From NCBI GenBank assembly GCA_937873525.1, contig CALMWJ010000270.1, forward strand, positions 1 through 34,959: a DNA stretch of 34,959 bases. The letters run 5' to 3'. The DNA comes from an uncultured Peptococcaceae bacterium (GTDB lineage Bacteria > Bacillota > Peptococcia > DRI-13 > UBA5745). Both the position numbers and the translations under genes were made by a program. How positions within the stretch are numbered: position 1 is the stretch's first letter; each line of letters starts with the position of its first letter. Under the pieces are notes generated by a model, which did not search any database, was not told the DNA's origin, and worked only from the letters and a program-made list of their open reading frames with translations. Positions 1 to 34,959 of this stretch are shown piece after piece.

Positions 1-1145
1 ATTCAGCTGGCCCGCCTGCCACGGCAGCCGGCTGGAAGGTCACGGCCGAAATCGGAGGGACCCTATTTACCGGGATCGTTCCTGAAACCACAGGGAGCAC
101 CCTGGGAACGATCGAACTGGTTTCCGATCACGGGGAAGCCATCGAGATTTTGCATCCTGGCTTTGACACCATGTGCAGAAATGCGGGTTTGGCAGTGCCG
201 CCGGTGGTCGGAACGGATTTGCCGTCGACCATGACACCCTTCACGGTGACGGCGACAGCGTCAACGCCCTTTATCGGGACCGGCTTGACCGGCGCTGAAA
301 TTGTCAGCTCCGATTATTCTACAACCCTTGGTTCCATCACCGGTTTACCGGAAAACGGTCTTTTCGGCGGCATTGCATTCAAAACCGTCAGCACCGATTT
401 CATGAGTGAAGGTCCCGTAACCTTCAATGACGCTGCGTATGAAGCGGAGGTCCCCTTCGGCGAGGACAAGCATGGTGAAGGCTGGAAGATCAGCATGGAA
501 ATCGACGGCACCGCCTTTACAGGCTATGTCACGAAAGAAATGACCGCCTCCGGCAGCTTCCTGATGAAAAGCCAGGAGGGTTCCTATGTGGAGATGTCCC
601 ACCCCGGGCTGGAGGCCATCAATCTGGCCGCAGGGATCACCTCCGGCAACCAGCCTGTGGCGGGCGACACGATCGCTGCGCCCATTGGCGCTTACGAAGC
701 GACAGCGTCCAAAGCCTCTGTTTCCTTGGGCCTTGGAAGCACGTCTGTCAAGCTGGAGGGCGGCACAGAAGGCGGCAACCAGACCGTATCGGATCTGTCC
801 AGCATTTCCATCGGGTCCGACGGCAGGATCGAAGCGATCCACGCAGCGCATGGGCGGATCCCGCTGGGGCAAATCATTCTGGCCGCCTTTGAAAACCCTC
901 AGGGCCTTGAACAAAGCGGCAATACATATTTTGTTGAATCTGCCAATTCGGGCGAAGCTCAGCTGGCAATTCCTGGAGCCTCCGGATCCGGCGCTTTGGC
1001 TTCCGGATCCCTGGAAATGTCCAATGTGGATTTGTCTAAGGAGTTCGCAGACATGATCACGACCCAAAGAGGCTTCCAGGCCAATTCCAGAATGATCACC
1101 GTTTCCGACACCATGCTGGAAGAATTGATCAATCTGAAGCGTTAA
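1..1145 (+). CDS. flgE: Flagellar hook protein FlgE, C-terminal part (5' end outside window)
   Basis: Extracellular hook subunit linking the flagellar rod to the filament. The frame is open from base 3 through the window edge to the stop at 1143-1145, so the gene starts upstream; the internal TTG at 150 is not its start. The last ~40 residues (MSNVDLSKEFADMITTQ, then RGFQANSRM) are the C-terminal signature shared by hook and rod proteins. Two copies of a related module are visible, one beginning GWKVTAEIGGTLFTG near base 30 and one beginning GWKISMEIDGTAFTG near base 480. The surface-exposed middle domain therefore seems expanded by duplication, as happens in long FlgE proteins. It is followed by flbD, the usual order in Firmicutes. 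The N-terminus and any upstream flgD/fliK cannot be seen. Confidence 0.9.
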   Translation, partial: SAGPPATAAGWKVTAEIGGTLFTGIVPETTGSTLGTIELVSDHGEAIEILHPGFDTMCRNAGLAVPPVVGTDLPSTMTPFTVTATASTPFIGTGLTGAEIVSSDYSTTLGSITGLPENGLFGGIAFKTVSTDFMSEGPVTFNDAAYEAEVPFGEDKHGEGWKISMEIDGTAFTGYVTKEMTASGSFLMKSQEGSYVEMSHPGLEAINLAAGITSGNQPVAGDTIAAPIGAYEATASKASVSLGLGSTSVKLEGGTEGGNQTVSDLSSISIGSDGRIEAIHAAHGRIPLGQIILAAFENPQGLEQSGNTYFVESANSGEAQLAIPGASGSGALASGSLEMSNVDLSKEFADMITTQRGFQANSRMITVSDTMLEELINLKR

Positions 1146-1177
1146 CAGGATTCCCCATCGGGAAACAGGTCTGTATT

Positions 1178-1242
1178 CCGGCAACGAATATCTTAAGGCG
1201 TTGTATGAAAAAGAAACATCTGCCTTAAGATATTCGTTCCGG
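1178..1242. repeat. Perfect 17-bp inverted repeat between flgE and flbD
   Basis: Left arm 1183-1199 (AACGAATATCTTAAGGC) is perfectly complementary to right arm 1222-1238, with a 22-base loop. After a one-base bulge at 1182, CCGG/CCGG at 1178-1181 and 1239-1242 can extend the stem. No T-run follows, so it does not look like a simple intrinsic terminator. It could be an mRNA stability or processing hairpin, an attenuator, or the remnant of a small element. Confidence 0.75.
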
Positions 1243-1270
1243 GGTCGATAATAAGATTTAGGAGGCTTGT

Positions 1271-1477
1271 ATGATTTTATTGACAAAGCTGAATGGCGTT
1301 GCCTTTGCGTTGAACTGCGACTTGATTGAAACGATATCCGAGAATCCAGACACCACCATCCATCTGACCAACGGAAACTTGTACATCGTTAAAGAGACGA
1401 TGCAGGAAGTGGTTGCAAAGGCCATTAATTACAAAAAGCAGTCATATCCCGACTTTCTGAAAGAGGGGAAAGCGTAA
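1271..1477 (+). CDS. flbD: Flagellar protein FlbD family (SwrD-like)
   Basis: Small 68-residue protein of the FlbD family, found in Gram-positive fla operons between flgE and motA/fliL. In Bacillus the homologue SwrD raises motor torque. It begins MILLTKLNGVAFALNCDLIE and continues with the typical core including TTIHLTNG. An excellent GGAGG ribosome site lies at 1261-1265, six bases before the ATG. Length and position match the family well. It is the first gene after the hairpin at 1178-1242. Biochemical function is not established by the sequence. Confidence 0.9.
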   Translation: MILLTKLNGVAFALNCDLIETISENPDTTIHLTNGNLYIVKETMQEVVAKAINYKKQSYPDFLKEGKA

Positions 1478-1513
1478 TCGGGCTGACCGTTGCTTTGACG
1501 AAAGGTGAGAATC

Positions 1514-2320
1514 ATGGATCTATCTTTGATCTTAGGCGGATTGCTGGGTGTCTGTCTGGTGCTGTTCGGTATCGTATTCAACGGAGATTCCGGATCCTTT
1601 GTATTTGGAAATATCCACTATTTCATCGACTGGCCCAGCCTTTCGATCACCATCGGCGGTACGATGGCCGTCCTGATCATGTCATTCCCGATAAAAACCT
1701 TGATCAAAGTTCCCAAGCACATGAAAATCATCCTTTTTCCTTCGAAATACGATCCCGTGCGATACATCGATAAAATTGTGGAATTTGCCAGGGAAGCCCG
1801 AATGAAAGGTTTGCTCTCCCTTGAAGATAAACTCAACGAGATCGACGATGAATTTCTGCGCAACAGCCTGATGCTGGTGGTGGATTCCGTCGAGCCGGAG
1901 AAGGTCAAGCAGCTTCTCGAATCGGAAATTGACTATTTGGACGACCGGCATGCCCAAGACCGGGAGTTCTATGACAAAGGCGCAGCTTTTGCGCCCGCCT
2001 TCGGAATGATTGGCACTTTGATCGGCCTGATCAATATGCTGCAAGCGCTAGACGATCCCGATGCCATCGGCCCGGCCATGTCGGTGGCTCTGGTCACTAC
2101 TTTTTATGGAAGCGTCCTGGCTAACATGGTCTTTTTGCCTATTTCCTACAAACTGAAAAACCGGCATGAACAGGAGCTGCTGTGCAAGCTGCTGATCAGC
2201 GAGGGGGTCCAGGCGATCCAGGCGGGTGAAAATCCCAAGTTTATCGAGGAAAAACTCAATCAGTTTCTGCCGTCCTACTTGAAGAAAAGGATTTCTGATG
2301 AAGACAGCAAAAATGTGTAA
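1514..2320 (+). CDS. motA: Flagellar motor stator protein MotA
   Basis: Cytoplasmic-membrane stator subunit that with MotB conducts ions to power flagellar rotation. The protein (268 residues from this start) begins MDLSLILGGLLGVCLVLFG, a first membrane helix. It has the large cytoplasmic loop with charged residues (residues ~70-155), then two C-terminal helices around FAPAFGMIGTLIGLINML and SVALVTTFYGSVLANMVFL, classic MotA. The ATG at 1514 is preferred because AAAGGTGAG (1501-1508) is well spaced before it; an in-frame GTG at 1505 overlaps that ribosome site. motB follows after 17 bases, so the two are co-transcribed. Whether it uses H+ or Na+ cannot be decided here. Confidence 0.95.
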   Translation: MDLSLILGGLLGVCLVLFGIVFNGDSGSFVFGNIHYFIDWPSLSITIGGTMAVLIMSFPIKTLIKVPKHMKIILFPSKYDPVRYIDKIVEFAREARMKGLLSLEDKLNEIDDEFLRNSLMLVVDSVEPEKVKQLLESEIDYLDDRHAQDREFYDKGAAFAPAFGMIGTLIGLINMLQALDDPDAIGPAMSVALVTTFYGSVLANMVFLPISYKLKNRHEQELLCKLLISEGVQAIQAGENPKFIEEKLNQFLPSYLKKRISDEDSKNV

Positions 2321-2337
2321 CCGGTCAGGGGGAAACA

Positions 2338-3192
2338 ATGGGAAAACGTAGAAGGCGGGAATCAGGCGGCGGAGAGGGCAATTGGCTCAACACTTATGCG
2401 GATATGGTGACCTTGGTGCTGACTTTTTTTGTTCTGATGTACACCATGTCTTCCGTGGACGCCGAAAAATGGCAGATCCTTGTGGAAGCCTTCAACCGAA
2501 AAGGCGCCGAAACCGCACAGGTCGTGCTGGTCACCGAGGGAGAGGGAAACGAGATGGGAACCAATCTCGGCGAATCCCCCGGAAACACCTCCGTAACCAC
2601 AGAGACCAAGGAAGAGCTTCCGACAGATTTCAATCAGCTGTATGAGTATATCAAAGCCTATGTGGAAGAAAACAATCTGACAGCCTCCGTGGAAATGAGC
2701 AAAGGGGATGCCAGCGTGTTTATTCGATTCAGAGACAACGTTTTCTTCAATCCGGACAGCGCAGTCCTTCAGAAGCAAGGCCTGAAGCTGCTGGAGTTTA
2801 TCGGGGATTGTCTGAAAAATGTTGAAGATGAAATCCTTTCGGTGCGGATCAACGGACATACCGCCAGCGTTCCCGGAACCATCAAAACGCCGGGCTTTGA
2901 CCGCACACTATCCACAGACCGGGCCAACAGCGTCTTGATTTACCTGGAGGAGACCAAACGTATCGAACCCAAAAAACTGATTGCCATCGGTTACGGACGC
3001 AATTACCCCATCGTCAGCAACGAAACCGAGGTTGGCCGCCGCAAAAACCGGCGTGTTGAAATGATGATCCTCAGCAATGACGTCAGCATCCACGATGAGG
3101 AAGATGTCTTCAAACTGCTGAAAGGTGATTACGACATTGAGCTGTTTTCGGATCCGGAGAACAGCTCGGGCATCCTCGGTCCGCCGTCCTGA
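2338..3192 (+). CDS. motB: Flagellar motor stator protein MotB
   Basis: Stator partner of MotA; it anchors the complex to peptidoglycan. 284 residues. A basic N-terminal tail (KRRRRESGGG) is followed by one membrane helix carrying the conserved ion-binding aspartate, Asp22 in NTYADMVTLVLTFFVLM. After a plug/linker region comes an OmpA-like peptidoglycan-binding domain (about residues 120-245) with NGHTAS, the segment FDRTLSTDRANSV, and GYGRNYPIVSNETEVGRRKNRR, shortened here to its key residues N, E and the RR pair. A GGGGG ribosome site lies just upstream of the ATG. fliM follows after 74 bases; the fliL gene commonly found here is missing. Confidence 0.95.
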   Translation: MGKRRRRESGGGEGNWLNTYADMVTLVLTFFVLMYTMSSVDAEKWQILVEAFNRKGAETAQVVLVTEGEGNEMGTNLGESPGNTSVTTETKEELPTDFNQLYEYIKAYVEENNLTASVEMSKGDASVFIRFRDNVFFNPDSAVLQKQGLKLLEFIGDCLKNVEDEILSVRINGHTASVPGTIKTPGFDRTLSTDRANSVLIYLEETKRIEPKKLIAIGYGRNYPIVSNETEVGRRKNRRVEMMILSNDVSIHDEEDVFKLLKGDYDIELFSDPENSSGILGPPS

Positions 3193-3266
3193 CCGGTTAT
3201 GACGCGGACCCGAGCGGTACAAGCCAGGTTTCAGGCAAAGCTGAAAGAAGGAGTGAACTTCAAGGA

Positions 3267-4259
3267 ATGCCGGATATTTTATCGCAAAATCAAATCGATG
3301 CGTTACTGAAAGGCCTGAACTCCGGCGAGATGAGCGTTGAGGAACAAAAGGCGGCATCTCACCAACGGAAAATAAAGATTTATGATTTTAAATCCCCGAA
3401 GAAATTCACGAAAGAGCAAATCAAGGCCCTTGACAACCTCTATGAGAATTTCGCCCGGATCATCTCTTCCTATTTTACCGGCATGCTTCGAGTCTATTGC
3501 GAAGCGACGGTTCTCCAAATCGAAGAACAACGGTTTTATGAATACAACAATGCACTTCCGGACAGTGCTTTGATCGGGCTGATCGACGTGAAAACCAAAT
3601 CCAATTCCTTTGACGACATGACCATGATGACCGATATGTCCACCTCTTTGGGCTTTTTTATGATCGACCGTTTACTGGGCGGTTCCGGGAAAGGCCACAC
3701 CTTGAATCGGGAATTCACGGACATCGAAATCGCCATTTTAGGGAATGTATTCGAAAAAATCGCTTTGTTTACGCAGGAGTCCTGGTCAAGCTATCTGGAA
3801 GTCAAAGCGGCGCTTTCCAGCATCGAAACCAATGCCCGGATGCTCCAGGTCTATATGCCGGAAGATGTCGTCGTCATTATTTTAATGGAAATAAAAATGA
3901 AAGACCTGACCGGCAATTTCAGCATATGCATACCCGCAATCAATCTTGAGCAGATGATTGGCAGCTTCAGTTCCAAATACATCCGAGCCAGTAAAAAAAC
4001 AACCGAGAGCAAAGAAGCCGCCCGCAAACAGGTGATCATGAACTGTTTGTCCAATTCGGACCTGGAAATGAAGGCGGTGCTTCATGAAATCCAACTGGAC
4101 CTTCAGGATGTGCTTCAAATCCAAACCGGCGACGTCATTCCCCTCAACAAGAACATTCATAGCAGTATCAGCGTCATGGTGGAGAATTCGCCTTGGTTTG
4201 AGGCAGAACTGGGAGAAAACAAACTGAAGAAAGTCGTCAAAATAAATCACATGATTTAG
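3267..4259 (+). CDS. fliM: Flagellar motor switch protein FliM
   Basis: C-ring component that binds phospho-CheY and sets rotation direction. 330 residues, the usual family length. The N-terminal MPDILSQNQIDALLKGL is the conserved CheY-binding segment, followed by the FliM middle domain (GGSGKGHTLNREFTDIE contains the conserved GGxG region) and a C-terminal SpoA/FliN-like domain (about residues 250-330). ATG at 3267 is the only in-frame start near the ribosome site AGAAGGAG (3246-3253). It lies directly upstream of fliY, its C-ring partner. Confidence 0.95.
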   Translation: MPDILSQNQIDALLKGLNSGEMSVEEQKAASHQRKIKIYDFKSPKKFTKEQIKALDNLYENFARIISSYFTGMLRVYCEATVLQIEEQRFYEYNNALPDSALIGLIDVKTKSNSFDDMTMMTDMSTSLGFFMIDRLLGGSGKGHTLNREFTDIEIAILGNVFEKIALFTQESWSSYLEVKAALSSIETNARMLQVYMPEDVVVIILMEIKMKDLTGNFSICIPAINLEQMIGSFSSKYIRASKKTTESKEAARKQVIMNCLSNSDLEMKAVLHEIQLDLQDVLQIQTGDVIPLNKNIHSSISVMVENSPWFEAELGENKLKKVVKINHMI

Positions 4260-4273
4260 AGGAGAGGGAACAT

Positions 4274-5716
4274 ATGGAACGGGCCTTTCAACAAGGGAAT
4301 AATGATGTGCGCATCGAGTCCAATGAACTGCTTTCGCCGATGGAAGTCGATGCGATCGGTGAAATTCTGAACATCAGCATGGGATCCGCTGCCACAGCCA
4401 TATCCACCATGCTGGACAAACAGGTTCTCATTACCACGCCGAAGGTTACCGTCAAGATGCTGGAGGACATCGATTTTACGATGATGGAACCGGCAATGCT
4501 TGTGAAAATCACCTATGTGGAGGGCGTTACCGGTTCCAATGTGATGGTGTTCAGGCAAACGGACATGCAAATGATCCTGAACCAGCTGATGGGGATCGAT
4601 GAAACGCCGAAGCCGGATTTTGTCTTTGACGAATTAAGCATGAGCGCAGCCTGTGAAGTGATGAACCAGATGATGGGGGCTGCAGCCACCGCCTTATCGG
4701 AATTTTTAGGCCGAGCGGTCAATATTTCCCCGCCGACGGCCATGATCATGGATCATGAACACACTTTCCAATCTGCCATTGATGCGGATGGCGGCGACGA
4801 CATTGTATCGGTGGTCTTTGATTTAAGCATCAAAGACATCATGAAAAGCGAATTCGTCTGTGTGATGACCTGTGATCTCGCAAAAATGATCGTCCGTCAG
4901 TTCATGCATGAAGAAGTACCGCCGGCCGGACCTCAAACGACCGAAAAAACCGTCCCGGCCCTATCCGATCCTTCAGCCGTTCCGGCGATGTCTCCATCTC
5001 AGTCTGCTGCGCAATCGCCTACGCAGTTGCCGCCGCAGCCGGCCGTGCAGGCTCCAGCCCCGCCGGGCGCAATGCCCACCGGTCCGGGGGCGCCGACACA
5101 AAGCTTTCCGCTTCATTATGCACCAACCTTCCCTGCCTATCCGGCGTATCCCGGGTTGCAGCCGATTCCGCAGGAATACCAGCCTATTTACCAAAGTTAT
5201 CTGAATCCCATGGGACAGCCTGTGCCGCCAAATTATACAGCGCCTTTGGCTGCCAATCCGATGATGCCGTCTTATGGCTATCCGCCGCCGACGGCGCCGG
5301 CAGTGGATACACCGTCCCACGAAGGCTTGAGGGCCGAAATGGCAGCGGCTCAAAATAATATTCTGAAACAGCCGGTCAACGTACAGAGCGTTCAGTTCCC
5401 GAATTTCCCCCCGCAAAGCGGTCAGGGGACTGGCCCCATCACTGGAGGCAATATGGACTTGATTATGAACGTCCCGTTGAGTGTGACCGTAGAAATTGGG
5501 AAAACCAAGAAAAAAATCAGGGACATTATGGAGTTTTGCCAGGGAACCGTGATCGAGCTGGAGAAGCAGGCCGGCGCCCCGGTGGATATCGTCGTCAACG
5601 GCCAGCTATTTGCCCGGGGGGATGTTGTTGTGATCGATGACAATTTCGGAGTGCGGGTGACGGAGATCATCGGAACCAGCGATCTTCTGAACTCCGTCAG
5701 CAATCCAAAAGGTTGA
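4274..5716 (+). CDS. fliY: Motor switch phosphatase FliY (CheC-like domain plus FliN domain)
   Basis: C-ring protein that also dephosphorylates CheY-P. The N-terminal ~200 residues are CheC-like and carry two D/S-x3-E-x2-N phosphatase motifs, DAIGEILN (residues ~26-33) and SAACEVMN (~122-129), so both sites look intact. A long low-complexity linker (about residues 214-390) is very rich in Pro, Ala, Gln and Tyr. The C-terminal domain (~395-475; NVPLSVTVEIG, GQLFARGDVVVIDD) is a FliN/SpoA fold. 480 residues is long for FliY, mostly because of the linker. It overlaps nothing; cheY follows after 35 bases, fitting its phosphatase role. Some annotations call this protein FliN. Confidence 0.93.
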   Translation: MERAFQQGNNDVRIESNELLSPMEVDAIGEILNISMGSAATAISTMLDKQVLITTPKVTVKMLEDIDFTMMEPAMLVKITYVEGVTGSNVMVFRQTDMQMILNQLMGIDETPKPDFVFDELSMSAACEVMNQMMGAAATALSEFLGRAVNISPPTAMIMDHEHTFQSAIDADGGDDIVSVVFDLSIKDIMKSEFVCVMTCDLAKMIVRQFMHEEVPPAGPQTTEKTVPALSDPSAVPAMSPSQSAAQSPTQLPPQPAVQAPAPPGAMPTGPGAPTQSFPLHYAPTFPAYPAYPGLQPIPQEYQPIYQSYLNPMGQPVPPNYTAPLAANPMMPSYGYPPPTAPAVDTPSHEGLRAEMAAAQNNILKQPVNVQSVQFPNFPPQSGQGTGPITGGNMDLIMNVPLSVTVEIGKTKKKIRDIMEFCQGTVIELEKQAGAPVDIVVNGQLFARGDVVVIDDNFGVRVTEIIGTSDLLNSVSNPKG

Positions 5717-5751
5717 AGCAGATTAAATCGAAGAGCAGAGGAGAAGAGATC

Positions 5752-6114
5752 ATGGACAAAAAAATCTTGATCGTGGACGATGCGGCATTTATGCGAATGA
5801 TGATCAAAGACAGTTTATCGAAAAATGGCTACACCAATCTCGTGGAAGCATCCGATGGTCAGATCGCTTGCGAAACCTACCAGACTGAACGGCCTGAGCT
5901 GACCATTATGGACATAACCATGCCGAATATGGATGGCATCAAGGCTTTGCAGGCCATCAAGGCGTTCGATGGGAATGCTAAAGTGGTGATGTGCTCTGCC
6001 ATGGGACAGGAATCCATGGTGGTGGACGCGATACGGTTTGGCGCACTGGATTTCATTGTTAAACCGTTCAAACCGGACAGGATCCTTCAGACCGTCCGAA
6101 AGATTCTTGGGTAA
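5752..6114 (+). CDS. cheY: Chemotaxis response regulator CheY
   Basis: Stand-alone receiver domain, 120 residues, carrying the signal from CheA to the motor switch. The acidic pocket Asp9/Asp10 (ILIVDDAAFMRMM), phospho-acceptor Asp54 (TIMDITMPNMDG), the Ser of VVMCSAMG and the Lys of FIVKPFKPDR are all present. Start ATG 5752 follows GGAGAAG (5740-5746); an in-frame TTG at 5713 would overlap the fliY stop and has no support. Location between fliY (its phosphatase) and fliO is typical of Firmicutes fla operons. Confidence 0.95.
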   Translation: MDKKILIVDDAAFMRMMIKDSLSKNGYTNLVEASDGQIACETYQTERPELTIMDITMPNMDGIKALQAIKAFDGNAKVVMCSAMGQESMVVDAIRFGALDFIVKPFKPDRILQTVRKILG

Positions 6115-6159
6115 CCACGCGTCTGAATGACTGCAGATATCATATGGGGGGAAGCAGAA

Positions 6160-6540
6160 TTGGGAGATTTGAAAAGCTTTTTTTCAGTGCTATTTTCATT
6201 GATCATGTTGATCGCGGTCTTATTTGCAGCCTATTATACGACCCGTTGGATTGCAAGCAAGACCTCCGGCAGCCGTGGTTCAAGGAACATCAAAATCCTG
6301 GACCGTTTGTTTCTTGCCCAGGATAAAACCCTCGTGATCCTCGATGTGGCCGGCCAGTGCATGCTTCTGGGGATCACCCATCAGTCGATCCGGAAAATCT
6401 GCGATCTGGATGCCGCCTGTCTGCAGGCGGCGGAAGGCTCGGAACCCTTCTCCCTGGTCTTTTTGGAAGCATTGAAAGATAAAACCGGGACTCGTCCCTT
6501 TGGTAAAAAGGATTGCGGAGAAGGCGGCTCCTCATGCTGA
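6160..6540 (+). CDS. fliO: Flagellar export protein FliO
   Basis: Small membrane protein that helps assemble the FliP core of the flagellar type III export gate. About 126 residues: a single membrane helix (FFSVLFSLIMLIAVLFAAYY), a basic stretch, then a small cytoplasmic domain with RNIKILDRLFLAQDKTLVIL, typical of FliO/FliZ. The TTG at 6160 is chosen because GGGGGGAA (6146-6153) sits correctly before it; the in-frame ATG at 6127 has no recognisable ribosome site and would add 11 residues. The 3' end overlaps fliP by 7 bases. Confidence 0.85.
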   Translation: MGDLKSFFSVLFSLIMLIAVLFAAYYTTRWIASKTSGSRGSRNIKILDRLFLAQDKTLVILDVAGQCMLLGITHQSIRKICDLDAACLQAAEGSEPFSLVFLEALKDKTGTRPFGKKDCGEGGSSC

Positions 6541-7340
6541 ACGCAGGGATCGTGTCCGCACCGGCAAAGAAAGTCTTAGGGCTGATTTTACTGACCCTGC
6601 TGCTGGTCCTGATTCAAAGCGCGGTGTTCAGCCAGCCTGTCTGTGCTGCCCCCGCCGTATCGATCGACTTTGATGCCGGAGAAAGCAGCGCGGGAAGCAT
6701 GGGCGTTCTGGACATCCTGTTCATGATGGTCATCATTAGCCTCGGGCCTACCATCCTTCTGATGATGACCAGCTTTACCCGGATCGTGATCGTTCTGTCC
6801 TTTTTGAGGAATGCTCTGGGAACCCAGCAATCGCCGCCAAACCAAATCATCATCGGCCTGGCCTTATTTTTATCTTTGTTCATCATGTCTCCCGTAATTG
6901 GAGACATCAAAGAGACCGCTTATGCCCCGTATCATAGCGGGCAGATCACCCAGGAAGAAGCCCTGGACCGCGCGGTTCAGCCCTTGAAAACCTTTATGCT
7001 GCAGCAAACCAACAAAAAGGATCTGCAATTATTCATATCGATATCCGCCCCCTCGGACGCCGGGCAGACCTCGCTATCCAACGGCCAGCTGCAAACCCTT
7101 GGACTCGAAGTCATCGTACCGGCTTTTATAACCAGCGAGCTTAAGCGGGCATTCACCATGGGTTTTCTTCTCTTCATACCGTTTCTGATCATTGACATGG
7201 TGGTTTCAAGCACCTTGATGTCCATGGGGATGGTGATGCTGCCGCCGGCGACGATCGCACTCCCGTTTAAAATCCTGATTTTTGTCCTGGTGGATGGCTG
7301 GGGATTGCTTATGGGGACGTTGGCGAGAAGCTTCAATTAG
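6534..7340 (+). CDS. fliP: Flagellar export gate protein FliP
   Basis: Core subunit of the flagellar type III export channel in the cytoplasmic membrane. 268 residues from ATG 6534, preceded by GGAGAAGG (6517-6524). The N-terminus is basic then hydrophobic and ends near SQPVCAAP, consistent with the cleaved signal peptide of FliP. Family landmarks are LGPTILLMMTSFTRIVIVLS, RNALGTQQSPPNQI and the C-terminal LPPATIALPFKILIFVLVDG. The start overlaps the fliO stop (ATGCTGA), suggesting translational coupling. It is followed 21 bases later by fliQ. Confidence 0.96.
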   Translation: MLNAGIVSAPAKKVLGLILLTLLLVLIQSAVFSQPVCAAPAVSIDFDAGESSAGSMGVLDILFMMVIISLGPTILLMMTSFTRIVIVLSFLRNALGTQQSPPNQIIIGLALFLSLFIMSPVIGDIKETAYAPYHSGQITQEEALDRAVQPLKTFMLQQTNKKDLQLFISISAPSDAGQTSLSNGQLQTLGLEVIVPAFITSELKRAFTMGFLLFIPFLIIDMVVSSTLMSMGMVMLPPATIALPFKILIFVLVDGWGLLMGTLARSFN

Positions 7341-7361
7341 GAAAAGGGAGGGGTGGAATCA

Positions 7362-7625
7362 GTGACCGAAGGACAGATCATGGATGTGCTAAGGGAAGCC
7401 ATGCTGGTGGCTTTTAAGTTGGCCGGACCGTTGCTGATCGTCAGCATCGTGGTGGGACTGATTGTTTCTGTATTTCAGGCAGCGACCCAGATTCACGAAC
7501 AAACCTTGACCTTTGTTCCAAAAATCGTATGCATTGCATTGCTGCTTTTGATTCTGGGCTCATGGATGATCGGGACGCTGGGGGAGTTTATCCGGGGTCT
7601 GTTTATGATCATGGAGAATTTGTGA
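7362..7625 (+). CDS. fliQ: Flagellar export gate protein FliQ
   Basis: Small two-helix membrane subunit of the export gate, 87 residues (family ~89). Begins MTEGQIMDVLREAMLVAFKL and contains GLIVSVFQAATQIHEQTLTF, the FliQ signature. Start GTG 7362 is preferred since GGGAGGGG at 7346-7353 is 8 bases away; an in-frame GTG at 7353 overlaps that site. fliR begins nine bases after its stop. Confidence 0.94.
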   Translation: MTEGQIMDVLREAMLVAFKLAGPLLIVSIVVGLIVSVFQAATQIHEQTLTFVPKIVCIALLLLILGSWMIGTLGEFIRGLFMIMENL

Positions 7626-7634
7626 GGTTGACCT

Positions 7635-8405
7635 GTGGAGATCGAATTTTCGCAGCTGAATTTGCTCCTTTTGATTTTTGTCCGAATGAGCGCGATGATC
7701 CTGCTGAATCCTTTGTTTTCAAAACGACATGTGCCCGCTCAGGTAAAAATCGGACTTGCCCTAATTTTATCCCTGCTGATGTCATCCGTGACGGATGCAG
7801 CTTCGGTAACGTATGACTCCGGTTCGGACATTGTGTTTGCCATGGTCCGGGAGGTTTTCGTCGGATACGTCTGCGGATTCGTCTTTCAAATTTATTATTA
7901 TCTGCTGTTTTTTGCCGGTGATTTGATGGATCTGCAATTTGGCTTGTCGATGGCGAAGGTCTTCGATCCATCCACCAGCATCCAGATGTCGGTCAGCAGC
8001 AATCTTTTAAGCCTTCTGATGGTCTTATATATCTTTGCCACCGACAGTCACCTTCTGATGATCAAAATCTTCGCCACCTCCTTTCAGATCATTCCGGTCG
8101 GTGCCGCATCCTTGTCTTTGGGTATTTCCGGCTTTGTACTTGATCTGATGATCGATGGATTTGTGCTGGCCTTGAAGCTTGCTCTGCCATTCATCGCCGC
8201 TGAATTTACGATAGACGCTTCCATGGGGATTTTGATGAAGATCATACCTCAGATCCATGTCTTTGTGATCAACATCCAGATGAAGCTTCTTCTGGGGATC
8301 CTCTTGCTGCTCCTTTTTGCGCACCCGATCAGCGGTTTCATCGATCACTACATGGCAGACATGTTCCTCAGTATGGAAAAGGCCTTGTATCAGCTGGCAG
8401 TGTAG
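7635..8405 (+). CDS. fliR: Flagellar export gate protein FliR
   Basis: Integral membrane subunit that completes the FliPQR gate. 256 residues, start GTG 7635 with GAGG at 7624-7627. About six hydrophobic segments are visible. Landmarks: LLIFVRMSAMILLNPLFSK at the N-terminus, FVGYVCGFVFQIYYYLLF, DLQFGLSMAKVFDPSTS and the C-terminal ALPFIAAEFTIDASMGILMK. Family, order and length all agree. It ends 27 bases before the proposed CTG start of flhB. Confidence 0.95.
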   Translation: MEIEFSQLNLLLLIFVRMSAMILLNPLFSKRHVPAQVKIGLALILSLLMSSVTDAASVTYDSGSDIVFAMVREVFVGYVCGFVFQIYYYLLFFAGDLMDLQFGLSMAKVFDPSTSIQMSVSSNLLSLLMVLYIFATDSHLLMIKIFATSFQIIPVGAASLSLGISGFVLDLMIDGFVLALKLALPFIAAEFTIDASMGILMKIIPQIHVFVINIQMKLLLGILLLLLFAHPISGFIDHYMADMFLSMEKALYQLAV

Positions 8406-8432
8406 TCATATCCTTTCAAGGAGGGGATTGGT

Positions 8433-9494
8433 CTGGCGGGGGAAAAAACAGAAAAAGCAACCCCAAAGCGAAAGGAAGAGGAACGAAAGAAAGGCAATAT
8501 ATTTCAGAGCAAAGAAGTTGTGATTGTTTTTTCCTTGATCATCCTGTTCTATGCATTGAAATTCTGGCTGCCCTCTATGCTTCGGATCCTTGAAGACAGC
8601 GTCCATCATTTTGTAAATCAAATGGAGCATATGCCTCAGATATCCGCAGAGGAGACCCGAGCGCTTTACATCAACGGGCTGCTGACTTTTTTGAAAGCGA
8701 CCATGCCGCTGCTGCTGGTCAGCGTCATGGTTTCCATGGTTTTTACCTTTGCCCAAACCCGGTTCTTGTTTTCAGGCAGCGTCATGGAATTCAAGCTCAG
8801 CCGGCTGAACCCTATGGAAGGCTTCAAAAAAATGCTCTCCCTGCGTGGTTTGATGGAGCTTGTTAAGTCTGTTGTCAAGATTACGATCCTAGGTTATATC
8901 ATCTTCAGGATTTTACTTAAGAAAATCGCACTGCTCCCAAGAATGATGGATATGCCGATCCGCCAATCCGCCGATTATCTGGGCGATACGATCATGTCCA
9001 TCGCAGTCACAGCGGGCACGGTTTTTCTGGCGGTGGCGGCTTTCGATTATTTCTATCAATGGTGGGATTATGAAAAGCAGCTGAGAATGAGCAAGCAGGA
9101 ACTCAAGGAAGAATATAAGCAGATGGAAGGCGATCCTCAGATCAAAGGAAAGATCAGGGAACTGCAGCGCCGCCAGGCGATGAGCCGAATGATGCAGAAT
9201 GTTCCCAAGGCGGACGTTGTGATTCGAAACCCGACGCATTATGCTGTAGCCATCGCCTATAATTCCGGAAAAAACAAAGCTCCGGTGGTCTTGGCTAAAG
9301 GCGCGGATTTTCTGGCAAAACGGATCATCGAAACGGCTCAATCCTATGAGATCACCATCATGGAGAACAAGCCCCTGGCGCGAGGATTATACGAGACCGT
9401 AGAAATTGACCGTGAGATCCCTGAAGCATTCTACAAGCCCGTGGCAGAGGTCCTGGCCTTTGTTTACAATCTGAAAAAGAAGGAAGGACGATAA
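8433..9494 (+). CDS. flhB: Flagellar export switch protein FlhB, probable CTG start
   Basis: Export apparatus protein whose cytoplasmic domain self-cleaves to switch from hook to filament export. The frame upstream of the first GTG/ATG (8520) encodes the conserved FlhB N-terminus AGEKTEKATPKRKEEERKKG. No ATG, GTG or TTG lies in frame there; AAGGAGGGG (8418-8426) is placed ideally before CTG 8433, which is taken as the start (353 residues). Four membrane helices are followed by the cytoplasmic domain with the cleavage motif NPTH (Asn266-Pro267) in RNPTHYAVAIAY. A shorter protein from 8520 would lack the conserved tail and is unlikely. A sequencing error at the start codon cannot be excluded. 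Confidence 0.92.
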   Translation: MAGEKTEKATPKRKEEERKKGNIFQSKEVVIVFSLIILFYALKFWLPSMLRILEDSVHHFVNQMEHMPQISAEETRALYINGLLTFLKATMPLLLVSVMVSMVFTFAQTRFLFSGSVMEFKLSRLNPMEGFKKMLSLRGLMELVKSVVKITILGYIIFRILLKKIALLPRMMDMPIRQSADYLGDTIMSIAVTAGTVFLAVAAFDYFYQWWDYEKQLRMSKQELKEEYKQMEGDPQIKGKIRELQRRQAMSRMMQNVPKADVVIRNPTHYAVAIAYNSGKNKAPVVLAKGADFLAKRIIETAQSYEITIMENKPLARGLYETVEIDREIPEAFYKPVAEVLAFVYNLKKKEGR

Positions 9495-9495
9495 A

Positions 9496-11550
9496 GTGAA
9501 AATATTTAACAACATGATTTCCATCTTTGTCGTTCTGATCATTTTTCTGATTATAATTCCCTTGCACTCGTTCCTTCTTGACCTATGCTTTATTTTGAAT
9601 CTTTCCATATCTTTCGTGATCCTTCTGACCAGCATGCAAATCAAGGAATCCCTTGAATTCTCAATATTTCCCTCTCTGCTGCTGATCACCACACTATTCA
9701 GGCTGGCGCTGAACATCTCTTCCACGCGTCTCATCTTACTGGAAAATGGTTACGCGGGGCAGGTGATCAAGACCTTTGGGGAATTTGTCATGCGAGGCAA
9801 CCTGGTGGTGGGGCTGATCATCTTCCTGATCATCGTGGTGGTACAATTCGTTGTGATCACCAAGGGTGCAGAGCGGGTAGCTGAAGTTTCCGCCCGCTTT
9901 ACCCTGGATGCGATGCCGGGCAAACAGATGGCCATCGATGCGGATCTTAATTCCGGGCTGATCGATGAGCAGCAGGCGCGCCAACGGCGTTCCAAAATCC
10001 AAAGAGAAGCCGACTTTTTCGGATCCATGGATGGTGCTTCGAAGTTTGTCAAAGGGGAAGCAATCGTATCGATTCTTATCGTTTTTATCAACGTCATCGG
10101 CGGCATCATCATGGGTTTTTTAAACCATGTGGGCACCTTCGGTGAAATCATAACGATCTATTCCACGGCATCGGTGGGAGATGGGCTGCTCTCGCAGATG
10201 CCGGCGCTGCTGATCTCCGTTTCAACCGGCATGATCGTGACCCGGTCCGCGTCAGAATCCAATATCAATACCGATGTTGCAAGACAATTCTTGTCCCAGC
10301 CGAAAGTGCTCATTCTGGCCGGCGGCACCATCGGTACTTTGCTCCTCATCCCCGGCTTTCCCAAAGTCCAGATTTTCACGGTGGCCGCAGGACTCATCCT
10401 TCTTGGATCCATTCTCCAAAGTCGGCTCCAGGCAGCCCTGTCGGTTCAGGATGCCCTGTCGGATGTTAAAGAAGAAATCGCCAGTGAAGCCGTTTATTAT
10501 AAAAATATCGAACATGTTTATGATTTGCTGAACATCGAGCCCATTGAAATGGAATTCGGATACAGCCTCATCCCCTTGGTGGATGAAAGCAGCGGCGGAA
10601 GTTTTATTGACCGAGTGGTCATGTTTCGCAAGCAATTTGCCATGGAAATGGGCATGGTGGTGCCCTCTGTCCGCTTAAAAGACAGCGGACAGCTGAATCC
10701 GAATCAATATTCGATTCGGTTCAAAGGGGAAGAGGTGGCTCAAGGCGATGTTCTGGTGGACCACTACCTGGCCCTGGCGCCCAACGAAATCGTGGAAGGG
10801 GTGGAGGGCATCGACACCATTGAGCCGGCCTTTGGAATCCCCGCCAAATGGATCAGCGAGGACAAAAAGATCAAGGCTGAGATGTCCGGTTATACGCTGA
10901 TCGACCCGACCTCGGTGATCATCACCCATCTGTCTGAAGTGATCCGGCATCATGCCTATGAACTTCTCAACCGACAAGAGGTCAACAGCATCTTGGACAA
11001 CCTGAAAAAAAGCAACTCCGCCTTGGTCAGTGACATGATTCCGGGGATCCTATCCATCAGCGAATTGCAAAAGGTGCTTGCCAACCTTCTAAGAGAAAAT
11101 ATTCCAATAAGGGACATCCAAACCATCTTGGAAACCCTCGGAGATTACGGCACCACGGTGAAGGACACGGACATGCTGACCGAATATGTCCGACAGTCCT
11201 TGAAGCGCACCATAACCCGACGTTTTTCGGAAGCCGGACAGCTCAAAGTGATCAGCCTGGATGCCTATATCGAAAACCAGATCATGGGCGCTGTGAAAAA
11301 ATCCGACAACGGTTATTATCTTGCGCTGGAGCCCCAGCTGATCCAGGATATTATGACCGCAACCACTACGGAGATCAATAAGGTCAAGGACTTGGTACAA
11401 AACACCATCGTGCTGACCTCGCCAATCGTCCGGATGTATTTCAAGAAGCTGGCGGATCAGTTTTATCCGAATGTGGTTGTTCTGTCATTCAATGAAATTG
11501 ATTCTCAGATTCAAATCCAGGCATTAGGCAATATTTCCTTGCAGGCATAG
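9496..11550 (+). CDS. flhA: Flagellar export gate protein FlhA
   Basis: Largest export-gate component. 684 residues, start GTG 9496 one base after the flhB stop, with AAGGAAGGA overlapping the flhB 3' end. The N-terminal half is hydrophobic (about eight helices) with the conserved cytoplasmic FHIPEP loop, here VSARFTLDAMPGKQMAIDADLN. The C-terminal half (about residues 330-684) is the substrate/chaperone-docking domain. Full family length. The next gene is fliA; the flhF and flhG genes normally found in between are not present. Confidence 0.96.
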   Translation: MKIFNNMISIFVVLIIFLIIIPLHSFLLDLCFILNLSISFVILLTSMQIKESLEFSIFPSLLLITTLFRLALNISSTRLILLENGYAGQVIKTFGEFVMRGNLVVGLIIFLIIVVVQFVVITKGAERVAEVSARFTLDAMPGKQMAIDADLNSGLIDEQQARQRRSKIQREADFFGSMDGASKFVKGEAIVSILIVFINVIGGIIMGFLNHVGTFGEIITIYSTASVGDGLLSQMPALLISVSTGMIVTRSASESNINTDVARQFLSQPKVLILAGGTIGTLLLIPGFPKVQIFTVAAGLILLGSILQSRLQAALSVQDALSDVKEEIASEAVYYKNIEHVYDLLNIEPIEMEFGYSLIPLVDESSGGSFIDRVVMFRKQFAMEMGMVVPSVRLKDSGQLNPNQYSIRFKGEEVAQGDVLVDHYLALAPNEIVEGVEGIDTIEPAFGIPAKWISEDKKIKAEMSGYTLIDPTSVIITHLSEVIRHHAYELLNRQEVNSILDNLKKSNSALVSDMIPGILSISELQKVLANLLRENIPIRDIQTILETLGDYGTTVKDTDMLTEYVRQSLKRTITRRFSEAGQLKVISLDAYIENQIMGAVKKSDNGYYLALEPQLIQDIMTATTTEINKVKDLVQNTIVLTSPIVRMYFKKLADQFYPNVVVLSFNEIDSQIQIQALGNISLQA

Positions 11551-11567
11551 GAAAGGAGATTGTGGGA

Positions 11568-12374
11568 TTGGAAACGATGTTGACCAGCGAAACCAAAAGC
11601 ACGGGCGTGGCCCAAGACAAGGCTGGGAAAAACGGCGCATTGTGGAATCAGTACGTTCAGAACCGCGACTTGGAGACCCGCAATCAATTGGTGCTTCAGT
11701 ACAGCTATATCGCAAAAACTGTTGCTTTGCAGATGCGCGGGATCTCTTCAAACTACGCCCAGCTGGAGGATATCGTCAATCAAGGGATCATCACGATCAT
11801 TGACTGCATCGAGAAGTATGATCCCGCAAAAGAGGTCAAATTTGAGTCCTATGCTTTCATGAGAGTCCGCGGCGCCATCATCGATTTTATCCGAAAGCAG
11901 GATTGGCTGCCCCGGCGCGTCCGCAAGACGGCCAAGGACATATCGGCTGCTTATGAGAAGCTTTCCGGCGAACTGATGCGGGAGCCGACCACCGGTGAGC
12001 TTGCAGCCCGTTTGAATTTGTCGCCGGACGCTTTGCATAAGCACTACAGCGAGATGACCCGGTCGGTCATGCTTTCTTTTGAATCCCTATTGGATCATAC
12101 GATCAGCAATATTTTTTCGGCAGAGAAAAGCTGTGATATGCATGACCTTCCGGAAAGCGGGATATTTCAGGAAGAAATGAAAACCGTTCTTGCAGACGCC
12201 ATCGATTCCCTGACAGACCGGGAACGCATGGTCATTACATTGTATTATTATGAAAATCTTAAGCTCAGTGAGATTTCCAAGGTTTTGGAAGTCAGTGAAT
12301 CCAGAGTGTGCCAAATCCATTCCAAAGCGGTCATGAAGCTGAAAACAAAAATTGGAACCTATATGAAAGGGTGA
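11568..12374 (+). CDS. fliA: Flagellar RNA polymerase sigma factor FliA (sigma-28/SigD)
   Basis: Alternative sigma factor for late flagellar and chemotaxis genes. About 268 residues with region 2 (QLEDIVNQGIITIIDCIEKY, FESYAFMRVRGAIIDFIRKQ, DWLPRRVR), region 3 (EPTTGELAARLNLSPDAL) and region 4 (LTDRERMVITLYYYENLKLSEIS, shortened here, then ESRVCQIHSKA). Start is uncertain: GTG 11562 lies only 3 bases from AAAGGAG, TTG 11568 about 9 bases (preferred), ATG 11577 farther. It is encoded in the class II operon and probably activates the promoters listed at 21231, 21267, 28585 and 33738. The anti-sigma FlgM is not in the window. Confidence 0.95.
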   Translation: METMLTSETKSTGVAQDKAGKNGALWNQYVQNRDLETRNQLVLQYSYIAKTVALQMRGISSNYAQLEDIVNQGIITIIDCIEKYDPAKEVKFESYAFMRVRGAIIDFIRKQDWLPRRVRKTAKDISAAYEKLSGELMREPTTGELAARLNLSPDALHKHYSEMTRSVMLSFESLLDHTISNIFSAEKSCDMHDLPESGIFQEEMKTVLADAIDSLTDRERMVITLYYYENLKLSEISKVLEVSESRVCQIHSKAVMKLKTKIGTYMKG

Positions 12375-12380
12375 TCCTCC

Positions 12381-13133
12381 ATGCTATCCGGATTCTATAC
12401 CGCTGCCTCAGGCATGCTGACCCAGCAACGCACATTGAATGTTTTGGCAAACAATATCGCCAATGTAAAAACCCCGGGATTTAAGTCAGACCGGGTGGTG
12501 ACGACCACGTTCGAACAGGAGCTGGTGAGCCGGCAGGAAAGCGGTCGAAAAGAAAAAATCGGCAGCGGCTCACCGGTCTTGATTGTCAAGGATGTTGAAA
12601 CCGATACGGAAGGCAGTACCTATCAGCAAACCGCATCGCCCTTGGATATGGCCGTCCGGGGAGAAGGCTATTTCACGATCCTTGGCAGCGATGGAAGGAC
12701 GTATCTTTCGAGGAACGGACATTTTTCTATGGATGCCGAGGGGGGACTGATCCTTGAAGGGGTCGGCAAGGTTTTAGGGAAAACCGGGCCGATCCAAGTC
12801 AAGTCCTCCGATTTCACGATTGCCGAAGACGGAACGATCCATGATGGAAGCGGCAAGTCAGGAGGTTGTCTGCGGATTTCCAGACCGGCTGAATCTGCTG
12901 TGATGAAAAAGTATGAAAATGGACTATATCAGGTCGCGGAGGAAGGCCGACTTGAAACCCTGGACAAGCCGCACATCCTCCACAAAGCCCTGGAGCAGTC
13001 CAACATCGATCTGAACCGCGAATATACCCGTGTGATGGAGACACAACGCAATTTCCAGGCCTGCAGCACGGTTTTGAAGGGGCTGGATCAAATCAATCAG
13101 AAAACCGTGTCCGAGATCGGCAAGCTCGTATAA
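12381..13133 (+). CDS. flgF: Flagellar rod/hook-family protein FlgF-like (FlhO/FlhP type)
   Basis: Extracellular axial rod protein, 250 residues. The N-terminal MLSGFYTAASGMLTQQRTLN with LANNIANVKTPGFKS and the C-terminal NIDLNREYTRVMETQRNFQA are the conserved coiled-coil termini of the FlgE/F/G family. The middle holds AVRGEGYFTILGSDGRTYLS. Start ATG 12381 is six bases after the fliA stop. FlgF and FlgG cannot be separated with certainty here; this copy has the less FlgG-like C-terminus. Paired with the next gene as in Bacillus flhO-flhP. Confidence 0.85.
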   Translation: MLSGFYTAASGMLTQQRTLNVLANNIANVKTPGFKSDRVVTTTFEQELVSRQESGRKEKIGSGSPVLIVKDVETDTEGSTYQQTASPLDMAVRGEGYFTILGSDGRTYLSRNGHFSMDAEGGLILEGVGKVLGKTGPIQVKSSDFTIAEDGTIHDGSGKSGGCLRISRPAESAVMKKYENGLYQVAEEGRLETLDKPHILHKALEQSNIDLNREYTRVMETQRNFQACSTVLKGLDQINQKTVSEIGKLV

Positions 13134-13145
13134 GGAGGGCTGAAA

Positions 13146-13901
13146 ATGAACGCAGGCTTTTACTCCGGTGTATCCGGCATGATTGCTTTTCAAAAGGAAA
13201 TGGACGTGACGGCCAACAACATTGCCAACGTCAATACAACAGGGTTTAAGCCCATGAATGTTTCTTTCGGGGATCTTTTGTACACTGAAATGGATACCCA
13301 TGCATCCGAGAGCGTCATGACCGGTCATGGCGTGATGGCATCGGGCAATCGATGGTCGATGACAGCCGGTTTGTATGAACAAACCGGTCAATCCCTGGAC
13401 TTTGCAATCCACGGCGACGGTTTTTTCGCCATTGAACAAGGCGATGGCGAAAAGGTCTACACACGAAACGGAGCCTTTAAAATCGGGGTCGATAAAAATA
13501 AATCCTATCTGACCACGGCTGAGGGAAATTTTGTGCTGAACGCATCCGGCAAAAAAATCGAGCTTAAAGCCCATGAAGAAAGCAATCTTCCAGATTTGTC
13601 AGCCCTGAAGGATAATATTGGGATCTATACGTTCTCCAATCCTTATGGGCTTACCGCCACAGACCATGGCTGCTTTCAGGAAACCGAGCTTTCCGGGAAA
13701 GCGGAAGCGATGAGATCCGGAAAATCCAAGAAGGGTTCGGAGCAGCCGCTGCTTCTCATGCAAGGCACACTGGAAAACTCCGCGGTGGACCTGACGGAGG
13801 AAATGGTCCGTGTGATCCAGTCCCAACGAGCCTTTCAGTTGAATGCAAAAATCGTTCAGGTTTCTGACCAGATCGAGGATATCATCAACAGCCTGAGGTA
13901 A
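13146..13901 (+). CDS. flgG: Flagellar distal rod-family protein FlgG
   Basis: Second axial protein of the FlgF/FlgG pair, 251 residues. N-terminus MNAGFYSGVSGMIAFQKEMD and TANNIANVNTTGFKP; central AIHGDGFFAIEQ; C-terminus AVDLTEEMVRVIQSQRAFQL, close to FlgG. AAGGAGG (13132-13138) lies upstream of the ATG, overlapping the stop of the previous gene. It probably forms part of the rod or its junction with the hook. The assignment FlgG versus FlgF rests on the C-terminal motif only. Confidence 0.85.
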   Translation: MNAGFYSGVSGMIAFQKEMDVTANNIANVNTTGFKPMNVSFGDLLYTEMDTHASESVMTGHGVMASGNRWSMTAGLYEQTGQSLDFAIHGDGFFAIEQGDGEKVYTRNGAFKIGVDKNKSYLTTAEGNFVLNASGKKIELKAHEESNLPDLSALKDNIGIYTFSNPYGLTATDHGCFQETELSGKAEAMRSGKSKKGSEQPLLLMQGTLENSAVDLTEEMVRVIQSQRAFQLNAKIVQVSDQIEDIINSLR

Positions 13902-13931
13902 TGGGATTTTGATTGAAAATGAGGGATGGGA

Positions 13932-14555
13932 ATGGTCTTAAATACCTATAGCGACTTAAATGCGGTTCAGCTGGATGTACTGAAAGAACTGGGAAACATC
14001 GGGGCCGGCAATGCGGCGACGGCACTTTCAGCGATGCTGGATCACCCCATCGGATTGAGTGTGCCGGAAATCCGGCTTTTGAGCTATCAAGAGGTGACAG
14101 AAGCTCTGGGCGGCCCAGAAAATAGAATCGTTGGCATCCTGCTTTCCTTAGAAGGCGACATGTCCGGGATGATGATGTTTTTATTGCCCGAAGCTTTTGC
14201 CCATATGACGCTGAATACCCTCTTAGGGGTGTCTTTTTATGATTTTTCTTCCATCGATGAGATGGGCTATTCCGCGATGAAAGAGGTCGCCAATATTTTG
14301 GCGTCTTCCTATGTGAATGCCATCTCCCTGCTGACCGGAATGCGGATCCAGATCACCGTCCCGGATCTCTGCATTGACATGGCCGGCGCGATCCTCAGTG
14401 TACCGGCCATCCAATTTGCCAATGTCAGCGATAAGATCATTTTTATTGCGGATGAGTTTATTTGCGGTGAAGAACGGGCAGAAAGCCACATTCTCATGAT
14501 CCCGGATGTGATTTCACTGGAAAAACTGATGACAAGGCTGGGGGTCGACCGATGA
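13932..14555 (+). CDS. cheC: CheY-P phosphatase CheC
   Basis: Chemotaxis adaptation protein that dephosphorylates CheY-P and binds CheD. About 207 residues. Two D/S-x3-E-x2-N active-site motifs are intact: DVLKELGN (followed by IGAGNAATALSAML) and SAMKEVAN. ATG 13932 is preferred because GAGGG at 13921-13925 is 6 bases upstream; ATG 13926 directly abuts it. The stop overlaps the cheD start by 4 bases (ATGA), so the pair is translationally coupled, in line with the known CheC-CheD complex. Confidence 0.95.
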   Translation: MVLNTYSDLNAVQLDVLKELGNIGAGNAATALSAMLDHPIGLSVPEIRLLSYQEVTEALGGPENRIVGILLSLEGDMSGMMMFLLPEAFAHMTLNTLLGVSFYDFSSIDEMGYSAMKEVANILASSYVNAISLLTGMRIQITVPDLCIDMAGAILSVPAIQFANVSDKIIFIADEFICGEERAESHILMIPDVISLEKLMTRLGVDR

Positions 14556-15037
14556 GCAGTACCGTGACCGTCGGGATTTCCGATTTAAATGCCGTACGTT
14601 CGCCGGATGTTTTGGTTACCTATGCCCTGGGATCCTGCGTCGGAATTTGCCTCTATGATCCGCTGAACCGTATCGGAGGCTTAGCCCATATCATGCTGCC
14701 TTCCAGCATCGATTCCGGAGTAAAAAGCGATGGATACAAGTTCGCGGATACAGGGATCACACTCCTGGTTAAAAAGATGGAACAGATGGGTGCGAAAACG
14801 CCGCTGCTGAAGGCCAAAATCGCAGGAGGCGCACAAATGTTCGCTTCCATCACCAACTCATCCATCGCCAACATCGGACAGAGGAATGTCGCCTCAGTGA
14901 AAAATATGCTGAACCGGCTGAACATCCCGATTATTGCAGAGGATACAGGGGATCATTATGGACGGACCCTTTATTTCTATACAGAAGACGGAACCATGAA
15001 GATCAAATCCGTCAGTCGGGGAGAATGGCTCTGGTAA
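14552..15037 (+). CDS. cheD: Chemoreceptor glutamine deamidase CheD
   Basis: Deamidates specific glutamines of methyl-accepting receptors and stimulates CheC. 161 residues. The catalytic triad known from Thermotoga CheD is present: Thr23, Cys29 (ALGSCVGICLYD) and His46 (GLAHIMLP), with the same spacing. AKIAGGAQMF and the segment IGQRNVASVKNML are further family landmarks. Start overlaps the cheC stop. Together with CheB and CheR (16718-18569) it gives a complete Bacillus/Thermotoga-like adaptation set. Confidence 0.96.
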   Translation: MSSTVTVGISDLNAVRSPDVLVTYALGSCVGICLYDPLNRIGGLAHIMLPSSIDSGVKSDGYKFADTGITLLVKKMEQMGAKTPLLKAKIAGGAQMFASITNSSIANIGQRNVASVKNMLNRLNIPIIAEDTGDHYGRTLYFYTEDGTMKIKSVSRGEWLW

Positions 15038-15058
15038 ACATGACAAAGGGGGTTTGAT

Positions 15059-16618
15059 ATGAGTTTCAAAGGGGAAGGAAACGTCGAGACCGGTCTCACA
15101 GGATCGAACGCAACGGCCATGAGAGAAAAGCTGCGCAGCAAATTTCTGAACAGCCAAGAATCTTGCCAGAAACCATCGGTTCCGGAGGAAAGTCTCCATG
15201 ATGCCGCCGCAGCCGCGGAATCGTCGGATGCTTTACAGGCGGAGCCTTTGGATGCCACCGTCGAAGTCTATGTCGATCGGGACCGCCTGAAGGCTTATGT
15301 CCGTGTGCTTCCTCCTAAACATGGGGGGGCCGAAATCAACCGCGGCATGCTGGACCAGGCATTGTCTTCTGAAAATATCATCTATGGAATCGAGGCCCAA
15401 AGCCTTGAGGCCATTGCAATCCAGAAGCGATATATGGAGAAAACGGCCGTTGCCGTCGGAAAACCCCCGGAGGCCGGGGAGGACGGTGAGGTCATTGATT
15501 GCTTCGAGCGGCAGAAAGAACTCAAATTCAAGGAATTGCACAATGGTCTGATTGATTTTAAAACCTTGAATCTGATCACCGCGGTGGAAGCAGGCACTGT
15601 GATTTGCCAGATTCGCCCGCCGGGGCCCGGTCGGCCGGGAAAAGATGTTTTTGGCGAAGCCATCGCTCCGCCGCAAGGAAAGGCTGCGTTCATTCCCCAG
15701 GGATACAACACCATTCTTTCATCGGACGGCCTTCAGCTGCTGGCTTCCGAGACTGGGAATCTCGTATTCAAGAACAATAAGTTTGCCATCGACCGTATTT
15801 TTGAAGTCCGGGGAAACGTAGACAATTCCATTGGCAACATAGACTTTCCCGGAGATGTGCAAATTCTTGGAGATGTCTTTGAGGGGTTTAGCATCAAGGC
15901 CAAAGGCAATGTGACGGTTTATGGCAGGGTGGAAGGGGCGTCCATTTTTTCTGAAGGCAGCATCCTTCTGCAGAGCGGTATGAACGGCATGAACAAAGGG
16001 GAATTGGTCGCCCAGGGAAATCTCGCCAGCAATTATCTTGAAAACTGCACCATAAGGATCCAAGGAGATATCCAAGCGGATTCCATTGTGAATTCCAACG
16101 TGTCATGCAATGGCAGTTTGTTGGTTACAGGAAAACGCGGAGCGATTCTCGGCGGCAGCTGTTCGGTGCATCAATCGATTGAAGCCAAATCCATCGGAGG
16201 ACGGACCAATTTATTGACCACCATCGTGCTGGGCGCAACAACGGAATTGATTTCCGAAAGGCTCAAGGTTGCTGAAGAAATTGAAGCGCTGGAAAACAGT
16301 CTGGAGTATCTGGCGAAATCCCTTAAGTACCTGGAGACCAAACTGCGAAGCACCCAGCTGACCCCTGAGCGGCAAAAAATATATGATGCCATGAAGAGAG
16401 AAAAACCGATTAATCTTTTGAAGCAGGGGAGACTAAGAAGGCGTTTGGAGGAAATCAATCTTCAGATTGATGATGTGTCCTCCAGCCGTCTGAAATGCGG
16501 CGAAATCTTTCCCCACACCAGGATCACCATCGGCAATGCCACCATGACGACCCATACCTTGCTGAAACAATGCATGATGTATTATTCCGAAGGAGAAATC
16601 AAGACGATCTATGATTGA
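15059..16618 (+). CDS. FapA/DUF342-family protein
   Basis: 519-residue protein of the FapA (DUF342) family, often found near flagellar or chemotaxis genes in Clostridia, function not settled. An N-terminal disordered, Ala/Ser-rich stretch (1-65) is followed by VYVDRDRLKAYVRVLPPKHG, characteristic of the family, and by VGKPPEAGEDGEV. A central repeat-rich region (about residues 230-390; GNVDNSIGNIDFPGDVQILG, GNVTVYGRVEGAS) has the Gly/hydrophobic periodicity of a right-handed beta-helix. A C-terminal helical, probably coiled-coil segment follows (~400-480; EEIEALENSLEYLAKSLKYL). Ribosome site AAAGGGGG precedes ATG 15059. It is the last gene before the terminator at 16659. It may be a scaffold or polymer-forming protein; that is inference. 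Confidence 0.85.
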   Translation: MSFKGEGNVETGLTGSNATAMREKLRSKFLNSQESCQKPSVPEESLHDAAAAAESSDALQAEPLDATVEVYVDRDRLKAYVRVLPPKHGGAEINRGMLDQALSSENIIYGIEAQSLEAIAIQKRYMEKTAVAVGKPPEAGEDGEVIDCFERQKELKFKELHNGLIDFKTLNLITAVEAGTVICQIRPPGPGRPGKDVFGEAIAPPQGKAAFIPQGYNTILSSDGLQLLASETGNLVFKNNKFAIDRIFEVRGNVDNSIGNIDFPGDVQILGDVFEGFSIKAKGNVTVYGRVEGASIFSEGSILLQSGMNGMNKGELVAQGNLASNYLENCTIRIQGDIQADSIVNSNVSCNGSLLVTGKRGAILGGSCSVHQSIEAKSIGGRTNLLTTIVLGATTELISERLKVAEEIEALENSLEYLAKSLKYLETKLRSTQLTPERQKIYDAMKREKPINLLKQGRLRRRLEEINLQIDDVSSSRLKCGEIFPHTRITIGNATMTTHTLLKQCMMYYSEGEIKTIYD

Positions 16619-16658
16619 CCACGGTTGTGACGTGCGGCTGAATTTCGCCAAATAGAAA

Positions 16659-16704
16659 GGGGCCCTGCTGAAACGCGTTAAGTTTCAACACGGCCCCGGT
16701 TTTT
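16659..16704. terminator. Hairpin terminator between convergent fla and che operons
   Basis: Imperfect 16-bp stem: left arm 16659-16674 (GGGGCCCTGCTGAAAC), loop GCGTTAA-like bases, right arm 16682-16697 (GTTTCAACACGGCCCC), two mismatches. GTTTTT follows on the + strand. On the - strand TTTCTATTT follows the opposite arm. It probably stops both the + strand fla operon and the - strand cheAWRB operon. Confidence 0.85.
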
Positions 16705-16717
16705 CTGGATTGCCGCT

Positions 16718-17752
16718 TTATCTTCCATACTGGTTGAGATGACGGATGATTTCATCGCTGATTCGGGACAACGGCAGCTGTTTGATCACCGCACCGATGT
16801 TCCAGGCGACCATGGGCATTCCATAGACCACTGAAGAATCTTTGTCCTGCCCGATGGTGAAAGATCCTTTTTGCCGCATTTTCAGCAATCCTTTGGCGCC
16901 GTCTGCCCCCATGCCCGTCAGAAGAATGCCGATGGCTTTGGATCCCGCGGTTTCCGCTACGGTATCAAATAAAACATCGACGGAGGGGCAGTGGCCGCTG
17001 ACCTTTGCACCGGGCTCGCTCTTTATATAATACCCTTCACGATCTTTCGCCAGCCGCATATGATATTCACCGGCCGCGAGGATGGCCTGGCCTTGGACGA
17101 CACGGTCCAGATGCTGAGCTTCCTTGACCCTCATTTTGCAGATCTTGTCTAAGCGCTGCGCATACATTTTGGTGAACACGGGCGGCATATGCTGGACGAT
17201 CACAATCCCTGGACTGGTTGCCGGAAGATTTTTAATGACTTCAAGAATCGCCTCGGTTCCGCCGGTGGATGCTCCTATGGCACAGACCATATCATTGGAA
17301 GCGTTGACCAGCCGGGAAACCGGCAACGTCGCGGAGATGCAGTTGCGTCGGATCTTTGCCGTGGAGGCAATTTTTATTTTTACAAGAAGCTCATTGATAA
17401 ACAGGTTGAGATCTGAAGAATTTCGGATCAACGGTTTCTTCACAAAATCCACCGCGCCGGCATTCAGAGCATCCAAGGCGTTGATTGGCAGCGCGCTGAC
17501 CACGACCACAGGCAACGGATGCTCCGGAATCAGTTTCTTAAGAAAATCGATCCCATTCATTTTTGGCATTTCAACATCCAAAGTCACCACATCAGGATTC
17601 AATGCGCGAATTTTTTCCAGCGCATCATAGGAGTCGATGGCGCTGCCGACGATTTCAATATGGGCGTCGCTGCTCAAGGCTTTATTCAACACTTCACGGA
17701 ACAGAATGGAGTCATCAACGATCAGGACACGGATTTTTTTGATTTCCCGCAT
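16718..17752 (-). CDS. cheB: Chemotaxis protein-glutamate methylesterase CheB
   Basis: Response regulator that removes methyl groups from receptors and can deamidate glutamines. 344 residues: receiver domain (1-~120, Asp13/Asp14, phospho-acceptor Asp59 in TLDVEMPKMNG, Lys of FVKKP) and C-terminal esterase domain with Ser162 (AIGASTGGTEA), the His of IVQHMPP and the Asp of LTGMGADGAKG. It is the last gene of the - strand operon, four bases downstream of cheR. Start ATG 17752 has AGAAAGG about 12 bases upstream, within the end of cheR. Confidence 0.96.
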   Translation of the reverse strand: MREIKKIRVLIVDDSILFREVLNKALSSDAHIEIVGSAIDSYDALEKIRALNPDVVTLDVEMPKMNGIDFLKKLIPEHPLPVVVVSALPINALDALNAGAVDFVKKPLIRNSSDLNLFINELLVKIKIASTAKIRRNCISATLPVSRLVNASNDMVCAIGASTGGTEAILEVIKNLPATSPGIVIVQHMPPVFTKMYAQRLDKICKMRVKEAQHLDRVVQGQAILAAGEYHMRLAKDREGYYIKSEPGAKVSGHCPSVDVLFDTVAETAGSKAIGILLTGMGADGAKGLLKMRQKGSFTIGQDKDSSVVYGMPMVAWNIGAVIKQLPLSRISDEIIRHLNQYGR

Positions 17753-17756
17753 AGCT

Positions 17757-18569
17757 TCAAACGCCTTTCTGATAGATTGCCGGTTTGACGTAATGATATT
17801 GGGTCGCCGTTCGATTCAACACCTCAGAATGCCCGATGAAAAGAAAACCGCCTTTGGCTGTCCAATGATGGAATTTGCTCACCAGTCTTTCCTTGGTGTC
17901 TTCGTCGAAATAGATCATCACGTTCCGGCAAAAGATCAAGTCAAAATTTTTCTTGAAAACAAAGGGATCCATCAGGTTGAAGGGTTTGAAAACCACTTCA
18001 TTTCTGAGCTGGCTGCTGATCTGAAACGTACCATCCTTCAGGTCGACAAAATGTTTTTTTCGCCACTTGTCCGGAATCATCTCGAGACTGTCCGCGGGAT
18101 AAACCGCCCGTTTCCCTTTTTCAAGGACGCTCATAGAAATATCGGTTGCCAGAATCGTCGTGTCCCATAAATGCTTTTTGGAGCCGAAATATTCATCCAT
18201 GGCCATCGCTATGGTATAAGGCTCCTGGCCGGAGGAGCAGCCTGCGCTCCAGATTCTCAAATCGCGATCGGGATGGTTTTTTTCGAAGTAGGGCAGCACT
18301 TTATGGAGTAAAAATTCGAAATGCTCATTTTCCCGCATAAAAAAGGTATGATTGGTGGTGATCCTGTTTAATAACTGCGTAATTTCAGAGCCGCTCTGAT
18401 CGTTTTTCAGGAGTGAAAGGTACTGATCAAAACTCGAGAGGTTCTTTTCCCGCAGGGTGTTTGAAAGACGCCCTTCAATGAGGATCCTTTTTTTGGCTAA
18501 ATTGATTCCAAAGCGGGAATGGACCATGGCGGCGAATTCACTGAATTCCTTGTCAGTCAGTTTAATCAT
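17757..18569 (-). CDS. cheR: Chemotaxis protein methyltransferase CheR
   Basis: S-adenosylmethionine-dependent methylation of receptor glutamates, the counterpart of CheB. 270 residues: N-terminal helical domain (1-~75) and a C-terminal methyltransferase domain with the SAM-binding motif IWSAGCSSGQEPYTIAM and FNLMDPFVFKKNFDLIFCRN, shortened here to its key FDLIFCRN end. RITTNHTFFMREN is the usual interdomain signature. Start ATG 18569 is preceded by AAAGGA. It lies between cheW and cheB; gaps are 23 and 4 bases. Confidence 0.96.
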   Translation of the reverse strand: MIKLTDKEFSEFAAMVHSRFGINLAKKRILIEGRLSNTLREKNLSSFDQYLSLLKNDQSGSEITQLLNRITTNHTFFMRENEHFEFLLHKVLPYFEKNHPDRDLRIWSAGCSSGQEPYTIAMAMDEYFGSKKHLWDTTILATDISMSVLEKGKRAVYPADSLEMIPDKWRKKHFVDLKDGTFQISSQLRNEVVFKPFNLMDPFVFKKNFDLIFCRNVMIYFDEDTKERLVSKFHHWTAKGGFLFIGHSEVLNRTATQYHYVKPAIYQKGV

Positions 18570-18592
18570 GACGCGTCATTCCTTTCAAAGAT

Positions 18593-19087
18593 TCACCGGC
18601 AGGGCTCATGATCCTGGGAAGGCAGATCTTCATAAAACAAACGTCGGCAATCTATATTCAAAATCAGATCCGAACCAAGTTTTCCGATGGATTCAAGGAA
18701 GGTGCTGGATTTTTTATCATTGAATTCAGGCAATGATCTTAGCATCGTATCCTCTGCGGCGGTGACTTCATAGACCTGATCCGCGATCAGGCCGATGTTC
18801 ATATCGTCAAGATGGACAACGATGATGCAGGTCATATCATCATATTCTTTTTCGGGCAGACCAAATCGCAGGCGAACATCGATGACGGGAACGATCTTGC
18901 CTCTCAGGTTGATGATCCCTTTGGTATACGCAGGGAGGTTGGGAATCCGTGTGATTTCCTGGATGCTGATGATTTCTATCACCATGGAAAGACCGATCCC
19001 GTATATCACATCGTTGATATAAAAAGTAAGAAAACGCCCCGCAAGATCATCATAGGCAGGTTCTTGGACATGATAAATATCTGACAT
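18593..19087 (-). CDS. cheW: Chemotaxis coupling protein CheW
   Basis: Adaptor linking receptors to CheA. 164 residues; single CheW (SH3-like) domain from ~20 with RFLTFYINDVIYGIGLSMV, IIEI-type strands, IPNLPAYTKGIINLRGKIV and PVIDVRLRFGLP, the family core. ATG 19087 is preferred with AAGGGGG 10 bases upstream; TTG 19093 is in frame but only 4 bases from that site. It lies directly after cheA. A second CheW-like gene is at 25806. Confidence 0.95.
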   Translation of the reverse strand: MSDIYHVQEPAYDDLAGRFLTFYINDVIYGIGLSMVIEIISIQEITRIPNLPAYTKGIINLRGKIVPVIDVRLRFGLPEKEYDDMTCIIVVHLDDMNIGLIADQVYEVTAAEDTMLRSLPEFNDKKSSTFLESIGKLGSDLILNIDCRRLFYEDLPSQDHEPCR

Positions 19088-19102
19088 AATCAACGGACCC
19101 CC

Positions 19103-21181
19103 TTAAAATTTGTTCAGTAAATTATTGGCGTCCAGGATCAGACTGATGCTGCCGTCTCCAAGAATCGTGCAGCCGGCCAGGCCATTTTCTTTGACGTCGT
19201 ACTTATTGAGGAAGACCGGGAAAGGTTTAACCACGACCTGCTGCTCACCAATCAATTCATCCGCAAAGAGGCAAGCCGCCTTCAGGTCGTTCTCGACGAG
19301 GACCATGATCCCTTCGGAAAGCACCGTCTTGGCCCCTGGGATATCATAAATGTGATGGAGCCGGATGATGGGATAGCATTCGCCCCGAACCATGATCATC
19401 TCGTGGCCATGGGTATCCTGAATCAATCGATTGTCCGCCGAGACCTTGAAAGACTCCTTGATCGATGTGATCGGCAGGGTAAACACCGTATCGCCGGATT
19501 GGATCTCCATGCCGTCCACGATGGCCAGGGTAAGAGGGATCTTAATGATGAATTCGGTTCCCGCATTGGGCTTGCTCTCCACCTGCACGGAGCCGCCGAC
19601 TTTTTCGAGGTTCTTTTTGACCACATCCATCCCGACCCCACGGCCTGAAAACTCTGTGACTTCGTCATTGGTGGAAAAACCGGGCAGCATGATCAAAGCG
19701 TGGATCTCCTTGAGGCTGTATTCGCTTTCCGGCTTGGTTAGAAGCCCTTTGGCACGCGCTTTTTTCAGGATCTGCTCCGTATTCAGTCCACGTCCGTCAT
19801 CGGATAGGGTGATGACGATTTCTCCGCCGATGTTTTGGGCGGACATGGTGATTTTCCCAATTTCCGGTTTAAGCAGCCGGCGCCGTTCCTCCGGGCTTTC
19901 GATGGCATGGTCCATGGCGTTGCGTATCATATGCATAAAGGGATCGGCAATCACATCCGTGATGGATTTATCCACCTCGGTTTCACCGCCGAAGGTTGCA
20001 AAAGAGACTTCTTTATTGAGTTTTTTGCTCATATCCCGAACGATACGATTCATTTTCTGAAACACGCCTGCAAGGGGAACCATGCGGATCGACATGACGA
20101 TATCCTGAAGCTCATCCGTCAGCTTCCTGAGCTGACGGGTCGATTTATAGAAATGATCGAGCTTAAGACCTTTCAATTCAGGGTTGCTGGCAACCATGGA
20201 CTCAGCGATGACGATTTCACCGACCACATCCATCAGCTGATCCAGTTTTTGCTGATTCACACTAATGAGGCTTTGTTTTCCTGATTTCCCTGTGGCCGCA
20301 ACAGTCCGATGGAGAAGGCTTTCATCTGTTTTGGGGGTCTGATCATTCTCCTCGCTTGAAGCCGGACGTTCCTGCGCACCTTCAGCAGCCAGATCCGACG
20401 GTTCATCCAGAAGCTCATAGGATTTGATGTTGATGGCATTTTCGATGACCGCCAGCAGATCGCGGATGGGATTTTCGGTGGTTAGACGGATCAAAAAGCC
20501 ATTTTTGATGATATCCGACGAGAGAGCGGAATCCTGCTCAGGATGAGAGGGAATAGAATCCAGAGACTCGCATAGATCTTTTAATTGAGAAAGCAGCATG
20601 AAAGCCCGGATATTTTCCATCTGGCAGTCGTCTTCAAAGAATACGATGATGGAATAGGGCTTGGGGCCCCTTGTGCTTTGGTCGCCTTTGAAGGGTGAAT
20701 CCGCGGTGATTGCAGAGACTTGGCTAGAGGAAAGGCAGGCCGTGAAGGCACCCGTTGCCGGTATACCGCCTTTGAGCCTGGACACTTCCGCAGCGATGCA
20801 GGCCGACAAGCTTGTATGGTCCGCAGAGACATTCTTGCCGGCAGTAATGGCTTCAATGCCCCTTTTAAAATAATCGGATGCCTGGAAGATCAGATCGAAG
20901 ACGGCGTTACTGCCGGCGGCCATGTGGCCGGGCTTCTCCCGGATCAAAAAAAACATATCCTCCACATGGTGGGCAAGACCGGACATTTCCTCAATGCCCA
21001 TCATGGCGGAGGAGCCCTTGATCGTATGCATGATCCGGAAGATTTCATCCACATCGTCCGGCCCGAACCTTCCGGACTTTTCGGAGGCAATTAGGATTTG
21101 GTCAAGCTGTTCCAGCAGCGTGGTGGTTTCAAAGATAAACATTTCCAGCATGGGTTCCATACTCGTATCGATTGGACACAT
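19103..21181 (-). CDS. cheA: Chemotaxis histidine kinase CheA
   Basis: Cytoplasmic sensor kinase that phosphorylates CheY and CheB. 692 residues. HPt domain (1-~110) with phospho-His52 in IMHTIKGSSAMMG; a P2 response-regulator docking domain (~174-258); dimerisation helices from ISVNQQKLDQLMDVVGEIV; ATPase domain with N-box MIRNAMDHAIE, G1 LSDDGRGLN, and G2 FSGRGVGMDVV; and a C-terminal CheW-like domain starting near TLAIVDGMEIQSG. AGGTGAT precedes ATG 21181. First gene of the cheA-cheW-cheR-cheB operon; a sigma-28-like promoter is at 21231-21257. Confidence 0.97.
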   Translation of the reverse strand: MCPIDTSMEPMLEMFIFETTTLLEQLDQILIASEKSGRFGPDDVDEIFRIMHTIKGSSAMMGIEEMSGLAHHVEDMFFLIREKPGHMAAGSNAVFDLIFQASDYFKRGIEAITAGKNVSADHTSLSACIAAEVSRLKGGIPATGAFTACLSSSQVSAITADSPFKGDQSTRGPKPYSIIVFFEDDCQMENIRAFMLLSQLKDLCESLDSIPSHPEQDSALSSDIIKNGFLIRLTTENPIRDLLAVIENAINIKSYELLDEPSDLAAEGAQERPASSEENDQTPKTDESLLHRTVAATGKSGKQSLISVNQQKLDQLMDVVGEIVIAESMVASNPELKGLKLDHFYKSTRQLRKLTDELQDIVMSIRMVPLAGVFQKMNRIVRDMSKKLNKEVSFATFGGETEVDKSITDVIADPFMHMIRNAMDHAIESPEERRRLLKPEIGKITMSAQNIGGEIVITLSDDGRGLNTEQILKKARAKGLLTKPESEYSLKEIHALIMLPGFSTNDEVTEFSGRGVGMDVVKKNLEKVGGSVQVESKPNAGTEFIIKIPLTLAIVDGMEIQSGDTVFTLPITSIKESFKVSADNRLIQDTHGHEMIMVRGECYPIIRLHHIYDIPGAKTVLSEGIMVLVENDLKAACLFADELIGEQQVVVKPFPVFLNKYDVKENGLAGCTILGDGSISLILDANNLLNKF

Positions 21182-21230
21182 ATTCTATCACCTGCTATGC
21201 TTATTTTCCAGAATTCGATCTTCATGATTA

Positions 21231-21257
21231 GAATCGGCACAAAGAAAAGAATATTAA
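21231..21257 (-). promoter_or_regulatory. Sigma-28-like promoter of the cheA operon
   Basis: On the - strand, TTAA (21257-21254), 15-base spacer, GCCGATTC (21238-21231). It matches sigma-28 TAAA-N15-GCCGATAA at 3 of 4 and 6 of 8 positions. The predicted RNA start near 21224 is about 43 bases before cheA. The -35 is not perfect, so this is the weaker of the two divergent sites. Confidence 0.5.
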
Positions 21258-21266
21258 ACATTTTTC

Positions 21267-21293
21267 TAAATTTCCGGCAAAATTATACGATAT
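21267..21293 (+). promoter_or_regulatory. Sigma-28-like promoter of the FliK-like/FtsA-like operon
   Basis: TAAA (21267-21270), 15-base spacer, TACGATAT (21286-21293). Consensus (SigD form) is TAAA-N15-GCCGATAT; all four -35 and six of eight -10 positions match. The RNA would start near 21300, 35 bases before the ATG at 21335. The AT-rich stretch around 21241-21295 also offers sigma-A-like TATATA, which cannot be excluded. Confidence 0.6.
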
Positions 21294-21334
21294 ATAGGAT
21301 TAGAATCGCAGACGTCGGATGAAAGGAGCATTGC

Positions 21335-22747
21335 ATGGCGGACCTGTTGAAAATCACAACCCCGCTGATCCATAAACAAGCGGTCCCGTCTGCAGCGTCA
21401 TCGACGGACCCGACGGTTCCCTTTCATCTATCGGATGTGGCCCCGATCACCAAGCCTCAGGGGAAGAACGGCGCGATGGGCCAAAGCACAGGCACACTTG
21501 TTCAAGAGGAGCCGGCTTCCATTCTGACCACTTTGCTGAAAGATCCTGGAGTGACTGTAAGCTTTCTGCGCAACTTCGCCATGCTCCAGGAAATGATCTC
21601 GCTGTTGCCGGCCAATAACCATGCCGTGACCCATGAAATCCGACAGCTTTATGAACAACTGCTGATCCGTCCTGACCGGATCGTTCCGGAGCTCATTCTC
21701 CAGGAAAAAGCCTCGACCCGCTTCAAAGGCGATTTGTTTGACTTTCTGAGAGAACTGGCAGGATCTCAAGCAACCCCGGACATACGAGCCGGTGTCGCCA
21801 ACCTGCTCAAAGCATTGAACGGCGCCCTTGGCAAAAAGAAAATTCTGGATTCGGTGGCCAACAATCTGCAGTCGTTGTCCCGGAACCTGAGCGCCAGCCC
21901 GATCTTGGCCAAACAGATCGATCATCTCGCAGCCCGGTTCCGGCAGGACGATGCATCCGCGAATTTCACGGAGCTGAAGCAAAAAACGCTTCAGCTGATG
22001 CACGATGTTGAAAGCAGCATCCTCTATACGCCGGCCATGGCCAAAGCCATCCCGCTCATCATATATAACCTTTCGCGTTTCCAGGATAATCCCGATTGTC
22101 TGCACGAGGCCCTTCAAGCGCTTCTGGCCTTGCTGAAGGATCATGACAGCAAAGCAGCGCTGCTGTCCCGGATGAAAACATTCCAGATTCAAGAGGATAA
22201 TTTTCGTCGATTGGATCAAGATTCCAAGGTCATGAAGGCTTTGACCGAGCTCATCGGCACCCCGGCAGAGGAAGAGGCTTCCGTCCTCTTAAATTCAGAG
22301 AAAATCGACAGCATTATCAAAAGCTTGCTTTCATCACCCTGTAATTACACGCCGCTCCTTCATTTTGTTATTCCAGTCCAGGCACAGGGACTGAAAGCCT
22401 TTGCGGAGCTTTGGATCGACCCTCAGGATGACCGCAAAACCAGTTCTGCTGACCATGATTTTCGCAGCAGGCCCATGCATGTGCTGATCGTCTTTGATAT
22501 TGAGGAGATCGGCCAGTTCGAAGCTGAATTGCATCTTGCCGGAGAAACCGTCGATTTGACGCTTCTCTGCCCGCCGGACCATGTGCAAGCCTTTGCAACC
22601 GGTTATGACAATATCCGCAGCGCCTTAGCAGCTTCCAACTATCAGCCGGGCGAAATCCGCATCGGCCGGCTCGAGCGGATCCGATCCCTGATGGAAGTCT
22701 TTCAATCGCTTGTTTACAAAAGGACGGGTGTCAATGTCAAAATCTAA
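21335..22747 (+). CDS. FliK-like large protein (possible hook-length control protein)
   Basis: 470 residues, recognised mainly by context and weak features. The N-terminal third is low complexity with many Pro/Ala/Ser/Thr; the middle (about 60-330) is predicted mostly helical with many Leu-rich segments. The C-terminal ~90 residues (VLIVFDIEEIGQFEAELHLA, then TVDLTLLCPPDHV and GEIRIGRLERI) have the beta pattern of a FliK/YlqG-type C-terminal domain. It overlaps the FlhB-like gene at 22734, the same pairing as ylqG-ylqH of Bacillus and fliK-flhB functionally. Role in export switching is inference. ATG 21335 follows AAAGGAG (21322-21328). Confidence 0.65.
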   Translation: MADLLKITTPLIHKQAVPSAASSTDPTVPFHLSDVAPITKPQGKNGAMGQSTGTLVQEEPASILTTLLKDPGVTVSFLRNFAMLQEMISLLPANNHAVTHEIRQLYEQLLIRPDRIVPELILQEKASTRFKGDLFDFLRELAGSQATPDIRAGVANLLKALNGALGKKKILDSVANNLQSLSRNLSASPILAKQIDHLAARFRQDDASANFTELKQKTLQLMHDVESSILYTPAMAKAIPLIIYNLSRFQDNPDCLHEALQALLALLKDHDSKAALLSRMKTFQIQEDNFRRLDQDSKVMKALTELIGTPAEEEASVLLNSEKIDSIIKSLLSSPCNYTPLLHFVIPVQAQGLKAFAELWIDPQDDRKTSSADHDFRSRPMHVLIVFDIEEIGQFEAELHLAGETVDLTLLCPPDHVQAFATGYDNIRSALAASNYQPGEIRIGRLERIRSLMEVFQSLVYKRTGVNVKI

Positions 22748-23063
22748 AAAAAGTCTGGCGGCCGCATTGTCTTATCACACCAAAGAGGACACCGCACCGG
22801 TGGTGATCGCATCGGGTTATGGATTGGTGGCCGAACGGATCATCGACATCGCCGAGAACAAAGGGATCCCGGTTTATCGTGATGAGAGTGCCGCCTCCCT
22901 GCTGTGCATGCTGGAGATCGGCAACAGCATCCCGCCGGAACTCTATGAAGTTGTGGCGGCGGTCTATGGACAGCTTCTCCAGGTTTCCCGGGAGATCTTG
23001 AGTCAAAAGAACCCGGCAAAACGTTACGTCACGCAAACCGACAGGCCCAAGGAACCGTCCTGA
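22734..23063 (+). CDS. FlhB cytoplasmic-domain homologue (FlhX/YlqH type)
   Basis: 109-residue stand-alone protein resembling the part of FlhB after its NPTH cleavage site: LSYHTKEDTAPVVIASGYGL, AERIIDIAENKGIPVYRDES and IPPELYEVVAAVYGQLLQV align along their length with the C-terminal portion of FlhB in this window (9240-9480). It has no membrane helices and no NPTH. In flagellated bacteria such proteins (FlhX, YlqH) can substitute for the FlhB C-terminal fragment. ATG 22734 lies inside the 3' end of the FliK-like gene (14-base overlap), suggesting coupling. An in-frame GTG at 22728 is an alternative start. Confidence 0.88.
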   Translation: MSKSKKSLAAALSYHTKEDTAPVVIASGYGLVAERIIDIAENKGIPVYRDESAASLLCMLEIGNSIPPELYEVVAAVYGQLLQVSREILSQKNPAKRYVTQTDRPKEPS

Positions 23064-23121
23064 ATCCAGGACTATGCCTGAACGAATCAATGAGACCCGG
23101 TCAAGATTGGAGGACTGAAGG

Positions 23122-23832
23122 ATGACTGAAACGAACGATGCAGGCTTGCCGATTTCAAAACGATACGAGGGCTCCTTATGCGAATTAAAATCGCTGGCGA
23201 ACGAGACCCTTGCCAGCGGCTGCATCTCTGAGATCACGGATCAGTACATCAAAATCAGCAATCCAAAAGACAGGATCAACATCTTACGATATAATACCCG
23301 GATCAAATTATGCGTTCACAATGTGCGATTGGGGATGAAGGTTCTGGTAGGGGCGGTGTATATTTCTACTGCGCAGTTCATGCTGGTGGCGGATGTGTCC
23401 ACTTTGTCCGATTTTGAGAAGAGGGGGTTTTTTCGGATGCGGGTTTCGATGACCGGGAGGGTGATCTTCCCGGGCCGTGAACAGGACCCGAATGATCCCT
23501 GGAACGTTGATCTATGCGATATGAGTCTTGGCGGGCTGTTGCTTTGCAGCAAATGGCCTTTCGAAGTCGGTGATCGTTTCTTCATCGATTTCGATTTGCC
23601 CGCCGGGCCGATGCATTTGCTGTGTTGTGTGCGCCGTGTTATTCAAGAAACCGATGATGAAGCGGAAGACATGGAGGTGGCGGAAACCTGCCGGAAGACC
23701 GCCTTGAGCTATCGATGCGGCTGTCAGTTCATGAATTGCACGGATAAAGAGGAGGATCTGCTCTGGAAATATATTCTCCGTTTACAGAGAGAAGAAATTT
23801 TGAAGCAAAAAGGAAACCGACATCATGAATGA
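23122..23832 (+). CDS. PilZ-domain protein, YcgR-like c-di-GMP receptor
   Basis: 236 residues. An N-terminal YcgR-like domain (about 30-100; SGCISEITDQYIKISN) is followed by a PilZ domain with both c-di-GMP motifs: R-x3-R in KRGFFRMRVSM and D/N-x-S-x2-G in LCDMSLGGLLL. Proteins of this type bind c-di-GMP and act as flagellar brakes or exporters' regulators in other bacteria (YcgR, DgrA/MotI). GGAGG lies about 9 bases before ATG 23122. It sits 58 bases after the FlhB-like gene, and its last 8 bases overlap the FtsA-like gene. The effector target here is unknown. Confidence 0.9.
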   Translation: MTETNDAGLPISKRYEGSLCELKSLANETLASGCISEITDQYIKISNPKDRINILRYNTRIKLCVHNVRLGMKVLVGAVYISTAQFMLVADVSTLSDFEKRGFFRMRVSMTGRVIFPGREQDPNDPWNVDLCDMSLGGLLLCSKWPFEVGDRFFIDFDLPAGPMHLLCCVRRVIQETDDEAEDMEVAETCRKTALSYRCGCQFMNCTDKEEDLLWKYILRLQREEILKQKGNRHHE

Positions 23833-25723
23833 ACATACGAAGGCTCAGACCGGCCAACACGCCGATGAATCGATTTTTGCATTGGATATCGGAACCCGCA
23901 GCGTCATCGGCATCGTCGGGCGCCCAAAGGGCGAGCTATTCCATATCATGGATTTCGAAATGATCCAGCATTCCTCTCGAGCGATGATGGATGGTCAAAT
24001 TGAGGACATCGACCAGGTCGCAGGGGTTGTCGCGCAGGTTAAAAGCAAACTGGAAAGCAGAATCGGATCCGAATTGCGAGACGTTTGCGTCGCGGCGGCA
24101 GGGAGGACCTTAATCACCAAGAAAGCTTCCTTTGAAATTTCCTTGGAACCCAGGGAGACCATTGGACCTGAAAAAATCATCAGCCTTGAAACGGGTGCTG
24201 TGGAAACGGCTTATAAAGGGCTCTTGGAATCGGAAGGTGAATCCCAGGTTGATTTTTTCTGTGTAGGCTATTCGGTCACCCGTTACCATTTGGACGGATA
24301 TCCCATCAAAACCTTGCTGAACCATCGCGGAAGAACAGCCTGGGTCGAGGTGATCGCCACCTTTCTTCCGGAGGAAGTGGTCAGCAGCCTTTATGCTGTG
24401 ATGAACAAAGCAAAACTGCAGGTCGTCAGCCTGACGCTGGAACCTATCGCCGCAATGAACGCGGTCATTCCGAATGAAATCAGGCTTTTGAACCTTGCCT
24501 TAGTGGATATCGGCGCCGGAACCTCCGACATCGCCTTATGTGAAAACGGCAGCGTCTCGGCCTATACGATGGCGACCGTCGCCGGAGACGAGATCACCGA
24601 GTCGGTCGTCCGGCAATATTTAGTGGACTTTCAAACCGCGGAAGCCATGAAGCTTGCTTTGGACGACCCTAAGGCGCTGATCCGCTATCAGGATGTTCTG
24701 GGAAACGACTATGAAACGTCCTCAGCCGATATCCTGGAGAAAATCATGCCGGATATCCGGCATCTGGGTGACGTGATCTGCGGTGAGATCATGGAAGCCA
24801 ATGGAAAGCCGCCGATGGCTGTTTTCCTGGCGGGCGGCGGCAGCCAGATTCCATTTCTCTGCGGCGTTCTTGCTGAACGCCTTTCTCTTGAACCATCCAA
24901 GGTAGCCATCGGCGGCAATAACTTTCTGAAACGAATCACCTGTGGCGAAGCGATCAATCTATCCGGACCTGAATTCGCAACGCCTCTGGGAATCGGGATC
25001 ACAGCTGCTCAAAACCATGGACATAACGCTTTCATTGTGGAGGTGAATGACCGCAGAAAAGCCCTGTTCAAGAAAATCAACATGAACGTGCTTGATGTCT
25101 TGCTGATGTCCGGTTACAAACACCATCAGCTGATGGGGCGGATGGGTCAAGGCATCACCGTTCAAGTGAATGGACGAAGCAAAGTCATTCGGGGCGGCCA
25201 TGCGCAGCCAGCCGTCATCTTTCTGAATGAAACGGCAGCAAGCCTGAATACCCCGGTTCATTCGGGCGATGCGCTGAAGATTCGCCCTGCCGTGGATGGT
25301 GTCGATGCGGTCTGCACCCTTGCTGATCTTCGTTTGAGTATGGGGCTGACGGATCCCGGGACGATCCTATATGTCAACCAAAAGGCGCAAAGAGACGATT
25401 ACTTGATCCAGTCCGGCGATGAGATCCTGAGCTGCAAAGGATCTTTGACAGAACCCATCGCGGCGCATCCTTCAACACCGTCTGACATCAAGTCAACCAC
25501 GAGCTTTTCTGTGGTGATCAATGGAAATCCCACTGAAATGATTTCCAAGAGTGACGGGACACCCTTCCTGTTTGTGGATTTATTGAATTATGTGGACATT
25601 GATCCATCCAATCCCCAAGGCAACATTGTTCTGCGGCTGAACGGTCATGAAGCTTCCTATATCGAACCGGTGGCAGCCGGGGATCGAATCGACATCTTCT
25701 GGGACAAAGCCCCAAAATCCTAA
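23825..25723 (+). CDS. FtsA-like actin-fold ATPase with C-terminal extension
   Basis: 632 residues. The N-terminal ~400 form an FtsA/PilM-type actin fold: phosphate-1 loop FALDIGTRSVIGIVG (~18-32), an FtsA-like 1C (SHS2) segment (~85-190, with CVGYSVTRYHLDGYPIK), phosphate-2 loop VDIGAGTSDIAL (~226-237) and adenosine motif VFLAGGGSQIPFL (~333-345). Classical FtsA is about 420 residues and ends in an amphipathic membrane helix; here ~210 residues follow instead, apparently two small beta domains (TVQVNGRSKVIRG..; SVVINGNPTEMISK..) of possible ubiquitin-like type. It overlaps the PilZ gene by 8 bases and is in a putative sigma-28 operon, so it is probably not the division FtsA. Function unknown; linkage of flagella to cell architecture is speculation. 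Confidence 0.8.
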   Translation: MNEHTKAQTGQHADESIFALDIGTRSVIGIVGRPKGELFHIMDFEMIQHSSRAMMDGQIEDIDQVAGVVAQVKSKLESRIGSELRDVCVAAAGRTLITKKASFEISLEPRETIGPEKIISLETGAVETAYKGLLESEGESQVDFFCVGYSVTRYHLDGYPIKTLLNHRGRTAWVEVIATFLPEEVVSSLYAVMNKAKLQVVSLTLEPIAAMNAVIPNEIRLLNLALVDIGAGTSDIALCENGSVSAYTMATVAGDEITESVVRQYLVDFQTAEAMKLALDDPKALIRYQDVLGNDYETSSADILEKIMPDIRHLGDVICGEIMEANGKPPMAVFLAGGGSQIPFLCGVLAERLSLEPSKVAIGGNNFLKRITCGEAINLSGPEFATPLGIGITAAQNHGHNAFIVEVNDRRKALFKKINMNVLDVLLMSGYKHHQLMGRMGQGITVQVNGRSKVIRGGHAQPAVIFLNETAASLNTPVHSGDALKIRPAVDGVDAVCTLADLRLSMGLTDPGTILYVNQKAQRDDYLIQSGDEILSCKGSLTEPIAAHPSTPSDIKSTTSFSVVINGNPTEMISKSDGTPFLFVDLLNYVDIDPSNPQGNIVLRLNGHEASYIEPVAAGDRIDIFWDKAPKS

Positions 25724-25746
25724 GGAAGAATACACCCGTGTCAAGA

Positions 25747-25789
25747 AAAACGCTGCAGCATCCTGATAGATGCTGCAGCGTTTTGTTTT
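25747..25789. terminator. Bidirectional hairpin terminator
   Basis: Perfect 16-bp stem: AAAACGCTGCAGCATC (25747-25762), loop CTGATA, complement 25769-25784, then TTTTGTTTT on the + strand. The A-run on the left gives a U-run for - strand transcripts. It separates the + strand FtsA-like gene from the converging - strand cheW at 25806. Confidence 0.93.
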
Positions 25790-25805
25790 CCTGGAACTTG
25801 GCTGG

Positions 25806-26318
25806 TCATACTGTGACGGGATCTTGAACCAAGGTCTCGAAATCCTGTTCACTCACGATTTTCCCAACATCGAGAAGCAACACAATTTTTTGATCTAATT
25901 TACCGATTCCCGTCAGATAAACGGCTTGTGGTTCCCGGGCACCCATTCGAGGCGGCACGGAAATCATACCGTCCTCAATGTCGGTCACTTCGTCCACAGC
26001 ATCCACGATCAGTCCGGCAGCATGCTGCCGGATTTGGGTCACGATGATGCAGGTGCGTTCAGTATACGGGACCTCCGGCTTATGAAAACGGAGCCGGATA
26101 TCAATGACCGGTATAATGGCACCGCGTAAATTGATGATTCCCTTGGCATACGAAGGAAAATCCGGAATGGTTGTGATTTGCTGAATGCCTACAATTTGCA
26201 CCACATCGGCGATCGGCACGCCAAACAACTGGCTGTCGGTCCAGAAGGTCAGATATTTTCCTTGCATTTCAGCCGTGCTGAGATCCGGTCGTTCCGGACG
26301 GTTCAATTGATCCTCCAT
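25806..26318 (-). CDS. cheW: Second CheW-type coupling protein
   Basis: 170 residues with one CheW domain (GKYLTFWTDSQLFGVPIADV, IPDFPSYAKGIINLRGAII, PVIDIRLRFHKPE). It resembles the CheW at 18593 along its length and is probably a paralogue. Start at the ATG 26318 gives AAAGGA eight bases upstream; the ATG at 26327 overlaps that ribosome site. It follows the chemoreceptor gene at 48 bases on the same strand, so it probably serves that receptor or a separate array. Which CheA it binds is not shown by the sequence; only one cheA is in the window. Confidence 0.94.
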   Translation of the reverse strand: MEDQLNRPERPDLSTAEMQGKYLTFWTDSQLFGVPIADVVQIVGIQQITTIPDFPSYAKGIINLRGAIIPVIDIRLRFHKPEVPYTERTCIIVTQIRQHAAGLIVDAVDEVTDIEDGMISVPPRMGAREPQAVYLTGIGKLDQKIVLLLDVGKIVSEQDFETLVQDPVTV

Positions 26319-26366
26319 GCGGGTCATCCTTTCTATGAAACGAATCCTTTTTATCAGAACATGAAA

Positions 26367-28460
26367 TCAATATTTATCAAAGCGTCTATCGGACACAAGC
26401 TCCGGCGCAGCCAGTTCTGCGGATGGAGGGCTGGAGAATTTCAGTCCCTGGGAGCCATCTGACGAACGGTCCGCCCGAAGCTGGACGCCATGCCGTTTGA
26501 GCTTAAAATGACCCACCAGATCCTTCAGAAGCTGTGCCTGGCCGGAAAGCTCTTCGCTGGCTGCGGCACTCTCCTCGGATGTGGCGGAATTGGTCTGGAT
26601 CACAGCGGAGATTTGCTCGATGCCTTGATTGATTTGGGTTACGGCACTGGCTTGTTCATTGGACGCCGCGGAAATATGGGAGATCAGTACAGCGGTCTTC
26701 TGTGCGCCGTCCACAACATTCTGAAGAGAACGGCCGGTTTGATCCGCGATTTGGGTGCCCTTATCCACTGCCCGGATGGCGCTTTCGATCAAAACCGTGG
26801 TGTTTTTTGCAGCCTCGGCGCTCTTGCTTGCCAGATTGCGCACCTCATCCGCAACCACTGCAAAACCTTTTCCCGCAGCGCCAGCCCGAGCCGCCTCAAC
26901 AGCCGCGTTCAGTGCAAGAATGTTGGTTTGGAAGGCAATGTCATCGATGGTCTTGATGATCTTGCCGATTTGAGAAGACGTATCCGAGATCTCACCCATC
27001 GCCTGGATCATCGATTGCATTTGTACATTGCTTTCTTGAACTTCCTTGCCGGATTGGGCAGCCAGCTGCTCTGCTTCCTGGGCGTTGAGGGCATTGCTTT
27101 TGATCTGCTGAGAGACTTCGGCAATGGTGGCGGATAGTTCTTCGATGGAACTGGCTTGTTCTGCAGCGCCTTGAGACAATGCCTGGGCGCCGCAAGCGAC
27201 CTGGTCGGAACCGCCGGCCACCTGCTGAGCACTTTGTTCGATCTGGCTCATGGCTTCATTGAGAGAGACGATGATGCCCTTGGTGGATGTTTCCAGCGGG
27301 ATAAAATCCCCTTTATACTGCCGAGTGACCGAGGTCGTCAGGTTGCCCTTTGCAATTTCACCCAAGTGGTAGGAAACATCTGAAATCGCGCTGTTCAATG
27401 CGTCGATCACCGCTTTCAGCGCGTTGAGAAGGACAGCGGTTTCATCCTTTGCTTTGGTGACCGGAACCTCCGTCTGCAGGTCACCGACGGACAGAAGGTT
27501 CAGCCGCTGGGCACATGCCTTGATGGGATCGGCAATCATGCTGGCAATTTTTATGGAAAGGATGCTGCCTAAAAGAATCAACACCGACGCCAGGATGATG
27601 ATGATTGTTATTGCCTGGACGGTGCTGCTTGTATATGCCTTTTGGAGAACATTGACCCCGATGCTCCAGCCCTTGGAACCGGGAATCGGCGCGTAGGACA
27701 AGAATTTTTTGGCGCCTGCATAAGCGTAAGCTCCAAAGCCGTTTTGTCCCTCGACCATTTTCTTTTCCAGAGCGACCAGCGCTTTCATCTCAGGATCGTT
27801 GGCATTACTCACGATTCGGTTGGCGGCGGTTTGGACCAGCTTCCGGTCTTGATGGGCGATGGTGTTGCCTTCTTGATTAATTATATAAGCAGCCCCTGCA
27901 TCGCCGGTATAGACCCGGTCTGTGATTTCCGAGAGCAGGAGCCCGTCAAAGCTCAGGACCACAACGCCAACGATCCGCGTACCTGCAACACCGCCAGACC
28001 AAAGAGGGGCAGCGACCTGGATCGTTAATTCGCCTGTTTTTTCATCAATGGCTGGATCTGCAACAAAAGCTTCACCTTTTATCGCAGCTTGAAAAAAATC
28101 TTTGCCGGCCACATTGAGCGATGGATGGGTATCTACAGCGCCGCCGGGACTGGCGGTATAGATGTCCTTTAATTGGTAAGTCTCTTTACGCTCACGATAG
28201 ATTGCGTTTTTATCCACTTGGGGGGTTTCCGGGTTGGCAAGTCTTGCCATACAGCCCATGTCCATGGCGATGGTTTTATAGACCTTCATTTCCGCTTCGA
28301 TTTGGCCGGCGGAAGCTGATGCCAGTTCCGCCAGGGTGGTTTCCAATGCGTCCAATGTGCTGCGATAACTCAGGAAGGCGCTGATCCCTCCGATCAGGAT
28401 GGCAACGATGGCAATGGATGCCGCCATACTGATCAAAATCTTTGTTTTAATGCTTTTCAC
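26367..28460 (-). CDS. Methyl-accepting chemotaxis protein with dCache sensor
   Basis: 697-residue transmembrane chemoreceptor. TM1 (about 7-30), extracellular dCache-type domain (~35-275; YTASPGGAVDTHPSLNVAGK and FFQAAIKGEAFVADPAIDE), TM2 (~280-305, rich in Ile), HAMP (~305-360) and signalling domain with the conserved tip IDDIAFQTNILALNAAVEAA followed by RAGAAGKGFAVVADEVR. Ligand unknown; dCache domains often bind amino acids or organic acids. No C-terminal CheR-docking pentapeptide is evident (it ends SDRRFDKY). Start is GTG: GTG 28460 (MKSIKTKI) is about 11 bases from GGGAG; GTG 28469 is one base from it. Confidence 0.95.
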   Translation of the reverse strand: MKSIKTKILISMAASIAIVAILIGGISAFLSYRSTLDALETTLAELASASAGQIEAEMKVYKTIAMDMGCMARLANPETPQVDKNAIYRERKETYQLKDIYTASPGGAVDTHPSLNVAGKDFFQAAIKGEAFVADPAIDEKTGELTIQVAAPLWSGGVAGTRIVGVVVLSFDGLLLSEITDRVYTGDAGAAYIINQEGNTIAHQDRKLVQTAANRIVSNANDPEMKALVALEKKMVEGQNGFGAYAYAGAKKFLSYAPIPGSKGWSIGVNVLQKAYTSSTVQAITIIIILASVLILLGSILSIKIASMIADPIKACAQRLNLLSVGDLQTEVPVTKAKDETAVLLNALKAVIDALNSAISDVSYHLGEIAKGNLTTSVTRQYKGDFIPLETSTKGIIVSLNEAMSQIEQSAQQVAGGSDQVACGAQALSQGAAEQASSIEELSATIAEVSQQIKSNALNAQEAEQLAAQSGKEVQESNVQMQSMIQAMGEISDTSSQIGKIIKTIDDIAFQTNILALNAAVEAARAGAAGKGFAVVADEVRNLASKSAEAAKNTTVLIESAIRAVDKGTQIADQTGRSLQNVVDGAQKTAVLISHISAASNEQASAVTQINQGIEQISAVIQTNSATSEESAAASEELSGQAQLLKDLVGHFKLKRHGVQLRADRSSDGSQGLKFSSPPSAELAAPELVSDRRFDKY

Positions 28461-28544
28461 AATACCCACACTCCCTACGATGATGTTTTGTTGAACTTAA
28501 GCTGTGTTGTCTGCGATCGATCAGGATGTTGACCGCGTCTGTTT

Positions 28545-28560
28545 CAGTGACACCTCCTTG
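28545..28560 (-). promoter_or_regulatory. Unused strong Shine-Dalgarno in the mcp leader
   Basis: On the - strand AAGGAGG (28559-28553) is followed after 5 bases by CTG (28547) opening an eight-codon frame that stops at 28521. It lies ~85 bases before the mcp start and downstream of the sigma-28 promoter, so it would be in the mRNA. It could be a leader peptide, a regulatory element, or chance. Confidence 0.35.
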
Positions 28561-28584
28561 CCATGAAATGGGCCGATAAGTCTT

Positions 28585-28611
28585 TTATCGTCGATTTCCG
28601 TCTCAAATTTA
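28585..28611 (-). promoter_or_regulatory. Sigma-28 promoter of the mcp-cheW operon
   Basis: On the - strand TAAA (28611-28608), 15-base spacer, GACGATAA (28592-28585). The match to TAAA-N15-GCCGATAA is 4/4 and 7/8. Predicted RNA start near 28578 gives a leader of ~118 bases before GTG 28460. This is the best sigma-28 site in the window. Confidence 0.75.
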
Positions 28612-28666
28612 GTTTTCAGTCCATCCTGGATTAAAAAAATAATAATTATTCTGCACTTTCATCGGG

Positions 28667-28672
28667 TATAAT
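28667..28672 (+). promoter_or_regulatory. Probable sigma-A -10 element for xerD
   Basis: A perfect TATAAT at 28667-28672 lies in an AT-rich stretch 52 bases before xerD. The region 17 bases upstream (AATTAT) is a poor -35, so the promoter is tentative. Otherwise the 28470-28723 gap holds only the mcp leader and promoter. Confidence 0.45.
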
Positions 28673-28723
28673 AGGAATCAGAACCATGAACAAAGTTGGT
28701 ATCAGAACCGGAAGGATCACTGT

Positions 28724-29644
28724 ATGGAAACACAAATCCATTATTTTATACAGTATTTAACCATTGAACGGGGCTTGTCCGAAAACACCGGTAAAAGCTA
28801 TCGGAATGACTTGATGCAGTTTCTCCTATTTCTCGAGGGCTTGGAGGAACCCGGCGGCGACACCGCCGCCGATCGGATCCGCAGCTGGCAGGATGTGACC
28901 CGTTATCATATTTCCGCATTTATCCATAAGGTCAAAAAGGACGGAGCCTGTGCTGCCACCATCGCCAGAAAGATGACCAGCCTGAGGGTATTCTTCCGTT
29001 ACCTGAGCCGCGAGAAAATCACGTTGACCGATCCCGGCATCGACTTGGAAGCCCCCAAGATGCCTTTTCATCTTCCGAAAGCCTTGTCTCAAGAGGAGAT
29101 GGCCCGGCTTCTGGACTCCCTGGATCCGCCGGTCAATGCCGCCGGTTTCCGGGATTTAGCCATGATGGAGCTGCTTTACGCCGCCGGCCTTCGCGTTTCG
29201 GAATTGCTGTCTCTGACCTTGGGCGATGTGGACCTCTCTTTGGGTTACGTAAGATGTTTCGGAAAAGGCGGCAAGGAAAGAATCATCCCCATCGGCGCCC
29301 GTTCCGTGGAAACGCTGCGCAATTACCTGACGGCGGCAAGGCCTCAGTGGGTGACCCATTTGAGGGAAAGAAGCCTTTTCATCAATCAGAGGGGGAAACC
29401 TTTGACCCGGCAGTGGTTTTGGCAGATGCTGAAAAAGCGGGCAGAACGTGCAGGGATCCAAGCGCATGTTTCACCCCATACCTTTCGGCATTCCTTCGCC
29501 ACGCATCTCTTAGTGGGCGGCGCCGATCTGAGATCCGTCCAGGAGCTGCTAGGCCATGCGGATGTATCCACCACACAGATCTATACCCATTTGACCGACC
29601 AGCGGCTGAAGGAGGTCTACAACAAGACCCATCCAAGGGCTTAA
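28724..29644 (+). CDS. xerD: Tyrosine recombinase XerD
   Basis: Site-specific recombinase resolving chromosome dimers at dif with XerC. 306 residues. N-terminal SAM-like DNA-binding domain (1-~100; YLTIERGLSENTGKSYRNDL), C-terminal catalytic domain with Arg in AAGLRVSELLSL, Lys in FGKGGKERIIP, H-x2-R in SPHTFRHSFATHLL, and H...Y in LGHADVSTTQIYTHL, so all catalytic residues are present. GGAAGGA lies 8 bases before ATG 28724. In Bacillus xerD (ripX) also precedes deoB (drm), supporting XerD over other Xer relatives. Confidence 0.93.
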   Translation: METQIHYFIQYLTIERGLSENTGKSYRNDLMQFLLFLEGLEEPGGDTAADRIRSWQDVTRYHISAFIHKVKKDGACAATIARKMTSLRVFFRYLSREKITLTDPGIDLEAPKMPFHLPKALSQEEMARLLDSLDPPVNAAGFRDLAMMELLYAAGLRVSELLSLTLGDVDLSLGYVRCFGKGGKERIIPIGARSVETLRNYLTAARPQWVTHLRERSLFINQRGKPLTRQWFWQMLKKRAERAGIQAHVSPHTFRHSFATHLLVGGADLRSVQELLGHADVSTTQIYTHLTDQRLKEVYNKTHPRA

Positions 29645-29682
29645 GAAGCCCATTGAATCATGAAATGCAAGGAGCTGAAGCG

Positions 29683-30852
29683 ATGAAAACCATATTGATC
29701 ATTTTGGACAGCTGCGGCGTTGGCGCGCTGCCGGATGCTGGCCTTTATGATGTGGAGCCAGGAAATACCTTGGGGAATCTGTCAAGAGCCCGAGGCGGCC
29801 TTCATGTGCCCCTGCTTGAGTCCATGGGCATTGGAAAGATCATCCCTGTCCAAGGGGTTTCGGATCAGGTGAAGGCCATTGGCGCCTATGGTAAGATGGC
29901 GTCCCTGACCTACGGAAAAGATACCACGGCAGGCCACTGGGAAATGGCTGGCGTATTGCTGGAACGGCCGTTTCCCACCTTTCCTGAGGGATTCCCGCCG
30001 TCATTTGTCCGTGCCTTCGAACAAGCCATCGGCAGAGGAACTTTGGGCAATGTGGTTGCCTCAGGCACTGCGATCATCGAAACCTTGGGCCAAGAACATC
30101 TCGAAACCGGATTTCCGATCATTTACACCTCGGCGGACAGTGTTTTCCAAATTGCCGCCCATGAAGACATCGTGCCGCTGCAGACTCTGTACGACTGGTG
30201 CCGGACGGCACGTGAAATGCTTCAGGGGGAGCTGGGGGTGGGCCGTGTGATTGCCCGTCCGTTTATGGGTCAACCCGGAAGCTTCAAACGGACCGCCCAT
30301 CGTCATGATTTTTCTCTCGACCCGATCAAACCGACCATTTTAGACCGGATGGCTTCGGCCGGCCGGCAGGTGATTGCCGTCGGAAAGATCAAAGACATCT
30401 TTAACAACAAAGGCATCACATCCAGCAAGCCTTCGGTTTCCAATGCGGATGGGATCCAAAAGACTTTGGAGGCGATGGATGCTTTGAAGGATGGTCTGAT
30501 TTTTGTGAATTTAGTTGACTTTGACATGCTGTACGGGCACCGCAACAATCCCCAGGGATATGGCGATGCGCTTGAAGAAGCAGACCGGCTCCTTGTGCCT
30601 CTGGTCAAGCGCTGTTTTGATGAGGACTTCATGCTGATCATCTCCGCCGATCATGGCAACGATCCCACCACCGCCGACACCGACCACAACCGGGAATACG
30701 TCCCTCTGCTGGTTTGCGGTAAAGCGGTCAAAGCAGATCAGAATCTGGGTGTTCGCAGCTCCTTTGCGGATGTGGCCGCAACCTTGGCCCAGCGGCATTC
30801 AATTGATTATGACGGCCCCGGCACGGGTTTTTATCATGAAATCACTTTGTGA
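29683..30852 (+). CDS. deoB: Phosphopentomutase DeoB
   Basis: Converts (deoxy)ribose-1-phosphate and -5-phosphate in nucleoside salvage. 389 residues, full family length. Metal and active-site motifs: ILDSCGVGALPDA at the N-terminus, YGKDTTAGHWEM (catalytic Thr), NLVDFDMLYGHRNNP and ADHGNDPTTADTDHNREY. The ATG at 29683 is chosen because AAGGAG (29669-29674) precedes it by 8 bases and MKTILIILDS is the normal family N-terminus; the frame is open farther upstream into xerD, but that part is not coding. Probably co-transcribed with xerD (38-base gap). Confidence 0.97.
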   Translation: MKTILIILDSCGVGALPDAGLYDVEPGNTLGNLSRARGGLHVPLLESMGIGKIIPVQGVSDQVKAIGAYGKMASLTYGKDTTAGHWEMAGVLLERPFPTFPEGFPPSFVRAFEQAIGRGTLGNVVASGTAIIETLGQEHLETGFPIIYTSADSVFQIAAHEDIVPLQTLYDWCRTAREMLQGELGVGRVIARPFMGQPGSFKRTAHRHDFSLDPIKPTILDRMASAGRQVIAVGKIKDIFNNKGITSSKPSVSNADGIQKTLEAMDALKDGLIFVNLVDFDMLYGHRNNPQGYGDALEEADRLLVPLVKRCFDEDFMLIISADHGNDPTTADTDHNREYVPLLVCGKAVKADQNLGVRSSFADVAATLAQRHSIDYDGPGTGFYHEITL

Positions 30853-30853
30853 C

Positions 30854-30882
30854 TTTGCAGCGAGGCAAGTTTCAAGTATAAT
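30854..30882 (+). promoter_or_regulatory. Probable sigma-A promoter of the fumarase-malic enzyme operon
   Basis: TTTGCA (30854-30859), 17-base spacer, TATAAT (30877-30882). The -10 is perfect, the -35 matches 4 of 6. It lies 31 bases before the ATG at 30913 and directly after the deoB stop; no terminator hairpin is seen between, so read-through from deoB is also possible. Confidence 0.65.
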
Positions 30883-30912
30883 ATCTAGCATGATGAAGGG
30901 TGGAGGTGTGCC

Positions 30913-31758
30913 ATGCGTCAAATCACGGCTCCTGAAATAACGAAGGCAGTCAAAACCTTATTTTTGGAAGCAAATTATCAAATTGGATCCGATGTTTCAG
31001 CCGCACTCGAGAAAATGCGCCTGGCGGAAGACAGTGCCATCGGAAAGGAAGTCCTGGGACAGATCATCGAAAACAACCGGATCGCGGCGGACGAAAAGCT
31101 GCCGATTTGCCAGGATACCGGAATGGCGGTCCTTTTTATTGAAATAGGACAAAACCTGCAGATTTCCGGCGGGGATTTGGAAAACGCAGTCCAGGAGGGG
31201 GTTCGGAGAGCCTATACCGAAGGCTATCTGCGAAAATCTGTGGTCAAGGATCCCTTGTTTGACCGGACCAACACCGGAGACAACACGCCGGCTGTGATTT
31301 ATACCCGAATCGTCCCGGGTGACAAGATGAAGATCATGGGGACCGCCAAGGGCTTCGGCAGCGAAAATATGAGCCGCTGCAAGGCCTTGACGCCATCGGA
31401 AGGCGTGGAAGGCTTCAAACGGTTCGTCCTTGAAACCGTCCGGCTGGCTGGGCCCAATCCATGTCCGCCCACTGTGGTGGGCATCGGCGTGGGCGGCACG
31501 CTGGACAAAGCGGCTCAGCTGGCTAAATGGGCGACGATCCGCCGGATCGGAACACCGCATCCGAAAGCCCAGTATGCTGAGCTTGAAAATGAGCTTCTGG
31601 AACAGATCAACCACTTAGGGATCGGACCGGCAGGACTGGGCGGCTTATGCACCAGTCTGGCAGTCCACATCGAGTATTATCCGGGGCATATCGCCGGCAT
31701 TCCTGTGGTGGTCAACATCTGCTGCCATGCTGCCCGGCATAAGGAGATCATTCTGTAG
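30913..31758 (+). CDS. Class I fumarate hydratase, alpha (TtdA-like) subunit
   Basis: 281 residues, alpha/N-terminal half of the two-subunit iron-sulfur fumarase/tartrate dehydratase family; interconverts fumarate and malate. Cysteines expected to hold the [4Fe-4S] cluster are seen in [27 protein letters not shown] and [22 protein letters not shown]-type signature appears as [17 protein letters not shown] lies before ATG 30913. It is followed by the beta subunit. Fumarate specificity versus tartrate cannot be told from sequence, but linkage to malic enzyme favours fumarate. Confidence 0.93.
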
Positions 31759-31808
31759 CCGTCCGCGACAGTGAAATATAAGAACGTATGATCGGGGTGG
31801 AATGACCT

Positions 31809-32381
31809 GTGTTTGAAAACCAAGAAATTAAAAGAATCGATCTTCCTCTGACGTCAGAGACCGTCCGCGGTCTTCGGGCCGGTGACCGGGTGCGCCTCTA
31901 CGGAAAGCTTTACACGGCCAGGGACGCCGCCCACAAGCGTCTGGCGGAGCTTCTTCAGAAAGGCCAGCCGCTGCCAGTGGATCTGCAGGACCAGACCCTT
32001 TACTATGTCGGACCTTCACCCGCCAAGCCCGGTTATGTGATTGGATCGGCAGGTCCGACCAGCAGCTATCGAATGGATTCTCTGACCGTTCCTTTACTGA
32101 AACTTGGGCTCAAGGGCATGATCGGCAAAGGCGTGCGGTCTCATGAAGTGATTGACGCCATGAAGCAGTATGGCGCGGTCTATTTTTGTGCCGTCGGCGG
32201 CGCAGCCGCTCTCATCGCCCGGTCCATCATAAAGTCCGAGCTTGTGGCTTATGAGGATCTGGGACCTGAAGCGATCTACTGTCTGACTGTGGAAGATTTT
32301 CCGGCGATCGTTGCCATCGATGCGCAAGGAAATGATTTATATCAAACCGGTCCTGAGGACTGGCGAAGAGGGAGAGAATAA
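31809..32381 (+). CDS. Class I fumarate hydratase, beta (TtdB-like) subunit
   Basis: 190 residues, partner of the alpha subunit encoded just upstream. Motifs of the swivel-type beta domain: VRGLRAGDRVRLYGKLYTAR, DAAHKRL, YYVGPSPAKPGYVIGSAGP, TSSYRMD, and GKGVRSHEVIDAMKQYGAVY. Start GTG 31809 with GGGGTGG about nine bases upstream. The stop is one base before the malic enzyme ATG, so the three genes form one operon. Confidence 0.94.
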   Translation: MFENQEIKRIDLPLTSETVRGLRAGDRVRLYGKLYTARDAAHKRLAELLQKGQPLPVDLQDQTLYYVGPSPAKPGYVIGSAGPTSSYRMDSLTVPLLKLGLKGMIGKGVRSHEVIDAMKQYGAVYFCAVGGAAALIARSIIKSELVAYEDLGPEAIYCLTVEDFPAIVAIDAQGNDLYQTGPEDWRRGRE

Positions 32382-32382
32382 C

Positions 32383-33615
32383 ATGAATTACGGTGAAGAA
32401 GCTTTAATACTCCACAAAAAATTCCGAGGAAAGCTGGAGATCCGCAGCAAAGTGCCGGTTAAAAACCAACAGGATCTTTCCATCGCGTATACGCCGGGGG
32501 TCGCGGAGCCTTGCCTGCAGATTGCCGCAGACAAAATGGCAGTCTATGATTATACCATCAAATCCAACTACGTCGCCATCGTCTCCGATGGCACGGCCGT
32601 TCTTGGCTTGGGGGATATCGGTCCCGAAGCCGCTATGCCGGTCATGGAAGGAAAATGCATTCTGTTCAAGGCCTTTGGCGGGGTGGATGCCATTCCATTG
32701 TGCGTGGATACCAAAGATCCCGATGAAATCGTGAAATTAGTGACCCAGCTGGCGCCTTCCTTCGGCGGCATCAACCTGGAGGACATCAGCGGGCCTCGCT
32801 GCTTTGAAATCGAACGCCGGCTCAAAGAGAAGCTGAACATCCCCGTGTTCCATGATGACCAGCACGGAACCGCCGTCGTGGTGCTGGCCGGACTGATCAA
32901 CGCCTTAAAAATCGTCGGCAAACGCTTCGAGGAAATCAAGGTGGTGGTCAACGGCGCCGGCGCCGCCGGCATCAGTGTGACGCGCTTATTGAAGAGCGCC
33001 GGAGCCGCCGATGTGATCCTCTGCGATACAAAAGGCGCCATTTATCGGGGAAGACCGATCGGGATGAATTCGGAAAAAGAGCGGATCGCCTCCGAAACCA
33101 ATCAGTTCAATCAAAGCGGCACACTGGCCGAAGTTCTTCAAGGGGCGGATGTGTTTATCGGCGTCTCCAGCGCAGGAGCCGTGGATGAAGCCATGATCCG
33201 ATCGATGAAAGCAAAATCCATCATCTTTGCCATGGCCAATCCGGTTCCTGAAATCTATCCCGAAGAGGCCCTGGCCGCCGGCGCGGCGGTGGTGGGAACC
33301 GGCCGTTCCGATTTCCCGAACCAGGTCAACAACGTGTTGGCATTCCCCGGTATATTCCGGGGCGCTTTGGATGTGATGGCAACCGACATTAATGAGGAAA
33401 TGAAGAAGGCCGCAGCCTTTGCCATTGCCGGGATGATTTCTGATGAGAAACTCAACCCGGGCTGCGTGATCCCCAAGGCTTTTGACTTAAATGTAGGCCC
33501 CCGTGTCGCCGCCGCCGTTGCCCAGGCTGCTGTGGCTTCGGGCATTGCCCGCCGCCCGCTCACCTACGACCAGGAGCTGGAGCAGGCCGCCAAAATGATG
33601 GGACGGCAGAACTGA
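32383..33615 (+). CDS. NAD(P)-dependent malic enzyme
   Basis: Oxidative decarboxylation of malate to pyruvate and CO2. 410 residues, the short bacterial type without a phosphotransacetylase tail. Malic domain: SIAYTPGVAEPCL (catalytic Tyr), EGKCILFKAFGGVDAIP (Lys), FHDDQHGTAVV (metal Asp). Rossmann domain: VVNGAGAAGISVTRLL. C-terminal ANPVPEIYPEEA is typical. ATG 32383 follows GAGGGAGAG and is one base after the fumarase beta stop; the frame extends farther upstream but into that gene. Together the three genes convert fumarate to pyruvate. NAD versus NADP preference is not determined. Confidence 0.96.
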   Translation: MNYGEEALILHKKFRGKLEIRSKVPVKNQQDLSIAYTPGVAEPCLQIAADKMAVYDYTIKSNYVAIVSDGTAVLGLGDIGPEAAMPVMEGKCILFKAFGGVDAIPLCVDTKDPDEIVKLVTQLAPSFGGINLEDISGPRCFEIERRLKEKLNIPVFHDDQHGTAVVVLAGLINALKIVGKRFEEIKVVVNGAGAAGISVTRLLKSAGAADVILCDTKGAIYRGRPIGMNSEKERIASETNQFNQSGTLAEVLQGADVFIGVSSAGAVDEAMIRSMKAKSIIFAMANPVPEIYPEEALAAGAAVVGTGRSDFPNQVNNVLAFPGIFRGALDVMATDINEEMKKAAAFAIAGMISDEKLNPGCVIPKAFDLNVGPRVAAAVAQAAVASGIARRPLTYDQELEQAAKMMGRQN

Positions 33616-33656
33616 TTCAGGTAAATACGAGTCGCAGGAAATCTAACGGTACCATT

Positions 33657-33702
33657 GAGGCGCTGCAGGGATTGTGAATCAACACAATTCCCGCAGCGCC
33701 TC
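33657..33702 (+). terminator. Hairpin, probable terminator after malic enzyme
   Basis: Long imperfect stem with left arm 33657-33676 (GAGGCGCTGC...TTGTG) and right arm 33683-33702 (CACAATTCCCGCAGCGCCTC), loop AATCAA; most positions pair. The following TGATATCTTTAAT gives only a weak U-run, so termination may be partial. Confidence 0.7.
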
Positions 33703-33737
33703 TGATATCTTTAATCGGTGATCAACAATGAATAGTC

Positions 33738-33764
33738 TAAAGAATGAAGCATGGCTGACGATTA
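33738..33764 (+). promoter_or_regulatory. Sigma-28-like promoter upstream of the PAS/GGDEF gene
   Basis: TAAA (33738-33741), 15-base spacer, GACGATTA (33757-33764); the -10 matches GCCGATAA at 6 of 8. Same spacing and same GACGAT core as the mcp promoter at 28585. The RNA would start near 33771, ~62 bases before the ATG. A sigma-A-like TATACT at 33799-33804 lacks a good -35. Confidence 0.55.
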
Positions 33765-33832
33765 TTTATACATATCAAATATAGCGCGAACCCTTCGTTA
33801 TACTTTCAATAGACGGCCGAGGAGAGAGATTT

Positions 33833-34959
33833 ATGTACCAACGCGTCATCCATTTCACGGTGATCAGCGAAACCGAACACATTGAGGCCCTTCTGCGAAA
33901 GGTGCCGGCCTTTGAACGGTTTACCCATTGTTTTCAAACGGTTGCCCCCCATATCGAAACAGGTTTCGGCGCATGCGACGTGCTCATCATCGCACACGCC
34001 TTGGCCAGGTCGTCGTTGAAAGAACTTGCCCGACAGAAACGGCCGGGACAGACCCTCGTATACTGTGTCCATCCAGAAAACTTGGCGAATCTTCAATCCG
34101 AGGATCTCCAATTCTTTGATGATCTATGGATGCTTCCGCTTCAGCAGGAAACCGCAGGATTTTTCTTAACCAAGCTATTAAAACAAATAAAACTGGAAAA
34201 AGATCTCGATTTGTATCACAAGTATCTGGAAGGGGTCATCGAGAGTCTGCCGGATATGGTATGGTTCAAGGATCTGGAGGGCACCCATTTAATGGTTAAT
34301 GAAGCCTTCTGCCAAGCAGTTGGAAAAAGCAAGGCGGATGTCCAGGGGGAAAATCATTACTCTATCTGGGACATAACCCTCGAAGAATACAATCAGGGTG
34401 AGTATGTCTGCCTGGATACCGATCAAATCGTTTTAAGTGCGAAAAAAACCTGCTTGTTCCATGAAAAAGTTAAATGTAACGATGGCATGCGTCAGCTGAT
34501 CACCTATAAATCGCCGATCCTCAACCACCAAGAAGAACCCATGGGGACTGTGGGCATCGCACGGGATGTGACCGATATACTCAATATGAAGGAAGAGTTT
34601 GAAATCGTCCTGGAGCATCTGCCTTTCGCCCTGCTGTTCTACGGAAATAACGGCAGAATCCTCAGCGTTAATACGATATTTGAGGAACGCTTCGAGACCA
34701 GCCGCCTGGATATCATCGGACGCTTGTACGATCATTGGATCGAGTCCATTTTTGTGGATTTCAAAGGCAATGGTCCAGAGGAACAATACCTCCTGTTAAA
34801 AAAGGATGAAAAAAATCATAATATCATTAAAGTTAACAAAAACCCCGTCTACGACGTTTTTAATCATATCACAGGATATTTCTGCATCTTTTCTGATATT
34901 ACGTCTGAACTTACATTGCATGAAACCCTGGTGCGAAGAGCCAACACAGACTATCTCAC
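33833..34959 (+). CDS. PAS sensor, probable diguanylate cyclase (3' end outside window)
   Basis: Frame open without a stop from ATG 33833 (GGAGAGAG upstream) to the right edge, 375 codons so far. Residues ~1-120 resemble a receiver-like or unrecognised N-terminal domain (MYQRVIHFTVISETEHIEAL). A first PAS domain starts near GVIESLPDMVWFKDLEGTHL (~139) and ends at GTVGIARDVTDILN; a second starts near EFEIVLEHLPFALLFYGNNG (~253) and ends at GYFCIFSDITSELT. The last visible residues, VRRANTDYL, match the helix that opens GGDEF domains. No membrane segment is seen, so the protein is probably cytoplasmic. The enzymatic call rests on those last few residues. Confidence 0.75.
   Translation, partial: MYQRVIHFTVISETEHIEALLRKVPAFERFTHCFQTVAPHIETGFGACDVLIIAHALARSSLKELARQKRPGQTLVYCVHPENLANLQSEDLQFFDDLWMLPLQQETAGFFLTKLLKQIKLEKDLDLYHKYLEGVIESLPDMVWFKDLEGTHLMVNEAFCQAVGKSKADVQGENHYSIWDITLEEYNQGEYVCLDTDQIVLSAKKTCLFHEKVKCNDGMRQLITYKSPILNHQEEPMGTVGIARDVTDILNMKEEFEIVLEHLPFALLFYGNNGRILSVNTIFEERFETSRLDIIGRLYDHWIESIFVDFKGNGPEEQYLLLKKDEKNHNIIKVNKNPVYDVFNHITGYFCIFSDITSELTLHETLVRRANTDYL

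Follow-up and report, generated by a model that had tools for sequence, protein, structure and literature searches.

A probable CTG start codon of flhB in an uncultured Peptococcaceae bacterium and its recurrence in a second genus of the family

Where does translation of flhB begin, when the frame of this gene codes for the conserved N-terminus of the protein and yet offers none of the codons ATG, GTG or TTG to start it? The question is raised by a 34,959-nt stretch of DNA (hereafter the window), corresponding to contig C270 in a draft assembly (G000; 2,254,783 bases in 355 contigs, contamination 4.27%). The window carries a flagellar operon comprising motA, motB, fliM, a fliY-like and a cheY-like gene, fliO, fliP, fliQ, fliR, flhB, flhA, a sigma factor gene, flg genes, cheC and cheD, some of these names being our interpretation of Pfam matches. 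The order fliP-fliQ-fliR-flhB-flhA was confirmed with Pfam and, together with the NCBIfam matches for fliP, fliQ, fliR and flhB, identifies a flagellar export operon. All 20 neighbouring frames scanned match a protein family, in most cases a flagellar or chemotaxis one. Besides flhB, the window encodes at 22710-23063 (+) a short separate protein resembling the C-terminal domain of FlhB (Pfam Bac_export_2, profile positions 261-332), and a similar second FlhB-like match occurs in seven of the other eight family genomes; we take this short protein to be probably a paralogue of the FlhX/YlqH type.

The flhB frame is open from position 8406, right behind the TAG (8403-8405) that also terminates fliR, to its own stop at 9492-9494 (Table 1). 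Between this TAG and GTG 8520 no ATG, GTG or TTG is present in the frame, and the sole NTG codon is CTG 8433, situated 87 nt, or 29 codons, ahead of GTG 8520. Translation behind the fliR stop gives S-Y-P-F-K-E-G-I-G, then CTG 8433, followed by A-G-E-K-T-E-K-A-T-P-K-R-K-E-E-E-R-K-K-G, which is the N-terminus of FlhB. A run of 38 codons devoid of standard starts is unremarkable by itself; the remarkable part is its register with the starts of relatives. The preliminary description, which had pointed at a conserved N-terminus encoded upstream of 8520 in the absence of a standard start, was borne out by reading of the frame and alignment of relatives. Its further statement that an ATG-based prediction would lose 29 residues stands as regards the 29 conserved codons preceding 8520, but not as regards the codon: the fallback is GTG 8520, which, in our reading of the sequence, is followed in frame by TTG at 8535 and at 8556, with ATG not appearing until 8577.

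Table 1. Features around the start of flhB in the window, and the M23 peptidase gene located on another contig of the same draft genome.
Feature	Position	Strand	Evidence and remarks
fliR	7635..8405	+	GTG start, TAG stop 8403-8405; Pfam Bac_export_1, E 1.2e-56; TIGR01400, 170.9 bits (cut-off 168.6)
Possible 8-bp hairpin over the Shine-Dalgarno sequence	8410..8428 (arms 8410-8417 and 8421-8428)	+	Weak evidence; -10.2 kcal/mol
Shine-Dalgarno sequence AAGGAGGGG	8418..8426	+	AGGAGG at 8419-8424 ends 8 nt before CTG; pairing with the 16S tail at -14.6 kcal/mol
flhB coding sequence from CTG (probable), 353 aa plus stop	8433..9494	+	residues 3-344 match Pfam Bac_export_2, E 3.3e-123; TIGR00328, 391.8 bits (cut-off 349.25)
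Probable flhB start codon CTG	8433..8435	+	Only NTG before GTG 8520; pattern match; homologous codon TTG in G001, CTG in G007
29 codons of conserved N-terminus, lost with a start at GTG 8520	8433..8519	+	8 synonymous and 2 non-synonymous changes against G001; shortened form 348.4 bits
GTG, first standard start in the flhB frame	8520..8522	+	Choice of a gene finder restricted to ATG/GTG/TTG
M23 peptidase with G5 and LysM domains	G000:C6 (L139), CTG 7346-7344, minus strand, frame to 5751		SD-like GGGTGGTGAT, no standard start nearby

All nine genomes of the family compared contain flhB. One of them, G004, has a longer FlhB N-terminus with an ATG upstream; in the eight members with the short N-terminus the codon immediately preceding (A/P)GE..KTEKAT is CTG in two (G000 and G007), TTG in four (G001, G003, G006 and G008) and ATG in two (G002 and G005). 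The flhB gene of the window thus shares the register, the strong Shine-Dalgarno (SD) sequence and the N-terminus with the TTG- and ATG-starting genes and differs from them in the start codon. G001, the one same-genus genome compared, deviates over 26 nt from the start codon on by three substitutions and no gap, and this gap-free match renders a frame-shifting error upstream, which had been named as a possible refutation, unlikely. Across codons 0-28 the two genomes are separated by eight synonymous changes, the CTG/TTG exchange itself included, and two non-synonymous ones, which argues that this stretch evolves as translated protein.

The second CTG was detected in G007, representing another genus of the same family, where the sequence reads TGA ACA CTG GCC GGC GAA. 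As ACA is the only codon between the in-frame TGA and CTG, no start other than this CTG is available until a GTG 24 codons further on. Other members of that genus, to which G000 does not belong, have ATG or TTG at the flhB start, so that CTG either arose twice or was ancestral and subsequently lost several times. It should be added that the G007 locus (L087) has a two-residue insertion at the FlhB N-terminus (LAGEGEKTEK), and that an out-of-frame ATG lies 7 nt upstream of its CTG and, by our reading, meets a stop after 15 codons. The alignment of this codon in relatives, called for in the preliminary description, accordingly gave a shared start register, with TTG in the sister genome and CTG in G007.

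No flhB with CTG as its only start was found outside the family: in 79 of 79 readable loci a standard start coincides with the match or precedes it (80 loci of the 163 found were taken, one of which, L051, is cut at its 5' end). In the whole-genome search, which matched 47 of 60 genomes and from which 30 loci were read, all 21 non-family loci had a standard start and none was CTG-only. Pattern scans for the flhB start retrieved the CTG form in 1/46 genomes of the class and 1/398 of a phylum sample, and the D(TG) form in 6/46 and 5/398, respectively; these scans show specificity and little else, as most FlhB proteins have a different N-terminus and G007 was missed through its insertion. The viral contigs scanned held no copy of the flhB start site.

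The SD sequence is strong in 8/8 short-form family members, with duplex energies between -12.3 and -18.1 kcal/mol. In G000 its accessibility is ordinary (mean unpaired probability of 0.44, within a range of 0.24-0.73 over 15 loci). A candidate stem covering it has z -1.7 against 200 shuffles in a short window and z -0.8 in a longer one; the similar stem of G001 is no more stable than shuffled sequence (z 0.2 and 1.2). No SD-covering stem was present in the six further family members that were folded; outside the family, L004 has one of 7 bp that is comparable (z -0.9). An SD-sequestering hairpin with translational coupling to fliR was therefore rejected, no stem being significant against shuffled sequence. 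The position of the hairpin just past the fliR stop hints, with weak statistics, at such coupling, in which ribosomes finishing fliR would open it.

Taken together, CTG 8433 is very probably where translation of flhB begins; starts of this kind are known but rare, and this one recurs in the family. The frame, the lack of other starts, the register with relatives, the purifying selection on the 29 codons and the recurrence in G007 were demonstrated, and the proposal of CTG 8433 as a start behind an SD sequence agrees both with the starts of relatives and with the score of the flhB model. In the mechanism we envisage, the strong SD sequence would position the 30S subunit and fMet-tRNA would read CUG with a mismatch at the first position, so that the protein would begin (f)Met-Ala-Gly-Glu-Lys-Thr-Glu. 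The CTG codon may have derived from a TTG start by T-to-C drift, tolerated owing to the strong SD sequence. An initiator tRNA was sought and not found in 45 pieces of G000, the 46th being the window, and in 60 pieces of G001; the single tRNA-Met(cat), from G001, is an elongator by its ends (G1-C72). The preliminary description had also suggested that the rare codon may lower the level of FlhB deliberately, as befits a protein present in one copy. Such lowering is possible, but is not supported: the codon varies (2 CTG, 4 TTG, 2 ATG) while the SD sequence is strong throughout, and drift from TTG explains the pattern equally well.

The chief doubt concerns one base in a draft assembly. The C at 8433 could be an assembly or sequencing error, or the base of a minority strain, with TTG as the true codon as in the sister species. 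The genome is a single draft of 355 contigs with the contamination given above, and TTG, one of the codons that the preliminary description had named as a refutation if read at 8433, occupies this column in the same-genus G001 as well as in G003, G006 and G008, so that one wrong base would yield the same pattern and a substitution error keeps a small share of the probability. A random error hitting precisely position 8433 would, however, be improbable a priori; CTG was found separately in G007, the neighbouring G and A runs are equal in length to those of G001, and among 46 pieces of G000 no near-duplicate contigs, a sign of mixed strains, were present. We consider this explanation improbable, though it is the one to be taken most seriously among those opposed to CTG.

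A start at GTG 8520, with the preceding 29 codons serving as an untranslated leader, would have in its favour that no standard start comes earlier in the flhB frame. It conflicts with the conservation of the protein encoded by these codons, described above, and with the protein models: the 29 codons match FlhB (Pfam from residue 3), and the score with the TIGR00328 flhB equivalog drops from 391.8 bits for the form beginning at CTG to 348.4 bits for the shortened one, below the cut-off of 349.25. The strong SD sequence at 8418-8426 is, moreover, distant from 8520. According to PMC7064499, residues 1-28 of FlhB are not seen in the FliPQR-FlhB structure; the same source, however, places in this N-terminal part a genetic interaction in Salmonella, between E11 and E230, as well as the suppressor P28T. 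Altogether, the GTG start appears very unlikely. Equally so is a recent loss of the start codon, by which flhB would be turning into a pseudogene or be made at trace level only: such a mutation would initially look alike, but the flhB frame is otherwise intact with 73% identity to G001, the neighbouring frames all match families, and CTG recurs at the same codon in G007.

Read-through of the in-frame fliR TAG, producing a FliR-FlhB fusion as in Clostridium, was also considered. The fliR stop lies in the flhB frame with nine codons from TAG to CTG, an in-frame TAG occurs 39 nt before the start in G006 and G008 too, and natural FliR-FlhB fusions are described in Clostridium (PMC7064499; NCBIfam NF009411); the likeness extends to the placement of fliR directly before flhB, here even in one frame. 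Unlike in Clostridium, though, TAG separates the two genes and there is no continuous open frame. Nor is the frame relation conserved, the offset between fliR and flhB being 0 in four, 1 in five and 2 in two of 11 loci, with G001 among those having the genes in different frames. A strong SD sequence precedes CTG, and with the fusion model NF009411 FlhB and FliR, each scored alone, reach 346.2 and 117.4 against a cut-off of 739. We regard read-through as even less likely than the two foregoing alternatives. Initiation at the in-frame ATT 8427, or at the out-of-frame TTG 8428 with a frameshift, is hardly credible: both codons lie between the SD sequence and CTG, an A6 run follows, and G001 has ATC, another rare start of table 11, in the ATT column, but their spacing from AGGAGG is merely 2 nt (ATT) and 3 nt (TTG), neither ATT nor ATC stands in that column in the other six short-form members, the out-of-frame TTG is absent from G001, and relatives start at the CTG column.

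To estimate how common such starts are in this genome, orthologs of G000 and G001 were compared using 308,755 bases of the former and 1,199,529 of the latter. At 50% identity 178 reciprocal pairs were obtained, many of them wrong-strand shadow frames; at 40% there were 197, from which 88 overlapping frames were removed, leaving 109. In 80 of these pairs the two genomes share the column of a standard start, in three (o307, o685 and o432) neither genome has one, and in 24 the columns of the best starts disagree, the shift being one codon in 11 of these. Only flhB and an M23 peptidase gene combine a standard start in G001 with none near the N-terminus in G000. These 2/109 are a rough figure, as numbers are small and some shadow frames possibly persist. 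CTG starts were called rare in the preliminary description, and indeed they make up about 0.024% of annotated bacterial starts (PMC11497404; PMC11983097). Our figure exceeds this value, which may itself be depressed by annotation practice, as also argued in PMC11983097.

The M23 gene is a probable second CTG start in G000, judging from its sequence context. Six codons separate an upstream in-frame TAA from CTG, 44 codons have to be passed downstream before a standard start is reached, and a promoter-like TTGAAA-17-TATAAT ends 41 nt upstream. G001 has the same CTG, likewise behind an SD sequence (10.5 kcal/mol, against 12.0 in G000); five codons ahead of this CTG, however, G001 carries ATG in the same frame with a weak SD (3.0), which makes its start ambiguous. 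Over codons 1-49 the two genomes differ by seven synonymous changes and 15 that are non-synonymous, so that purifying selection is not strong here, and by our reading four positions differ within residues 1-29. Other family members match the protein only from residue 76 or later and hence are uninformative on its start.

A screen of the 109 pairs for SD sequences before non-start codons flagged CTG, beyond flhB and the M23 gene, in o309, o665, o531 and o333, and a codon other than CTG 14 times (ATC 5, ACG 4, GCG 4, ATT 1), so that a flag by itself means little. The pattern AGGAGGN{5,9}CTG is not enriched in G000 (114 sites, compared with 132 for the reversed pattern), and no clear CTG start emerged from the 30 of 114 sites examined; three of them are close to where a frame of at least 60 codons has its 5' end, two with ATG beside CTG and one, L258, with TTG three codons on. 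In a weak test, since it counts positions inside genes, a strong SD sequence preceded 28/1,251 CTG codons and 568/25,783 other non-start codons in 216,685 bases of G000, and 39/2,202 and 1,162/59,356, respectively, in 464,221 bases of G001, without excess. Given no genome-wide excess of SD plus CTG, this codon is at most a minor start in G000.

Among known systems, rep of the FIB plasmid comes closest. It has a CTG start with a GGAGG ribosome site, was misannotated at a GTG 14 codons downstream, and showed that CTG with a good ribosome site is enough in vivo (PMC11983097). The flhB CTG equally stands behind a GGAGG-type site, and annotation would shift to a downstream GTG, here by 29 codons. 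Rep is, however, a plasmid replication gene and flhB a flagellar one, and the FIB start was proven by N-terminal analysis and a CTG-to-CTC mutation (PMC11983097), whereas that of flhB rests on comparative sequence. Cryo-EM with a variant initiator tRNA revealed the first position of CUG without strong pairing, and CUG complexes are described as less stable than those with AUG, GUG or UUG, with either tRNA (PMC11497404); reporter expression from CTG is about 10-fold below that from TTG, as cited in PMC11983097. In close relatives a change of ancestral UUG to CUG was counted in only 1/2,468 starts, GUG and UUG genes more often carry a strong SD sequence, and, in the data of the same study, SD switches and start-codon switches were not significantly associated (PMC5622118). 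In the open literature, covered through titles and the beginnings of abstracts, no published report of a CTG start of flhB was found.

A broader reading would be that in this uncultured family of Bacillota CTG serves as the start of a minor yet genuine fraction of genes (in two genera flhB, in that of the window also the M23 gene), made possible by relaxed start-codon discrimination or by compensation from strong SD sequences, and that gene finders which do not admit CTG hide them; we hold this to be unlikely. For flhB itself, annotation limited to ATG, GTG and TTG would strip 29 residues from FlhB and bring its score just under the NCBI flhB cut-off. Such genes may be sought among orthologs in which a strong SD sequence and a conserved N-terminus agree in the absence of a standard start. 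With its probable CTG start in two related genera, flhB, a conserved core gene, would join the short list of known cases.
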